Origin: a bacterium
GTDB lineage: Bacteria; Electryoneota; RPQS01
Length of the DNA: 64,000 bases
NCBI GenBank assembly: GCA_036504735.1
Contig: DASXUQ010000005.1
Span: 1 to 64,000 of the forward strand
Reading direction: 5' to 3'
The notes beneath the pieces are model-generated. The model saw only the letters and a program-made list of their open reading frames with translations, made no database searches and had not been told where the DNA came from. This document shows positions 1 through 64,000 of the stretch, in pieces. The translations under genes were made by a program, and so were the position numbers. Positions within the stretch are counted from its first letter, which is position 1; the number at the start of each line of letters is the position of its first letter.

Positions 1-25
1 CCCCCCCCCCCGCCCCCCCCCCCCC
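1..25. repeat. Poly-C low-complexity run at window edge
   Basis: The first 25 bases are almost pure C with a single interrupting G. Nothing is encoded here. It may be a genuine homopolymer tract or an assembly or sequencing artefact; the window cannot tell which. Confidence 0.8.
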
Positions 26-46
26 GCAGCGCCACCCCCCAACCCT

Positions 47-90
47 TGTCATCCTGAAGCCGTCTTCGGCTGAAGGATCTCGGGCGCGAA
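47..90. repeat. Repeat-like intergenic element with small hairpin
   Basis: The stretch holds TGTCATCCTGAAG followed by a 5-bp hairpin (AGCCG 58-62, loop TCTT, CGGCT 67-71) and then GAAGGATCTCGGG. From general knowledge this TCCTGA...GAAGGATCT layout resembles dispersed intergenic repeats of metagenome-derived bacterial genomes. Only one copy is present in the window, so its repetitive nature is inferred. Confidence 0.35.
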
Positions 91-165
91 ATAGTGCGCT
101 TAATAGCGTCCTCCACTGAATTAATTTGAACACCAGTACCTGTACCATATCACAAAAGGAACTTC

Positions 166-638
166 ATGAGTGCTCAGATATTTTGTCGCACAAGAATGGT
201 GACGACGACACTCATCTGACAGAAACGGCGGCATGCGTGGTCGCGGAGGAGAGCCTGATACCCTATGTAGCCGAGCGAGACTTGCAACCGGGTGAAAATC
301 TATGGGCGAAGATTGACCGAAATATTAGCCAATCCGCGTGTGTAGTTGGTATACTGACTGCTCGTGCAGCAGATTCCCGGGTTGTTCATGCAGAGATCGC
401 CGCGGCAAGGGCCTACGGCAAGGAAGTGGTTCTTCTTGTTGAGCATGGTGTTGAGGTACCACTCTCCGAGCTGGGACGCGAGCATATTCCCTTCGACAGG
501 GCAAACCCGAATCAGGCATTTGATGCATTGCGCGCTTATTTGAGGGGAGTCAGGGCTTGGAATATTTTTTGGGGGTTGCTGCTGGCCGCCGGAGCTGTTT
601 GGCTTGGCTGGCAAGCTGTGAAGGCAATGCGATCTTGA
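166..638 (+). CDS. TIR-like domain protein with C-terminal membrane helix, apparent 5' frameshift
   Basis: The main reading frame contains a TIR-type fold: a LSHKNGDDD strand/loop, ERDLQPGENLW (alpha-B/BB-loop region), SACVVGILT strand, and VVHAEIAAARAYGK with the acidic residue usually catalytic in TIR NADases. One hydrophobic helix (WNIFWGLLLAAGAVWLGWQA) precedes a basic tail, so the C-terminus is probably membrane-anchored. The best start is ATG 166, six bases after AAAGGA (154-160). That frame reads MSAQIF and then leaves the TIR frame at a four-T run (181-184); one extra T would restore MSAQIF-LSHKNGDDD. The uninterrupted frame otherwise begins only at an unsupported TTG at 126. Either the gene is broken or one base was missed. 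TIR proteins act in bacterial immunity or signalling; the role here is inferred. It is followed at 57 bp by a DUF5677 gene. Confidence 0.6.
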
Positions 639-695
639 AGACTTCGCAAGTGGCACCCATTTCAGAAATCACTTACGGAGGTCGTCATCGATACA

Positions 696-1919
696 TTGCT
701 TGAGGATATGGAACGGCTTTTGATGAGTCATATTCCGAAATTAATATCGAGCCTCATCATAGAGAAGATCGAGGCGAATGGTGTTCGGCTGACATCTCGA
801 CAGAAGAAACTGATCCAGCGAAACATCGCCGCTGAGCGTTATGACATAATCCGAATTCGAGACTGGAGATGGTGGGGACCGTCACAAGAGATCCATATCG
901 AGTTCGACGACGCAGATAGTGCGCGCCTCGAACAAGCGGTCAGGGACTTGACGGAGAGTATGACCGACCAGTTCGGTTCAATTATTGATGAAGCTGCAGA
1001 AGCTATGCTTGCTTCTGTCGCGAAAGATTGGAAACGGGAGACCTTGCTGCGCGAGTGCGATCTGCAAGGCTTTCGCAGTCGCCTCAATACTCGGTGGCAC
1101 AAGCCATTGGATCTCCTGTCTATGATGCTGGTGCTCTCCAAAGAGTTCAGTGAAGCCACCGGAACCAGGCTTCAAAATGAACAGACTGAATTGAACGGCT
1201 GCTTGGTAGCTTCTTTGGTTCGTCTACACGCTCGTGCTTGCCAAGTCGGTGACGAAATTTTAACGCTTTTACGATCTGGTTTCGCTGACGGTGCAATGGC
1301 AAGGTGGCGAAGTCTGTACGAGATCGCCGTGACCGCCATGTTAATCCAACATGGGGGAGAACAACGAGCAGAGCGTTACCTCCTCCATGATGCTATACAG
1401 GTATTTCACGGCGCGTCGCTACACCAGCGGTTCGCACTGAGACTTGGAGAAGTTCCTTTCGACGAATCCGAAATGGGCCATATGGAGCGGTCGTACAATG
1501 AGGTGAAGAGTCGTTTCGGGACGGCCTTTCTATGCCAATACGGATGGGCATCTGATGGGCCGAAGGATATGGTACGCGGGTTTGCTGACGTTGAAAAGAA
1601 GCTTGGTCTGATACACTTGCGCCCGTACTACAAGCTTGCAAGCAATAATGTGCACGCAAAGTCGCGCGGAGTCTTTCATAGACTCGGAGTCATGCATGGT
1701 TACGACTTATTGTTGACCGGTCCATCGAACTTTGGATTAGCCGACCCCGGCCAATGCATGGCTCTTTCCCTTCTGCATGTGACAACGGCTTTGGGTTCAG
1801 TTGATCCCACTGTTGAAAGCGTCATATTCATGAAGATGATGCAGCTTATGTGCACTGAGATAAGCCATGAGTTTGTGGCAGTTCAGAAACAGATCGCGAC
1901 CGATGAATTTGAGGCGTAA
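696..1919 (+). CDS. DUF5677-like protein
   Basis: This 407-residue, mostly helical soluble protein has no signal peptide. Residues about 170-330 match the DUF5677 pattern as I know it: LRSGFADGAMARWRSLYEIAVTAMLI, then AERYLLHDA, and later YYKLASNNVHAKSRG. The family has no established biochemical function. The frame opens at TTG 696; ATG 708 is an alternative, and GGAGG (677-681) is too far from either for a confident choice. It lies downstream of the TIR-like gene on the same strand and shares its lower GC and less biased codon use, so the two look like one accessory cassette acquired separately from the neighbouring core genes. Confidence 0.6.
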   Translation: MLEDMERLLMSHIPKLISSLIIEKIEANGVRLTSRQKKLIQRNIAAERYDIIRIRDWRWWGPSQEIHIEFDDADSARLEQAVRDLTESMTDQFGSIIDEAAEAMLASVAKDWKRETLLRECDLQGFRSRLNTRWHKPLDLLSMMLVLSKEFSEATGTRLQNEQTELNGCLVASLVRLHARACQVGDEILTLLRSGFADGAMARWRSLYEIAVTAMLIQHGGEQRAERYLLHDAIQVFHGASLHQRFALRLGEVPFDESEMGHMERSYNEVKSRFGTAFLCQYGWASDGPKDMVRGFADVEKKLGLIHLRPYYKLASNNVHAKSRGVFHRLGVMHGYDLLLTGPSNFGLADPGQCMALSLLHVTTALGSVDPTVESVIFMKMMQLMCTEISHEFVAVQKQIATDEFEA

Positions 1920-2229
1920 AGAGCATAATCGTCAGGATTCGGACTAGTTGTCGTGGAATACAATTCGAATGTGTCCCAAAACGATCAACAGTTCAGCTTC
2001 GTTCTGTCGTGGCCTATTCGTTCCCTTCGGAGACAATCCCATGTCGAGTCAACCACGACGGGTCGTGCAATCCCCAAGACGCCTGCCGCCGCGAAGGGTA
2101 AGGCGTTCGTTCCACAAAACGAACTCTTCGGACCTTCAGCATAGCCTTGACTTAGCTGGGTTCGTTCGGTAAAAAACATTTTCGTGTTAAGACACTACTT
2201 TTTAATTTTTCATTTCTAATTTCTAATTT
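1920..2229. other. Intergenic stretch between accessory patch and clpB
   Basis: Short open frames on both strands here look non-coding: no ribosome-binding site and no recognisable family. A perfect 7-bp inverted repeat (GTTCGTT 2105-2111, AACGAAC 2118-2124, 6-nt loop) lacks a T-tract and is not a convincing terminator. The last 17 bases before clpB are the tandem TTTCTAA TTTCTAA TTT (2213-2229), which replaces a Shine-Dalgarno sequence. Confidence 0.5.
2147..2175 (+). promoter_or_regulatory. Possible clpB promoter
   Basis: TTGACT (2147-2152), 17-bp spacer, TAAAAA (2170-2175). The -35 and spacing match the other promoters of the window but the -10 is poor, so this may be an alternative-sigma or weak promoter. 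Confidence 0.35.
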
Positions 2230-4851
<2,622 letters not shown>

Positions 4852-4854
4852 GAC

Positions 4855-4883
4855 TTGGATTTCAGTCTGAACATGCGTATATT
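4855..4883 (+). promoter_or_regulatory. Promoter of terC
   Basis: TTGGAT (4855-4860), 17-bp spacer, TATATT (4878-4883), starting 4 bp after the clpB stop codon and predicting a leader of about 30 nt for the terC-type gene. Confidence 0.7.
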
Positions 4884-4919
4884 CGCGAAAACACAGTCTA
4901 CCAACCTGTTTTAAAGCTG

Positions 4920-5645
4920 TTGACTGAAGCATATCTTGTCCATGCGTTGACCGTTGTCGCCACGCTGATTGTCCTGGAAGGCTTGCTCTCTGCGGACAAT
5001 GCTCTTGTGCTGGCCGTGCTGGTCAGACATCTGCCCAAGCCTCAGCAGAAGAAGGCGCTGCTTTACGGGATTATCGGCGCCTTCGGGTTCCGGTTTGTGA
5101 TGCTGCTTGCCGCGTCGTGGATCATCCGTTTCTGGTATCTGTCTGCGGCCGGCGCAGCCTATCTCGCCTATCTCAGCATTACGCATTTCATTACCCACAG
5201 CCGGGGAGTGGACCACGAAAAGCCGGTGAAGGGGCGGGGGTTCTGGAGCACCGTGGTGGTCGTGGAACTGACGGATGTCGCCTTTGCGGTGGACAGTGTG
5301 ATTGCCGCCGTGGCGCTTTCCAACGAACTCTGGCTGGTGTATACCGGCGGCATGCTGGGCATTATCGCCATGCGCTTCGCTGCAGGTGGATTTCTGCGTG
5401 TCTTGGAGAAATGGCCGGGGCTTGAACACATGGCCTATGGTCTGGTGGGTTGGATTGCTGTCAAGCTGGGCTTCAGATCGTTTGAAATGGCTACGGGTCA
5501 CACGGACGTTGAACTTCCTTCCTGGATTTTCTGGTCCGGCATGGGTTTGATAGCAATTGGGGGCACTCTGTGGGCAATTTTGAGGCCAAACAAAGAAATT
5601 GCCCGTCTGCAGGAGCCCAGCGATCAGGAGCGGCAGGAGCTGTAA
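4920..5645 (+). CDS. TerC family integral membrane protein
   Basis: The 241-residue polytopic protein (about seven hydrophobic segments) has the two TerC signatures: LEGLLSADNALVLAVLV (E20, D26) and VVELTDVAFAVDSVIAAVAL (E116, D119, D125), whose buried acids are thought to carry a divalent cation. TerC relatives export manganese or help load metals into secreted enzymes; which applies here is unknown. The frame starts at TTG 4920 without a clear Shine-Dalgarno sequence; a CTG lies one codon earlier. It has its own promoter just after clpB and a strong terminator downstream, so it is probably monocistronic. Confidence 0.9.
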   Translation: MTEAYLVHALTVVATLIVLEGLLSADNALVLAVLVRHLPKPQQKKALLYGIIGAFGFRFVMLLAASWIIRFWYLSAAGAAYLAYLSITHFITHSRGVDHEKPVKGRGFWSTVVVVELTDVAFAVDSVIAAVALSNELWLVYTGGMLGIIAMRFAAGGFLRVLEKWPGLEHMAYGLVGWIAVKLGFRSFEMATGHTDVELPSWIFWSGMGLIAIGGTLWAILRPNKEIARLQEPSDQERQEL

Positions 5646-5725
5646 GATGCCTCGCGGGTAACTGACCCTCCTTGAACAGAATTGTTGCCCGGACAAAACA
5701 TAGATTGTTAAGGCCGTAACAAAAA

Positions 5726-5761
5726 GCCGGAAATCGTCGTTGATTTCCGGCCTCTTTTTTT
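5726..5761 (+). terminator. Rho-independent terminator of terC
   Basis: Perfect 10-bp stem GCCGGAAATC (5726-5735) / GATTTCCGGC (5742-5751) with a 6-nt loop, followed by CTCTTTTTTT. The right arm contains the -35 of the next promoter. Confidence 0.92.
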
Positions 5762-5768
5762 GTATATT
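5740..5768 (+). promoter_or_regulatory. Promoter embedded in the terC terminator
   Basis: TTGATT (5740-5745), 17-bp spacer, TATATT (5763-5768). The -35 is formed by the loop and right arm of the preceding terminator, and the T-tract makes up part of the spacer. It would drive the cobalamin-binding gene at 5838. Confidence 0.75.
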
Positions 5769-5837
5769 AAAGGCTTAAGAAGGGTAAACTACGTCTTCTT
5801 TAACATTCGCCTCACCACGGAACTCAATTCATCCTCT

Positions 5838-6245
5838 ATGGATAAGAAAATCAGGATCTTGGTAGCCAAACCGGGCTTGGATGGACATGATCGTGGCGCC
5901 AAGGTCATGGCAGCCGCTTTTCGGGATGCTGGCATGGAGGTGATCTATACAGGCCTCCGTCAGACTCCTGACATGATTGTCGAGGCTGCGATTCAGGAGG
6001 ATGTAGACGTGGTTGCCCTTTCGATTCTCTCCGGGGCTCACATGACGATTTTCCCGGCAGTTCTCAGGTTAATGACCCAGAAGGGTCTGTCTGACGTGCT
6101 GTTGACCGGGGGCGGAATCATTCCCAAGGAAGAAGCCGAAGAACTCGAGAAGCAGGGTGTTGGCCGCCTGTTCGGCCCCGGCACGCCGACTTCTGTCCCC
6201 ATAGATTACATTCGCCAGTGGGTGGCCACTCGGCGCAGCGAGTGA
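5838..6245 (+). CDS. Methylmalonyl-CoA mutase small, cobalamin-binding subunit
   Basis: A stand-alone 135-residue B12-binding domain. The motif DGHDRG (D15-x-H17-x-x-G20) supplies the histidine that ligates cobalt, followed by the expected ALSILSGAH (DVVALS...) and LLTGGGIIP segments that cradle the nucleotide tail. In this family it pairs with a separate catalytic subunit to isomerise methylmalonyl-CoA and succinyl-CoA, or a related acyl-CoA pair. No catalytic subunit lies in the window, so the substrate is unproven. ATG 5838 is chosen because the upstream in-frame extension covers the promoter and leader. No good Shine-Dalgarno sequence is visible. Confidence 0.88.
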
Positions 6246-6288
6246 AACAAACCTACTCCTTTCCCGTTTAAGTAAACACAGCAGCCCT

Positions 6289-7035
6289 ATGTCAGGTCAT
6301 AGTAAATGGGCGACGATCCGTCGCAAGAAAGAAAAAATTGACGCCGCCCGTGGCTCTGTATTCACGCGGCTGATCCGTGAAATCAATATCGCCGCGCGGT
6401 TGGGGGGCTCAAACATGGAGTCTAACGCCCGGCTTCGCAGCGCGGTGGACGCCGCCAAATCCGCTAATATGCCGGCGGACAACATTGATCGCGCCATTAA
6501 GAAGGGCGCGGGCGAACTGGAAGGCCAGATCCTTGAAGAAATCCGCTACGAAGGTTACGGCCCGGGCGGAGTGGCGATCCTGATCGAGTGTGTGACGGAC
6601 AACCGCAACCGCACGGTCGGCGAAGTACGGCACACCTTCACCAAGCGCAATGGCACCATGGCCGAAGCGGGAGCAGTGGCGTGGATGTTTGAGCGGCGTG
6701 GCTACCTGACTCTGGAAAGCGATCAGGGGTCCGAAGACGAGATCATGGAAATTGCCATCGAGGCAGGCGCGGACGACGTCAAGGGCGACGATTCGATTTG
6801 GGAAGTCTTTACGAGCCCGGACGATCTGTACAAGATCAAGGGTGAGATTGAAGCGAAGGGCAAAAAGGTTAGCTCGGCGGAAATCTCCTACATTCCGAAG
6901 AACACCGTCAAGGTGGAAGTGGATTCTGCGAAGCAGTTGCTGGGACTGATCGATGCTCTCGAAGAGCTGGACGACACTCAGCACGTCTACGCCAACTTCG
7001 AAATGGATGATTCCGTGATGCAGTCGCTGCAATAG
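6289..7035 (+). CDS. YebC/PmpR (TACO1) family protein
   Basis: The family hallmark MSGHSKWATIRRKK opens the protein, followed by three mixed alpha/beta domains; 248 residues is normal. Members were long called transcriptional regulators; recent work links YebC to relief of ribosome stalling on proline-rich stretches. It sits 18 bp upstream of ruvC, the classical yebC-ruvCAB arrangement of many bacteria, and is probably co-transcribed with it. The start ATG lacks a strong Shine-Dalgarno sequence. Confidence 0.95.
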   Translation: MSGHSKWATIRRKKEKIDAARGSVFTRLIREINIAARLGGSNMESNARLRSAVDAAKSANMPADNIDRAIKKGAGELEGQILEEIRYEGYGPGGVAILIECVTDNRNRTVGEVRHTFTKRNGTMAEAGAVAWMFERRGYLTLESDQGSEDEIMEIAIEAGADDVKGDDSIWEVFTSPDDLYKIKGEIEAKGKKVSSAEISYIPKNTVKVEVDSAKQLLGLIDALEELDDTQHVYANFEMDDSVMQSLQ

Positions 7036-7052
7036 CGAGACTGGACAGACGC

Positions 7053-7553
7053 ATGGGAATCGTTCTCGGTGTGGACCCCGGGCTTGCGACGACAGGCTGG
7101 GGAGTCGTAGGAGTGGACGGCAAACGATTTCAGTACCTTGAATCGGGCAAGATTACCTCGACGCCCAAGCAGCCGATGGGGAGAAGGCTGGAGCGGATTT
7201 TTGCCGGATTGCAGCAGGTGATCGAGACCTTTGGGGTGACGGGCTGCGCGGTGGAGAGCGGCTACGTGGGCGTGAGCGCCATGAGCGCCCTGTTGCTGGG
7301 GCAGGCCCGCGCGGCGGCGATTTTGGCCGCCGAAACCAAAGGCATTCCCGTAGAAACGGTGGCCCCGCGTGAGATCAAAATGGCGATCACGGGGCGGGGA
7401 GCAGCCACCAAGGCTCAGGTCGGCTACATGACCGGCAAACTGCTGGGCCTGGAGTTCGACGAGGGCGAAGAAGACATTTCGGATGCGCTGGCGGCGGCCC
7501 TGTGGCTGGTTATGCGCAGTCAGCATCCCCTGACCATGAGACCCGCGCGATGA
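7053..7553 (+). CDS. ruvC: Crossover junction endodeoxyribonuclease RuvC
   Basis: This resolvase cuts Holliday junctions symmetrically after RuvAB branch migration. The RNase H-type catalytic acids are all visible: D8 (GVDPG), E68 (CAVESGYVG), D141 and D144 (DISDALAAAL), spaced as in the E. coli enzyme (7, 66, 138, 141). The 166 residues are typical length. The stop codon overlaps the ruvA start (ATGA at 7550-7553), indicating coupled translation. No LexA-type box is seen upstream, so SOS control of this cluster is not evident. Confidence 0.97.
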   Translation: MGIVLGVDPGLATTGWGVVGVDGKRFQYLESGKITSTPKQPMGRRLERIFAGLQQVIETFGVTGCAVESGYVGVSAMSALLLGQARAAAILAAETKGIPVETVAPREIKMAITGRGAATKAQVGYMTGKLLGLEFDEGEEDISDALAAALWLVMRSQHPLTMRPAR

Positions 7554-8131
7554 TTGATTTTGTCGAAGGCATACTGGTCGCAAAATCGCCATCGCAGGCG
7601 GTGATCCTGACGGGCGGCCTGGGCGTACGCGGTAATATCTCGCTGGCGACCTACGATGAGCTGCCGCTGCTCGGAGAACAGATCCGGCTCTGGACGCACC
7701 TGCAACTGCGCGAAGAGGAACTGACGCTGTTTGCATTTGCGACGCAGGAAGAGCGCTGGATGTTCCTGCATCTGATTACCGTTAACGGCGTGGGACCGAA
7801 ACTGGCGATGGTGGCGCTGTCGGCGGCCCGAACGGACACGCTGCGGCGGGCGATTATCGAAGGCGACAGTGACCGCTTGAAGAGCATTCCGCGCATCGGC
7901 TCGAAGATTGCCGAGCGGATCGTGCTGGAACTGAAGAAGAAACTGAGTGACGAATCTCCTTCCTTCGAAGTGGGAGTGTCGTCGAAGAGTGACGAGATAC
8001 AGCAAGCGGTCAGCGCGTTATGCGCTCTGGGATTTACGAGGGCCGAAGCAGAAAAGTCTGTGGACGGTGCGGTGAAGCGCGGCGGTAAGGGTGTCGAAGA
8101 ATTAGTGAAGTTATCGCTCCGGATGAGTTAA
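7550..8131 (+). CDS. ruvA: Holliday junction branch migration protein RuvA
   Basis: RuvA tetramers bind four-way junctions and load the RuvB motors. The 193-residue product begins [19 protein letters not shown] (OB fold), continues with helix-hairpin-helix segments ([16 protein letters not shown] and [19 protein letters not shown]) and ends in the small UBA-like domain that contacts RuvB ([21 protein letters not shown]). ATG 7550 is preferred over a more upstream in-frame ATG at 7502 because it overlaps the ruvC stop and gives the family N-terminus. The stop overlaps the ruvB start by one base (TAATG). Confidence 0.96.
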
Positions 8132-9147
8132 TGCCGCGAATCATAGAACCACAGAAGTTTGAAGAAGATCTCGATCTTGACCTGTCGCTGCGGCCATCAA
8201 GCTTTGATGAGTTCGTAGGGCAGCCCAGGGTCAAAGAGCAGCTTTCGATATTTATTCAGGCGGCGCGGGAGCGGGGGGAAGCGCTCGATCACGTGCTGCT
8301 GTATGGGCCTCCGGGTCTGGGGAAGACCACACTGGCCCATCTGATTGCAAGAAGTTTGGGCTCGGGTATCCGTGTAACCACGGGCCCCGTGTTGGACAAG
8401 CCGGGCGATCTGGCCGGGCTGCTGACGAATCTGCAGGATAAGGATATTCTGTTCGTGGACGAGATTCACCGCCTGAATCCGGTGGTGGAAGAATATCTTT
8501 ATCCGGCGATGGAAGATTTCAAGCTGGACATTCTGATTGACAAGGGTCCCGCGGCGCGGACGTTGCAGCTCCAGCTTCAGCATTTCACCTTGGTGGGCGC
8601 AACCACCCGAGCGGGACTGCTGACCAGTCCGCTGCGGTCGCGGTTTGGAGTGACTCTCCGGCTGGACTATTATGAGCCGGAAGACTTACATACGATTTTG
8701 CGCCGCTCGGCTCGGCTCCTGAACGTCCAGTATGACGAAGAAGGGCTGGCGGAGATTGCGGTGCGGTCACGCGGCACACCCCGCGTGGCAAACCGGCTTC
8801 TGCGGCGGATCCGCGACGTAGCCCAAGTGAGGGGCGACGGGCGAGTGTCCGGCAGGTTGGCGCGGGAAGCCTTGCAGCTTCTCGAGATTGATGAATACGG
8901 TTTGGATGATCTGGACAAGCGGCTGCTCCACGCTCTGATCGAGCACTTTCGCGGCGGACCGGTGGGTTTAGGAACCCTCGCGGTAACCGTGGGAGAGGAT
9001 GAGGGAACGCTGGAAGAGATCTGTGAACCGTATCTGATCCGGCAGGGTTTCCTGCAACGTACTTCCCGTGGGAGAGTGGCAACGGCACGAGCCTTTGAGC
9101 ATTTGGGAATCAAGGTTCCGGCGTCTCTCCAGTCAAAGCTCTTTTAG
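8131..9147 (+). CDS. ruvB: Holliday junction branch migration ATPase RuvB
   Basis: This hexameric AAA+ motor pulls DNA through the RuvA-junction complex. The 338 residues show Walker A GPPGLGKT (59-66), Walker [11 protein letters not shown], sensor 1 GATTRAG and the arginine-finger region [10 protein letters not shown], followed by the C-terminal winged helix ([22 protein letters not shown]). It completes the ruvCAB set; the next gene, queA, follows within 91 bp as in many bacteria. Confidence 0.98.
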
Positions 9148-9237
9148 CCTTTCGTTTTTGTACCGGCTCTTGCATTTGCGTGTTGGGGTTAGCACCGCAA
9201 GCCGGGAGGGTTGAACCAAGGAGTTGGAAGACCAACT

Positions 9238-10314
9238 ATGCCCATTACATCGGCCGTATATCAGCCGCGCGGTGTGCAGACCACACCCCGGTTGTCGGAC
9301 TTCAAGTACGCACTTCCAGACAAGCTGATCGCTCAGGAGCCGGTGCCCCGCCGTGACGAATCGCGGCTGTTGATCGTGGACCGGGATACGCGACAGTTTC
9401 ATGACGGGAAATTCACGGATGTGCTCGACTATCTCGATCCGGGCGACTGCCTTGTGGTGAACGAGACCCGAGTGTTTCCGGCGCGTCTGCGGGGCTTCAA
9501 AGAGAAGACCGAGGCGGAGATTGAAGTCTTTTTGCTGCGGCGACTCACCGAAGAGCTGTGGGAAGTGCTCGTGAAGCCGGCGCGTAAAGTGCGTACGGGC
9601 AACACGATCATGATCGGCGACTGCATTACCTGTGAAGTGATCGACAACACCACGTCGGGTGGCCGCGTGGTGCGTTTCCACTATGAAGGGGACTTTGGGG
9701 AACTGGTGGAGAAATTCGGCCAGCCGCCGCTTCCTCCTTATATTCGCCGCGAACCGAAGGTTGAGGATCGCGAGCGCTATCAGACCATCTTTGCCCGCGT
9801 ATCGGGAGCCGTAGCGGCGCCGACTGCAGGCCTGCATTTTTCCGAAGATCTGATTCAGAAGGCTCAGGCCAAGGGCGTCGAACTGGTGCCGATCATTCTG
9901 CATGTGGGTCTGGGAACGTTCCGGCCCGTACAGGTGGAGGATCTTTCGCGGCACCGGATGGACTCGGAATATTACGAAGTCAACCAGAACGCCGTGGACA
10001 AGATAAACGGCGCCATTGAAAAGGGCAAGCGGGTCATTGCGGTGGGAACCTCCGTGACGCGCACGCTGGAGACGGTGGCTAATTTCAACGGCGGCATTAA
10101 AGTGGCGCGCGGCTGGACGGACAAGTTCATCTATCCGCCTTACCACTTCAAGGTGGTGGACCGGCTGGTGACGAACTTCCATCTTCCGGGATCCACGCTG
10201 CTGATGCTGGTGTCGGCCTTTGCCGATCAGGAACTGATTCTCAAGGCGTATCGTCATGCCATCCGTGAGAAGTACCGCTTCTACAGCTATGGCGATGCGA
10301 TGTTGATCGTTTGA
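9238..10314 (+). CDS. queA: tRNA preQ1(34) S-adenosylmethionine ribosyltransferase-isomerase QueA
   Basis: QueA moves the ribosyl moiety of AdoMet onto preQ1 in tRNA to form epoxyqueuosine. Diagnostic motifs include LSDFKYALPDKLIAQEPV, DCLVVNETRVFPARL, APTAGLHFSEDL, ILHVGLGTFRPV and NFHLPGSTLLMLVSAF. ATG 9238 has a GGAAG Shine-Dalgarno seven bases upstream and gives 358 residues; a TTG at 9211 in the same frame would add nine residues but has its GGGAGGG directly abutting. About 15 residues precede the conserved LSDF start. The stop TGA overlaps the TTG start of ispD (TTGA). Confidence 0.96.
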   Translation: MPITSAVYQPRGVQTTPRLSDFKYALPDKLIAQEPVPRRDESRLLIVDRDTRQFHDGKFTDVLDYLDPGDCLVVNETRVFPARLRGFKEKTEAEIEVFLLRRLTEELWEVLVKPARKVRTGNTIMIGDCITCEVIDNTTSGGRVVRFHYEGDFGELVEKFGQPPLPPYIRREPKVEDRERYQTIFARVSGAVAAPTAGLHFSEDLIQKAQAKGVELVPIILHVGLGTFRPVQVEDLSRHRMDSEYYEVNQNAVDKINGAIEKGKRVIAVGTSVTRTLETVANFNGGIKVARGWTDKFIYPPYHFKVVDRLVTNFHLPGSTLLMLVSAFADQELILKAYRHAIREKYRFYSYGDAMLIV

Positions 10315-11009
10315 AATTCTCGTTGCTGATACCGGCGGCCGGGAGCGGAGTCCGGCTCGGCGCGCACCTTCCGAAGACGCTGATCGATTTGGCGGGCAGA
10401 CCGATGTTTGTCCGCGCCGCCGATTCGCTGGTGCGGCATCCCTTATGTATAGAAACGGTGATTGCCGCACCGGCCGGCTTCGAAGAGTATTATCTTGAGG
10501 CCGCCGGGAAGGCATGGGCCGATTACGATGTGCGCGTGGTGACCGGCGGCCGGACCCGGCAGGAATCGGTGACCTTTGCGCTGCGTTCATTGCAACAGGA
10601 CAGTGATGCGATCCTGATCCATGACGCGGCAAGGCCGTTCATCACGCCTGACGTGATCGAGCGGGTCCTTGCGGCGCTGATGGCGGGCGACACGGCGGCT
10701 TTGCCGGGATTGCCGGTGACGGATACCCTCAAACGGGTAGCGACCGACTCGAGGCTCGTTGACAGTACGGTGGATCGCCACGACCTGATGGCGGTGCAGA
10801 CACCGCAGGGACTCCGTCGCGACGCGGCCCAGACGGCGTTCGACCGCGCGACACGGGATGGCCTGGACGGGACGGATGACGTCTGGCTGATCGAACATTA
10901 CCGGCTCGGATCTATCCGGGTCGTGGATGGTGCCCCGCGCAATTTCAAAATTACCACTCCGGAGGATTTGGCGCGTGCCCGCGAACTTCTGGCTTATGAC
11001 ACCCACTGA
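10311..11009 (+). CDS. ispD: 2-C-methyl-D-erythritol 4-phosphate cytidylyltransferase
   Basis: Third enzyme of the non-mevalonate isoprenoid pathway, joining CTP and MEP to give CDP-ME. The nucleotide-binding signature PAAGSGVRLGAHLPKTL is at residues 8-24, with VVTGGRTRQESV, ILIHDAARPF and QTPQGLR further on. Length 232 is typical. The TTG start lies inside TTGA shared with the queA stop codon and is the only start that keeps the N-terminal strand. ispF follows 93 bp later, keeping two consecutive-pathway genes together. Confidence 0.95.
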   Translation: MKFSLLIPAAGSGVRLGAHLPKTLIDLAGRPMFVRAADSLVRHPLCIETVIAAPAGFEEYYLEAAGKAWADYDVRVVTGGRTRQESVTFALRSLQQDSDAILIHDAARPFITPDVIERVLAALMAGDTAALPGLPVTDTLKRVATDSRLVDSTVDRHDLMAVQTPQGLRRDAAQTAFDRATRDGLDGTDDVWLIEHYRLGSIRVVDGAPRNFKITTPEDLARARELLAYDTH

Positions 11010-11102
11010 TTCGCACGCTGAATTCGCGAAAGACGAACCGGTTAAGACAGGGTTCATGCTGGCGGTTGCCCATGAGCCCTTTTCCATTGGTGGATGTGCA
11101 CG

Positions 11103-11594
11103 ATGAGCCTGAGGGTAGGCATTGGCACCGATGCGCACCGCCGCGTCGATGGACGCAAACTGATTTTGGGCGGCGTGGAGATCGAGGCGGACTTCGGACT
11201 GGAAGCGCATTCGGACGGCGACGTGCTGTGCCACGCGATTCTGGATGCGATGCTGGGCGCGGCGGCCCTGGGCGACAAGGGGACCTTCTTTCCGCCCAGC
11301 GATCCGCAGTTCAAGGATATTCGATCCACGGAACTTTTGGTGCGGGCGTCGCAGACGCTGCAAAAGCATCGCTGCGCGCTGGTGAATGTAGATGTCAGTG
11401 TGGTGTGCGAAGAACCGAAGCTGCTGCCGTATATTCCGCGGATGAAGCAGGAATTGGCGGCGGCGCTGGGGATTCGCGAAAGCCGGATTTCAATCAAAGG
11501 TACAACGACGGAGCGACTGGGTTTTACGGGCCGCAATGAAGGAATCGCCGCGATGGCGGTGGCGCTCGTGGACTGCGCTGAAGACGAAACATGA
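11103..11594 (+). CDS. ispF: 2-C-methyl-D-erythritol 2,4-cyclodiphosphate synthase
   Basis: IspF cyclises CDP-ME 2-phosphate to MEcPP with loss of CMP. Metal ligands are visible in GIGTDAH (D10, H12) and EAHSDGDVLCHAI, and the C-terminal TTERLGFTGRNEGIAAMA motif is intact. I chose ATG 11103 (163 residues) because GGTGG sits nine bases upstream; the in-frame ATG 11094 would add MCT and leave no space for ribosome binding. Its stop codon overlaps the gltX start (ATGA). Confidence 0.95.
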   Translation: MSLRVGIGTDAHRRVDGRKLILGGVEIEADFGLEAHSDGDVLCHAILDAMLGAAALGDKGTFFPPSDPQFKDIRSTELLVRASQTLQKHRCALVNVDVSVVCEEPKLLPYIPRMKQELAAALGIRESRISIKGTTTERLGFTGRNEGIAAMAVALVDCAEDET

Positions 11595-13063
11595 CGGTAA
11601 GAACCCGCTACGCGCCGAGCCCGACCGGCTATCTCCATGTGGGCGGCCTGCGCACAGCTCTCTACAATTATCTTTACGCGCGCCAGCATGGCGGCGTGTT
11701 TGTGCTGCGCATCGAAGATACCGACCAGACGCGCAAGGTGGAAGGCGCCGTCGAAAATCTTTTGAATGTGATGGCGTGGATCGGCCTGGATTTCGATGAA
11801 GGCCCATTCCTCGGGGGACCCTTCGGACCTTACATCCAATCCGAGCGCCTGGCGATTTATCGCGACCATGTCACGCGCCTGGCGGGCAGCGGGCATGCCT
11901 ATCCCTGTTTCTGCTCGGCGGAAACGCTGAAAGAGATGCGTCTGCTGCAGACGGAGCGCGGACAACTTCCGATGTACGACCGCCGCTGCCGTTCGCTGGA
12001 TCCTGACGTGGCGCGAGATCGGATCGCGGCGGGCGAGCCGCATGTGTGGCGGATGGCCGTGCCGCTGGATCGCACGCTGGTGATTCATGACTTGATTCGC
12101 GGCGACGTGCACTTCGAAGGAAGTACGCTGGACGATCAGGTGCTGCTGAAGACGGACGGCTTTCCCACCTATCATCTGGCGAACGTGGTGGACGATCACC
12201 TGATGCAGATCAGCCATGTGATTCGCGGCGAAGAGTGGTTACCGTCCACGCCCAAGCACGTGCTGCTCTACGATTTTTTCGAATGGAAACGCCCGGAGTT
12301 CGCCCATCTGCCGCTGTTGTTGAATCCGGATCGCAGCAAGATGTCCAAGCGCTCGGGCGACGTGGCCGTGGAAGACTACCGCAAGAAGGGGATTCTTCCC
12401 GAGGCTCTGATCAACTTTGTGGCGCTGTTGGGCTGGCATCCGCAGGATGACCGCGAGATGTTTTCCGTGGGGGATTTGATCCGGGAATTTTCGCTGGAGC
12501 GGGTGAACAAGGCGGGGGCGGTTTTCGATGTCGCCAAGCTCGAGTGGACGAATACCGAGTATCTCAAGGCGCAATCGGATGACGAATTGTTCGCGCATGT
12601 CGAGCAGGAACTTTCCGACCTGATCGAGGCGTATGGGGAGAAACGCGTGCGCTACGCGCTGACCACTCTGCGCGGCGGCATCGTGAGCTATCAGGATATG
12701 GTGCGGCGGGTTCGGGATGTCTTCGAGCCGGTCGGAACGCCGGATCCGGAGATGGCCGCGCTGCTCGTTGACGAGACCGCGCGGGATGTGGCGGCGGAAT
12801 TCGCCGACCGCATGGCTAAGCTTGATCCTGCGGTGTGGAACGATTTCGAAAAACTGGAGGCGGTCTTCAAGCTGGCAGCCTCCGAAGCCGGCCAGGCTAA
12901 AGGGGTCAAGGGCAAAAATCTGTGGCGGTCGTTGCGCGCCGCGCTGACGGGACAGCCTCATGGTCCCGAGCTTGCCAAACTGGTCGGGATCTGGGGACGC
13001 GACCGCGTGCTGGCACAACTGGATCGAGCCCTTGCCGAAGCGCGCGACACACTCTCTTCTTAA
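11591..13063 (+). CDS. gltX: Glutamyl-tRNA synthetase
   Basis: Class I aminoacyl-tRNA synthetase that attaches glutamate to tRNA-Glu, possibly also tRNA-Gln if this organism uses the amidotransferase route. HVGG (residues 16-19) is the HIGH motif in RYAPSPTGYLHVGGLRTAL, and KMSKR (about 250-254) closes the ATP site; the C-terminal anticodon-binding bundle is complete at 490 residues. ATG 11591 overlaps the ispF stop. The ddl gene follows after 18 bp. Confidence 0.97.
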   Translation: MTVRTRYAPSPTGYLHVGGLRTALYNYLYARQHGGVFVLRIEDTDQTRKVEGAVENLLNVMAWIGLDFDEGPFLGGPFGPYIQSERLAIYRDHVTRLAGSGHAYPCFCSAETLKEMRLLQTERGQLPMYDRRCRSLDPDVARDRIAAGEPHVWRMAVPLDRTLVIHDLIRGDVHFEGSTLDDQVLLKTDGFPTYHLANVVDDHLMQISHVIRGEEWLPSTPKHVLLYDFFEWKRPEFAHLPLLLNPDRSKMSKRSGDVAVEDYRKKGILPEALINFVALLGWHPQDDREMFSVGDLIREFSLERVNKAGAVFDVAKLEWTNTEYLKAQSDDELFAHVEQELSDLIEAYGEKRVRYALTTLRGGIVSYQDMVRRVRDVFEPVGTPDPEMAALLVDETARDVAAEFADRMAKLDPAVWNDFEKLEAVFKLAASEAGQAKGVKGKNLWRSLRAALTGQPHGPELAKLVGIWGRDRVLAQLDRALAEARDTLSS

Positions 13064-13081
13064 CTTCCCACAACCTCATCT

Positions 13082-14143
13082 ATGAAGATACTTGTTCTAT
13101 GCGGCGGGGAATCCGCCGAGCGTGTGGTTTCTCTGGCCTCAGGCGACGCCGTAGCTCGCTGGCTGGTGGACGCCGGGTTTGACGTGTTGAAATATGATCC
13201 GGAAGAGCCGGGCGTGACTCGTAAGGCCGACGAGAAGATGGCTCCGGCGGCCATTGGAATTGCCGCACCGCTGCCGGTTTCGCATGGGCAATACGATCCA
13301 GCAACGGTGCGCGGATTACTTCAGGTGATGGACACCTTCCGGCCCGATCTGGTGTTTCCGATTCTGCATGGTGGACGCGGCGAAGACGGTACGCTGCAAT
13401 CGCTGCTGGATTGGGTAGGCATTCCGTACGCGGGACCGGGCGCGCTGGCCTGCTGCCTGGCAATGAACAAGCACCATTCGAGAATCGTGATGCGCGCGGC
13501 AGGTGTGCCGGTGACCGAAGGCTTTGTGGTGCCGGTGGAGCGGATGCGCGATCCGCAGTGGGTGATGGAGCAGATCGGCACGTCGTTCGGCTATCCGGCG
13601 GTGATCAAGCCGCTGAATGGCGGTTCGACCATCGGTCTTACCAAGGTGCAAAGTGCGGACGATGTTCCGATGGCGCTGGCGGCGGTGACCGTGCTGGAAG
13701 CTCAGGCACTGGTGGAAGCGCATTTTACCGGGCGGGAACTGGCGGCGACGGTGGTGACCGAAGAAGCCTATCCGCTGGTGGAGATCAAGCCCAAAACCGG
13801 GTTCTACGACTATTCGAACAAGTACACGTCGGGGCGAACGGAGTATGTGTGCCCGGCGGAATTGTCGGAAGAGGATACGAAACGGATTCAGAATGCGGCG
13901 GTGGACGTGTTCCGCGCACTGGGAAGTTCGGGATTCGCGCGGATCGATTTCCTGCTGGGCGCGGACGGCAACTTCGTGTGTCTGGAATTGAATTCGCTGC
14001 CGGGAATGACGGCCAATTCGCTGGTGCCGAAGGCGGCGCGGGCGCGGGGCGAAGAGCCGGTGCAACTGATGCGCAAGATCGTGGAATGCGCCGTGAAGCG
14101 CGCGGAAAAGCCGAACCCATTGGACAATGGCCGGCGGTGTTGA
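13082..14143 (+). CDS. ddl: D-alanine--D-alanine ligase
   Basis: ATP-grasp enzyme that makes the D-Ala-D-Ala dipeptide of peptidoglycan. The N-terminal LVLCGGESAERVVSLASG, the HGGRGEDGTLQSLLDW loop, ATP-grasp core (VIKPLNGGSTIGLTKV, GRELAATVV) and metal-binding FVCLELNSLPGMT are all present in 353 residues. The short gaps to gltX (18 bp) and ribD (15 bp) put it inside one transcription unit that mixes translation, wall and vitamin genes. Confidence 0.95.
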   Translation: MKILVLCGGESAERVVSLASGDAVARWLVDAGFDVLKYDPEEPGVTRKADEKMAPAAIGIAAPLPVSHGQYDPATVRGLLQVMDTFRPDLVFPILHGGRGEDGTLQSLLDWVGIPYAGPGALACCLAMNKHHSRIVMRAAGVPVTEGFVVPVERMRDPQWVMEQIGTSFGYPAVIKPLNGGSTIGLTKVQSADDVPMALAAVTVLEAQALVEAHFTGRELAATVVTEEAYPLVEIKPKTGFYDYSNKYTSGRTEYVCPAELSEEDTKRIQNAAVDVFRALGSSGFARIDFLLGADGNFVCLELNSLPGMTANSLVPKAARARGEEPVQLMRKIVECAVKRAEKPNPLDNGRRC

Positions 14144-14158
14144 CGTTACCAGGCGATT

Positions 14159-15295
14159 ATGGACGCGACTGAACTGACCGGCACAACCTCTTTGGACGAA
14201 AAGTACATGCGCCTTGCTCTGCGGGAAGCGGAGAAGGGCGCAGGCTACACCAGTCCAAATCCGCTGGTGGGCGCGGTGGCGGTTAAGGGCGGCAGTCTGC
14301 TGGGCAAAGCGTACCACACCCGGTTCGGTGATCCGCATGCGGAGATCGCGCTGCTGCACCAGTTGAGTCTGGAGCAGGCTCGCGGCGCAACGATCTATGT
14401 GAATCTCGAACCGTGCTGCCACATGGGGAAGACACCGCCGTGCACCGAAGCACTGATTCGCGCGGGCGTAGAGCGCGTGGTCGTGGCGCACGAAGATCCG
14501 AATCCGCTGGTGAGCGGCAAGGGCGTCTCGCAACTGCGCGCCGCGGGAATCGATGTGATGGTGGGAGTGCTGGATGCCGAGGCGCGTGACCTCAACGCAC
14601 CTTTCCTGACCTATATGACCCTGGGGCGGCCTTGGATTCTGCTGAAGGTGGCGCAGTCCCTGGACGGGCGGATCGCCCTGGCCAATGGCAAATCGCGCTG
14701 GATTACCGGAGAGCCCGCGCGGACAGAGGTGCACCGCATGAGATCGAGATTCGATGCGGTAATGGTGGGATCGGCCACGGTCGCCGAGGATGATCCGGAA
14801 CTCACGGTGCGGATGGTGAAGGGACGCAATCCGCTGCGGTTGGTGCTGGATTCGCACTTACGGATTTCTCCCGAAGCGAAGGTGCTGCGCAACTTGGAAA
14901 TGGCGCCGACGTGGGTATTGACCACTCCCGATGTGCCGGAGGAAAAGCTGCGGCGGGTGGAAGCCACCGGCGCAAAGCTGGTGACCTGCCCGGCGGGAGC
15001 GGATGGCAAAGTTGATTTGACGGCCGCGGTCAAACTGCTGGCGCGGCGGGGTATCACCTCGCTGTTCGTGGAAGGCGGCGGCACACTTCACGCGTCCTTC
15101 ATACGCGCGGGGCTGTATGACAAATTCATTGTGGCGATTGCGTCGAAAATAATTGGCGCCGATGGCAAGCCGGCGATCTGGGAACTCGGGTACAAAAACA
15201 TGGCCGAGCTGCCCCAATTCGTGATCAGCCGTTTCCGCCAGATTGGCGCGGACCTTTGGTTGGAGTTAAGTCGAGATGTTTACAGGGATAGTTGA
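14159..15295 (+). CDS. ribD: Bifunctional diaminohydroxyphosphoribosylaminopyrimidine deaminase / reductase
   Basis: RibD carries out the second and third steps of riboflavin synthesis. The N-terminal cytidine-deaminase-like zinc domain shows PHAEIALL and EPCCHMGKTPPC (zinc ligands H, C, C; catalytic E). The C-terminal reductase domain shows ILLKVAQSLDGRIA, KSRWITG, VMVGSATVAEDDPELT and SLFVEGGGTLHASF. About 16 residues precede the usual MRLALREAEKG start; ATG 14159 is kept because nothing better is visible. The gene ends 20 bp inside ribE, so the two are probably coupled. Confidence 0.96.
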   Translation: MDATELTGTTSLDEKYMRLALREAEKGAGYTSPNPLVGAVAVKGGSLLGKAYHTRFGDPHAEIALLHQLSLEQARGATIYVNLEPCCHMGKTPPCTEALIRAGVERVVVAHEDPNPLVSGKGVSQLRAAGIDVMVGVLDAEARDLNAPFLTYMTLGRPWILLKVAQSLDGRIALANGKSRWITGEPARTEVHRMRSRFDAVMVGSATVAEDDPELTVRMVKGRNPLRLVLDSHLRISPEAKVLRNLEMAPTWVLTTPDVPEEKLRRVEATGAKLVTCPAGADGKVDLTAAVKLLARRGITSLFVEGGGTLHASFIRAGLYDKFIVAIASKIIGADGKPAIWELGYKNMAELPQFVISRFRQIGADLWLELSRDVYRDS

Positions 15296-15920
15296 AGGCA
15301 CAGGCCGGATCTTAGAGATCGAAGAGCGTCCGGGAGGGCGGCTGCTGCGCGTGGATTGCGGTGCGTTGATTGCCGGTCTGAAGATCGGCGGCAGCGTGTC
15401 GGTGAACGGCTGCTGCACGACCGTGGTGAAGAGGGACGACGTGTCCTTCTCTACGGAGTTAATGGAAATCACGCTGCAGAAGACGAACCTCGGTGACGTG
15501 GAGGTGGGCGGAACGGTCAACCTCGAACGGCCTATGAAAATCGGCGACGAGTTGGGCGGCCATATGGTGCAGGGACACGTGGACGGCGTCGGCGTGATTG
15601 CCAACGTCACACGGCTGGAGTCGAGCCATCTGGTGGAGATTACCCTGCCGGAACCGCTGGTGAAATATGTCGTGGCAACGGGCTCGGTTGCGGCCAATGG
15701 CGTGTCCATGACCGTGGCGGAGATTAAAGAGAACACGCTGACGCTGGGGGTGATTCCTCATACGTGGGACGTCACCAACTTTTCCGGGTTCCGTCCGGGA
15801 GTGCGCGTGAATATCGAAGTGGATTTGATCGGAAAATACATCGAGAAGCTGTTGCCCGGCCTGTGGACTGACCTGAGCAGTGGGGCGCGTCGCGGTGTGC
15901 AATTGACCTCCGTAGAATAA
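15276..15920 (+). CDS. ribE: Riboflavin synthase
   Basis: Dismutates two molecules of 6,7-dimethyl-8-ribityllumazine into riboflavin. The 214-residue chain contains the two barrel repeats that each bind a lumazine: [10 protein letters not shown]...VNGCCTTV and [10 protein letters not shown]...ANGVSMTV. It overlaps the ribD 3' end and is followed 14 bp later by ribBA. The enzyme supplying its substrate, lumazine synthase (ribH), is not in the cluster. Confidence 0.96.
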
Positions 15921-15934
15921 GGGACCGAAAGACG

Positions 15935-17137
15935 ATGCTGGATCGCATTGCCGATGCCCTTGTTGATATCGCCGCGGGTAAGATGGTGATCGTGGTGGAC
16001 GACGAGGATCGGGAAAACGAAGGAGATCTGATTCAGGCGACCGAAAAGGTGACGCCGGAATCCGTGAATATGATGGTCACCCACGCACGCGGCATGATCT
16101 GCGTGGCGATGACCGACGAGCGTGCTGACGAGTTGAATCTTCCGCCGATGGTCTCGCAGAACACGGCGATGCGCGGAACGGCCTTCACCGTAACGGTCGA
16201 CTTACTGCACGGCACGACGACGGGTATCTCTGCGGCGGATCGCGCCGCGACGTTGCTGGCCGTGGCGGATCCCGCGACCCGCGCCAATGATTTTGCGCGG
16301 CCCGGACATATCCAGCCGCTTAGAGCGCGACCGGGTGGCGTATTCGACCGCGTGGGCCAGACGGAAGCGGCCGTGGACCTGGCACGCCTGGCGGGGTTGT
16401 ATCCCTCCGGCGTGATGTGCGAGATCATGAATCCCGACGGCACCATGATGCGACGGCCTGAACTGCGCAAGTTCGCCGATAAGCATGGGCTGAAACTGAT
16501 TTCGGTGGAAGATCTGGCCAAGTACCGCGTCAAGCACGAGCGCTTTGTCGAAGAGCGGGTGCGGGTCAAGTTTCCCACCCGGCATGGCAGGTTTACGCTA
16601 ATCCACTTCGAGGACATCTACCATAAGAAGGACCACCTGGCGATTGTCAAGGGAGATTTGCCCCTGAAGAAGCCGGTGCTGGTGCGCGCTCATTCAGAGT
16701 GCCTGACGGGAGATGTGCTGGGAAGCGCGCGCTGTGACTGCGGCTGGCAGCTCGACACGGCGCTGGAGAAGATTGAAGAGGAAGGCTCGGGCGTGGTGGT
16801 GTATCTGCGGCAGGAAGGCCGCGGCATCGGGCTGGGAGCGAAACTTCAGGCATACAAGCTTCAGGATGAAGGTCTCGATACGGTTGAGGCCAATCTGAAG
16901 CTGGGCTTTCGGGCGGACTTGCGGAGTTATGGCGCCTGTGCGCAGATCCTCCGCTATCTGGGCGCGGACGAAGTCCGTCTGATGACAAATAATCCTCGCA
17001 AGGTCGAGGAGTTGGAATGCTTTGGTATCCGGGTTGTTGAGCGAGTTCCGATTGAGATTCCTGCTACCGAGATGAACAGGCATTACCTCTTAACTAAACG
17101 CGATAAGTTAGGCCATCTACTCCACTTCGAACATTAA
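15935..17137 (+). CDS. ribBA: RibBA: DHBP synthase domain (altered metal site) fused to GTP cyclohydrolase II
   Basis: The two halves feed both branches of riboflavin synthesis. The RibB half (1-200) has [17 protein letters not shown] and [11 protein letters not shown]; the RibA half (201-400) has the zinc motif [25 protein letters not shown] and the C-terminal [11 protein letters not shown]. In the RibB half the normally invariant GHTEA reads GQTEA: Q142 (codon CAG at 16358-16360) stands where the family has a metal-binding histidine, and RPGHIQPL has Q for the usual F. The GTP cyclohydrolase half looks intact. The DHBP synthase activity is therefore doubtful. The product is full length, 400 residues. 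Confidence 0.94.
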
Positions 17138-17180
17138 CAGGCGGCGAGCGGGATTTGCGTTAGTCTGGCTGACAGCAATT

Positions 17181-18161
17181 TTGCTTGCGGCGCTACTCTT
17201 CTGGTCATGCGGCCCGAAGGAACCCGGCGTGGATGATGAAGAGAATCTTCAGCCGCCGCTGGGTATGGTGTTTACCATAGCCGGAGGTCAGGTTGCAGAG
17301 GTGAACTATTTCAACCTCTCGACGATGGACGTGGTGGCAACGCTGCCGTTCGGTGCCCGCACGGTGATGGCATCGGTTATGACTCCGAACGGCGACAAGT
17401 TGGCGATTGCGGATGGCCGTACGGATGAGTTGGTGATTCTGCAGATGCCCCGGCTGCAGCAAGGCCCCTCGGTATATCTGGGCGGTGAGCCGACAGACAT
17501 TGACATGGACATCAATGCGAGCCATCTGTTTGCTATCACCCACAACGGCAATTTCTGGATTGACTCGGTGGGCATTGAGCGCCTGGACACCTTGGAAGTC
17601 AGGCTCTATCCCCGGCGCATGGCGGTGCGGCCCCCGGGACGCAGTGAAGCCTGGGTGGTCTGTCCGGGCAATGAGGCGCTGCACGTGATCAGTCTGCTGC
17701 ATCACGAAATCACGTACACGGAAACGTTCGAAGATATGACGCCGGTGGACGTGCAATTCTCGCCGTGCGGCGCGGTAGCGTATGTGGCCTTTGCGGGTAT
17801 GCCGGGCAGCATCGTCTGTTACGACGCCGATTCCCTGCGGCCGCTGTCCTCCTATGAGGCCGGTCCGGGACCGTTCGATCTGGCGGTCAGTGATGACAGC
17901 ACATTGTTAGCGGCGTCGGACTCGCTGTCCGGCACGGTGACGATCTGGAATCTTGCGGATAACCGTTCGTGGACCGTGCGAGTGGGAGCTTGGGCGGGCG
18001 GACTTCAGTTCGAACAGCACTCGCATACGTTGTATGTGATGGCGGTCGGCATTAACCAGATTATGAAGCTGGAGATCGGTCCGGCTGGACCGCAAGTGAT
18101 CGACAGTCTGCGGCTCCCGCAGAACATGCACAATATGATCCTGTGGGAGCGCCACTATTGA
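17181..18161 (+). CDS. Putative lipoprotein with beta-propeller repeats
   Basis: The mature part reads as a YncE/WD40-like propeller: repeating strands such as GDKLAIADGRTDELVILQM, EAWVVCPGNEALHVISL and STLLAASDSLSGTVTIWNL. A hydrophobic segment ends in LLFWSC followed by G, resembling a lipobox, so an anchored periplasmic or surface protein is likely. TTG 17181 gives a signal peptide with no positive residues. The open frame continues upstream, and an ATT at 17133, which shares bases with the ribBA stop (ATTAA), would give [20 protein letters not shown], a far better signal peptide. No ATG, GTG or TTG exists in that extension. Its stop overlaps the dtd start (TTGA). Substrate or partner is unknown. 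Confidence 0.7.
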   Translation: MLAALLFWSCGPKEPGVDDEENLQPPLGMVFTIAGGQVAEVNYFNLSTMDVVATLPFGARTVMASVMTPNGDKLAIADGRTDELVILQMPRLQQGPSVYLGGEPTDIDMDINASHLFAITHNGNFWIDSVGIERLDTLEVRLYPRRMAVRPPGRSEAWVVCPGNEALHVISLLHHEITYTETFEDMTPVDVQFSPCGAVAYVAFAGMPGSIVCYDADSLRPLSSYEAGPGPFDLAVSDDSTLLAASDSLSGTVTIWNLADNRSWTVRVGAWAGGLQFEQHSHTLYVMAVGINQIMKLEIGPAGPQVIDSLRLPQNMHNMILWERHY

Positions 18162-18595
18162 AGCTGGTTTTGCAGCGCGTGTCCAGTGCGCAGGTCGTGG
18201 TCGAAGGGCAGGTGGTCGGCAGCATCGGGCAGGGAGTGCTGGTTCTGCTGGGAGTGGAAGGGAAAGATGGCCCGGCGGAAATGGAGTGGGGCGCGAAGAA
18301 GGTTTCGGAACTGCGTATCTTTCAGGATGAGCAGGACAAAATGAATCTCAGTCTGGCGGAGATCCACGGCGAAGCGCTGGTGGTCAGCCAGTTTACGTTG
18401 CTCGGTGATGCCCAGAAAGGGCGCCGGCCCAGTTTTACGGCGGCGGCGCCGCCCGAGCAGGCGAGGCCACTGTATGAATTGTTTGTTAATGCCCTGCGAA
18501 CGCAGGGAATTCGGACGGCGACAGGAGTTTTTGCGGCGAAGATGTCTGTTTCTCTTGTGAATGAAGGGCCGGTAACGATCCTTCTTTCACGGTAG
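18158..18595 (+). CDS. dtd: D-aminoacyl-tRNA deacylase
   Basis: DTD hydrolyses D-amino acids (and misacylated glycine) from tRNA, a cytoplasmic proofreading enzyme. The 145-residue product starts MKLVLQRVSSAQVVVEG and has both signature motifs that form the cross-subunit active site: SQFTL (77-81) and the cis-proline loop NEGPVT (135-140). TTG 18158 is chosen because it overlaps the preceding stop (TTGA) and matches the family N-terminus; an in-frame ATG at 18143 would add five residues. Confidence 0.95.
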   Translation: MKLVLQRVSSAQVVVEGQVVGSIGQGVLVLLGVEGKDGPAEMEWGAKKVSELRIFQDEQDKMNLSLAEIHGEALVVSQFTLLGDAQKGRRPSFTAAAPPEQARPLYELFVNALRTQGIRTATGVFAAKMSVSLVNEGPVTILLSR

Positions 18596-18624
18596 ATTTT
18601 TGGGGGAATGCCTCTTGGCGGTTT

Positions 18625-18654
18625 AGAGATAGGTGACAAGCTTATCTCTTTTCT
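18625..18654 (+). terminator. Probable terminator after dtd
   Basis: AGAGATAG(G) from 18625 pairs with (C)TTATCTCT ending at 18649 (7 perfect bp, extendable by a wobble and one more pair), followed by TTTCTATT. Weaker than the others but correctly placed at the end of the gltX-dtd unit. Confidence 0.5.
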
Positions 18655-18745
18655 ATTGCTATCCGTCTTGGCGGCTAATGTAACTGCTTGTAGAAAAATT
18701 ATTTACGAAAGAAGTGAATTCGGGTCCTAAAAATCCAGCAGGTAC

Positions 18746-18774
18746 TTGACTTATGAACAATTGTTCCTTATATT
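18746..18774 (+). promoter_or_regulatory. lexA promoter
   Basis: TTGACT (18746-18751), 17-bp spacer, TATATT (18769-18774). The spacer contains the LexA box at 18755-18766. The predicted transcript start falls on a second palindrome at 18777-18790. Confidence 0.88.
18755..18766. promoter_or_regulatory. LexA (SOS) box
   Basis: GAACAATTGTTC is a perfect 12-bp palindrome fitting the GAAC-N4-GTTC SOS box known from Firmicutes and several other phyla. It fills the spacer between -35 and -10 of lexA, so bound LexA should block RNA polymerase: negative autoregulation. Confidence 0.85.
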
Positions 18775-18776
18775 TC

Positions 18777-18790
18777 TGCACACGTGTGCA
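18777..18790. promoter_or_regulatory. Second palindrome at the lexA transcription start
   Basis: TGCACACGTGTGCA is a perfect 14-bp palindrome lying 3-16 bp after the -10 element. It does not resemble the LexA box, so it may be the operator of another regulator or a 5'-leader hairpin. Confidence 0.5.
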
Positions 18791-18807
18791 ATCTGAAAGG
18801 ATTAAAG

Positions 18808-19434
18808 ATGTCGGAACAGCTTACTGAAAAACAGAAGAAAGCACTTGCTTTTATTCAATCGGAAATACGCGCTAAGGGCCGTCCACCGACATTGCGTGAG
18901 ATTGGTGCGGAAATTAGCATTACCTCTACAAATGGTGTCCGCTATCTGCTGGAGATTTTAGAGCGCAAGGGTTTTCTGGTTCGGAGTCCGATGCTTTCCC
19001 GCGGAATCGAACTGACCCCTCGAGCTGCGGTGGCTTATCCTTTTGAAGAAACTATAGAAGTCCCGATTGTTGGGCGCGTGGCGGCGGGCATTCCCTTTTT
19101 GGCGTCTGAGAATCTGGAAGGGCATATCCGCGTGGACCGGACAGTGGCTTCGGCAGATGATACCTTTGCGCTGCGTGTGCGGGGAGATTCGATGAAAGAT
19201 GCGGGTATTCTGGAAGGGGACGTGATTTTTGCCAAGCCGCAGAGTACGGCGGACGCGGGAGACATCGTGGTGGCCCTTCTGGGCGACGAGGCAACCGTGA
19301 AGTTCTTCCGGCCGCAGAATGAGAGGATTTGCCTGGAGCCTGCCAACCGCTATTATTCACCGATTGTAATCGAGAAGGGGACCCCGGGATTCCGGATCCT
19401 TGGACGGGTGATCGGTCTGATGCGCAAGCTATAG
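18808..19434 (+). CDS. lexA: LexA repressor
   Basis: SOS master repressor. The N-terminal winged helix-turn-helix (residues 1-70, PTLREIGAEISITSTNGVRYLLEILERKG) binds DNA. The C-terminal S24 peptidase domain carries the self-cleavage bond A93-G94 (VAAGIP), catalytic S128 (GDSMKDAG) and K165 (ATVKFF). The 208-residue product starts at ATG 18808, seven bases after GAAAGGA; a GTG at 18784 in the same frame lies within the palindrome at the predicted transcript start and is rejected. Own promoter with an internal LexA box upstream; hairpin terminator downstream. Confidence 0.97.
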   Translation: MSEQLTEKQKKALAFIQSEIRAKGRPPTLREIGAEISITSTNGVRYLLEILERKGFLVRSPMLSRGIELTPRAAVAYPFEETIEVPIVGRVAAGIPFLASENLEGHIRVDRTVASADDTFALRVRGDSMKDAGILEGDVIFAKPQSTADAGDIVVALLGDEATVKFFRPQNERICLEPANRYYSPIVIEKGTPGFRILGRVIGLMRKL

Positions 19435-19460
19435 ATCGGCAGGGCACAGTGTTTTCATAA

Positions 19461-19491
19461 AGAAATCCGACCCTTTGCAGGTCGGATTTCT
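19461..19491. terminator. Bidirectional hairpin between lexA and the PorD-like gene
   Basis: A perfect 12-bp stem, AGAAATCCGACC (19461-19472) and GGTCGGATTTCT (19480-19491), with a 7-nt loop. T-tracts are weak on both sides. It sits between two converging genes, so it probably ends both. Confidence 0.75.
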
Positions 19492-19517
19492 ATTGATGCG
19501 CCGTAGCGTGTAAACCC

Positions 19518-19546
19518 TTGACAAATAGAATCAGTATGCCTATATT
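19518..19546 (+). promoter_or_regulatory. Consensus promoter reading antisense into the PorD-like gene
   Basis: TTGACA (19518-19523), 17-bp spacer, TATATT (19541-19546): the best sigma70-type match in the window. It lies downstream of the lexA terminator and points into the 3' end of the minus-strand gene that ends at 19546. No plus-strand gene starts until about 20.47 kb, so it makes either an antisense RNA or a very long leader for the barrel operon. Confidence 0.6.
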
Positions 19547-20430
19547 CACTTAGTCCCGACGGCAGGCGCGATTCCCTCATAGACTTCCTTGTGTCCCGGA
19601 TCTATCTGTATCAGCGCCTTGGCCATGTCCGATTTGACCTTATCGGGATTTGTCGCCTTCGGGCGGCAGCGGCCAACCGCCTCTGCCAACTCGCGGCGGT
19701 TGGACTCAAGGAATTTCTGCTGGAAATCGAACGGCAGTTTGTCCATCTTCAGGATGGCATAATACAAATAGGCCGCCGAGTTCTCGTAGTTCTTGTCGTC
19801 ATCGTAATAGATGGCGGAATAGTAGTAGTAGTTGAATTCCCGGGACGTCTTGTTCCTGTCGTCGGTTTGCGTCCGCAGAAGATCTATCCGTTTGTCCCAT
19901 CCGAAATAATAAAGCGAACTCGAGCTTTCGAGGTAGATCTGCTTCGCTTTATCGTAGTAAGTTTGCCCGCCTAATTTCTCCAACTTGTCGAATTCCGTTC
20001 CCAGTAACATCCAGACATAGAACTCCACCACGCTTTTGAAGGGCTCGAAGCGATTGGGGTGGAAGGCTATGGGCTGTTTCAAGCCGAACTCCCAGCGCAC
20101 GTCTTCAAAGCGGACGTCCGCCTTGTTGGTGGCGATCAGCTTGGCCTTGTACTTGTCTTCCTGCGGATCAGGGGTGTAATCCGTAAAGAAGATGTTGATC
20201 TGGATGGGGAAATCATACTGGTCATTGTCGCCGGCCCAGGGCTGGGCTTTCAGATACTCGGTGAGCAGAGAATCGACGTGACTCAGTTTGTCGCGGGCTT
20301 CCTGTGGCAAACGCTCGGTGTTCACAACGACTTCCGGGACCACGAGCTGAGCCGCAGCCGGACGAGTTTGCAAAGCACTGACAAGCAGCGCGCAGAAGAG
20401 CAGGAAAGGGGTAAAACGTATCCACTTCAT
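19546..20430 (-). CDS. PorD-like DUF4835 family protein
   Basis: The 294-residue product has a cleavable signal peptide (MKWIRFTPFLLFCALLVSAL...AAAQ) and a mature part with the DUF4835 layout as I know it: FPIQINIFFTDY strands, a mid-section FVEFYVWMLLGTEFDKLEKLGGQTYYDKAKQ-type helix pair (LLGTEFDKLEKLGG, YYDKAKQIY), then YYYYSAIYYDDDKNYENS. In Bacteroidota this family is annotated as type IX secretion protein PorD, of unknown biochemical role. ATG 20430 is chosen as the first residue of the signal peptide; a longer frame upstream is not used. The promoter at 20437-20465 ends seven bases before this ATG, so the mRNA should be leaderless. A plus-strand promoter opposes its 3' end. It is divergent from a PorV-like barrel gene. 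Confidence 0.75.
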   Translation of the reverse strand: MKWIRFTPFLLFCALLVSALQTRPAAAQLVVPEVVVNTERLPQEARDKLSHVDSLLTEYLKAQPWAGDNDQYDFPIQINIFFTDYTPDPQEDKYKAKLIATNKADVRFEDVRWEFGLKQPIAFHPNRFEPFKSVVEFYVWMLLGTEFDKLEKLGGQTYYDKAKQIYLESSSSLYYFGWDKRIDLLRTQTDDRNKTSREFNYYYYSAIYYDDDKNYENSAAYLYYAILKMDKLPFDFQQKFLESNRRELAEAVGRCRPKATNPDKVKSDMAKALIQIDPGHKEVYEGIAPAVGTK

Positions 20431-20436
20431 GCCATT

Positions 20437-20465
20437 AGTATACGGATTCACGGCTGGAAAGTCAA
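20437..20465 (-). promoter_or_regulatory. Promoter of the PorD-like gene (leaderless)
   Basis: On the minus strand TTGACT (20465-20460), 17-bp spacer, TATACT (20442-20437). Transcription would begin at or within a base or two of the ATG at 20430, leaving no room for a Shine-Dalgarno sequence. Confidence 0.8.
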
Positions 20466-20484
20466 GTGTATAAGATGGCTTACG

Positions 20485-21288
20485 GTGGCTGTGGGGCTGG
20501 GAATCCTGACTTGGGGGCACGTTTGCCGGGCCGCGTTTGAATTGAATGTGGCCGCGCCCCGGGCTACCGCTATGGGCGGGGCGGGCGTGGCGCTGTCCGA
20601 TGATGTGCTGGGGATTCTACGCAATCCGGCGCTTTCGGCTTGGGGCAGAACGGGAGCGGGGTTTGACTGGTCCGAGCAATTTGGCCTGCCAGAACTGGCG
20701 CGAGAGGCGGTGGGGGCGCGGTTTCTGATCAAGGGGCAACCTTTTTCGGTGCATGGCGGGAGTTTGGGGAATGATTTGTACCGGGAAAGTGACTTTAGTG
20801 TGGGAATCTCGCGGGCGGTCCGGCCCGAGGTTGCTGTAGGGATTGACGTTGGGGGCCGGTGGCTGGATTTGAGAGGCTACTCTGTGGGGCGGGCGCTGGC
20901 AATTTCGGCGGGAGTGGTGGCAAGGCCAGTCTCCTCGGTGGCCATTGGTGCGGTTTGGACAAATGCGAATGCCCCGAAGTTATCCGGTTTCATGGATCGG
21001 CTACCGGAGTCACTGACGGTAGGCATTGCAGCGACTATTGCGCGGAACGGCGTGATCGTTGCGGATATTGTTCAAGAAAAGTCCTTTCCGGCGGAATTTC
21101 GTTTGGGAGCGGAAATGCGCGTTCTGCCGGGATTTTATTTAAGAGTCGGCGGTCGCGCGGAACCTGTAAGACCTTCTGCGGGTTTTCAAGTGGACATCCG
21201 CCGATGGGCTTTCTCGTACGCGGGCGATTTGCATCCGGATCTCGGCGCCTCGCATGAGGTCGGGCTTGAATACCGCTTCGGGCCATGA
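20485..21288 (+). CDS. PorV/PorQ-like outer-membrane beta-barrel protein
   Basis: After a signal segment (VGLGILTWGHVCRA) comes FELNVAAPRATAMGGAGVALSDD...RNPALSAWG, the AxxxGMGGA...NPA signature of PorV/PorQ and related UPF0164 barrels, followed by alternating amphipathic strands and a C-terminal aromatic-containing strand (VGLEYRFGP). The start is uncertain: GTG 20485 is the first standard start in the likely region, but the open frame extends upstream through a basic segment (KVKCIRW) that would make a better signal peptide and offers only ATT or ATA codons. The stop overlaps the next ATG (ATGA, 21285-21288). It is first in an envelope operon reaching murI. Role is inferred. Confidence 0.65.
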   Translation: MAVGLGILTWGHVCRAAFELNVAAPRATAMGGAGVALSDDVLGILRNPALSAWGRTGAGFDWSEQFGLPELAREAVGARFLIKGQPFSVHGGSLGNDLYRESDFSVGISRAVRPEVAVGIDVGGRWLDLRGYSVGRALAISAGVVARPVSSVAIGAVWTNANAPKLSGFMDRLPESLTVGIAATIARNGVIVADIVQEKSFPAEFRLGAEMRVLPGFYLRVGGRAEPVRPSAGFQVDIRRWAFSYAGDLHPDLGASHEVGLEYRFGP

Positions 21289-23144
21289 AGCGCGCGCTGT
21301 TCATTCTTGCGATGCTGACTTGCGCCTGTGGCTTTGCGCAGAACATCGAGGACTGGATCGAGGCATCTCCAGACCCCGAGGCTCTGCAAGCGTGGCTGGA
21401 TGAGCTGCGGCAGATGCCGCTGGATTTGAACGCGGCTACAGAAACGGAGATTGCCGCGCTGCCGTTCTTTGATGAACGGGCCGCCAAGGCGGTCATAGCC
21501 GAGCGAACGGTTGGAAATGGATTCGGCAGTCTGGGCGAAGCGCTGGCCGTCACGGAATTGTCCCGCGAGCAGAGGAGGGTGCTAAGCCAGTTTGCCGGTG
21601 TGACTGTGGACCGCAAGACCGTGCGGACGAATGCCTGGTTTAGCGCAGGCTATGGTGGAGAGCCTTCAGAGGCGACTCCCGACGCAATGTGGGGCCGGGG
21701 GCGGGCGAGTTTTCTTTCGGCGGGGAAGCGCACGGGCTATCTGTCGGTGCGACGTCAGGCCGAAGATCCGGCGCTGTTCGAACAGGCCGCGGTGGGGCTG
21801 GAGATGAGACCACACCGGATGGTGCCTCATCTGATGGCCGGCAATTTCCAATATGAGGCAGGCACAGGACTGGTTTTTGCCTCATCCTACGGCATGGCCA
21901 ACTGGTTATCTTCACCCGATGCAGTGAAGCCGGGCGAAGCGGGCGGCCTGATCCTACGGCCATCGACCAGCACACGGCGGATGTACCGCGGCGCAGCGGT
22001 CAACGTAAATTGGTCTCCGGTTGATGCGGTAGTGTTGGGGAGTTGGAACCGCATGAACGGAGCGCTGGGGGACAGTGGCGCGACCGGCCTCTCGGAGGGA
22101 CAGAGTTCCTCCACTGCACTTGACCGTGCGCGACGCGACCAGATTGAAGAACGATTGTTCGGTTTCTGCGTGCAAACCGGCTTTCAAGGGTGGCGCGCAG
22201 GAATAGCAGGCTACAACGCTCATTACTCACCTACATTTATCCCAGTCGTAACCAGCAGTTCTCTTCCTGACTTCAGTGGATCATCACTGAGAGCGGGCTC
22301 TCTTTTTCTCGCCATGAACGGCGCGGGATTCGGCGCCATGACAGAATTGGCGGGTTCGTATCCCGGAGGGCGCGCGATTCAGGGAGCGCTCTTTGCCCAG
22401 GATTCTCACGCAGGCGTGACCTTGTACCATATGAATGCGGACGCGAATTTCTTTTCTCCGCATTCGGCTCCGTGGGGTGGATTCGGCGAAGACGCGTCTA
22501 ATCAACAGTCCACCGGCGTCCGCATCCGCGCGAGTTGGCCCCAGCACACGCTGCTCTTCAGTGGACATGTCGACAAGACTCCCTATCGCACGGCAACCTA
22601 TCCTTTGAGCAAACCCGCAAGTGAGATCGAGGCCCGATGGACAACCACACTGAGCAAGCCGCTCGAAATTGACGTGCTGGGCCGACGCGGTTGGACCGAT
22701 GATGGCTCGAGTACGCTTCCTGCCCGGAGAGTGCGTGTTGACCGCGGCAGGGTGGAGGTTCGCTGGAGTGCGCAGGAAGAGTATCGAGTCCGATTCGAAA
22801 TTCGCACCGCAGAGCGGGACGGGCAGAAGTCACACGGCGTGGGAACACTGCTGTTTTTCCAGGCGAAGGCGCGAGTTCTTGACAGCGGCGTGTATGCGCG
22901 GCTAACCTTCTTCGGACTTGAAGAGGATGGGAGTGGATTACCGCTGCAAGTGTACGAAGGCTCGATCATCGGAGTGTATCCACTGGTGGGGCTGTCGGGC
23001 TCGGGGCGGCGGGTGACGACAACGGTTTCGCACCATTGGGGCGGAGTAGCCGCATCGGTGCAGGCCGCTCAAGCCACCTATCACGCCGGTGGCCGCGACC
23101 ATTCCACATTTGATGTTGCCTTTGGACTGGGCTATCGGCGGTAA
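21285..23144 (+). CDS. Helix-hairpin-helix domain / outer-membrane barrel protein
   Basis: Residues 1-18 form a signal peptide. Residues about 45-105 are a ComEA-like double helix-hairpin-helix (MPLDLNAATETEIAALPFFDERAAKAVIAER, then GFGSLGEALAVTELSREQRRVLSQF). The remaining 500 residues alternate short amphipathic strands and turns, as in an outer-membrane barrel. This HhH-barrel architecture recurs in FCB genomes without an assigned function; DNA or surface-polymer handling is only a guess. It overlaps the upstream barrel gene by four bases and is followed three bases later by a glycosyltransferase. Confidence 0.7.
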   Translation: MKRALFILAMLTCACGFAQNIEDWIEASPDPEALQAWLDELRQMPLDLNAATETEIAALPFFDERAAKAVIAERTVGNGFGSLGEALAVTELSREQRRVLSQFAGVTVDRKTVRTNAWFSAGYGGEPSEATPDAMWGRGRASFLSAGKRTGYLSVRRQAEDPALFEQAAVGLEMRPHRMVPHLMAGNFQYEAGTGLVFASSYGMANWLSSPDAVKPGEAGGLILRPSTSTRRMYRGAAVNVNWSPVDAVVLGSWNRMNGALGDSGATGLSEGQSSSTALDRARRDQIEERLFGFCVQTGFQGWRAGIAGYNAHYSPTFIPVVTSSSLPDFSGSSLRAGSLFLAMNGAGFGAMTELAGSYPGGRAIQGALFAQDSHAGVTLYHMNADANFFSPHSAPWGGFGEDASNQQSTGVRIRASWPQHTLLFSGHVDKTPYRTATYPLSKPASEIEARWTTTLSKPLEIDVLGRRGWTDDGSSTLPARRVRVDRGRVEVRWSAQEEYRVRFEIRTAERDGQKSHGVGTLLFFQAKARVLDSGVYARLTFFGLEEDGSGLPLQVYEGSIIGVYPLVGLSGSGRRVTTTVSHHWGGVAASVQAAQATYHAGGRDHSTFDVAFGLGYRR

Positions 23145-23147
23145 CGC

Positions 23148-23993
23148 ATGGCAAACGAAGCACGTGCCGGAATCATCGTACTGAACTGGAATGGACTGGA
23201 AGACACCCGAGCGTGTCTTCAGAGTCTGTTCGCCTTGGAAGGGCCGCCACCGCGTATCTATGTGGTGGACAATGGCTCCACCGATGGCAGCGTGGACGTG
23301 TTGCGCCGTGAGTTCGGCGAACGGATTATCCTGATCGCCAACGCGAGCAATCTGCTGTATGCCGGGGGAAACAATGTCGGCATCGAGCGTGCGTTGCAGG
23401 ATGGCTGCACCCATCTGCTGCTCCTGAACAACGACACCATCGTCGATCCGGCCATGCTCCGCGAGTTGATGACGGTGTCAGATGGGCGAGGCGATTCGAT
23501 TCTGTGCCCGAAAATTTTGTACGCCAAAGAGCCGACGAAGCTCTGGTATGCGGGCGGAAATCTTTCGCTTTCGCGGGCGCGGGCGGGCCATCGCGGCATC
23601 CGGGAGACGGATCACGGCCAGTATGACCGGATCGAGGAGACGGATTGGGCTACGGGTTGCGCGCTGTTCGGTACGCGCCGGGTGTTCGAGACGGTGGGGC
23701 TGCTCGACGAGAGCTTTCAGTTGTACAGCGAGGATCTGGATTACTGTCTGAGAGCGCGGTCGGCAGGATTCCCGATTGTGTATGTCCCTGCAGCACGGGT
23801 TTGGCATAAGGTGTCGGCGGCAATCGGCGGGAATCTGTCGCGGCAGAAACTGGTGCGAAAGTGGAACAGCCTGCGGCGGCTGATGCGCAAACATGTTCCC
23901 AATCCGGTGACGCGGTACGCGGCGCTGAGCGATTATGTGGTGACGGAGACGATTCGGGTGCTGTGGTCGGGGCTGAGAGGCAAATTGAATTGA
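23148..23993 (+). CDS. Family 2 glycosyltransferase
   Basis: A GT-A fold enzyme of 281 residues: IIVLNWNGLEDTRACLQSL, VVDNGSTDGSVDVL, the DxD-like LLLNNDTIVDPAM, and WATGCALFGTRRVFETVGLLDESFQLYSEDLDYCLRA with the ED(L)D acceptor-site motif. These features fit rhamnosyl- or hexosyl-transferases that build surface polysaccharide from nucleotide sugars at the cytoplasmic face. Its basic C-terminus may touch the membrane. It is the third gene of the envelope operon. Sugar specificity cannot be read from the sequence. Confidence 0.88.
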   Translation: MANEARAGIIVLNWNGLEDTRACLQSLFALEGPPPRIYVVDNGSTDGSVDVLRREFGERIILIANASNLLYAGGNNVGIERALQDGCTHLLLLNNDTIVDPAMLRELMTVSDGRGDSILCPKILYAKEPTKLWYAGGNLSLSRARAGHRGIRETDHGQYDRIEETDWATGCALFGTRRVFETVGLLDESFQLYSEDLDYCLRARSAGFPIVYVPAARVWHKVSAAIGGNLSRQKLVRKWNSLRRLMRKHVPNPVTRYAALSDYVVTETIRVLWSGLRGKLN

Positions 23994-24012
23994 ACGGTGG
24001 CTGGGCAAGCGA

Positions 24013-25176
24013 ATGATCATGGCAAGAACAGGCGGCGGTTGGCGGTGGGTGTGGGTGCTGGCGGCGGTGCTGCTGGTGTGCGTGGCGGGTTATGGCGAAG
24101 ACGTCATCGCCGTTACCGACAGCGCAGGACAGCCCGCAGGCAGTCTGCCGCTCCAAATGCGCGGAAGTGAAGCGCTGATTCCGTTGCGGACTCTGGCGCG
24201 ACTGGCGGACTGGAGGGTTCTCCAGTCGGAAAGTCTGTGCACGGTGTCTCTGCGCGGGGCCGAAGTTGCCTTCCGAACGGACAACCCCTTTGCCAAAGTA
24301 AATGGCCGCTATGTTCAGATGCGGATTGCGCCCGAGACTTGGGATGGCTCCCTGTGGCTTCCGGCATTAAACCTTGATGCTCTTTTCGGCCCGGATGTGC
24401 GCCTGATGAACAACGGGCTTACGCTGATGGTGGCATCCCTGTCGGTAACCGTGGCTAAGCCGCGCGACGGTGCGGAACGCTGGGCCCTGCATACGATCAT
24501 TGTCGATCCGGGTCATGGCGGCAAAGATCCGGGCGCTCCGGGACCTCCGGGCTGGCACGAAAAGTCCATCACGCTCGACATCGCGCGGCGGCTGACGGCT
24601 CTGATCGAGAAGAAAGGGCTGACGGCGAGGTTGACGCGGTCGAAAGATGAATTTGTCTCTTTGCAGGACCGTACACATTACGCGAACTCGATGCATGGCG
24701 ACCTGTTTCTCTCGATCCACTGCAACAGCAACCGTGACAAGAGCGTCCACGGAGTCGAGGCCTATTGCCTGAAGCCTGCCCGTACGGCGCGAGCGGTGGA
24801 AGTGGCTGTGCGCGAGAACAGCGTGGTGAAGCTCGAAGATACCGGCGCGGAGTATCGCGACCTGACGCAGGAGAATTACATCCTGCTCAGTATGGCAACG
24901 AGTCAGAACCTGAAAGACAGCGAAACGTGGGCAGCGCAGGCGACGGCGCAGACGGCGACACGATGCAAACTGGCCTCACGCGGCGTGGATCAGGCGGGAT
25001 TCTATGTACTGATGGGGGCGCAGATGCCGGCGGTGCTGGTGGAGTGCGGCTACCTGTCGAGTGCTTCGGATGCCAAAATACTGATTTCGGAGCAGGGGCG
25101 GCAGGCGATTGCCGAGGCGCTTCTGAATTCGATCCTCGATATGAAAACAAAACTGGAGACGGCGGCTTCCCGATGA
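24013..25176 (+). CDS. N-acetylmuramoyl-L-alanine amidase (AmiC-type) with N-terminal beta domain
   Basis: A secreted cell-wall hydrolase of 387 residues. A signal peptide (WVWVLAAVLLVCVAGYG) is followed by a copper-amine-oxidase-N-like stalk domain (about 30-150: EALIPLRTLARLADWRV) and an Amidase_3 catalytic domain (about 160-380). Zinc and catalytic residues are visible in IIVDPGHGGKDPG, WHEKSITLDIA, LFLSIHCNS and PAVLVECGYLSS. It cuts the amide between MurNAc and the stem peptide. ATG 24013 or 24019 could be the start. Its stop overlaps the murI start (ATGA), linking wall cleavage with D-glutamate supply. Confidence 0.92.
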   Translation: MIMARTGGGWRWVWVLAAVLLVCVAGYGEDVIAVTDSAGQPAGSLPLQMRGSEALIPLRTLARLADWRVLQSESLCTVSLRGAEVAFRTDNPFAKVNGRYVQMRIAPETWDGSLWLPALNLDALFGPDVRLMNNGLTLMVASLSVTVAKPRDGAERWALHTIIVDPGHGGKDPGAPGPPGWHEKSITLDIARRLTALIEKKGLTARLTRSKDEFVSLQDRTHYANSMHGDLFLSIHCNSNRDKSVHGVEAYCLKPARTARAVEVAVRENSVVKLEDTGAEYRDLTQENYILLSMATSQNLKDSETWAAQATAQTATRCKLASRGVDQAGFYVLMGAQMPAVLVECGYLSSASDAKILISEQGRQAIAEALLNSILDMKTKLETAASR

Positions 25177-26018
25177 CTCCCGAATCTGTTTCGCGGCCCA
25201 TTGCCATTTTCGATTCCGGTCTTGGCGGACTGACCGTGGCGGCAGAAATTCATCGCCGCCTTCCGTCCGAAAATCTGCTGTTTCTGGCAGACCGCGCGCG
25301 AGTGCCCTACGCGGCGCTCAGTATTTCGCTCATCGCGCGCTTCGCCTCGGAGTGTTTCGACTTCCTGCTGTCTCACGATCCCAAGGCTCTGGTGGTTGCC
25401 TGCAACACGGTCTCATCGGTGAGTCTGGAGGAGACCATTGCCCGCAGTCCGGTGCCGGTGATCGGAGTCATTGAACCGACGGCCCAAGCTGCGGCGGACG
25501 CCACGAAGTCCGGCAGAATCGGCGTGCTGGCGACCAAGGCTACCGTGCGCCGCCGCGCCTATGAGAAGACACTGGAGAGAATGCGCGCGGGATTGCACGT
25601 GGTGGCCAACGGCGCGCCCCTGCTGGTGCCGCTGGTGGAGGAAGGGTGGACCGAGGGCCAGATTCCCCGGCAGATTGTGGAGCATTACCTCGTGCCGGCG
25701 CGCGAAGCCAACGTGGATACGCTGGTGCTGGGATGCACCCACTACGAATATTTTCAGGGGATGTTCAAGGACATTCTCGGGGATGGGGTAGAGATTATCA
25801 ATACGCCGCGCGTGACGGCGGTGGAATTGGAAAAAATTCTGGCGGCGCGGGGCGAGTTGCAGTCTTCGGACAAGCCGGGCACCGTCACGATCTATTCGAC
25901 CGACATCAACGATGCGCTGGAGCGCGTGGTGTCGGATCTGTTTCCGACCGAAGCGTTCCCCAACCAGATTACTATTCATTCCGCACAGGTTCCGCCTCAT
26001 CGCCGCGCCATCCCGTAG
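25173..26018 (+). CDS. murI: Glutamate racemase
   Basis: MurI makes D-glutamate for peptidoglycan. The 281-residue protein has IAIFDSGLGGLTVA at the N-terminus and both catalytic cysteines, in VVACNTVSS and LGCTHYEY, plus ARVPYAALS in place of the common ARVPYGxKS. ATG 25173 overlaps the amidase stop; the open frame continues 400 bases upstream into the amidase gene but that part is out-of-frame coding shadow. It is the last gene of the envelope operon, followed by 70 bp to rho. Confidence 0.95.
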   Translation: MTPESVSRPIAIFDSGLGGLTVAAEIHRRLPSENLLFLADRARVPYAALSISLIARFASECFDFLLSHDPKALVVACNTVSSVSLEETIARSPVPVIGVIEPTAQAAADATKSGRIGVLATKATVRRRAYEKTLERMRAGLHVVANGAPLLVPLVEEGWTEGQIPRQIVEHYLVPAREANVDTLVLGCTHYEYFQGMFKDILGDGVEIINTPRVTAVELEKILAARGELQSSDKPGTVTIYSTDINDALERVVSDLFPTEAFPNQITIHSAQVPPHRRAIP

Positions 26019-26088
26019 GCAGATTTCCCGGGCGATCCGGCGCATGTTATACGCAAGTTTTTTCCTCTTCATAAATCCATTCTAAGCT

Positions 26089-27342
<1,254 letters not shown>

Positions 27343-27382
27343 TCGCGCTTTGGGCCGCTCGAAATCTGCTTTAGAATCAAGT

Positions 27383-27431
27383 TCTATAATTTGTTGACAA
27401 TTATAGACGTGTTTCGTATATTCTAAACACG
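27383..27431. promoter_or_regulatory. Two inverted repeats flanking the 27.4-kb promoter
   Basis: TCTATAATT (27383-27391) and AATTATAGA (27399-27407) form a 9-bp inverted repeat over the -35. CGTGTTT (27408-27414) and AAACACG (27425-27431) form a 7-bp inverted repeat around the -10. Both are perfect and adjacent, suggesting operators for one or two dimeric regulators. Confidence 0.6.
27394..27422 (+). promoter_or_regulatory. Promoter of the lipoprotein/barrel operon
   Basis: Full-consensus TTGACA (27394-27399), 17-bp spacer, TATATT (27417-27422). Predicts a leader of about 50 nt before the TTG start at 27480. Confidence 0.88.
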
Positions 27432-27479
27432 ATTTCAAACTTTAGTCTTTGAATATTTTTCACTTAGATACCCCCACCG

Positions 27480-28724
27480 TTGAATTTCCGCCATTTTCTC
27501 TTTCTGCTTTCCCTGATTTCCCTGCTTGTTTTGGGCTGCGCGCAGCGTGAGACCGATATTGGCTCGAATGCCATTACGGGCACCACCGAGAACAAGTTTG
27601 CGATTTTGAGTGGCCATCCTACCCATTCTACGGACTGGCATCCGCCGTTCACGAATGGATACGGAACGTCGCTGGAGATCGGGGACGCGAAGAATCTTTT
27701 CGCCTTCACGGCGATCCGCTTCGACGCTACGACCGGGCTGCCGGACAGCGTGCGGGTGGACAGCATGGAGATCCGGCTGTATCGCGGCAAGGTTTGGCCC
27801 ACTACAGGTTTTCCCGGACTGCAAGTGCGCATTCGGGAAATCCCGAATTCGGTGATCTGGACACAGGGCACGCTGATCCCCGGATCCTTGCCCGGACGTG
27901 AGAGCTATCCGATTCTCGACTCGGTGCTGGCCAGCGCGACGGACACATTTCTCACTATTCCCATCAAGAATCCGCAGGAGATGTGGCACAAGTGGCATGC
28001 AGACTCGGGTAAGGGCCTGGTGATCGAACCACGGTCTGACCAACCCGGGGGACATGGCGGTTTCATCGAGTTTTACAGCCATGAGATTCCGTCGGGCGTG
28101 CATCCGGAATATGCGCCGGCCCTGATCATTCATGGTTCGGCCCGCGTGAACGACTCGACGTTCTCGCCGGACACGACGGTGACTGCCGGGGCATTACATG
28201 ACGCTTATCTGGTCATCGACTCCACGGATATCAATGAGCCGGATGCTCACCATGAACATCTGCTGGTAACGCAAGGCATGGCCCAGCGCGCCGCACTGTA
28301 CTTTCCGCTGGACACGGTGGTTACCAACTTCAGCCGGGCGGTCAGCCGGGCGGAGCTGCACATGTTTGCCGATACCACCAGTCCACTGATGATTAGGTAC
28401 ACGGGCGAGAACGTGCTGCTTAAGCACGGCTTCCTGAATGACACGACGTGGGTCGCCCATCCGGACAGCCTGCAATTGAACAGCGAACTTGGGCCGGAAG
28501 CCAGCACCAATGGCACGTGGGATGTTACCAGTTCCGAATTTATTCTTGACGTCACCGGAGCCGTGGCGACGTGGATTTCCAACCCCGCGCGCAACGGTGG
28601 ATTGCAATTCTTTGCCTCCGATGAGCTGAACACGCTGGAGCGGGAAGTATTTTTTGGGGCGGATGCGGTGGACGTAAACAAACGACCGAAGCTCTACATT
28701 TGGTATACAGAAATCTCGCACTGA
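27480..28724 (+). CDS. Lipoprotein with DNRLRE-like domains
   Basis: Residues 1-20 form a lipoprotein signal with lipobox LVLGC (MNFRHFLFLLSLISLLVLGC). The mature 394 residues contain two similar beta-rich units. The second (about 245-414) shows the DNRLRE-type progression: HDAYLVIDST, AALYFPL, RAELHMFADT, FILDVTGAVATWISNPARNGGLQFFASD, RPKLYIWY. DNRLRE-like modules bind surfaces or polysaccharides in other exported proteins. The protein is likely displayed on the outer membrane. It overlaps the next gene by 25 bases and is transcribed from a full-consensus promoter framed by inverted repeats. Function unknown. Confidence 0.7.
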   Translation: MNFRHFLFLLSLISLLVLGCAQRETDIGSNAITGTTENKFAILSGHPTHSTDWHPPFTNGYGTSLEIGDAKNLFAFTAIRFDATTGLPDSVRVDSMEIRLYRGKVWPTTGFPGLQVRIREIPNSVIWTQGTLIPGSLPGRESYPILDSVLASATDTFLTIPIKNPQEMWHKWHADSGKGLVIEPRSDQPGGHGGFIEFYSHEIPSGVHPEYAPALIIHGSARVNDSTFSPDTTVTAGALHDAYLVIDSTDINEPDAHHEHLLVTQGMAQRAALYFPLDTVVTNFSRAVSRAELHMFADTTSPLMIRYTGENVLLKHGFLNDTTWVAHPDSLQLNSELGPEASTNGTWDVTSSEFILDVTGAVATWISNPARNGGLQFFASDELNTLEREVFFGADAVDVNKRPKLYIWYTEISH

Positions 28725-29971
28725 TCGCGCTGCTTTTGGCGGCGATATCCGCTCCCGTCATGGCGGGCGGATCTGTGTTCTCCGGCAACGGCGTCGGGGA
28801 ACAGTTGGTTGGCGGTGGCACGCGCGCCCAAGGATTGGGCGGCGGCGGACTTGGCCTGGCCGATTCCATGTCGTTCAACTCGGACAACCCGGCCTTGTCG
28901 GCGTACTCCGTGCGGACGCTGCTGCGCATGGCGGGACAGGTCGGCGTGTGGGAGACGTCTGCCAATGGGCGCAAGGATTCGGATGGAGAATTCGTCTGGC
29001 AGGATTTCTTCGTCTATTTCCCCGTGCTGAAGTCGTGGCGAATGGGCCTTGGAGCCGTGCCGCGGAATCACATGGATTTGCGGCTGTTCGAAAATCGCAC
29101 GGCTATTTTTCAGGATACGGCGCATACCCGATCCGATACCGTCCATTTCGAAGAGCAGGATGCGTGGCAGGGAAGCCGCGTGGATCTGCGCTTTGAAAAC
29201 TCGGTCAAAGTGTCGGACAAGCTGGCCGTGGGATTGTCCACCGCGTACATCCTGCTGCGCAACGAGCGCGACCGGACGCTGGCTTTGCCGTCGGTGGAAG
29301 CGAATTCCTACTATTACGGCGTGGGCTACAGCGAGATCGAAACCTTTCGCGGGTTTTCCTTCGGTCTGGGCGGTTACTATGAAGCCACACCGAAACTGGG
29401 ATTAGGTTTGGTCTACCGGCCACGGATTCCCGGCCATTGGGATTACACGAACAGCAAGGGCGGCGGTACGACGATCCACCGCAGCCGCAGCGGGGACGCT
29501 CCCGGCGAAATCGATTTCGGGGCCTGCTACAAGTTGTCACCCCGCTTTGTGGGTGTCGGAGATGTCCGCGCGGGGCAGTGGGCGGCTGGAGACCTCGGCA
29601 TCATTTCGGACTCGGCGGGGACGATTACACCGGAGAACCCGTTGTTTGTATCCGTGGGATTTGAGCGGATGGCAGGGAAGGCTCCGGCAGCTACCGGTTT
29701 TGAGACGTGGGCGTATCGCGCGGGACTTTACTATCGGAAGCACTACTGGCCGTTGCGCAACGGCGCGGCAGTGTCGGATTACGCCGTGACGGCGGGCTTG
29801 TCGGTGCCCATCGCGGGCCACGCGGGCTGGCTGCATATTGCGGCTGAAGGCGGAATGCGCGGACAGGACGAGACCAAGCTTGGAGCAAAGGAGACCTTTT
29901 TCCGTGGCTCTTTGCAGCTTGAGATGAGTGAAACCTGGTTCGAACGGACGAAGCCCCGCATCCCGAAGTGA
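28700..29971 (+). CDS. Outer-membrane beta-barrel protein (PorV/FadL-like)
   Basis: A signal peptide (LALIALLLAAISAPVMA) precedes GTRAQGLGGGGLGLADSMSFNSDNPALSAY, the glycine-rich hatch and SDNPA signature of PorV/FadL-related barrels, then many amphipathic strands such as GFSFGLGGYYEATPKLGLGLVYRP. The final strand ends in basic residues rather than a terminal aromatic. TTG 28700 lies inside the upstream lipoprotein gene (25-bp overlap), so the two are probably translated together and may form one outer-membrane assembly. Cargo or ligand cannot be deduced. Confidence 0.7.
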   Translation: MVYRNLALIALLLAAISAPVMAGGSVFSGNGVGEQLVGGGTRAQGLGGGGLGLADSMSFNSDNPALSAYSVRTLLRMAGQVGVWETSANGRKDSDGEFVWQDFFVYFPVLKSWRMGLGAVPRNHMDLRLFENRTAIFQDTAHTRSDTVHFEEQDAWQGSRVDLRFENSVKVSDKLAVGLSTAYILLRNERDRTLALPSVEANSYYYGVGYSEIETFRGFSFGLGGYYEATPKLGLGLVYRPRIPGHWDYTNSKGGGTTIHRSRSGDAPGEIDFGACYKLSPRFVGVGDVRAGQWAAGDLGIISDSAGTITPENPLFVSVGFERMAGKAPAATGFETWAYRAGLYYRKHYWPLRNGAAVSDYAVTAGLSVPIAGHAGWLHIAAEGGMRGQDETKLGAKETFFRGSLQLEMSETWFERTKPRIPK

Positions 29972-30013
29972 TGCCTGAGCGCGACCGTCGAGGGGATTGA
30001 TAAAGGACAGCAC

Positions 30014-31324
30014 ATGATTTCGCAAAAACACCTCCAAGATTCCGATCCCGAGGTTTATGCCTCGATTGACCGTGAACGCGTGCGGCAAAACACCGGCCTC
30101 GAGCTGATCGCGTCGGAAAATTTTGTGTCCACCGCCGTTCTCGAAGCGATGGGCAACGTGATGACCAACAAGTACGCGGAGGGCCTTCCCGGGCACCGCT
30201 ACTATGGTGGCTGCGAGTTTGTGGACGAAGCCGAGCGCATGGCGATTGACCGTGTGTGCCGCCTGTTTGGCGCAACGTGGGCCAATGTGCAGCCGCATTC
30301 GGGCGCGCAGGCTAACATGGCGCTGTACTACACGCTGTTGAAGCCGGGCGATACCTTCATGGGCATGGACCTGGCGCACGGCGGGCACCTTACGCACGGT
30401 TCTCCGGTGAACTTCTCAGGCCGAACTTACCATGTGGTGAGCTACGGTGTCAAGAAGGAGACGGGGCGGATTGATTTTGACGCACTGGCCAAGACGGCCC
30501 GCGAAGTCCGACCCAAGCTGATTATGACGGGTTCGTCGGCATATCCGCGTGCCTGGGAATTGGGCCCGTTCCGCGAACTGGCCGACGAAATCGGCGCGTA
30601 TCTGGTCTGCGATATGTCCCACTTTGCGGGGCTTGTTGCAGGTAAGGTGCATCCGGACGTCGTGCCCTTCTGCCATGTGGTCTCCTCGACGACGCATAAG
30701 ACGCTGCGCGGACCGCGCGGCGGCATGCTGCTGTCCCGGGAAACCGGCGGCGAGATCGTGCTGCCGGGCATGGCCAAGCCGAAGACGATTACCGATGCCC
30801 TTGATTCGTGGGTATTCCCCGGTGTGCAGGGCGGACCGCTGATGCATGTGATCGCGGCTAAGGCCGTGGCCTTCGGCGAGGCGCTGACACCGGAGTTTAG
30901 GGCCTATGCCCAGCAGGTGGTGAAGAATGCCGCCGTGCTGGCTCAGGAACTGCTGAACCTTGGATACAATCTTGTCTCCGGGGGAACCGATACCCATTTG
31001 ATCCTGATCGATCTGTCCCCCAAGGGTTGGACGGGCAAGGCGGCGGAGAAGGCTTTGGAGAAGGCGGGTATCACTGTGAACAAGAACATGGTGCCGTTTG
31101 ACCCGCAGAAGCCGATGACGACCTCGGGAATTCGCGTCGGAACACCTGCAGTGACCACGCGTGGAATGAAGGAAACGGAGATGAAGGCCATTGCCCGGTT
31201 GATTGACCGGGTGCTGAACCATATGGACGATGACGCCACGCTGACCGCCGTTCGCGGCGAAGTGGCGGATCTGGTTCGGCAGTTTGAACTATACCCAAAG
31301 CCTCTGGTGCTGCGGGGAGCGTGA
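30014..31324 (+). CDS. glyA: Serine hydroxymethyltransferase
   Basis: PLP enzyme that converts serine and tetrahydrofolate to glycine and methylene-tetrahydrofolate, the main source of one-carbon units. Motifs: [37 protein letters not shown], the PLP lysine K229 in [13 protein letters not shown], and [12 protein letters not shown]. Length 436 is slightly longer than the usual 415-420, mainly through small insertions. The start is 42 bp after the barrel gene; nrdR follows after 74 bp. Confidence 0.97.
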
Positions 31325-31398
31325 TGTGCTGCGCCGTGTCAGCCCTTGATTAGCCGCCGAGATTCAGCAGCAGTGTCTGTGCAACGACGGAGGGCAAG

Positions 31399-31875
31399 AT
31401 GAAGTGCCCGTTTTGCGGTACGGATGAGGACCGGGTAATCGATTCCCGGCCCGCACGTGAGGGCAGGGAAATACGCCGGCGCCGGGAGTGTTCCGCCTGC
31501 GGAAGCCGGTTCACGACGTATGAGGCACCGGAGGAACAGGCCGCCTTTGTGGTCAAGTCCAACGGGGGGCGTCAGCCCTTTGACCGAAGGAAGGTGCTGC
31601 GGGGGGTGACCATCGCCTGCAACAAACGCCCGGTCACCGCCGAGCAGATGGAACAGATCACGGCCATTATCGAGAGCAAGGTGCATGCGTCCGAAAGCCG
31701 GGAAGTCAGCTCGTCGCTGATTGGCCAGTGGATTATGGAAGCCCTGGTGTCGGTAGACGAAGTCGCGTATGTGCGATTTGCCTCGGTGTTCAAACGCTAC
31801 GAGAACCTCGACGAATTCCTCTCCGAATTGAACCACATGCGCGCTATCGCGGCGACGATTAGTCCGGAGCATTGA
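31399..31875 (+). CDS. nrdR: Transcriptional repressor NrdR
   Basis: NrdR represses ribonucleotide reductase genes by sensing ATP/dATP. The N-terminal zinc ribbon has C3, C6, C31, C34 (MKCPFCG...ECSACGSRFTTYE) and the rest is the ATP-cone (VVKSNGGRQPFDRRKVLRGVTIAC). At 158 residues it is standard length. It is the last gene before the nuo promoter. No ribonucleotide reductase gene lies in the window, so its targets are elsewhere. Confidence 0.97.
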   Translation: MKCPFCGTDEDRVIDSRPAREGREIRRRRECSACGSRFTTYEAPEEQAAFVVKSNGGRQPFDRRKVLRGVTIACNKRPVTAEQMEQITAIIESKVHASESREVSSSLIGQWIMEALVSVDEVAYVRFASVFKRYENLDEFLSELNHMRAIAATISPEH

Positions 31876-31900
31876 ATTTAATTGGGTTTTTGGGTATATT
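31872..31900 (+). promoter_or_regulatory. Promoter of nuoJKLMN
   Basis: TTGAAT (31872-31877), 17-bp spacer, TATATT (31895-31900). The -35 overlaps the nrdR stop codon region, giving the membrane-arm complex I genes their own transcription start with a leader of roughly 45 nt. Confidence 0.75.
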
Positions 31901-31952
31901 AGTCATCTGATTCATTCAACAGGATAAACGCGCCGTCTTTCCCTGAGCCTGC

Positions 31953-32471
31953 ATGGAAACAGCCCTTTTCGCAATCCTTGGCCTCGTCGCAATTTTGGCA
32001 GCCTTGCTGACCATTACCAGCCCCGCTCCTGTGGCGAGCGCGCTGTATTTGGTGGTAACGTTGTTTTGCGTGGCGGGGCTTTATGTTTTGCTGGCCGCCC
32101 CGTTTGTGGCGGCTATTCAGGTCATCGTGTATGCCGGGGCTGTGATTGTGCTGATTCTGTTCGTGATCATGCTGCTGAATCTCAAGCCAATCGAAGAGCA
32201 TATCCCCGCCGGCTGGAAGGCCGGAGGAATTGCCGTGGCCGTACTTATTTTGGCCGCCGCCTTCGTGTCTGTAATGAGCGGTGCGTCATCGGCGGTGGTC
32301 ACCAGCCAGTTGCCGTCTGAGTTCGGCAAGGTGGGAGACGTGGGTAATGCGCTGTTCGCGAAATACTTGTATGCCTTCGAAGTGGTATCGGTGCTGCTGC
32401 TATTGGCTGTCATCGGTGCGGTGGCGCTGATTCGCAAGCAGGACGCGGAGGAGACGCCCGATGCACGTTGA
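31953..32471 (+). CDS. nuoJ: NADH-quinone oxidoreductase subunit J
   Basis: Membrane subunit of proton-pumping complex I, next to NuoK. The 172 residues contain five hydrophobic helices including the conserved TM3 region [22 protein letters not shown], whose YAGAV pi-bulge is linked to quinone-coupled pumping. It starts a five-gene run (J-K-L-M-N) that lacks the upstream A-I genes. It overlaps nuoK by 11 bases. Confidence 0.95.
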
Positions 32472-32766
32472 GCTAACCCACTACATGTTGCTCGCGGCGG
32501 TGCTGTTCTCCATTGGCGTGCTCGGAGTTCTGACCCGCAAGAACCTCATCGTTATTCTGATGTCTGTGGAACTGATGCTGAACTCGGTCAATCTGACCTT
32601 TGTCTCCGTGGCGCGGTTCCGGGGCGATCCGATGGGGCAGGTGCTGGTCTTTTTTGTTTTGTGCGTGGCGGCGGCAGAGGTGGCGGTAGGCCTGGCGATT
32701 CTGATTTCGATTTTTCGGCATCGCGGCACAATGAATAGTGATTCAGTCAAGCTGTTGAAGTGGTGA
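32461..32766 (+). CDS. nuoK: NADH-quinone oxidoreductase subunit K
   Basis: A three-helix subunit of 101 residues. The buried acids of the pumping path are present: E in [17 protein letters not shown] and E in [15 protein letters not shown]. It overlaps the nuoJ 3' end and is followed by nuoL after one base, a tightly coupled order conserved in most bacteria. Confidence 0.97.
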
Positions 32767-32767
32767 C

Positions 32768-34681
32768 ATGCTCGAACTGGCGTATCTGATTCCCCTGTTT
32801 CCGCTGTTGGGTGTGCTGCTCAACGGTTTTGTCATGCGCGGCCAGAGCGAGAAGGCTATCGGGTCTCTGGCGGCCGCCATGATCGGTTTGAGCTTTGCCG
32901 TTACCGCCGGATGCTTTATTGAAGTCCTCGGGATGCTGCCCGCGGGGCGCTCCTTCGAGATGACCCTCTTCACCTGGATCGCGGCAGGCAAGTTCGCGGC
33001 TCCGGTGGCCTTTTTGATTGATCCCCTCTCGCTCGTGATGATGCTGATTGTCACGGGCGTTTCTTTTCTCATCCATATCTATTCCATTGGCTACATGCAT
33101 GGCGACGCGGGGTTCCGGCGGTTCTTCATCGAGTTGAACCTGTTCGTGTTCTTCATGCTGCTGCTGGTAATGGGCAATAACTATTTGCTGATGTTTGTCG
33201 GATGGGAAGGCGTGGGGCTCAGTTCCTATCTGCTGATCGGGTTCTGGTACAGCGATGAGGCCAAAGCGTCGGCGGGAAAGAAGGCGTTTATCGTCAACCG
33301 CATCGGCGATTTCGGCTTTCTGCTGGCGGTTTTTCTGATTTGGACCACCTTCGGCAACGTGCAGTTTTCGGAGGTGGCCCGCGCGGCCACGACCGCGGAT
33401 CCGGCGCGAATCACGGCCATCTGCCTGCTGCTGTTTATGGGCGCGGTGGGCAAGTCGGCGCAGTTCCCGCTGTATGTCTGGCTGCCGGATGCTATGGCGG
33501 GTCCGACTCCGGTGTCGGCGCTCATCCATGCGGCGACGATGGTCACCGCCGGCGTTTACATGGTGGTGCGCTCGAACTTCCTCTACCAGCTTTCGCCCAC
33601 GGCGATGACGGTGGTGGCGATTGTAGGAGCGGCTACGGCGCTGTTTGCCGCGACAATTGGTCTTGTTCAAAACGATATCAAGAAGGTGCTGGCCTATTCG
33701 ACGGTCAGCCAGCTCGGATATATGTTCCTTGCCTGCGGTGTGGGAGCCTTTACGGCGGCGATCTTCCACCTGATGACGCACGCCTTCTTCAAGGGCCTGC
33801 TGTTTTTGGGATCGGGATCGGTAATTCACGGCGTGGGTGGCGAACAGGATATGCGCAAGATGGGCGGGTTGAAGGAGAAGATGCCTGTCACCTTTGCCAC
33901 GTTTCTGATCGGTACGCTGGCGATTGCGGGCATTCCCGGCCTGGCAGGGTTCTTCTCCAAGGATGAGATTTTGTGGAAGACGTTCAGCGGGCAGCACTAT
34001 GTGCTGTGGATTATCGGTCTTTCCGCGGCGTTTTGCACGGCCTTCTATATGTTCCGCTTGCTCTATTTGACCTTCTACGGTTCCTTCCGAGGCCCCAAGG
34101 CCGCCGAACATCATGTGCATGAGTCTCCCAAAGTCATGACGGTTCCGCTGATTATTCTGGCGGCGCTGGCCATTCTGGGCGGCTATGTGGGCCTGCCGGC
34201 TTCTCTGGGCGGCAACGATGCCTTTGGCCATTGGCTGAGCACGGTGGTCCGCACCGAAGCGCCGGTGGAAGGCCTGGAACTGCACGAGGATGTGAGCGTC
34301 GAATACGGCGTGATGGCGGTCTCTGTGATCGTGGCGCTGGTGGGCATCTTCCTCGCCTATTCGTGGTACATGAAGAAGTCGGAAGCGGTCAAGAAGCTGG
34401 GCGAGACCAAGGCTCATGATGTTCTCGAGCACAAGTATTGGGTCGATCAGATTTACGACACTCTGATTTCGCAGCCGATTGTGCGGGGCTCGGACTGGCT
34501 GGCGCACAATTTCGATCTGGGAGTGATTGACCGGCTGGTGAACGGCACGGGCACCTTCTTCCAAGGGGTCGGTGGCGTGGTGCGGCGCGGACAGACCGGC
34601 GTGGTGCAGAATTATGCCCTGTTTATGGGCCTCGGACTTTTGGCGCTTCTGGCGACCTTTATCGTGGTGGCACTGAGATAA
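32768..34681 (+). CDS. nuoL: NADH-quinone oxidoreductase subunit L
   Basis: Distal antiporter-like proton pump of complex I, 637 residues. Core features are present: WEGVGLSSYLLIGFWY with the key glutamate, LPDAMAGPTPVSALIHAATMVTAGVYMVVR, KKVLAYSTVSQLGYMFLACGVG with the conserved lysine, and a long C-terminal extension that forms the lateral helix and last transmembrane helix. Its stop shares one base with the nuoM start (TAATG). Confidence 0.97.
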   Translation: MLELAYLIPLFPLLGVLLNGFVMRGQSEKAIGSLAAAMIGLSFAVTAGCFIEVLGMLPAGRSFEMTLFTWIAAGKFAAPVAFLIDPLSLVMMLIVTGVSFLIHIYSIGYMHGDAGFRRFFIELNLFVFFMLLLVMGNNYLLMFVGWEGVGLSSYLLIGFWYSDEAKASAGKKAFIVNRIGDFGFLLAVFLIWTTFGNVQFSEVARAATTADPARITAICLLLFMGAVGKSAQFPLYVWLPDAMAGPTPVSALIHAATMVTAGVYMVVRSNFLYQLSPTAMTVVAIVGAATALFAATIGLVQNDIKKVLAYSTVSQLGYMFLACGVGAFTAAIFHLMTHAFFKGLLFLGSGSVIHGVGGEQDMRKMGGLKEKMPVTFATFLIGTLAIAGIPGLAGFFSKDEILWKTFSGQHYVLWIIGLSAAFCTAFYMFRLLYLTFYGSFRGPKAAEHHVHESPKVMTVPLIILAALAILGGYVGLPASLGGNDAFGHWLSTVVRTEAPVEGLELHEDVSVEYGVMAVSVIVALVGIFLAYSWYMKKSEAVKKLGETKAHDVLEHKYWVDQIYDTLISQPIVRGSDWLAHNFDLGVIDRLVNGTGTFFQGVGGVVRRGQTGVVQNYALFMGLGLLALLATFIVVALR

Positions 34682-36186
34682 TGATCATCAGCCTCCTCAT
34701 CGCAATTCCCTTTTTGACGTCGCTGGTTATCCTCGCGGTTCCCCGGACGAATGCGGCCGCGATCCGCTGGATAGCGCTGTTCGGATCGATTGCCGCCTTC
34801 GCCGCATCGCTGGTGATGTATGCGCAGTTTACTCCGGGCGAAGCCGGCTACCAGATGGTAGAGCGGACGCCGTGGGTTGCTTCTCTCGGAATAGACTGGC
34901 ACGTGGGCGTGGATGGCATCAGCCTGTTTCTGGTGATGCTCACGACGCTGCTCACCATGTTATGCGTCATCAGCTCATGGAGCAGCATCAAAGACCGGAT
35001 CAAGGAATACCATTTCCTGTTCCTGCTGATGGAAGCGGCGTTGATCGGCGTGTTTTGCGCGATGGATCTGTTCGTCTTCTACGTAATGTGGGAAGTGCAG
35101 TTGGTGCCCATGTTCCTGCTGATCGGCATCTGGGGCGGCGAGCGGCGGATCTACGCGACCATTAAGTTCTTCCTGTTTACGATGGCCGGGTCCGTGCTGA
35201 TGCTGGCCGGTATTCTGTATATCTATTTCAACACCACCGATCCGGCCACCGGGCATCACACCTTCAACTTGCTGCTGGCGACAGAGCAGGCGAAGTTCCC
35301 GATGGAGGTGCAGACATGGTTGTTCCTTGCCTTTGCGCTGGCCTTTGCGATTAAGGTTCCGCTGTTCCCGCTGCACACCTGGCTGCCGGATGCTCACACA
35401 GAAGCTCCCACCGCCGGTTCGGTGATGCTGGCGGGCGTGCTGCTGAAGCTCGGAACGTACGGCTTTTTGCGCTTCTGTCTGCCGATGTTCCCCGGCGCTG
35501 CAACGAAGTTTGTGCCGCTGATCAGCGTGCTGGCGGTGATTGGCATTCTGTATGGCGCGCTGATGGCGATGATCCAGAAGGATATCAAGCGGCTGGTTGC
35601 CTATTCCTCGGTGGCGCATCTGGGCTTTGTCATGCTCGGCACCTTTGCCCTGAATATGGAAGGTCTGTCCGGATCGCTGCTGCAGCAGGTCAACCACGGA
35701 ATTTCCACCGGGGCGCTGTTCCTGCTGGTGGGTGTGATTTATGACCGGCGGCACACGCGCTTGCAGGCCGACTACGGCGGGATCGCCAAGGTGATGCCAG
35801 TGTATGCCGTGCTATTCCTGATCGTTGCCCTGTCCTCCATCGGGCTTCCCGGCCTCAACGGCTTCGTGGGTGAATTCCTGATTCTGCTCGGCGCGTTCGC
35901 GGCCCATCCGATGTATGCGGTCTTTGCCACTGCGGGAATTATTTTCGCGGCGGTCTACCTGTTGTGGATGTATCAGCGCGTCTTCTTCGGACAAGTGACG
36001 CACGAGATCAACCTCGGCTTGAAGGATGTGACGCTGCGCGAGGGTCTGGTGATCGGGACGCTCGTGGCGCTGACGATTCTGATTGGTGTGTATCCTGATC
36101 CGCTGCTGTCCCGTATGCAGCCGTCGCTGAACCTGCTGCTCAGCCATTTTCAAGGCGCGGGCATAACTCAAACGCTGTTGCCCTGA
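34681..36186 (+). CDS. nuoM: NADH-quinone oxidoreductase subunit M
   Basis: Middle antiporter-like pump subunit, 501 residues and about 14 helices. Diagnostic segments: VMWEVQLVPMFLLIGIWGG (key glutamate), KVPLFPLHTWLPDAHTEAPTAGSVMLAGVLLKLGTYG, KRLVAYSSVAHLGFVMLG. It begins on the last base of the nuoL stop, and nuoN starts one base after its own stop. Confidence 0.97.
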   Translation: MIISLLIAIPFLTSLVILAVPRTNAAAIRWIALFGSIAAFAASLVMYAQFTPGEAGYQMVERTPWVASLGIDWHVGVDGISLFLVMLTTLLTMLCVISSWSSIKDRIKEYHFLFLLMEAALIGVFCAMDLFVFYVMWEVQLVPMFLLIGIWGGERRIYATIKFFLFTMAGSVLMLAGILYIYFNTTDPATGHHTFNLLLATEQAKFPMEVQTWLFLAFALAFAIKVPLFPLHTWLPDAHTEAPTAGSVMLAGVLLKLGTYGFLRFCLPMFPGAATKFVPLISVLAVIGILYGALMAMIQKDIKRLVAYSSVAHLGFVMLGTFALNMEGLSGSLLQQVNHGISTGALFLLVGVIYDRRHTRLQADYGGIAKVMPVYAVLFLIVALSSIGLPGLNGFVGEFLILLGAFAAHPMYAVFATAGIIFAAVYLLWMYQRVFFGQVTHEINLGLKDVTLREGLVIGTLVALTILIGVYPDPLLSRMQPSLNLLLSHFQGAGITQTLLP

Positions 36187-36187
36187 C

Positions 36188-37624
36188 GTGAATCCCCTTT
36201 CCACAACCGACTATTTGGCCGTACTGCCGGAGACCCTCGTGGTGTTGACGGCTGTGCTGGTGATCGTGCTGGATTCGGCCAAGCGCGGCCGCTGGGCCAC
36301 GTGGGTGCTGCCTGCCTGGTCGTGTCTTGGACTGACGGCCAGCGCCGTGGCGGCGATTGCCGTGTGGGGGAAGGGCGGAACCGTGTTCAGCGGGACTGTT
36401 TTCGCCGATGGCTTCTCCTCGTTGTTCAAGGTGTTGTTCGCCGTGATCGGCATTCTGACGGTCATGTTTTCGCCGTACTATCTGCGCTTCAAGAGTATGC
36501 GGCTCGGAGAATATTATGCCCTGCTGCTGACGGCGGTCTTCGGCATGATTGTGATGGTTTCCGCGGCGAATCTGCTGGTGTTCTTTCTCGGGCTGGAGAC
36601 GATGTCGATCTCGCTGTATGTTCTTGCGGCATTGCAGCGGGCGGATGTGAAGTCGGCTGAAGCCGGAATGAAATATTTGATCCTCGGATCGTTCTCGTCG
36701 GCGTTCTTCCTCTATGGTGTGGCGCTGATGTATGCGACGGTGGGATCGGTGGACTATGAAGCGATTGGCGCGTTTTTGGCCGCGGGGTATCAGCCAAATC
36801 TGATGCTGGTGGCCGGAGTGGCGCTGCTGCTGGTCGGATTTGCTTTCAAAGTGGCGGCCGTGCCGTTCCACTTCTGGTCGCCGGATGTCTACGATGGCTC
36901 GCCGGCAACGGTGACGGCCTTCATGACCACCGGGCCGAAGGCGGCGGCGTTCGTGGCCTTGATTCGGGTGTTTGGCGTGGCTCTGCAGCCGGCATCGTCC
37001 CTGTGGACAGACGCGCTCACGTGGCTGGCCATCCTGACCATGACCGTCGGCAACGTGGTGGCGCTGCGGCAAAGCAGCGTCAAGCGGATGCTGGCTTACT
37101 CCTCGATTGCGCATGCGGGCTATCTGCTGGTGGGTATTGTGGCCGGCAGAACGGCGTTTGCGGCGATTGGGTATTATCTTATAGCCTATGCCCTGATGAA
37201 CCTCGGCGCGTTTGCGGTGATTATTCTGATCAACCGCAAGGAGAACGCGGGATACGGATTCGATGAGTTCCGCGGGATTGGCCTTGAGCATCCGCTGCTG
37301 GGTGTGACGATGGTGGTGTTCCTGCTCTCGCTGACGGGGGTTCCGCCGACGGCGGGTTTCTTCGGCAAGCTGTATGTGTTCTCGGCGGCCATCGGCTCGG
37401 GGCATGTAGGCCTTGCCATCGTGGCCTTGCTCAACAGCGCGGTGGGAGCTTACTACTATTTGCGGATCATCACACTGATGTATATGAACAAGCCCGACGG
37501 CGATGTGTCCTTTACCGAACCTGCATCTTATCGCTACGCGTTGGTCATATCCTGCGTACTGGTTCTGCTGATCGGCATTTTCCCGGAACAGCTTCTGAGA
37601 CTGGTAACGCTGTCGGCCCCGTAA
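36188..37624 (+). CDS. nuoN: NADH-quinone oxidoreductase subunit N
   Basis: Third antiporter-like pump, 478 residues. It shows FFLGLETMSISLYVLAAL with the conserved glutamate, FKVAAVPFHFWSPDVYDGSPATVTAFMTTGPKAAAF and KRMLAYSSIAHAGYLLVG. GTG 36188 is the start. The unit ends 30 bp before a strong bidirectional terminator. With J-M it makes up most of the membrane arm. Confidence 0.97.
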   Translation: MNPLSTTDYLAVLPETLVVLTAVLVIVLDSAKRGRWATWVLPAWSCLGLTASAVAAIAVWGKGGTVFSGTVFADGFSSLFKVLFAVIGILTVMFSPYYLRFKSMRLGEYYALLLTAVFGMIVMVSAANLLVFFLGLETMSISLYVLAALQRADVKSAEAGMKYLILGSFSSAFFLYGVALMYATVGSVDYEAIGAFLAAGYQPNLMLVAGVALLLVGFAFKVAAVPFHFWSPDVYDGSPATVTAFMTTGPKAAAFVALIRVFGVALQPASSLWTDALTWLAILTMTVGNVVALRQSSVKRMLAYSSIAHAGYLLVGIVAGRTAFAAIGYYLIAYALMNLGAFAVIILINRKENAGYGFDEFRGIGLEHPLLGVTMVVFLLSLTGVPPTAGFFGKLYVFSAAIGSGHVGLAIVALLNSAVGAYYYLRIITLMYMNKPDGDVSFTEPASYRYALVISCVLVLLIGIFPEQLLRLVTLSAP

Positions 37625-37653
37625 AACGATTATCCTGTTTCGATTACATACAG

Positions 37654-37681
37654 AAAACCCCCGGCAGTTGCCGGGGGTTTT
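37654..37681. terminator. Bidirectional terminator between nuoN and the DUF4920 gene
   Basis: AAAACCCCCGGCA (37654-37666) pairs perfectly with TGCCGGGGGTTTT (37669-37681); A-tract on the left and T-tract on the right make it work for both converging units. Confidence 0.92.
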
Positions 37682-37715
37682 GCGTATGCTCTGGAGAGAA
37701 CGCGAAAGGGGAAGA

Positions 37716-38294
37716 CTACTTCTTCTCGTCCTTCTTTTCTTCCTTCTTTTCCTCTTTCTTCTCTTCCTTCACCGCTTCCTTGACCTCGGCCTTCGGCGCT
37801 GCTTTGATTTCGACGGCGGCTTCAGCCTTCTTCTCGGTGCTGGCGGCAAGCTGCAGTTCGGCGCCATGAATGGCGATCTTCACTTTGGGGGCCGGGCAGG
37901 CGTGCGGGGCCATGCCGGCTTCGGACTTCATTTCGGCCTTACCGGACGCTTTGGCGTCGACAACAACCTTGCCCTGCACGGTAACCATAGAACCGGCGCA
38001 ATCCTTGGGGAAATGAATGCTCTCATCCATGCTCTTGCAGATAATACGAGAGCTGTCGGCGGCTTCCACTTCCAGCCAGCAACCGACGCCTTGGCAAACA
38101 TTGATAACCTTGCCGCTGACCAGAACGTCTTTATCTTTGAAGGTATTCGGTTCGGTGTTGATCTTGGCAATCGGGGTGGCTTCCTTCAGCGTGACGGTCT
38201 TGCCGAAGGTCTTCGGCGCAACGGCGGCGTCAGCCGCAAAGCCCAGAGTAAAGCAAAAAGCGATGAGCGCCGCGAGGGCGATAAAACGGGACAT
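37716..38294 (-). CDS. Exported DUF4920 protein with charged Lys/Glu tail
   Basis: A signal peptide (MSRFIALAALIAFCFTLGFA) is followed by an OB-like DUF4920 domain: KDVLVSGKVINVCQGVGCWLEVEA, IICKSMDESIHFPKDCAGSMVTVQGKV. The C-x4-C pair and the FPKDC cysteine could bind metal or form disulfides. The last 45 residues are low complexity, ending in repeated KEEKK units. ATG 38294 is preceded by GAGGAG eight bases upstream; an in-frame extension to 38345 is rejected. The domain is unassigned, though its QGVGCWL signature recurs in exported proteins of FCB bacteria. It lies 43 bp after the aminotransferase and is probably co-transcribed with it. Confidence 0.8.
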   Translation of the reverse strand: MSRFIALAALIAFCFTLGFAADAAVAPKTFGKTVTLKEATPIAKINTEPNTFKDKDVLVSGKVINVCQGVGCWLEVEAADSSRIICKSMDESIHFPKDCAGSMVTVQGKVVVDAKASGKAEMKSEAGMAPHACPAPKVKIAIHGAELQLAASTEKKAEAAVEIKAAPKAEVKEAVKEEKKEEKKEEKKDEKK

Positions 38295-38337
38295 GTGTTT
38301 CTCCTCATATGCGAGTGGAGCGATTTGGTTATGGTAT

Positions 38338-39585
38338 TCAGGCAAGGGCGGAATCGTTAACCGCCTTGCTGATGACTGCGTGCTTTTTCAGATAAGATTC
38401 CATGAAGCGTTCGATCTGCGTGAAGGCCCTTTCGAGCACCGCTTCGGTGGGGAGGAAGACAACGCGGAAGTGGCGGGTGCCGGGCCGTTCACCGAATCCG
38501 CTGCCGGGAACCACGACCACGCCGGTTTCCATAATCAACTGGCGCACCCAGACGTCATCCGGTTCTTCGATGTGTAGACGCGGAAACGCGTAAAAAGCTC
38601 CCTCGGCCGGTACACAGGAGATTCCCGGAATGGCATTCAGGCGCTCGGTGGTGATGTCACGGCGGCGCGTGAGTTTGGCAATCACGGATTTAAGATGCTC
38701 CTGATTGTCACCCAGCGCGGGCGCAATGGCATGTTGAATCGGATGGTTGGCACAGAGGCGTGCGCGCAGCAGTTTGTTGATCGCCTCGATGTAATCATGC
38801 ATCACAGGTTCGCGGCCACTGACAATTCCCCAGCCGATGCGGAATCCGGGAGCCAGATAGGACTTCGAAAGCCCATTGAAGGTGATGCAGGAGACATCTT
38901 TGTTCAAAGAGGCGATGGAAATATGACGGCCGCCGTCCAGAATGAGCTTGTCATAGATCTCATCGGCATAGATCACGAGATTGTGCTTGAGGGCGAGGTC
39001 GATAATGCCGCGCATCGTCTTCTCATCACATACCGAACCCGTGGGGTTGTTGGGATTGATAAGAATAATCGCCCGCGTCTTATCATTGATGCGGGAGGCG
39101 ATGTCCGCCAGATCGGGCTGCCAGCCGTTGCTCTCGTCGAGGTAATATGGGTTCTCCGTCATCTCAAGCTTGGACTGAATGGCGCTGTAAAGCGGATAGC
39201 CCGGCGTGGGAAGCAGCACATTCTCGCCGGGATTGACGAGTGCCGTCAGGCAGATCTCGATGGCTTCGCTGGCACCGGATGTGATGAACAGGTCCAGCAC
39301 ATTGTCGATGCCTTTGCGGTGCGCTTCGCGCTCAATGGCGGCCACGCCGGATTTGATACCCGAGGAAGGAGAATAGCCGTTCAGGTTGTCGAGCATTGCG
39401 CGGTGCGCCGCTTCGACGATGTGGGGCGGGGTCTCGAAATCGAACTGGTTGGGATCGCCGATATTCAAATACAGCAGCTCTTTGCCGCTCTTGGCGGCCT
39501 GCTGGGCAAGCACAACGATGTCACGCACGGCATACTGGATGTGCTCGGTGCGGGAAGCGGGGCTGATATGTGGTCCAGAATCCAT
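38338..39585 (-). CDS. AlaA-like class I/II aminotransferase
   Basis: A fold-type I PLP enzyme of 415 residues. Key features: LYLNIGDPNQFDFETPPHI, LFITSGASEAIEICLTALV, PGYPLYSAI, INPNNPTGSV, VIYADEIYDKL, and the PLP lysine in TFNGLSKSYLAPGFRIGW. The GDPNQFDF start, RARLCANHPIQHAI and GFRIGW segments resemble the glutamate-pyruvate transaminase AlaA, so alanine formation is the best guess. ATG 39585 has GAGGA eight bases upstream and starts close to the family N-terminus; ATG 39612 and the longer frame are less likely. A TTGCAA-N17-TACCTT promoter lies upstream. Confidence 0.9.
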   Translation of the reverse strand: MDSGPHISPASRTEHIQYAVRDIVVLAQQAAKSGKELLYLNIGDPNQFDFETPPHIVEAAHRAMLDNLNGYSPSSGIKSGVAAIEREAHRKGIDNVLDLFITSGASEAIEICLTALVNPGENVLLPTPGYPLYSAIQSKLEMTENPYYLDESNGWQPDLADIASRINDKTRAIILINPNNPTGSVCDEKTMRGIIDLALKHNLVIYADEIYDKLILDGGRHISIASLNKDVSCITFNGLSKSYLAPGFRIGWGIVSGREPVMHDYIEAINKLLRARLCANHPIQHAIAPALGDNQEHLKSVIAKLTRRRDITTERLNAIPGISCVPAEGAFYAFPRLHIEEPDDVWVRQLIMETGVVVVPGSGFGERPGTRHFRVVFLPTEAVLERAFTQIERFMESYLKKHAVISKAVNDSALA

Positions 39586-39683
39586 GAAAATTATCCTCGA
39601 GTCAAAGGTCATGAAGAGCGCGCGGCGGCCCGGCAAGTCGCCGAAAGTCGCCCAAAGAGAGGTCGAATTGCCTCGCAACCCAT

Positions 39684-39712
39684 AAGGTAATATCTTTCTT
39701 GGATGTTTGCAA
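39684..39712 (-). promoter_or_regulatory. Possible promoter of the aminotransferase
   Basis: Minus strand TTGCAA (39712-39707), 17-bp spacer, TACCTT (39689-39684). Modest match, correct spacing, leader of about 92 nt. Confidence 0.45.
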
Positions 39713-39775
39713 TTCCAGCCGTATTGCGATATGTACATCCAATGATGCGGATTACCGGCTCTATCTGTAAATAGA

Positions 39776-39809
39776 AAAAGGTCTTGAACCGGGTGGTTCA
39801 AGACCTTTT
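39776..39809. terminator. Terminator of tRNA-Asn
   Basis: A perfect 15-bp stem, AAAAGGTCTTGAACC (39776-39790) and GGTTCAAGACCTTTT (39795-39809), with loop GGGT. On the minus strand it is followed by TTCTATT and lies 24 bp after the tRNA. Confidence 0.92.
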
Positions 39810-39832
39810 GGGCCTTCTGTGGAAGGATTTTG

Positions 39833-39904
39833 CTCCGGAGGAGGGATTCGAACCCCCGGCCTAGTGGTTAACAGCCACCCGCTCTACCGCTGAGCTACTC
39901 CGGA
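39833..39904 (-). tRNA. tRNA-Asn (GTT anticodon)
   Basis: Reads as a full cloverleaf on the minus strand: acceptor TCCGGAG/CTCCGGA, D-arm TAGCTCAGCGGTAGAGC, anticodon loop CTGTTAA giving GTT, and T-arm with GGTTCGAATCC. The discriminator is G and no CCA is encoded, so the tail is added by a nucleotidyltransferase. A promoter at 39944-39916 and a terminator at 39809-39776 make it a stand-alone transcription unit. Confidence 0.96.
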
Positions 39905-39915
39905 AAGGACCCGCC

Positions 39916-39944
39916 AATTTAAGCATCTTCGCCTTCAATGTCAA
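39916..39944 (-). promoter_or_regulatory. Promoter of tRNA-Asn
   Basis: Minus strand TTGACA (39944-39939), 17-bp spacer, TAAATT (39921-39916), 12 bp before the mature tRNA 5' end. A good match for a stable-RNA promoter. Confidence 0.8.
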
Positions 39945-40103
39945 GAGGATACGGAAGGGATTTGTGGGCTCTATGAGTACTTCTGCCGGCCATAGGAACC
40001 CAAAGCGGGTGCAATGCGTGTCTTAGTATGTTGTTAATTTGAACAATAGACCTCCTTGTAGAGGATAGAGCAGGGATTGGCGCCATTCGGTGATGCGAGG
40101 CCC

Positions 40104-40132
40104 TTGCTAATATCGAGTGGGTTACGCATATT
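40104..40132 (+). promoter_or_regulatory. Promoter of the small basic gene / HIT operon
   Basis: TTGCTA (40104-40109), 17-bp spacer, CATATT (40127-40132), 45 bp upstream of the ATG at 40178. The 160 bases between this and the tRNA promoter (39945-40103) hold nothing I can recognise. Confidence 0.6.
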
Positions 40133-40177
40133 AGAATCCGAATCCGCTTTGAGCTATGTTCAAAAAGGAGGAGTATC

Positions 40178-40279
40178 ATGGGACGCCACAAACCGGAGAT
40201 GCAGCGGTTACATCGTCGCAAGATGAGGAAACACAAAGCAGCGGCGGCAGCGAGGCGGACACCACGAGCAAAGACATGA
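40178..40279 (+). CDS. 33-residue basic protein, possible bS22/mS38 (AURKAIP1/COX24)-type ribosomal protein
   Basis: A very short gene with strong translation signals: AAAGGAGGAG (40164-40173) five bases before ATG 40178, and a TGA stop that overlaps the ATG of the next gene (ATGA, 40276-40279). The product begins MGRHKPEMQRLHRRKMRKHK and ends in an Ala/Arg/Lys tail; about 13 of 33 residues are Arg, Lys or His. The RRKMRKHK core matches the KMxKHK hallmark that I associate with the AURKAIP1/COX24 domain, found in mitochondrial mS38 and in 33-residue mycobacterial bS22. I infer an rRNA-binding small-subunit protein. It could instead be a leader peptide that only couples ribosomes to the HIT gene. 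Confidence 0.6.
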   Translation: MGRHKPEMQRLHRRKMRKHKAAAAARRTPRAKT

Positions 40280-40620
40280 ACGATTGTATTTTCTGTAAGA
40301 TTATTTCGGGCCAGATTCCCTCGAACAAAATCCTCGAGACCGAGGACGTTTTTGCCTTCCGGGACATCGCCCCGCAGGCCCCGCAGCATGTATTGATCCT
40401 GCCGAAGAAGCATGTGGGCCGGTTAGCCGACCTTCGGGAGTCGGATGGGGAGTTGGCGGGGAAATTGCTGCTTTCCGCAGCAAAGCTGGCGCACGACCTC
40501 GGCATGGAACAGGATGGATTCCGGGTTGTGATCAATAATGGTGAGAAGGCAGGACAATCGGTCTTCCACCTGCATGTCCATCTGCTGTCCGGCCGGGAAT
40601 TCGGCTGGCCTCCAGGCTAA
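40276..40620 (+). CDS. HIT family hydrolase (HinT-like)
   Basis: Histidine-triad purine nucleoside phosphoramidase of 114 residues. The zinc-type cysteines C4 and C7 (CIFCKI), QHVLILPKKHV and the triad SVFHLHVHLLSGR (H-L-H-V-H-L-L) are all intact. HinT-type enzymes hydrolyse AMP-lysine and other adenosine phosphoramidates. ATG 40276 overlaps the stop of the 33-codon gene. The frame is open for 120 further bases upstream, but those codons belong to the small gene in another frame. Confidence 0.93.
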   Translation: MNDCIFCKIISGQIPSNKILETEDVFAFRDIAPQAPQHVLILPKKHVGRLADLRESDGELAGKLLLSAAKLAHDLGMEQDGFRVVINNGEKAGQSVFHLHVHLLSGREFGWPPG

Positions 40621-40644
40621 ACCTTATTTCGCATTCAGGTCTAT

Positions 40645-43293
40645 TTGCAAGAAACCTCCACAGAAAAGATTACTCTGTCCACCGCTCTGAGTGATGGCGC
40701 GCCGGCCGAAAGCTGGCTTTTGCCGTTGTTTCAAGCTCTGGCGGAAGTGCAACGGGCTTCCGCAATCGATGAGATTCTGCGGTTGGCCGCGCTCCGCCTG
40801 GGTGCCTGCGGGCAGGTAACGTCTTGCGCGGTGTATGTGGAAGACCGCCGCAAGGGCGGTGTGCTTTACGCGCAATCGGTGCCGGAGCCTGACTTATCAC
40901 CGTTTGAGGCCGATAAGCATTACCGCGAACTGCTGGGTTTGTTCGGCGAGGGCGACAAGAAGAGCGTTGAGGTGAAGGCGGATGAACAGGCTGATCACAG
41001 CGTGTTGCTGCTTCCACTACGCGCGCGAGAAGGGCAGTGGGTCGGCCTGGTAGAGTTGATATGTCCGGCGCAGGTTCCGCTGCCGCATGATGCGGTGCGG
41101 GCCATGCAGACCTGCGTCGGCGGCGTGGCCGAAGCCATTGAACAGCTCAGGTTGCGCTTGTCGCTGGAAAAAGATGAGGCCATGTATCGTACGCTGATCG
41201 ATAATGTCAGCGACGTCATCTTCCGCGTAGACCGGGAAGGCAAGTTCACGTTTGTCAGCCGGCAGGTGTGGAACCAGTTGGGCATACACTGGCGCGACAT
41301 GCTGGGGCTGGGAGCCACGAACTACGTGAAGGATGAAAAGGACGCCGAACGGCTGCGGCAGGCTTTCGCATCTATCCTGAAAGGGCAGGTCGTTTCGCTG
41401 GATTTGACCATGCGCCGCGCGGATGGCGGGGAAGTGGTGGTCAGCGTATCGGCCAATCCGATTATGGAAGGCGAGCAGGTTACGGGTGCGCTGGGTATTG
41501 CGCATGATGTGACGGAGAAACGGCGTCTCGAAGAGCAAATTGCCGAGTCCGAACGGCGCTACCGCGCGCTGACGGAAAACGCGTACGATGCCATCCTGCT
41601 GATCGATCCGGAAACTTATTCTATTGTGGACGCAAATCCGCAGGCGGAGAAGTTGACCGGATACTCCCGGGGGGAGTTGCTGTCCAAATCGGTGCTGGAC
41701 CTGCGGCGGCCGGAGCGGATCTATGAGGTCCAGGAGCGTATTCGCGAGGTGATGAACGCGGGTGTCGGACGGTTCGAAGACGCGGCGCTGATCTGCAAAG
41801 ACGGCCATGAGGTGCTGGTGGACACGGCGGCCAGCGTCTATGAATTGGAAGGGCGGAGGTATTATCAGGCGATCATCCGCGACATCACCGAACAGAAGCA
41901 CATGAACGAGGTGCTGGAAGAGCGCGTGATGGAATTGCAGGTGCTCTCCGAGGTCAGCGACGCCCTGCAATCGGCGGTGGATCTGCAAAGTGTGATGGGG
42001 ATTGCGCTAACCGGTGTGACGGCGGGTAAGGGGCTTGGCTTCAATCGCGCGTTTATTCTCAGCTATGACAAGCTGAACAATGAACTGCGCGGCGAAGCGG
42101 GATTGGGACCGCGCACGGCGGAAGAGGCGGGGCGGATCTGGGGCGAATTGGCCGCCAAGGGGCTGTCGCTCTCGGAGATTCTTGAAGAGATGATTCGCTC
42201 CTTCCCCGAGGATGCCGACACATCGTTCGAATTCGCGCGCCATTTTGTGGTGACGCTGGATAATGAGCAAAATGTGTTTGCGCGGGCGATTCGCAACCGG
42301 GAGGCCATCCGCGTAGATACCGGAGTGGAAGACGCCCATCTGCCCGGCGAATTTGTAGCGTTATATTCTCCGCCGGAGTTTGCCATTGTGCCGCTGGTGA
42401 CGCGGGATGATGTGATGGGTGTGCTGCTGGTGGATAATCTGTTTACCCGGCGGCGGATTCGGGACGATGATTTGCACCGCCTGAAGCTTTTTGCCAACAG
42501 CGCGGCGTCGGCGATTGAGCGCAGCCGGTTGCTCATCAGTCTCGAACGGCGGCTGCATGAACTGACGCTGGCGAACCAGGATTTGAAAGTGAGCCGCGAC
42601 CGGCTGATCAAGACCGAGCGCCTGTCGGCGATTGGCGAGGTAGCGGCATCCGTGGCGCACGAGATCCGCAATCCCTTGACGGCCATCGGCGGTTTTGCGC
42701 GCACGGTGTATTCTTCTTTAGGCGACAATGACAAAAATCGCCGCAAACTGGAGATTATTCTCGAGGAGACAGACCGGCTCGAGCATATGTTGTCTTCGCT
42801 GCTGGAGTTTACCCGGCCCGCGGTGCCGCGTTTTACCGAACTGGATTTGAATGCGCTCGTCATGCAGACGGTCCATTTCATGGGGCAGGAGATCAATCCC
42901 AATTCGGTGCATGTGGCCTATAAGCTTGATCCGCAGATTCCACGTGTGTGGGCCGACGGGCAGCAGATCCGGCAGGTGTTATTGAACGTGGTCCGCAATG
43001 CGTTGCAGGAGATGCCGCGCGGCGGAACGATGACCTTCGAATCGAGCGAATCGGACGGTGAAGTGCAAGTTGCGGTGCACGATACGGGACCGGGAATCAC
43101 ACCGGACATATTGGACAAAATATTCGAAGCATTCTTTACTACAAAGCCTTCGGGCTCTGGTTTGGGCTTGGCCATATGCTCGCAGATCATGCGTAACCAT
43201 AATGGACGTCTTGAGGCATATTCACGCGCAGGAGAAGGAGCGACCTTTGTGCTGACGCTGCCAGTGGCGCAAAAAGGTCTTGATTCTTACTGA
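40645..43293 (+). CDS. Soluble multidomain sensor histidine kinase (GAF-PAS-PAS-GAF-HisKA-HATPase)
   Basis: An 882-residue kinase without a membrane helix. In order: GAF-like domain (about 25-165), two PAS domains (about 172-300, YRTLIDNVSDVIFRVD; and 300-425, YRALTENAYDAILLID), a second GAF-like region (about 430-650), a HisKA dimerisation domain with phospho-acceptor H672 in VAHEIRNPL, and a HATPase_c domain with N box VLLNVVRNALQEMP, G1 HDTGPGI and G2 GSGLGLAI. It should phosphorylate a response regulator, but none is nearby; the partner and signal are unknown. It starts at TTG 40645, 24 bp after the HIT gene. Confidence 0.92.
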   Translation: MQETSTEKITLSTALSDGAPAESWLLPLFQALAEVQRASAIDEILRLAALRLGACGQVTSCAVYVEDRRKGGVLYAQSVPEPDLSPFEADKHYRELLGLFGEGDKKSVEVKADEQADHSVLLLPLRAREGQWVGLVELICPAQVPLPHDAVRAMQTCVGGVAEAIEQLRLRLSLEKDEAMYRTLIDNVSDVIFRVDREGKFTFVSRQVWNQLGIHWRDMLGLGATNYVKDEKDAERLRQAFASILKGQVVSLDLTMRRADGGEVVVSVSANPIMEGEQVTGALGIAHDVTEKRRLEEQIAESERRYRALTENAYDAILLIDPETYSIVDANPQAEKLTGYSRGELLSKSVLDLRRPERIYEVQERIREVMNAGVGRFEDAALICKDGHEVLVDTAASVYELEGRRYYQAIIRDITEQKHMNEVLEERVMELQVLSEVSDALQSAVDLQSVMGIALTGVTAGKGLGFNRAFILSYDKLNNELRGEAGLGPRTAEEAGRIWGELAAKGLSLSEILEEMIRSFPEDADTSFEFARHFVVTLDNEQNVFARAIRNREAIRVDTGVEDAHLPGEFVALYSPPEFAIVPLVTRDDVMGVLLVDNLFTRRRIRDDDLHRLKLFANSAASAIERSRLLISLERRLHELTLANQDLKVSRDRLIKTERLSAIGEVAASVAHEIRNPLTAIGGFARTVYSSLGDNDKNRRKLEIILEETDRLEHMLSSLLEFTRPAVPRFTELDLNALVMQTVHFMGQEINPNSVHVAYKLDPQIPRVWADGQQIRQVLLNVVRNALQEMPRGGTMTFESSESDGEVQVAVHDTGPGITPDILDKIFEAFFTTKPSGSGLGLAICSQIMRNHNGRLEAYSRAGEGATFVLTLPVAQKGLDSY

Positions 43294-43308
43294 TTTCGGG
43301 TGTATATT
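43280..43308 (+). promoter_or_regulatory. Promoter of the TPR lipoprotein gene
   Basis: TTGATT (43280-43285), 17-bp spacer, TATATT (43303-43308), the -35 lying inside the last codons of the kinase gene. Confidence 0.75.
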
Positions 43309-43346
43309 GGGGCGATTTTATAGCAAGCTTAACCATGAGGTGTTAC

Positions 43347-43763
43347 ATGCTGAAGAGCAGTACCCGCACATTGCTGGTTCTGATCTTGATGGCTGCCATC
43401 GCCGGTTGTGCCAAGGGCCCGTCCCAGGAACAACTGTTTGAGAAGGCGAAGAAGGCTCAGGAAGAAAGCAACTTCCCCTCCGCGATTCAGGCTTATCAGG
43501 AAATCGTCAAGCGCTACCCCAAGTCACCCCAAGCGGCCCAGTGTCAATTCATGGTCGGGTATCTTTATGCTAACCACATGAAGAATATGGACATGGCCAA
43601 GCAAGCGTATCAGACGTTTTTGCATAACTACCCTGAAGACGCGCTGGTCAAGGATGCTCAGTGGGAATTGGACCATTTGGGTAAAGATGTCAACGAGATC
43701 GACGAACTGAACAAGATCCTCGCCAAGGACAGTACGCTTGCGAAGTCAGATTCCACCCGGTAG
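43347..43763 (+). CDS. TPR lipoprotein, YbgF/BamD-like
   Basis: A 138-residue lipoprotein: signal MLKSSTRTLLVLILMAAIAGC with lipobox IAGC, then three tetratricopeptide-like helix pairs (QLFEKAKKAQEESNFPSAIQAYQEIVKRYPKSP, AAQCQFMVGYLYANHMKNMDMAKQAYQTFLHNYPED). This resembles the TPR part of CpoB/YbgF and BamD and suggests a periplasmic scaffold. ATG 43347 has GAGG six bases upstream; ATG 43335 in the same frame has none. It has its own promoter and terminator. Confidence 0.85.
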   Translation: MLKSSTRTLLVLILMAAIAGCAKGPSQEQLFEKAKKAQEESNFPSAIQAYQEIVKRYPKSPQAAQCQFMVGYLYANHMKNMDMAKQAYQTFLHNYPEDALVKDAQWELDHLGKDVNEIDELNKILAKDSTLAKSDSTR

Positions 43764-43791
43764 GTCTTGAAGTTTACTCAATTGCTCGGAT

Positions 43792-43819
43792 TAGATCCCC
43801 TATCGGGGATCTATTTTTT
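43792..43819 (+). terminator. Terminator of the TPR lipoprotein gene
   Basis: TAGATCCCC (43792-43800), loop TATC, GGGGATCTA (43805-43813), then six T. Perfect 9-bp stem. Confidence 0.9.
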
Positions 43820-43908
43820 GGGACTCGGAACTTTGCGGGATGTTTCTTTGTATACCGTTCGAGTCTAACCTACATAGTAACGCACGGAACAAGCTTCAGC
43901 GGAGGCAA

Positions 43909-44898
<990 letters not shown>

Positions 44899-44907
44899 GT
44901 TCTTGCC

Positions 44908-45783
44908 TTGGAAACGCGTGAGATCCTGAAGAAGGTCCGGCAGATCGAGATCAAGACCCGCGGGGTCGTGAACGAGATCATGTCCGGAGAGTACCATGCG
45001 GTATTCAAAGGCCGAGGCATGAACTTCGCCGAGGTGCGTGAATACCAGATGGGAGATGACGTGCGCGCCATTGACTGGAATGTCTCGGCGCGCATGGGGC
45101 ATCCGTATATCAAGCTTTTCGAAGAAGAGCGCGAGTTGCTTGTCATGCTGCTCTGCGACGTGTCCAGCAGTTCCAACTTCGGCTCGGGCGACAGCATGAA
45201 GGTGGAGATGGCCACGGAAATGGCGGCGGTGCTGGCCTTTTCGGCGATCAAGAACAATGACAAGGTCGGTCTGCTGCTCTTTACGGACAAGATCGAGAAG
45301 TTCATCGCGCCGCGCAAAGGCCGGAGTCACATCCTGCGGATTCTGCGCGAGTTGATTACCTTCGAGCCCCAGCGGCAGGGAACGGATATCAAAGGCGCGC
45401 TGGAATATATGAACTCCGTCATCAAGAAGAAGGCCATTACCTTTTTGATTTCGGATTTCATCGATGAGGACTATCAGAAGGCGCTGCGGATTGTAGGACG
45501 GAAGCATGATGTGACGGCGGTGCACGTGACCGACCCGCGCGAGTATCTGCTGCCGGACGTGGGGCTGGTGCGGCTGCATGACGCGGAGAACGGATCCCCT
45601 ATGTGGGTGGATACCTCCTCGGCGCGGGTGCGCAAGCAGCTTGAAACGCGGTTCCGCACGTGGCAGGCGTCGGTGAAGTCACAGTGCCAGAAATCCGGTG
45701 TGGACTATCTGCCCTTGAGCACCGGTCAGGACTATGTGAAACCCTTGATTCAATTCTTCAGAAGACGGGAGCAGCGACGATAA
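44908..45783 (+). CDS. DUF58 / von Willebrand factor A protein
   Basis: A 291-residue soluble protein with the DUF58 core GRGMNFAEVREYQMGDDVRAIDWNVSARMGHPYIKLFEEERE and a vWA MIDAS start CDVSSSS (D-x-S-x-S). It is the usual partner of MoxR in the bat operon. TTG 44908 is the start; the next gene begins one base after its stop. Confidence 0.93.
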   Translation: METREILKKVRQIEIKTRGVVNEIMSGEYHAVFKGRGMNFAEVREYQMGDDVRAIDWNVSARMGHPYIKLFEEERELLVMLLCDVSSSSNFGSGDSMKVEMATEMAAVLAFSAIKNNDKVGLLLFTDKIEKFIAPRKGRSHILRILRELITFEPQRQGTDIKGALEYMNSVIKKKAITFLISDFIDEDYQKALRIVGRKHDVTAVHVTDPREYLLPDVGLVRLHDAENGSPMWVDTSSARVRKQLETRFRTWQASVKSQCQKSGVDYLPLSTGQDYVKPLIQFFRRREQRR

Positions 45784-45784
45784 T

Positions 45785-46699
45785 ATGCGCGCAGCCCTCG
45801 TCTTTCTCATTTTAGCGGTCTTGTCCACGGCGGCTGTCTCGGCGGAAGTGGCGGCGACGCTGGCTCCGCAAATGGCGCATGTGGGCGATACGCTGCGGCT
45901 CGAACTGCGTTTGAACGGTGCGGGCGGGCGCACGGTGCAATTCCCCCGGAGGCTTGAGGACAAGGTCAGTGTGCTGAAGGTGGATTCCTCGCGGCTGACT
46001 TCGCAGGCGACTATCGGTTACACCATTGCTCTGTACGACACCGGACATTTCACCCTCTCGGATTATCCTGTGGTGCTGGGACGCGGTGCGGCGGCGGAGA
46101 CGCTGTACACTCCGGCGGTGTCGGTGGCGATTACACCGGTGACACCGGATACGGCGGCGGCGATCCGGCCCAATAAGCCGTACCGGGAGCATCCTTTCCA
46201 GTGGCGAGAATTGTTGGGTTACTGGTGGCTTCCCGCCGGGATTGCTATTGCCTTTGCGGCGTGGTGGATCTGGCGCAAATTCTTCTCGCGGAAGGCCAAG
46301 GAAGAGGCCGCGGCGGCGATACCGCTCTTGCCACCTCACGATGAAGCCGTGCGCAGCCTGATTGAACTCAAAAGCAAGAACTATCCGGCGCGCGGCATGC
46401 TCAAAGAGTTTTTCAGCGAATACTCCCTGATTATGCGACGCTATCTGGAACGGCGCTACGAATTCCCGGCGCTGGAGATGACCACCTTCGATCTGGCGCG
46501 GCACTTGGAAGAGTCTTCCCTGCCCGACGCTCTCGAACAGAGACTGCTGCCTGTGCTGCGGGAAGCGGATCTGGTGAAGTTTGCCAAGCATGTACCGGAT
46601 TTCCGGATGTGTGAAGCGCACATCGACTCCGGATTCGAATTGGTAGACCTCACCAAAGAGCGCCCGCAACCGGAACTGGCGGAGGAGAAGGCCGCATGA
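45785..46699 (+). CDS. Bat-operon membrane protein with N-terminal beta domain
   Basis: A signal peptide (AALVFLILAVLSTAAVSA), a BatD-like beta-sandwich (about 20-120, MAHVGDTLRLELRLNGAGG...YTIALYDTGHFTLSDYPV), one transmembrane helix (WWLPAGIAIAFAAWWIWRKF) and a cytoplasmic helical tail (FSEYSLIMRRYLERRYEFPALEMTTFDLARHLE). The tail resembles DUF4381-type proteins found between DUF58 and batA genes in FCB bacteria. The protein probably links the vWA partners to the periplasm; function is unproven. It overlaps batA by four bases (ATGA). Confidence 0.75.
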   Translation: MRAALVFLILAVLSTAAVSAEVAATLAPQMAHVGDTLRLELRLNGAGGRTVQFPRRLEDKVSVLKVDSSRLTSQATIGYTIALYDTGHFTLSDYPVVLGRGAAAETLYTPAVSVAITPVTPDTAAAIRPNKPYREHPFQWRELLGYWWLPAGIAIAFAAWWIWRKFFSRKAKEEAAAAIPLLPPHDEAVRSLIELKSKNYPARGMLKEFFSEYSLIMRRYLERRYEFPALEMTTFDLARHLEESSLPDALEQRLLPVLREADLVKFAKHVPDFRMCEAHIDSGFELVDLTKERPQPELAEEKAA

Positions 46700-47676
46700 C
46701 CTTTGCCCATCCGCAATTCCTGTGGGGACTGCTCATCCTGCCGGTGCTCATCTACTTCCATTTTTTCCGGGAAGGCCAGCGCCGCAGCGACTTCCGTTAC
46801 CCGACTCTGACTCATTTGAAGGGGCTCTCGGGAGGCCGCACGTGGATGCGGCATCTGCCGTTCGTGCTCAGGCTGCTGGGGATTGGCTTCCTTTGTGTGG
46901 TGATGGCCAGGCCGCAGGCCTTCGGCAGGGAAACCCGGAGCAATGTGGAGGGCATCGACATCATTCTATGCCTGGACACATCGGGGTCCATGGCGGCGGA
47001 GGACTTAAAGCCCAGCCGCATCGAGGCCGCAAAGAATGTGGCGGCAGATTTTGTCAAAGGCCGTGTGTCTGATCGCATCGGCATCGTGCCGTTTGCGGCA
47101 CAGAGCTTTACGCAATGCCCGCTGACAACGGACTATTCGATTCTGGTCAGCCTTATCGGCGATTTGCGGCTGGGAATGGTGGAGGACGGCACGGCCATCG
47201 GCATGGCGTTGGCGACGTCTCTTAACCGGCTGCGCGAGTCCAAGGCCAAGAGCCGGGTGATCATCCTTCTGACGGACGGCCAGAACAATCGCGGCGAGAT
47301 CGACCCGGTGACGGCGGCGCAAGCGGCCAAGGCGCTGGGGATTCGCATTTATGCGGTGGGCGTGGGCACGCGAGGCTATGCGCCGTTTCCGGTGCAGGAT
47401 ATTTTCGGCAAGCATTACCAGAACATGCCGGTGGATATTGACGAGGACATGCTGAAGCAGGTCGCCAGCCTGACCGGTGGCAAATATTTCCGGGCAACGG
47501 ATGAGAAGAAGCTGGCCGATATCTATAAGGAGATCGATAAGCTGGAGCGTACACGCGTGGACGTGGAGGAGTACCGCCGGGTGGCGGAACTTTACAATCC
47601 GTGGCTGTGGGCGGCGCTGCTGTGTCTGTCTCTGGAGTTTCTGCTATCGGCCACTCTGCTGAGGAAGCTGCCATGA
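46696..47676 (+). CDS. batA: BatA: membrane vWA protein
   Basis: A 326-residue protein with N-terminal membrane helices (LWGLLILPVLIYFHFF, RLLGIGFLCVVMARPQ), a vWA domain with complete MIDAS start D94-x-S96-x-S98 (LCLDTSGSM) and LLTDGQNNRGEI, and a C-terminal helix. Bat proteins were named for aerotolerance in Bacteroides; later work suggests envelope stress roles. The periplasmic or cytoplasmic partner is unknown. It overlaps batB by four bases. Confidence 0.92.
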   Translation: MTFAHPQFLWGLLILPVLIYFHFFREGQRRSDFRYPTLTHLKGLSGGRTWMRHLPFVLRLLGIGFLCVVMARPQAFGRETRSNVEGIDIILCLDTSGSMAAEDLKPSRIEAAKNVAADFVKGRVSDRIGIVPFAAQSFTQCPLTTDYSILVSLIGDLRLGMVEDGTAIGMALATSLNRLRESKAKSRVIILLTDGQNNRGEIDPVTAAQAAKALGIRIYAVGVGTRGYAPFPVQDIFGKHYQNMPVDIDEDMLKQVASLTGGKYFRATDEKKLADIYKEIDKLERTRVDVEEYRRVAELYNPWLWAALLCLSLEFLLSATLLRKLP

Positions 47677-48737
47677 TCCGCTTCGACCATCCGTGGATGT
47701 TGTGGCTGCTGCTTTTGGTGCCGGTGTGGGTTGCCGGAATGATGGTGATGCTGAAGCTCCGGCGGCGAGCCGGCGAGGCGTTTGTGGCGCGGAGCCTGCT
47801 GGAACGCGTGGCCTATTCCCTGAGCTTTACCCGGTTGCGGGCGAAGATGATTCTCTGGATCATTGCCTGGGGCCTGCTGGTTGTGGCGGCGGCGGACCCG
47901 CAAGTGGGCACCAAGCTCGAAGAGGTCAAGAAGAAGGGGATTGACATCATGCTGGCGGTGGATCTGTCCACCAGTATGCTGTGTGAGGACCTGTCGCCGT
48001 CGCGGCTGGAAAATGCCAAGCATGAGATTTCCAAGTTTGTGGATGGCCTGAAGGGTGACCGAGTAGGCATTGTGGCCTTTGCCGGGACGGCCATTGTGCA
48101 TTGTCCGTTGACCACCGATTACGGCGCAGCCAAGCTGCTGACCAAGGTGATGAACCCGGATCTGATGCCGGAACAGGGAACTGCTATTGCCGATGCGATT
48201 GACGCGGCCAAGAAAGCCTTCAACTCGCCGGAAGTCAAAAGCAAGGTGCTGGTGATTATCACTGATGGGGAAGACCACGAGCAGGCGGCGATTGACGCGG
48301 CCAAAGAGGCGGCCAAAGAAGGCATCCGGATTTACACCATTGGGGTGGGAACGCCCTCCGGCGCGCCGATTCCGATGAAGAACGGTAAGCCGACGGATAA
48401 CGGTTTCAAGCGGGACCCCTCCGGGCAGGTTGTGGTGACGCGGCTGAATGAAGTTCTGTTGCAGCAGATTGCCGATGCCGGAAATGGCAAGTATTTGCAT
48501 GGCACACAGAGCGGCAAGGAACTGGACGCGATCTGGTCGGATATTTCCTCGATGGAGAAGACGGAGTTCGGCAAGAAGCAGTTTACGGCTTTTGAGGACC
48601 GCTTCCAGTATCTGGTGCTGCCCGCGCTGCTGCTGCTGCTGGGTGAGTTCTTCCTGTCGGAGCGTAAGGGAAAGTTGTGGATTGTGCGGACCGCGCCGAA
48701 AATGATGCGCACCCGCAAAGTGAAGGAGGCGCAATGA
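47673..48737 (+). CDS. batB: BatB: membrane vWA protein
   Basis: A 354-residue paralogue of BatA: two N-terminal helices (WMLWLLLLVPVWVAGMMVML, MILWIIAWGLLVVAA), vWA domain with D97-x-S99-x-S101 (AVDLSTSM), IIITDGEDHE-type strand (VIITDGEDHEQ) and a C-terminal transmembrane helix (LVLPALLLLLGEFFL). ATG 47673 overlaps the batA stop; an in-frame start 24 codons earlier is rejected. The batC ATG lies inside its last codons (ATGA). Confidence 0.93.
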   Translation: MIRFDHPWMLWLLLLVPVWVAGMMVMLKLRRRAGEAFVARSLLERVAYSLSFTRLRAKMILWIIAWGLLVVAAADPQVGTKLEEVKKKGIDIMLAVDLSTSMLCEDLSPSRLENAKHEISKFVDGLKGDRVGIVAFAGTAIVHCPLTTDYGAAKLLTKVMNPDLMPEQGTAIADAIDAAKKAFNSPEVKSKVLVIITDGEDHEQAAIDAAKEAAKEGIRIYTIGVGTPSGAPIPMKNGKPTDNGFKRDPSGQVVVTRLNEVLLQQIADAGNGKYLHGTQSGKELDAIWSDISSMEKTEFGKKQFTAFEDRFQYLVLPALLLLLGEFFLSERKGKLWIVRTAPKMMRTRKVKEAQ

Positions 48738-49471
48738 GACTACTCTTATGGCTAACTGCGGCCATCCTGAGCATCGGCCTGGCCTATGGATCGCCGCGCA
48801 CGCAGGTGAAGTCCGGCAACAAGGCGGCGACCAAGGGGGACGCGGACAACGCGTTGACCCATTATGTCCGCGCCTTGCAGCAGAAGGGCGACAGTTCGGT
48901 TATCTTTTATGATATGGGCAACGCGCTGTACGACAAGGGGGATTACTCCAATGCGGCGCAGTCTTTTCAGGGGTCGCTGAATCCCCGCGAGTCCAAGGCC
49001 GAGCAGGCACAGACCTTCTACAACCTTGGCAACAGCCTCTTTCAGGGCAAGGAATACGAAAAGGCAGCCGGGGCTTATGTGGAATCCCTGAAACGCAATC
49101 CGGAAGACCTCGAGGCCAAGTATAACCTTGAACTGGCCCGGCGGATGTTGCAGCAGCAACAGCAGCAACAGCAGCAGAACCAGAATCAGGATCAGAAGGA
49201 CCAGAAGAAGCAGGATCAAAAGGATCAACAAGACCAGCAGAAGCAAGATCAGCAGGATCAGCAGAAGCAGGACCAGCAGCAGCAACAGAACCAACAAGAC
49301 CAGCAACAGCAGGACCAGCAGCAACAACAACCGCCGCCGCAAGGTCAGCAGATGAGCCAGCAGGATGCGGAGCGGCTGCTCAATGCCTTGTTGCAGGATG
49401 AGCAAAAAGCCCTGAAGGACGCCAAGAAGGTGAAGGTTGCTGCGCGCGCAAAACGGGAGAAGGATTGGTGA
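48734..49471 (+). CDS. batC: BatC: TPR protein with long glutamine-rich tract
   Basis: Signal peptide (MRLLLWLTAAILSIGLAYG), then three TPR helix pairs (KSGNKAATKGDADNALTHYVRAL, SVIFYDMGNALYDKGDYSNAAQSF, AQTFYNLGNSLFQGKEYEKAAGAYVESL). Residues about 140-200 are almost only Q, D, K and N, encoded by a CAG/CAA repeat, and a short conserved-looking tail follows (SQQDAERLLNALLQDEQKAL). Such a tract between TPR and tail is common in BatC. The last codons overlap batD (GTGA). Confidence 0.9.
   Translation: MRLLLWLTAAILSIGLAYGSPRTQVKSGNKAATKGDADNALTHYVRALQQKGDSSVIFYDMGNALYDKGDYSNAAQSFQGSLNPRESKAEQAQTFYNLGNSLFQGKEYEKAAGAYVESLKRNPEDLEAKYNLELARRMLQQQQQQQQQNQNQDQKDQKKQDQKDQQDQQKQDQQDQQKQDQQQQQNQQDQQQQDQQQQQPPPQGQQMSQQDAERLLNALLQDEQKALKDAKKVKVAARAKREKDW
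49151..49330 (+). repeat. CAG/CAA-type low-complexity repeat inside batC
   Basis: About 180 bases built from CAG, CAA, GAC, AAG and AAC codons encode a Gln/Asp/Lys/Asn tract of about 60 residues. Repeats of this kind can change length by slippage without a frame change when whole codons are gained or lost. Confidence 0.85.
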
Positions 49472-51264
49472 GAGCATTTGTCTGGATCTGCCTGCTGGCA
49501 CTCACCATTCCGGCGCTTGCACAGGAGAAGCTCACCGCGTCGGTGGACCACACTACCGTGCGAGTCGGGGAGATGGTGACCTTGATTCTCAGCTTCTCCG
49601 GTGGGGCGAGCGGCGTGAGTGCGCCCACCTTTCCGGCATTGGAGAAACTGCAACTGGCAGGCGGACCCTACACCAGCACCAACTTTTCGATTGTGAATGG
49701 CCGCGCGTCCTCCACCATCAGCTACAGCTATTCCTTAATGGCCAGGGAAGCCGGCACGGCGCGGATCGGCGAGGCGGTGGTCAAGTACAAGGGGAAGGAA
49801 TACAAGAGCGACCCGGTCACCGTGAATGTTCTTGCGGCGGGGGCCGCCGCGCCGGGGAGCGGCAGAAGCGGTGAGAATGCGGATGTGTTTATCCGGGTGA
49901 TCCCTGACAAAACCGAAGCGTATCTGGGCGAGCAGCTCACCCTGACGTACAAGATTTATTTTGCATCGCAGATTTCCAATCTCGAGCCCACCAAGTCACC
50001 GGGAACTACAGGCTTTTGGGTGGAAGATTATCCGATTCCGTCGCAGTTGACGGTCAGCCGGGAAGTCATTAATGGCCGGGCGTACAATACGGCAACATTC
50101 AAGAAGATCGCGATCTTTCCGACCAGCGTGGGCAATCTGACGGTTGAGCCGCTATCCATCAGCACGAGGATCCAGCGCTCGGGGCGGCAGCGTTCGCGCG
50201 ATCCGCTGGACATTTTCAGCGATCCCTTCTTCGGAATGGGCTCGCAGCTTGAACCGATTGAGGTGCAGTCTCCCAGCGTGAAGATCACCGTTAAGCCGCT
50301 GCCACAAGTCAGCGTGCCGACGGGGTTTGCAGGCGCGGTGGGAAACTACAAGATTCAGGCGGCACTGGACCGCAATGCCTGCAAGACCGGAGACGCGGTG
50401 ACGTTGACCGTGACGGTTTCCGGAACGGGCAATATCAAAACTCTGCCCGCGCCGGTGATCAGCTTCCCGACGGATGTAGACCATTACGATCCGGAAGCCA
50501 GCGACGATATTCGCCGCACGCAGGCGGACATCAACGGCGTTAAGACCTTCAAGTACGTGGTGATTCCCCGCGCACCGGGCGCACAGGTGATTCCGGCGAT
50601 TGCTTACCCGTTCTTCGATCCGGACAGGAACAGCTACGCCACGGCAACGGCACCCGAATTGGCGCTGCAGGTCGAGAAGGGGACAGGCGCTTCGGCCTAT
50701 TCGGGACAGACCATTGCCGAGAAGCGCAAAGTGGAGAGCGTGTCCACCGACATCGCGTTTGTCAAAACCAATCCCGGAAGTTTTCAAACCCTTGGCGATC
50801 CTCCCCACATGGGGCTTGGATTCTGGGGGCTCAGTTTGGCGCCGTGGGCGGCTGTTGCTGCGGTGGTGCTGGTTTCGCGCAAGCGGGAAGGCCTTAGCCG
50901 AGGCCGGCGGGGAGCCGTGCTCAAAGCGCAAAAGCAGCTTGACCTGGCACAGAAAGCTCTGAAGGCCGGCAAGTCCGAAGCGGTACTGCATCATGTGGCG
51001 GCTTCCATGGATACCGTTCTTTCCGGGGCGATTGGAATCGATGTTGCCGACCTGACGGCGGAGCATCTGGCCGAATGCTGGCAGGCGGAACATCTTGATG
51101 ATGCACTGTTGCAGGATGTGCTGAACGTGCAGCGGGAATGTGATATGGCGCGCTTTGCGGCGGGACTCAGCTCGACGAAATCCTTGCAGGCTCTGATTGA
51201 GATGACGCGCGGAGTCGTGGACAAGCTGGGGCGTGCGCAGGTGAAGGAAGGAGCGCGGACATGA
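49468..51264 (+). CDS. batD: BatD: membrane protein with Ig-like beta domains
   Basis: A 598-residue protein: signal peptide (RAFVWICLLALTIPALAQ), three Ig-like BatD repeats (VDHTTVRVGEMVTLILSFSGG; IPDKTEAYLGEQLTLTYKIYF; LDRNACKTGDAVTLTVTVSGTGNIK), one transmembrane helix near 455 (LSLAPWAAVAAVVLVSRK) and a cytoplasmic helical tail. GTG 49468 overlaps the batC stop (GTGA) and is preferred to the TTG one codon earlier. It probably displays large periplasmic domains that meet BatA/B and TPR partners. Confidence 0.92.
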   Translation: MRAFVWICLLALTIPALAQEKLTASVDHTTVRVGEMVTLILSFSGGASGVSAPTFPALEKLQLAGGPYTSTNFSIVNGRASSTISYSYSLMAREAGTARIGEAVVKYKGKEYKSDPVTVNVLAAGAAAPGSGRSGENADVFIRVIPDKTEAYLGEQLTLTYKIYFASQISNLEPTKSPGTTGFWVEDYPIPSQLTVSREVINGRAYNTATFKKIAIFPTSVGNLTVEPLSISTRIQRSGRQRSRDPLDIFSDPFFGMGSQLEPIEVQSPSVKITVKPLPQVSVPTGFAGAVGNYKIQAALDRNACKTGDAVTLTVTVSGTGNIKTLPAPVISFPTDVDHYDPEASDDIRRTQADINGVKTFKYVVIPRAPGAQVIPAIAYPFFDPDRNSYATATAPELALQVEKGTGASAYSGQTIAEKRKVESVSTDIAFVKTNPGSFQTLGDPPHMGLGFWGLSLAPWAAVAAVVLVSRKREGLSRGRRGAVLKAQKQLDLAQKALKAGKSEAVLHHVAASMDTVLSGAIGIDVADLTAEHLAECWQAEHLDDALLQDVLNVQRECDMARFAAGLSSTKSLQALIEMTRGVVDKLGRAQVKEGART

Positions 51265-52013
51265 CTCAGAGAATCTCCATTCTCCTGTTCGCGCTGCTGG
51301 CACTGTCCAGCTTGGCGCTGGCCGATGCCCGGTCAGGATTCGAAGAGGGCTTGCGGCTCTATCGCTCCAACGACATCGACGGAGCGATTACGGCCTGGGA
51401 GAACGTGGTGCGTCAGGGAGAAGTCAGCGGCCCGCTGTACTATAACTTGGGCAACGCCTACTTTCGGGCGAAGAAATACGGACTGGCAATCCTCAATTAT
51501 GAACGGGCACACAAATTGTTGCCCCGGGATCATGACGTGGTGGGCAATTTGGACCTGACACGGATGGCAACCGTCGACAAGATCGAGCCCTCTGTACGCC
51601 TCGTGGTCTGGAACTGGGTCGACTCTGTGCGGGATCACTTCAGTTTGCATGAATTAGCCATGCTCTTCTATGCGTTCGGTTTTGCCTGCGCGGCCTTTCT
51701 GGTGGCAGGGCGACTTGGAGCCCCAAAACTGCGGCAATCCCTGAAGACGGTCACAGTGGTGCTGCTTGTCTTCTATGTTTTGTCCGGAGCATGGTATGTC
51801 TGGCGGGCCAGCCTGGATGCCCGACCCTATGGCGTGGTCATGGCGACCAAGACCGATGCCTATTCGGCACCGGATGATGCGTCCAAGCAGTTGTTCTCGT
51901 TGCATGAGGGAACTCGCGTGCAGATCGGTGAAAGCCTGTCCGGCTGGGTGAATGTCCGGCTGGTAGATGGCCGGAAAGGCTGGATTCCGCTGCAGTCTCT
52001 GGAGAAAATTTAG
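51261..52013 (+). CDS. batE: BatE: TPR and SH3 membrane protein
   Basis: A 250-residue protein with a signal peptide (ISILLFALLALSSLALA), two TPR pairs (FEEGLRLYRSNDIDGAITAWENVV, GPLYYNLGNAYFRAKKYGLAILNYERA), two membrane helices (AMLFYAFGFACAAFLVA, VTVVLLVFYVLSGAWYVW) and a C-terminal bacterial SH3 domain (VVMATKTDAYSAPDDASKQLFSLHEGTRVQIGESLSGWVNVRLVDGRKGWIPLQ in outline). It overlaps batD by four bases and closes the operon. Confidence 0.9.
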   Translation: MTQRISILLFALLALSSLALADARSGFEEGLRLYRSNDIDGAITAWENVVRQGEVSGPLYYNLGNAYFRAKKYGLAILNYERAHKLLPRDHDVVGNLDLTRMATVDKIEPSVRLVVWNWVDSVRDHFSLHELAMLFYAFGFACAAFLVAGRLGAPKLRQSLKTVTVVLLVFYVLSGAWYVWRASLDARPYGVVMATKTDAYSAPDDASKQLFSLHEGTRVQIGESLSGWVNVRLVDGRKGWIPLQSLEKI

Positions 52014-52072
52014 CAGGGAAATGACGGCGGTCTGACAATCTGAGCTTAGCTGTGCGGGGCAAATGATTTTGC

Positions 52073-52101
52073 TTGACAATGGCGTGCAGATTGTTTAACT
52101 T
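52073..52101 (+). promoter_or_regulatory. Promoter of the glycosyltransferase/DUF2723 operon (near-leaderless)
   Basis: TTGACA (52073-52078), 17-bp spacer, TAACTT (52096-52101). The ATG at 52113 is only 11 bases after the -10, so the expected leader is about 4-6 nt. Confidence 0.75.
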
Positions 52102-52112
52102 CTTCGACTTGC

Positions 52113-53174
52113 ATGTCCGAACACGTTTCCAAGGCAGTTCGACCGACAGTCTCGGTTATTGTACTTAATTACAATGGCTTAGATTTTTTACCTCGTTGCC
52201 TTGAGACCCTCCAAAACACCTCGTATTCTCCCCTCGAACTCGTCGTCGCAGATAATAACTCTTCTGACGGCAGTCTCGTGTACCTCCAAGAACACTATCC
52301 CGGCGTCAGAATCATCGCCTTTACGGAGAATCTTGGGTACAGTGGGGCGTATAATGCTGCCATTGAACAGGTGGACAGTGAGTTTGTAGTGCTCCTGAAC
52401 TTCGACGTGGAAGTCGAGCCGGATTGGCTGGACCAGTCGATGGAGCTGTTGCTGACTGAGCCGCGTCTGGCGGCCGTTCAGCCGAAACTCAGAGCCTTAC
52501 AGCGCCGTTCACGGTTTGAGTATGCCGGGGGAAGCGGCGGATTTTTGGATCGGTACGGGTACCCGTTTCTGCGCGGCAGGGTGTTTGACTGCCTTGAGGA
52601 AGACCACGGTCAATATGATGACGTGGTTCCGGTGCTCTGGGCCACTGGCGCTGCCTTGGTGACGCGCCGCACGGCATATTTTCAGGCAGGAATGCTGGAT
52701 GCGGATTTCTTCCTGCATATGGAAGAGATTGATTTGTGCTGGCGGTATCGGTTGATGGGGTGGGAAGTCCGGGTAGCCCCCAAAGGCGTTGTCTACCACT
52801 ATTCGGGTGCGGCCCTTTCGGCAGAACGGTTTCATAAGATTTATTACAATCACCGCAATAGCCTGGTGATGCTGTTCAAAAATTACGGCATCGGACGGCT
52901 CCTGCGGAATTTGCCTGTACGATGGCTGCTGGACAGCATTACGGTGGCGACGTCGCTGTTCCGCAAGGAGCCCAAACGGTCCGCCGCGGTGCTTGCAGCA
53001 TATTGGTACATGCTTACACATCTGCCGATGCTTGTGGCTAAACGCCGGCGGGTGCAACGAATGCGTACGGTATCGGATCGGGAACTGGACCATGTGATTT
53101 TTCCCGGCAGTGTCGTCTGGCGCTACTTCGTGAAAAAACAGAAAACATTTACTCAACTGATAGCAGAATGGTGA
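52113..53174 (+). CDS. Family 2 glycosyltransferase
   Basis: A GT-A fold enzyme of 353 residues: VSVIVLNYNGLDFLPRCLETL, VVADNNSSDGSLVYL, VLLNFDVEVEPDW (DxD-like), and LWATGAALVTRRTAYFQAGMLDADFFLHMEEIDLCWRYRLMGW with the acceptor motif EEID. The basic C-terminal 100 residues may contact the membrane. It resembles rhamnosyltransferases. It overlaps the DUF2723 gene by seven bases, so the two are probably coupled. The window has four such transferases (including the mannose synthase), implying a substantial surface glycan. Confidence 0.9.
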   Translation: MSEHVSKAVRPTVSVIVLNYNGLDFLPRCLETLQNTSYSPLELVVADNNSSDGSLVYLQEHYPGVRIIAFTENLGYSGAYNAAIEQVDSEFVVLLNFDVEVEPDWLDQSMELLLTEPRLAAVQPKLRALQRRSRFEYAGGSGGFLDRYGYPFLRGRVFDCLEEDHGQYDDVVPVLWATGAALVTRRTAYFQAGMLDADFFLHMEEIDLCWRYRLMGWEVRVAPKGVVYHYSGAALSAERFHKIYYNHRNSLVMLFKNYGIGRLLRNLPVRWLLDSITVATSLFRKEPKRSAAVLAAYWYMLTHLPMLVAKRRRVQRMRTVSDRELDHVIFPGSVVWRYFVKKQKTFTQLIAEW

Positions 53175-56101
53175 AATTCGACACGAACCGGTGGTGCGCT
53201 GCTTTTGTCTTCGTCGTGGCATTGATTGTCTATGCCATGTCTATGGCTCCCAGTGAGTCATTTTGGGACTGCGGCGAATTTGCGGCTTGTTCCTACACAT
53301 TGGCCGTGCCTCACCCACCGGGGACTCCAATGTTCCTGTTGCTGGGGCGCATTTTCTCTCTTCTGCCGTTGTCCTCCGACGTCGCGGTCCGCGTGACCTA
53401 CATGTCGGTGCTGGCAAGCGCGCTGGCGATTATGCTGGCGTATCTGATTATCGTGCGCGTCATGCGCATGCTGCGCGGACCGGAACAGACTACGATGGAC
53501 AGGATCATCGCGTACGGCGGTGGTATTGTCGGTTCGTTGAGTCTGGCCTGGTCTTATTCGATGTGGTTTAATGCGGTCGAATCGGAGGTTTACGCGTCCA
53601 GCCAGTTCTTCACCCATATTGTAGTGTGGCTGATTCTGGTCTGGTACGAGAAGGCCGATGAAACCGATAACGGACGCTGGCTGCTGCTCATCGCCTACAT
53701 GATGGGGCTGGCGATTGGCGTCCACTTGCTGAACGTGCTGACCATTCCGGCACTGGCGCTGGTGATCTACTTCCGCCGCCGCGAGTTTGCGATGGGTTCG
53801 TTCATCGCTATGCTGGCCGGAACGCTGATGGCGCTGATTCTGGTTTACCCCGGCATTGTCAAGTGGCTGCCGATGTCGGCGAGCCGGATCGGGGCGATGG
53901 CGCCGCTGCTGATTACGCTGGCTGTGGGCGCGATCATGTGGTGGTCTGTGAAGAACAAGCACGGTATCATCGCCGTGGCCGCTGCGGGCGCGTTGCTGAT
54001 TATCGTCGGTTATTCGGCGATGATGGAGATTTACATTCGGTCGGGGATGAACCCGGGCATCGACGAGAACGACCCGGATACCCCAGCGCGCTTCTTTTCC
54101 TATTTGAACCGCGAACAGTACGGTGACCGCGCGATTTTCCCGCGGTACTGGAACAACGATCCTGAGTACCATAGCGCCAGCGATTATTTCTGGCGGTACC
54201 AGGTGAACAAGATGTTCAACCGTTACCTGTTCTGGCAGTTTATCGGGCGTGAAGGCGCGCCGCACAACGAGTTCCAGGACGCGGGCGTTTCCCCGAAGTA
54301 CTCGGTGGTGTCCCTGCTTTCCTCCGGCGAACTTTCAGGGGGTGCGCGCTGGCTGGGGATCATTACGTGCGTGCCGTTTTTGCTGGGACTGGCGGGATTT
54401 GCCTACCAGTTCTCCAAGGACAAAAAAAGCTGGTTTGTCATCGCCACCCTGTTCTTCATGACCGGGTACGCGATCATCTTATATTTGAATCAGGACAATC
54501 CACAGCCGCGCGAGCGGGACTACTCCTACGTGGGGGCATTCTTCGCCTTTGCGATCTGGATCGGGATAGGTGCGTCGGCGGTGATCGAATGGGTGGCGGA
54601 GCGGGTCAAGAACCTGCCGTCATCCAACACGCTGGCCCTGGGGACGGCAGGCCTGTTAGTGCTGCTGAGTCCGGTGATTATGCTGGCGCGCAACTACGAA
54701 ATCGACAAGCGCAGCGGCAACCACGTCGCCGAGGATTACAGCTATAATATGCTGAATTCCTGCGCCCAAAACGGAATCATTTTCACCAACGGTGATAATG
54801 ATACGTTCCCGGTTTGGTTCTTGCAGGAGGTGAAGCACGTCCGCACGGATGTTCGTGTCGCGAATCTGAGCCTGCTGAATACCGGCTGGTATATCAAGCA
54901 GATGAAGAACCGCGAGCCCAAGGTGCCGATTTCCTTCACCGACAGCTACATTGACCGCTACCTCGACGAGCATGATTCCGAAGCTCTGCTGAAGCGCTAC
55001 TGGCCGCCGGAAAAGCAGAAGGTGGAGCTGAATACTCCCGATGGCAAGATGGTATGGACCATGCCCGCGGCGATGTTCATTCCCATCAGCCAGGACCAGA
55101 AGGACCGGCAGAACAACTTCCTGCGGGTTCAGGATATTCTGATTCTGGACATTCTCCGGACCAATTTCGATCCGTCGAAGACCCCGGTGCCGCGCCCGAT
55201 CTATTTCGCGGTGACGTGCGCCAACAGCAACATGATTGGTCTGCGGGACTTTCTGACCTTCGAGGGGCTGGTGTTCCGCATCAATCCGCACAAAAACGTG
55301 CCGATGGACGCCGACGCTGTCCGCCGCAACTTCTTCACGACCTTCAACGGCCACTTCCGCGGCATCAACGATCCGAACGTCCACTACGACGACAATATCG
55401 AGAAGCTGCTGCAGAACTACCGTTCCGGCTTCCTGCAACTGGCGTATTATTATTCGACCCTGCCCGACTCGGCGCCGCAGGCGGAATTGCCTTCGAAGTC
55501 AACGGACGAGCTGATTCGCAATTTCGACAAGCTCAGCAACCGGCAGAAGGCTCTGGCGGTCATGCAGCGAATGGAAGAAGCCATTCCCGAAGCGGTGCGG
55601 CCTATCAGCAATCCGGAACTGTCGGTGCAGATCGGGCGCATGTACTCGGATCTCGGCAAGCCTGACGAGTACCGCCGCCGGCTGGAAACCGCCTCATCCC
55701 GTCCGGATCTGCGGCCCGAGCAGCAACTGCGTCTCGCCGCTTATTGGGCGTCGTCGTTTAACGACATGACCAAGGCCAATAAGTTAATCGCGGACGCTAT
55801 CGGGGAAAATCCCGGCACGGATCAGTACTACACGGTGGGCAGGGAGATGTACAGCGCCGGAGCCTACTCGATTGCCGCGGACTATTTCAAGAAGTGCCTT
55901 GCACTGAATCAGGATGACGGCCAGGCCATTGGCGGCCTGCTGCAGTGCTATCAGAACATGGGTGACGCTGCCGGCGCCGAGTCGTTGCTCGACGGCTGGG
56001 TCACGCGGCATCCGAACGATAAGAGCGCGAAGCAGCGTCTGGACCAGCTTCGCGGACATGTTGCGACGTCCGATACGAACACTCCACGCTCGGTGAATTG
56101 A
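53168..56101 (+). CDS. DUF2723 (TMEM260-like) polytopic membrane protein with TPR-like tail
   Basis: A 977-residue protein. Residues 1-500 hold about 11 hydrophobic helices with the family signature APSESFWDCGEFAACSYTLAVPHPPGTPMFLLLGR (acid pair in an early loop, as in GT-C glycosyltransferases). Residues 510-760 are a soluble domain containing NGIIFTNGDNDTFPVWFLQEV, and 780-960 are helical TPR-like repeats. Human TMEM260 of this family was recently reported as a protein O-mannosyltransferase, so protein glycosylation with a polyprenol-linked sugar is a reasonable inference. It directly follows a glycosyltransferase and is 1.4 kb from a polyprenol-phosphate mannose synthase. Confidence 0.88.
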   Translation: MVKFDTNRWCAAFVFVVALIVYAMSMAPSESFWDCGEFAACSYTLAVPHPPGTPMFLLLGRIFSLLPLSSDVAVRVTYMSVLASALAIMLAYLIIVRVMRMLRGPEQTTMDRIIAYGGGIVGSLSLAWSYSMWFNAVESEVYASSQFFTHIVVWLILVWYEKADETDNGRWLLLIAYMMGLAIGVHLLNVLTIPALALVIYFRRREFAMGSFIAMLAGTLMALILVYPGIVKWLPMSASRIGAMAPLLITLAVGAIMWWSVKNKHGIIAVAAAGALLIIVGYSAMMEIYIRSGMNPGIDENDPDTPARFFSYLNREQYGDRAIFPRYWNNDPEYHSASDYFWRYQVNKMFNRYLFWQFIGREGAPHNEFQDAGVSPKYSVVSLLSSGELSGGARWLGIITCVPFLLGLAGFAYQFSKDKKSWFVIATLFFMTGYAIILYLNQDNPQPRERDYSYVGAFFAFAIWIGIGASAVIEWVAERVKNLPSSNTLALGTAGLLVLLSPVIMLARNYEIDKRSGNHVAEDYSYNMLNSCAQNGIIFTNGDNDTFPVWFLQEVKHVRTDVRVANLSLLNTGWYIKQMKNREPKVPISFTDSYIDRYLDEHDSEALLKRYWPPEKQKVELNTPDGKMVWTMPAAMFIPISQDQKDRQNNFLRVQDILILDILRTNFDPSKTPVPRPIYFAVTCANSNMIGLRDFLTFEGLVFRINPHKNVPMDADAVRRNFFTTFNGHFRGINDPNVHYDDNIEKLLQNYRSGFLQLAYYYSTLPDSAPQAELPSKSTDELIRNFDKLSNRQKALAVMQRMEEAIPEAVRPISNPELSVQIGRMYSDLGKPDEYRRRLETASSRPDLRPEQQLRLAAYWASSFNDMTKANKLIADAIGENPGTDQYYTVGREMYSAGAYSIAADYFKKCLALNQDDGQAIGGLLQCYQNMGDAAGAESLLDGWVTRHPNDKSAKQRLDQLRGHVATSDTNTPRSVN

Positions 56102-56149
56102 GCGCCTAACGCATAAACCATTTGCCATTTTTTAATGGAGGCTTTGATC

Positions 56150-56917
56150 ATGCTTCGTCTCTTTGGAACCGTTTTGATTTGCTTCATCGTGGTCCTCCTT
56201 GTGGGTTCCAGCACCGCATTTGCCTGGGACAGCCCCCAGAAGTACGGCGTCGAAGTCCGTGGCGGCTTCGGCAAATACGACATGGGTGATGTCACTCCCG
56301 GAATCGAGTCGTTGAGAAACGATATGAAGAAGCATTCCATCGCTACGACCCTGTCCGAGAAGGATCAGGGACCGATGGGCGGCTTCAGCCTGCTTTTCCG
56401 GCCCAGCAAGCATGCGATGTGGGAAATCGGCTTCAACGCGCTCCTGGACGTGGAAAACAAGGCAGAGCAGCAGTTCGGCACGGACACGACGTCCGCCCAG
56501 ATGCTGATGCATGCCAATGAGTTCTTCGTCAAGGGTAACGCTGTAGCGACGATCACCGACTACTTCCACGTGGATTTCGGCGCCGGTCTTTCCTATTACA
56601 ATGCCGAACTTCAGGTTCAGGACCGTCTGAACAGCAGCTTCGTCTATGACGCCGTTGGCCGCGCGTTCGGTCTTATCGGTGGCGTGAATGCCGAACTTCT
56701 GGTCACGAAGCGCGTCGGCGTCATCCTCGGCGGCGGCGGCCGTATTGCCAACACCAGCAACTTCACCTATTGGGATCCGGTTACCCGTCAGCGCACGTAT
56801 CTGAAGGTGATCGGCGGCTCGCGTCCCATCGAAGTCAACCTCAGCGGCGCTTATGCGAACGCCGGCCTGCGTTTCTACTTCGATCCGGTCACGAAGCCTG
56901 TGGATTTCACGCGCTAA
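56150..56917 (+). CDS. Small outer-membrane beta-barrel protein
   Basis: A 255-residue exported protein with signal MLRLFGTVLICFIVVLLVGSSTAFA, then about eight amphipathic strands such as YGVEVRGGFGKYDMG, GGFSLLFRPSKHAMWEIGFNALLD and YANAGLRFYFDPV, as in OmpA/OmpX-like barrels. It matches no family I can name. ATG 56150 has GGAGG (56137-56141) eight bases upstream; the ATG at 56135 would place this sequence inside the gene and is rejected. A terminator follows. Confidence 0.75.
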   Translation: MLRLFGTVLICFIVVLLVGSSTAFAWDSPQKYGVEVRGGFGKYDMGDVTPGIESLRNDMKKHSIATTLSEKDQGPMGGFSLLFRPSKHAMWEIGFNALLDVENKAEQQFGTDTTSAQMLMHANEFFVKGNAVATITDYFHVDFGAGLSYYNAELQVQDRLNSSFVYDAVGRAFGLIGGVNAELLVTKRVGVILGGGGRIANTSNFTYWDPVTRQRTYLKVIGGSRPIEVNLSGAYANAGLRFYFDPVTKPVDFTR

Positions 56918-56965
56918 TTTCGGCGGATACGGGCACTCGCCCGCTCTATCACTACTTTTCGAAAC

Positions 56966-57003
56966 AGACCATCACGAGTCTTCCCGACAGTGATGGTCTT
57001 TTT
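56966..57003 (+). terminator. Terminator after the small barrel gene
   Basis: AGACCATCAC (56966-56975) pairs with GTGATGGTCT (56990-56999) across a 14-nt loop, then TTTT. Perfect 10-bp stem. Confidence 0.85.
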
Positions 57004-57057
57004 CCTAAGTCCCCCAAGGTAAGCTCCGTTCCGTGAACGGGTTTGGGAGGTTGTGCG

Positions 57058-57516
57058 ATGGCCAGAGTTCTGGTGGTGATTGGCTCGGCTTCGGACCGCG
57101 AGTACTTTGAAGGCGTTGAGTCCCTGGCCGATTTCTTCGGCTTCGAACTCGAAATCGCCGTGCTCTCGGCGCACCGCAATTCCGAGCGGTTACGGGAGAA
57201 GTTGGCAACGGCGGCGACGGACGGCACCGAAGTGATCGTGGCCGCGGCAGGAATGGCGGCGCATCTCGCGGGTGTTTGCGCCGCAGAGTCGCTGCTGCCT
57301 GTGATCGGCGTGCCGCTGCCGGCGTCCAGTCTGGGCGGCCTCGATGCCCTGCTCTCGACGGTGCAGATGCCGTCCGGTGTTCCCGTGGCCACGGTGGCCA
57401 TCGGCAAGGCCGGCGCGAAAAACGCGATGGTGCTTGCCGCGCGGATCCTCGCTCTGAAGTATCCCGCCATGACCGAAAAACTGGCGGCGTTCAAAGCGAA
57501 GGGAGCGCGCCTGTGA
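57058..57516 (+). CDS. purE: 5-(carboxyamino)imidazole ribonucleotide mutase
   Basis: PurE moves the carboxylate of N5-CAIR to C4 in purine synthesis. The 152-residue product has VVIGSASDREYFEG, VLSAHRNSERL, VIVAAAGMAAHLAGVCAAE and the long conserved stretch GVPLPASSLGGLDALLSTVQ followed by AIGKAGAKNAMVLAA. ATG 57058 has GGGAGG eight bases upstream. No purK is next to it. Its stop overlaps the start of a glycosyltransferase (GTGA), an unusual coupling. Confidence 0.95.
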   Translation: MARVLVVIGSASDREYFEGVESLADFFGFELEIAVLSAHRNSERLREKLATAATDGTEVIVAAAGMAAHLAGVCAAESLLPVIGVPLPASSLGGLDALLSTVQMPSGVPVATVAIGKAGAKNAMVLAARILALKYPAMTEKLAAFKAKGARL

Positions 57517-58226
57517 AGGGATTGGTTGTCATTCCCACCTACAACGAGCGCGATACCGTAGACGCGATTCTGGACGCCGTGCTGGCGCAAAATCTCGGGC
57601 TGGATGTCCTGTTTGTGGATGATAATTCTCCCGATGGCACGGCCAAGCGGATCAAAGAACGCGCCGCGGCGGACCCGCACGTGAAGCTCATCGAGCGGCC
57701 CGGAAAGATGGGACTGGGAACGGCGTACGTGGCCGGCTTCAAATACGCCATTGCCAACGGCTACGACGTCGTCTTCGAAATGGACGCGGACTTCTCCCAC
57801 GATCCCTCGGCCCTGCCGGTGATGATGGAGAAGATCAAGGATTACGATTTCGTGCTCGGCTCGCGCTACGTCAACGGAATCTCCGTGGTGAACTGGCCTT
57901 TGCGGCGCCTGCTGCTCAGCACGTTCGCTTCGAAGTATACGCGGGTCATTACGGGCATGCCGATCATGGATCCGACCGGCGGCTACAAGTGCTTCCGCGT
58001 GGACGTGCTCAAAGCCATCGATCTTGACCGCGTGAAATCCGGCGGCTACAGCTTCCAGATCGAGATGAATTTCAAAGCGTGGAAGAAAGGGTTCCGCTGG
58101 GTGGAAGTGCCGATCATCTTCGTGGACCGCAGGGTGGGCAATTCGAAAATGTCCAAGGCAATTGTGCGCGAGGCCGTGCTCATGGTTTGGAAACTGCGGC
58201 TCCGCTCTATGCTGGGCAAGCTCTGA
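57513..58226 (+). CDS. Polyprenol monophosphomannose synthase
   Basis: A 237-residue GT2 enzyme of the DPM1 class: GLVVIPTYNERDTVDAIL, LFVDDNSPDGTAKRI, MDADFSHDP (metal-binding DxD within the family signature), VLGSRYVNG, DPTGGYKCFRVDVL and FVDRRVGNSKMSKAIVREA. It transfers mannose (or glucose) from the nucleotide sugar to polyprenyl phosphate, giving the lipid-linked donor for GT-C enzymes such as the DUF2723 protein. No transmembrane domain is fused. The GTG start overlaps the purE stop; its own stop shares one base with the next start (TGATG). Confidence 0.93.
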   Translation: MKGLVVIPTYNERDTVDAILDAVLAQNLGLDVLFVDDNSPDGTAKRIKERAAADPHVKLIERPGKMGLGTAYVAGFKYAIANGYDVVFEMDADFSHDPSALPVMMEKIKDYDFVLGSRYVNGISVVNWPLRRLLLSTFASKYTRVITGMPIMDPTGGYKCFRVDVLKAIDLDRVKSGGYSFQIEMNFKAWKKGFRWVEVPIIFVDRRVGNSKMSKAIVREAVLMVWKLRLRSMLGKL

Positions 58227-59086
58227 TGACGATTCGCGCGTGTGTGTCGACGTTGATTGTGACCTTCGAGTCCGGGCCGCATATCGGTGTTTGCCTGGAC
58301 AGTCTGCAGGCGACGTCGCACGAATGGCTGGCCGGCTGTCACGTGGTCGATAATGCGTCGACGGACGGTACGGCGGACGGTATTGCCGAACGCTATCCGT
58401 GGGTGCATCTGATCCGCAACCGGGACAACGTGGGCTTTGGCCGCGCGGTCAACCAGGCGGCGCAGGCGGCCTCGGGCGAGTACCTGTTGGTTCTGAATCC
58501 CGATACGGTGATCCGTCCGGGAGCGATTGCCGAACTGGTGCGTTTTCTCGACCACCGTCCGGCTGCGGCGGCGTGCGGACCGAAAATCGTGGATTTGCAG
58601 GGCAACTTCCAGTATTATTGCCGGCGCGGTTTTCCCACGCCGATCAATTCGCTTGGGTATCTGTCGGGACTGGACCGGATGTTTCCGTCGAGCCGCAGGC
58701 TGGGCGGCTATTACCGCCGGGACATTCCGGCGGATCTGGAAATCATGACCGATTCGCTGGCAGGATGCTTCATGGTGATTCGCCGCGAGCCGTTCGCGGC
58801 TGTGGGCGGGTTCGACGAGGACTATTTCCTGTTTGGCGAGGACATTGACCTGTGCTGGAAACTCAAGCACGCGGGTCATGAGGTCTGGTATGTTCCATCG
58901 GCGCTGGTGGAACACCGCAAAGGCGCGAGTATGAGCCATGCGCGGGATACGGCGCGGCGCGAGTTCTACCGTTCGATGAAACTGTTTATGGACAAGCGGC
59001 TGACTTCGCACTACTCTCCGGTCACGCTGGCCATTGCAAAAATGGGAGTGGACGTCGTGGCGCTTCTGGAACGGCGCTTCCGGTAG
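58226..59086 (+). CDS. Family 2 glycosyltransferase (rhamnosyltransferase-like)
   Basis: A 286-residue WbbL-type enzyme: STLIVTFESGPHIGVCLDSL, VVDNASTDGTADGI, NRDNVGFGRAVNQAAQ, LVLNPDTVIRPG (DxD-like) and DSLAGCFMVIRREPFAAVGGFDEDYFLFGEDIDLCWKL with the GEDxD acceptor motif. It probably adds a deoxyhexose to a surface glycan. ATG 58226 overlaps the preceding stop; a longer frame reaching back to 58079 lies within that gene and is rejected. Confidence 0.92.
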   Translation: MTIRACVSTLIVTFESGPHIGVCLDSLQATSHEWLAGCHVVDNASTDGTADGIAERYPWVHLIRNRDNVGFGRAVNQAAQAASGEYLLVLNPDTVIRPGAIAELVRFLDHRPAAAACGPKIVDLQGNFQYYCRRGFPTPINSLGYLSGLDRMFPSSRRLGGYYRRDIPADLEIMTDSLAGCFMVIRREPFAAVGGFDEDYFLFGEDIDLCWKLKHAGHEVWYVPSALVEHRKGASMSHARDTARREFYRSMKLFMDKRLTSHYSPVTLAIAKMGVDVVALLERRFR

Positions 59087-59137
59087 GAGGCCCTGTTCGG
59101 TTCGCGGACGAATCTACTGCGGAAAGGATCTACGTAT

Positions 59138-60178
59138 ATGGCAAATCAGACGGCGGAAGCGAAGCAGAGCCCGGCACCGGAACGCGGTGCGGTCGGCACT
59201 GCGCGCGGTTCCTTCGCCGATACATTTGTACTCGATTTTGAAAAGCCCGTGGCCGAACTGGAGCGCAAGATTGCCGAGATGCGCGCGATTGCGGCCGGAC
59301 CGGGCATGAAATCCCTGTCGCAGGAAATTGACCGCATGGAAAAGAAAGCGGCCCACATGCGACAGGAAGTGTATAAGAGTCTCAGCGCGTGGCAAAAGGT
59401 GCAGATCGCCCGCCACCCGCGGCGTCCCTATACCCTTGACTATGTACAGCGGATCTGTGATTCGTGGCTGGAACTGCACGGCGACCGTGGTTTTGCCGAT
59501 GATCATGCGCTGGTGACAGGCATGGCGGAAATCGGCGGCGAGAAGTTGATGGTCATCGGCCACCAGAAAGGCCGCGGCACCAAGGACAATCTCTTCCGCA
59601 ATTTTGCGATGGCGAGCCCCGAAGGTTACCGCAAGGCGCTGCGCTTCATGAAGCTGGCTGCCAAGTTCAACCGCCCGGTGCTGACGCTGATCGACACTCC
59701 CGGCGCTTATCCCGGGCTCGGCGCGGAAGAGCGCGGACAGGCCGAAGCGATTGCGCGGAACCTGTTTGAGATGGCGCGGCTTCCCGTGCCGGTGATTGCG
59801 GTGGTGATCGGTGAAGGCGGTTCGGGCGGCGCGCTGGCGCTGTCGGTGGCCGATGAAATTCACATGCTGGAGCATTCGATCTATTCGGTGATCTCGCCGG
59901 AAGGCTGTGCGTCGATTCTCTACCGCGATGCGGGACAGGCGGCACAGGCAGCCGAGGCCTTGAAGCTTACCGCGCAGGATTTGTTGGGTCTGAAGGTGAT
60001 TGACGGCATCATCGAAGAGCCGGTGGGCGGTGCGCATTCGGATCCGGATCTGGCGGCGCAGCGAATTCGCAAGCGGATTCTCGATACCCTGACCCGTCTG
60101 AAGAATATGGAACCGGGGCGGCTCGTTACTGCACGGCACGAGAAGTATGAGAAGATCGGATTCTGGGTCGAAGGCTGA
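59138..60178 (+). CDS. accA: Acetyl-CoA carboxylase carboxyltransferase subunit alpha
   Basis: AccA forms the malonyl-CoA-producing carboxyltransferase with AccD. The 346 residues contain LDFEKPVAELERKIAEM, QIARHPRRPYTLDYVQ, FADDHALVTGMAEIGGEKLMVIGHQKGR, IDTPGAYPGLGAEERGQAEAIA and VVIGEGGSGGALALSVADEIHMLEHSIYSVISPEGCASILYRD in outline. About 25 poorly conserved residues precede the usual start. GGAAAGG is 12 bases before the ATG. accD is not in the window. The next gene starts inside its last 32 bases. Confidence 0.97.
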   Translation: MANQTAEAKQSPAPERGAVGTARGSFADTFVLDFEKPVAELERKIAEMRAIAAGPGMKSLSQEIDRMEKKAAHMRQEVYKSLSAWQKVQIARHPRRPYTLDYVQRICDSWLELHGDRGFADDHALVTGMAEIGGEKLMVIGHQKGRGTKDNLFRNFAMASPEGYRKALRFMKLAAKFNRPVLTLIDTPGAYPGLGAEERGQAEAIARNLFEMARLPVPVIAVVIGEGGSGGALALSVADEIHMLEHSIYSVISPEGCASILYRDAGQAAQAAEALKLTAQDLLGLKVIDGIIEEPVGGAHSDPDLAAQRIRKRILDTLTRLKNMEPGRLVTARHEKYEKIGFWVEG

Positions 60179-60584
60179 CGAGCCGGGCCTCGACGGCGTC
60201 ACCTCGCTGCGCGTCCGCTATGGGGAAACGGACGCCATGGGCTGGGTGTACTACGGAACGTATTTTCTCTATTTTGAAGTGGGCCGTACGGAGCTGATCC
60301 GTGCGGCGTGGCGTGCCTACCGCGAGATCGAGGATTCCGGTCTGCGATTGCCGGTCGTGCAGGCGCACTGCCGGTATGTGCGGGGCGCGAAGTACGATGA
60401 CGTGCTCGACATCCACTCGCGCATGACCCTGCCCAGTGCGTTCCGCGTGCGCTTCGATTATGCCGTGCGGCGGCAGGCAGATCAGGAATTGCTGGCGGAA
60501 GGATTCACCGAACATTGTTTTGTTTCGTCCGCGGGAAGTCCGGTCAAGATTCCGGCGGATTTGCGCGCTCTGGTACCGGCATGA
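60147..60584 (+). CDS. Acyl-CoA thioesterase (4HBT hot-dog family, YbgC-like)
   Basis: A 145-residue single hot-dog domain. The signature SLRVRYGETDAMGWVYYGTYFLYFEVGRTELIR contains the catalytic aspartate of the 4-hydroxybenzoyl-CoA thioesterase type, followed by RGAKYDDVLDIHSRM. It probably hydrolyses short or medium acyl-CoAs; the native substrate is unknown. The ATG lies inside the accA 3' end, and its own stop overlaps the SDR start (ATGA), so it is translationally tied to both. Confidence 0.9.
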   Translation: MRRSDSGSKADEPGLDGVTSLRVRYGETDAMGWVYYGTYFLYFEVGRTELIRAAWRAYREIEDSGLRLPVVQAHCRYVRGAKYDDVLDIHSRMTLPSAFRVRFDYAVRRQADQELLAEGFTEHCFVSSAGSPVKIPADLRALVPA

Positions 60585-61564
60585 CGCGGCGCGTTCTGAT
60601 CACCGGGGGAACCGGATTCCTTGGCAGCCACACGGTTGAAAAGTACCTTGCGGCAGGGTGGACCGTGCGTGCGCTGGTGCGCAATCCTGCCAAGCTCGGC
60701 TGGCTGGAGAAACTGCCGATTGAGGTGGCATACGGCACGCTGACGGACCCAGCGTCGCTTGCGGAAGCCGTGAAGGACTGCGATGTGGTGGTGCATTGCG
60801 CGGGACTGACCAAGGCCGTGCAGGCGAGTGAGTACTTCCGTATCAATGCCGACGCGACGCGCCAGCTCACGCAGTTGGCGGCAAAGAGCGGAGTCCGGCG
60901 TCTGGTGCTGTGTTCGTCGCAGGCAGCCGCCGGACCTTCTTCTCCGGGAAAGCCGGCGCGTGAGGATGATGTTCCCGCACCGATCTCGGACTACGGACGC
61001 AGCAAGCTGGCGGGGGAGAGAGCAGTGATTGACGCAGCGGGGGGAATGGAGTGGATTGTGATCCGGCCTCCGTCCATCATCGGTCCGCGCGATGAACAGT
61101 TTGTCCCGCTCTTTCGCGGCGTGGTGCGCTACGGAATTTATCCGCGATTCGGCACGGCACGCCGGCGATACAGTTTTGCCGGCGTCCATGACGTGGCGCG
61201 GGCGCTGCGCGTTGCCGGGGAGGCGGAACAGGGAGCCAACACGATCTATTTCGTGGCGCATGACGAGGCGCTGGACTGGGGCGAGGCGGCGGCAATCATA
61301 GCCGGCTTTGCGCATCGCAAGGTGCGACCGCTGCTGCTGCCGGAATGTGTGGTGCGCATCGTTGGAAGTCTTGCGGATCGTTATGCCTCACTGAGCGGCA
61401 AACCCCAGCTTCTGAGTGGCGACAAGTTCCGCGAAATCCTTGCGCCGGAGTGGAGGTGTTCTGTGGAGAAGATCCGCAGCGCCTGGGGCTTTACATGCAC
61501 ATGGTCGCGCGAGCAGACATTGCGCGAGACCTATGAGAGCTATCGGAATTCGGGCTTGTTGTGA
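60581..61564 (+). CDS. NAD-dependent epimerase/dehydratase (extended SDR)
   Basis: A 327-residue Rossmann-fold protein: RVLITGGTGFLGSHTVEKYLAAG (GGTGFxG cofactor motif), VVHCAGLTKAV, LVLCSSQAAAGPS and YGRSKLAGE (the YxxxK active site), with RPPSIIGPRDEQFVPLF. The substrate may be a nucleotide sugar or another carbonyl compound; the presence of glycosyltransferases upstream makes sugars plausible. ATG 60581 overlaps the thioesterase stop and is where the Rossmann fold starts. Its stop overlaps the helicase start (GTGA). Confidence 0.9.
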   Translation: MTRRVLITGGTGFLGSHTVEKYLAAGWTVRALVRNPAKLGWLEKLPIEVAYGTLTDPASLAEAVKDCDVVVHCAGLTKAVQASEYFRINADATRQLTQLAAKSGVRRLVLCSSQAAAGPSSPGKPAREDDVPAPISDYGRSKLAGERAVIDAAGGMEWIVIRPPSIIGPRDEQFVPLFRGVVRYGIYPRFGTARRRYSFAGVHDVARALRVAGEAEQGANTIYFVAHDEALDWGEAAAIIAGFAHRKVRPLLLPECVVRIVGSLADRYASLSGKPQLLSGDKFREILAPEWRCSVEKIRSAWGFTCTWSREQTLRETYESYRNSGLL

Positions 61565-64000
61565 GTGAAGGCGGTCACGGCGTGATCTCGATTGACAGAT
61601 TGATTGCGAGTCTTGATCCGGAGTTGCAGCGTGGAATTCAGTTCCGCGAATCCCTGCCGCCGAAGGATGCCGTGTATGGAGAGCTGAATCCCCCGCTGCC
61701 CGCGCCGTTATGTGACGGGCTGGCGTCGCTGGGAATTCAGCAGCTCTATTCGCATCAGACCTCCGCGATTGAGGCCGTGCGCCGGGGTGAAAATGTGGTG
61801 GTGGTTACACCCACGGCCAGCGGCAAAACGCTGACCTATTTTCTGCCTGTCGCCGAAGCCGTTCTGAAGGATCCGCAGAGCAGCGCGCTGGTGCTTTTTC
61901 CGCTGAAGGCACTGGAACAGGACCAGCGCGGCAAGATCGCCCACTGGCAGAAGCAGCTCGCGAACGTGCTGCCGCTGACGGCGGAGATTTATGACGGCGA
62001 CACCGCGAAGAATCTGCGCGCCAGGATCAAACAGAAGCCGCCGCACTTTCTGATTTCCAATCCCGACATGCTGCATCAGGCGATTCTTGCCTATCATCAG
62101 GGATGGGACCATTTCTTCCGGCGGCTCAAGTACATCGTGATCGATGAACTGCATGCGTATCGCGGAGTGTTCGGGTCGCACATTCTGCAAGTCTTCAAGC
62201 GGCTGTCGCGGCTGCTGGCGTATCACGACGTGCATCCGCAGTTCATCTGTCTCTCGGCGACCATTGCCAACCCGCTGGAACTTGCGCAAACCCTGACGGA
62301 CCGCCCCTTCACCCTGATTCAGGAGTCCGGCGCGCCGCTGGGCGGCAAGGACGTGGTGTTCGTTAATTCGCAGACGACGATGACGAGCACGGTGACCAAG
62401 CTGTTCATGAAGGCGCTGGACCAGGGGCTGAAGACGATTGTCTTCACCAAGTCGCGGGTAAACACTGAGATCATCTACCGCTCGATCATCGAAACGCGCC
62501 CTGATCTTGCCGCGCACGTGAGTTCTTACCGCGCGGGATTCCTGCCCGAGGAGCGGCGCGAAATCGAACAAAAGATGGCCAGCGGTGTGCTGCGCGGAGT
62601 GGTGTCCACCAGCGCGCTGGAACTCGGCATTGACATCGGAGGATTGGACGTCTGCATTCTGGCCGGATATCCCGGCAGCATGATGTCTTTCTGGCAGCGT
62701 TCGGGACGCGTGGGACGGCGCGGCGACGAGAGCGTGATCTTTCTTGTGGCAGGGTACGATGCGCTGGACCAGTATTTCCTGTCGAACCCGCAGCAGCTCT
62801 TAGGGCGCTCGTTCGAGTCGGCGCTGATCAACAACTCCAACGAAGAAATTCTCAAGGCGCATCTTCCCGCCGCGGCGGCGGAGATCCCGTTGATGACGGA
62901 AGACCCGTACATCGACGTGGTGCGCCATAAGGATGTGATCGAAGATCTGGAACGCCAGGGACTGCTGGTGCGGAGCGCGTCGGGACAGCAATGGTTTTCG
63001 GGGGCGAGCCGTCCGCACAGCGCCGTAAGCCTGCGCAATATCGGCGGCACGTTCGAAGTCATGTGCGCCGATAATCCGCGTCCCATGGGAGAAATTTCCG
63101 GCGGCTCCGTCTTCCGCGAATGCCACGAAGGCGCAATTTATCTGCACCGCGGCGAACAGTTCTTTGTAGAAAAGCTCGACCTCGAAAAGAAGCAGGTGCG
63201 CGTGCGCCCTGTGCAAACCACCATCTACACGATGGTGCGGTCGGAGAAACAGACGGAGATCATCGACGACCGCGAGCGCAAAACTGTGCGGTCGTTTGTT
63301 GTTCATGTCGGCAAAGTGAAGGTTACCGAGACCTATCACAGTTTCGAACGGCGCCGCGTCTATTCGCAGGAACTGCTTTCCGTAGAGCCGCTCGATTTGC
63401 CGCCGCAGAGTTATGTCACCAGCAGCATCTGGGTGGAAATTCCCACGGCCCTTGGCGACTCGCTTGCCAAAGATGATCTGCATTTCATGGGCGGCATTCA
63501 CGCGGTGGAGCATGCAGCGATTTCGATGATTCCCCTGTTTGCACTCTGCGACCGCAATGATGTGGGTGGTATTACCTTCACGCGGCATAAGCAGCTTACC
63601 GGCGGCGCGATCTTTTTCTATGACGGTTATCCGGGCGGGGCGGGGATTGCCGAATACAACTATTCGATCATTGAAGAGTTGCTGCGGCGGACGCTGAACT
63701 TGATCGAGAACTGCCCATGCGAAGACGGCTGTCCTTCCTGCATTCAGTCGCCCAAGTGCGGCTCAGGCAATAAGCCGCTGGACAAACAGGCGTCGATTCG
63801 CGCGCTGAAATATCTGTTGCGCGAGCCCGGCGAAGACGAGGACGTGGAAGAGTCGCAAGCGGCCATCGTGGCTGAAGCGCCGCAAGAAGCCGTTGAAGTG
63901 ATCGACTGGCAGCCGCAGTCCATCCCCGCAGGCAAACGTGTGCTGGTCTTCGACCTCGAAACGCAACGCTCCGCCGATGAAGTAGGAGGCTGGTCCGAAG
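61561..64000 (+). CDS. DUF1998 DEAD/DEAH helicase (MrfA-type) fused to RNase H-like exonuclease, 3' end outside window
   Basis: The open frame runs from GTG 61561 (GTGA overlap with the SDR stop) past the window end, 813 codons so far. Helicase motifs: Walker A TPTASGKT (about 82), VIDELHAYRG (about 193), LSAT (about 231), SALELGIDIGG and QRSGRVGRRG (about 380). The MrfA/YprA signature follows: a DUF1998 region with GGIHAVEHAAISMIPLFALCDRNDVGG and the four-cysteine cluster CPCEDGCPSCIQSPKCG (about 718-735). After a variable linker, RVLVFDLETQRSADEVGGW (from about residue 790) begins a DnaQ/PolB-like 3'-5' exonuclease fold (DxE). In Bacillus MrfA and MrfB are separate genes for repair of mitomycin lesions; here they appear joined. 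Confidence 0.9.
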   Translation, partial: MSEGGHGVISIDRLIASLDPELQRGIQFRESLPPKDAVYGELNPPLPAPLCDGLASLGIQQLYSHQTSAIEAVRRGENVVVVTPTASGKTLTYFLPVAEAVLKDPQSSALVLFPLKALEQDQRGKIAHWQKQLANVLPLTAEIYDGDTAKNLRARIKQKPPHFLISNPDMLHQAILAYHQGWDHFFRRLKYIVIDELHAYRGVFGSHILQVFKRLSRLLAYHDVHPQFICLSATIANPLELAQTLTDRPFTLIQESGAPLGGKDVVFVNSQTTMTSTVTKLFMKALDQGLKTIVFTKSRVNTEIIYRSIIETRPDLAAHVSSYRAGFLPEERREIEQKMASGVLRGVVSTSALELGIDIGGLDVCILAGYPGSMMSFWQRSGRVGRRGDESVIFLVAGYDALDQYFLSNPQQLLGRSFESALINNSNEEILKAHLPAAAAEIPLMTEDPYIDVVRHKDVIEDLERQGLLVRSASGQQWFSGASRPHSAVSLRNIGGTFEVMCADNPRPMGEISGGSVFRECHEGAIYLHRGEQFFVEKLDLEKKQVRVRPVQTTIYTMVRSEKQTEIIDDRERKTVRSFVVHVGKVKVTETYHSFERRRVYSQELLSVEPLDLPPQSYVTSSIWVEIPTALGDSLAKDDLHFMGGIHAVEHAAISMIPLFALCDRNDVGGITFTRHKQLTGGAIFFYDGYPGGAGIAEYNYSIIEELLRRTLNLIENCPCEDGCPSCIQSPKCGSGNKPLDKQASIRALKYLLREPGEDEDVEESQAAIVAEAPQEAVEVIDWQPQSIPAGKRVLVFDLETQRSADEVGGWSE

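Follow-up and report, generated by a model that had tools for sequence, protein, structure and literature searches.

The window is a stretch of 64,000 nucleotides of bacterial DNA in which a small open reading frame (ORF) runs into the start of a gene for a histidine triad (HIT) hydrolase, with a tRNA gene on the opposite strand. The features of the locus are:

39832-39904, minus strand: tRNA-Asn(GTT), the divergent neighbour
40104-40132, plus strand: likely promoter, with a -35 hexamer TTGCTA (40104-40109), a 17-nt spacer and a -10 hexamer CATATT (40127-40132)
40165-40171, plus strand: Shine-Dalgarno sequence AAGGAGG, a 7-nt match, 6 nt upstream of the ATG
40178-40279, plus strand: gene for a small polybasic protein of 33 amino acids, MGRHKPEMQRLHRRKMRKHKAAAAARRTPRAKT
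40276-40279, plus strand: ATGA stop/start overlap of the small ORF with the HIT gene, the TGA of the small ORF being 40277-40279
40276-40620, plus strand: gene for a HIT hydrolase, HinT-like, 114 amino acids (Pfam PF01230, E 1.2e-28)

The initial annotation had pointed to a near-perfect Shine-Dalgarno sequence a short distance before the ATG and to a TGA that overlaps the next ATG, and both observations hold, the overlap being with the HIT start codon at 40276. The predicted small protein has a pI of 12 and is 39% lysine plus arginine. Its HIT neighbour carries the HxHxH triad as HLHVH and scores 99.9 bits against the NCBIfam purine nucleoside phosphoramidase model, which is below the cut-off of that model.

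The small protein was first sought in 60 relatives. A profile made from the first seven orthologues was run on 39 genomes of the phylum, and a profile of all nine orthologues was run on 386 genomes. Of the 11 genomes in the same family, 9 carry an orthologue, each as exactly one copy. The two family members without an orthologue are 56% and 80% complete and neither gives a HIT match; the small protein is conserved in all nine family-level genomes where the HIT locus could be found. In the searches of 39 and 386 genomes no other family of the phylum had it, and it therefore cannot be a core ribosomal protein. The orthologues are 31-36 amino acids long, and all nine have a pI of 11.3-12 and a lysine plus arginine content of 39-48%.

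Mean pairwise amino acid identity among the nine orthologues is 0.52 in the frame of the small ORF, as against 0.26 and 0.24 in the two alternative frames. The pN/pS ratio is 0.46 for the whole ORF, a value as low being reached in none of 200 column shuffles, and 0.385 over codons 2-20. Residues M1, M8, H12, R13 and K15 are invariant. An ORF of this short length could have arisen by chance, but this explanation is refuted because orthologues are present in 9 of 11 family genomes, their identity is specific to one frame and the pN/pS ratio is low against the shuffles. The overlapping ORF 40156-40620, which would make the region an in-frame N-terminal extension of the HIT protein, was also rejected, since its frame averages only 24% pairwise identity and is interrupted by stops in two of the genomes (G002 and G010). 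Comparison among relatives confirms that the small ORF is a real coding gene whose protein is under purifying selection. The initial annotation was thus right to call it an overlooked 33-codon gene linked to HIT.

Most of the orthologues are preceded by promoter-like hexamer pairs at a near-constant distance from the start codon; for most of the nine, the pair has the form TTGnnn-17-CATATT/TATATT and lies about 40-75 nt upstream of the small gene. The summed promoter score of the nine upstream regions was higher than that of all 300 mononucleotide shuffles, while the score of the window's own site is not significant singly (P 0.30), as is the case for several other single sites. The small ORF is best explained as heading a small transcription unit.

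Eight of the nine copies lie directly upstream of HIT, a position whose conservation the initial annotation had proposed to check, and divergent from tRNA-Asn(GTT). At all eight linked junctions the two reading frames overlap by 4 or 1 nt or are separated by a gap of 1-5 nt (-4 to +5 nt). A clear Shine-Dalgarno sequence precedes the small gene in 8/9 orthologues, whereas in most linked copies HIT is without a good one of its own. The strong site at the small ORF and the poor site at HIT suggest that translation of the two may be coupled.

The same arrangement would be expected of a translational leader, an ORF whose main role is to supply ribosomes to the HIT gene that it overlaps and whose product is of little importance. 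The contact with HIT kept in 8/8 linked copies and the unequal Shine-Dalgarno sequences fit such a leader. However, a leader does not account for purifying selection at the amino acid level (pN/pS 0.46, 0/200 shuffles) or for the invariance of M8, H12, R13 and K15. In one genome (G001) the small gene is found at C2:117685 while HIT is on C8, and there it persists intact with its own Shine-Dalgarno sequence; since this copy is kept apart from HIT, the small protein is not merely a leader peptide. The initial annotation had foreseen a leader if the overlap were conserved and the amino acid sequence were not, and the 52% in-frame identity is the opposite of that outcome. We regard a leader as improbable.

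The initial annotation had further suggested that the product may be one of the AURKAIP1/COX24 proteins (mitochondrial mS38 and bacterial bS22), from the string RRKMRKHK. A protein of the bS22/mS38 family would be expected to sit in the h27/h44/h45 pocket of the 30S subunit. In general character bS22 resembles the small protein, as it has about 30-33 residues, is highly basic and helical and is easily missed by annotation, and the window protein offers the 33-residue length, a basic helix and, in this one genome, the hallmark string. The string is indeed present, but KMRKHK occurs in only 1 of the 9 orthologues, that of this genome, and the K-M-x-x-[HK]-K core is not kept across them; the residues conserved in the orthologues are other than those of bS22. 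Neither Pfam nor NCBIfam matched the window protein, and no orthologue gave a COX24 match. A scan with COX24_C (PF08213), the check proposed at the outset, gave nothing over the cut-off in the same genome or the phylum, although the failure of this model alone is weak evidence since it also misses the genuine bS22 of the phylum. We aligned solved bS22 chains with human mS38, after checking the sequences, and compared the resulting bS22/mS38 profile by hhalign with the small-protein profile. The score was 9.68, where shuffled columns gave a mean of 10.1 and 51 of 100 shuffles scored as high or higher.

The bS22 profile did find a genuine bS22 gene elsewhere in this genome, at E 7e-11:

G000:C10:314828-314923 (L089 3029-3124): genuine bS22 gene with a TTG start and a Shine-Dalgarno sequence, MPCGKKRKRHKMSTHKRKKRLRKNRHKKKIR

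This gene lies between an HU-like gene and xseA, and its product matches solved bS22 chains by phmmer at 2.7e-9 to 3e-7. Across the phylum, 36 of 39 genomes match the bS22 profile; within the small-gene family 10 of 11 do, the exception being a genome that is 56% complete. Of the 20 loci read, 18 have a leucine-type (TTG-like) start codon in place of ATG, and the bS22 of the phylum is missed by both Pfam COX24_C and NCBIfam. Published bS22 proteins are those of mycobacteria, Flavobacterium, Borreliella and Cutibacterium (PMC10618245, PMC10085706), and it is to the C10 gene that they correspond and not to the window ORF. With a true bS22 elsewhere in the genome, it is very improbable that the small ORF encodes bS22/mS38 or one of its diverged paralogues. 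The small protein may or may not be ribosomal in a more general sense.

Other tiny ribosomal proteins were also considered. The lineage-specific add-ons bTHX, bL37 and bL38 are similarly tiny and restricted to certain lineages, and gene finders overlook them; in Borreliella, bL38 and bS22 had been unannotated (PMC10618245). The small protein differs from them in that it matches no solved chain and is only a putative ribosome binder. It has no homologue among solved ribosome chains, and a PDB profile search with its family was empty. The Thx profile (PF17070) gave no match in the genome of the window (G000) at E 0.1 and none over the cut-off in the 39 genomes. The idea that the small protein replaces bTHX or bS21 was rejected, as bTHX gives no over-cut-off match anywhere in the phylum and 38 of 39 genomes, among them all members of the small-gene family, have bS21. 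Weak Pfam matches of the small proteins to DUF6800 and Unstab_antitox (E 0.1-0.2) were discarded, and a plasmid search gave no match.

The sister families of the phylum have no such small ORF before HIT. In three of them (f4, f5 and f7) HIT and the bS21 gene (rpsU) are no more than 1 kb apart in 10 of 15 genomes; such proximity was not seen in families f1 or f3, and in the small-gene family, where bS21 is encoded elsewhere, the two are unlinked. A gene for a small-subunit protein is thus often found near HIT in this phylum. The HIT-bS21 pairs resemble the window locus in that HIT adjoins a gene for a small basic protein, but bS21, a separate gene that is nearly universal, is encoded downstream of HIT. 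No report of HIT and rpsU in one operon came up in a literature search.

The nine-member profile also met a 59-amino-acid protein in another phylum (E 3.5e-5, in 1 of the 386 genomes). This protein belongs to an uncatalogued conserved family of basic proteins of 60-74 amino acids that is present in 21 of the 35 genomes of its phylum. We found that the long-family gene adjoins tRNA-Ser(GGA) on the same strand in all 21 carrier genomes:

L102-L113, L117 and L138-L145 (for example L102, L106 and L113): long-family loci, co-directional with tRNA-Ser(GGA)

At L106 and L117 the long-family gene ends 8-18 nt upstream of tRNA-Ser, and at L113 its stop codon is about 15 nt inside the tRNA gene. A second, shorter long-family copy (G388:C93:5608-5721, L114; positions 1-38 of the long family, in a 47-amino-acid open frame) has no tRNA neighbour.

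When the N-terminal 24 columns of the short and long families were compared by hhalign, the score was 35.9 with a probability of 95%, and the best of 200 shuffles reached 18.9. The alignment is anchored at the start codon and covers a motif that is roughly M[GA][RK]xKxEM..[LIV]HR[RK]K in both families. The resemblance held without the seed sequences, at scores of 32.4 and 27.1, and with the HRKK-type genus only, at 34.8; the YHKK types alone gave a weak score of 14.2 against a shuffle maximum of 13.0. Neither family has a significant match in Pfam, NCBIfam or PDB. The long protein differs from the short one in being twice as long, in having an extra conserved LNR.AKK.FYKR.KAGY half and in its linkage to tRNA-Ser rather than HIT. 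Common descent of the two families is likely but not proven, because the long-family profile, searched in the reverse direction, fails to find the short proteins at E 0.01. We tentatively suggest that both may belong to an undescribed family of tiny polybasic translation-associated proteins that carry the motif as a helix and occur in at least two phyla. In its short form the gene would be coupled to HinT and face away from tRNA-Asn, and in its long form it would abut tRNA-Ser(GGA) in the same orientation.

AlphaFold, run on the single sequence, predicts one helix over residues 4-27 (pLDDT 85, pTM 0.42), a model that proves little since it was made without an alignment. The likeliest role of such a polybasic single helix is to bind structured RNA, and the protein would most plausibly sit on the ribosome or on another complex containing rRNA or tRNA, like other tiny add-on ribosomal proteins. 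The strong ribosome-binding site of the small ORF would probably also feed the overlapping HinT-like gene by termination-reinitiation. We infer, with a probability of roughly one half, a lineage-specific basic single-helix protein that binds structured RNA, probably at or close to the ribosome, and whose translation is coupled to that of a HinT-like hydrolase in one unit. This reading is favoured because the protein is conserved as a protein, has a pI of 11.3-12 with 39-48% lysine plus arginine and is confidently predicted to be helical; because the small gene has a strong Shine-Dalgarno sequence in 8/9 orthologues against the poor one of HIT, a promoter-like pair and a separate copy in G001; and because HIT neighbours bS21 in sister families and the protein resembles the tRNA-Ser-linked one. 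Counted against the ribosome are the lack of a solved-chain homologue and of a family model, the absence from other families, the fact that HIT is unlinked to bS21 in the small-gene family, and a basic composition that by itself fits DNA or membrane binding equally.

The charge and predicted helix would also suit a polybasic peptide that binds RNA or DNA off the ribosome and is co-expressed with HIT, for example a tRNA or mRNA chaperone or a nucleoid peptide. A tRNA gene adjoins in 8 of the 9 loci, and the resembling protein of the other phylum stands beside tRNA-Ser(GGA) in 21 of 21 carrier genomes, which is consistent with such a peptide. However, no regulator domain and no target was seen, and the tRNA neighbours differ (divergent tRNA-Asn as opposed to co-directional tRNA-Ser) and may be coincidental. 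We consider an off-ribosome peptide somewhat unlikely, if less so than a leader.

Annotation would miss a gene of 33 residues such as this one, and the case warns that tiny basic ORFs should not be named by a six-residue string. The occurrence of bS22 in this phylum extends its known bacterial range and shows how such proteins escape annotation. The small gene itself adds to a poorly studied phylum a small-protein family for which there is no existing model.
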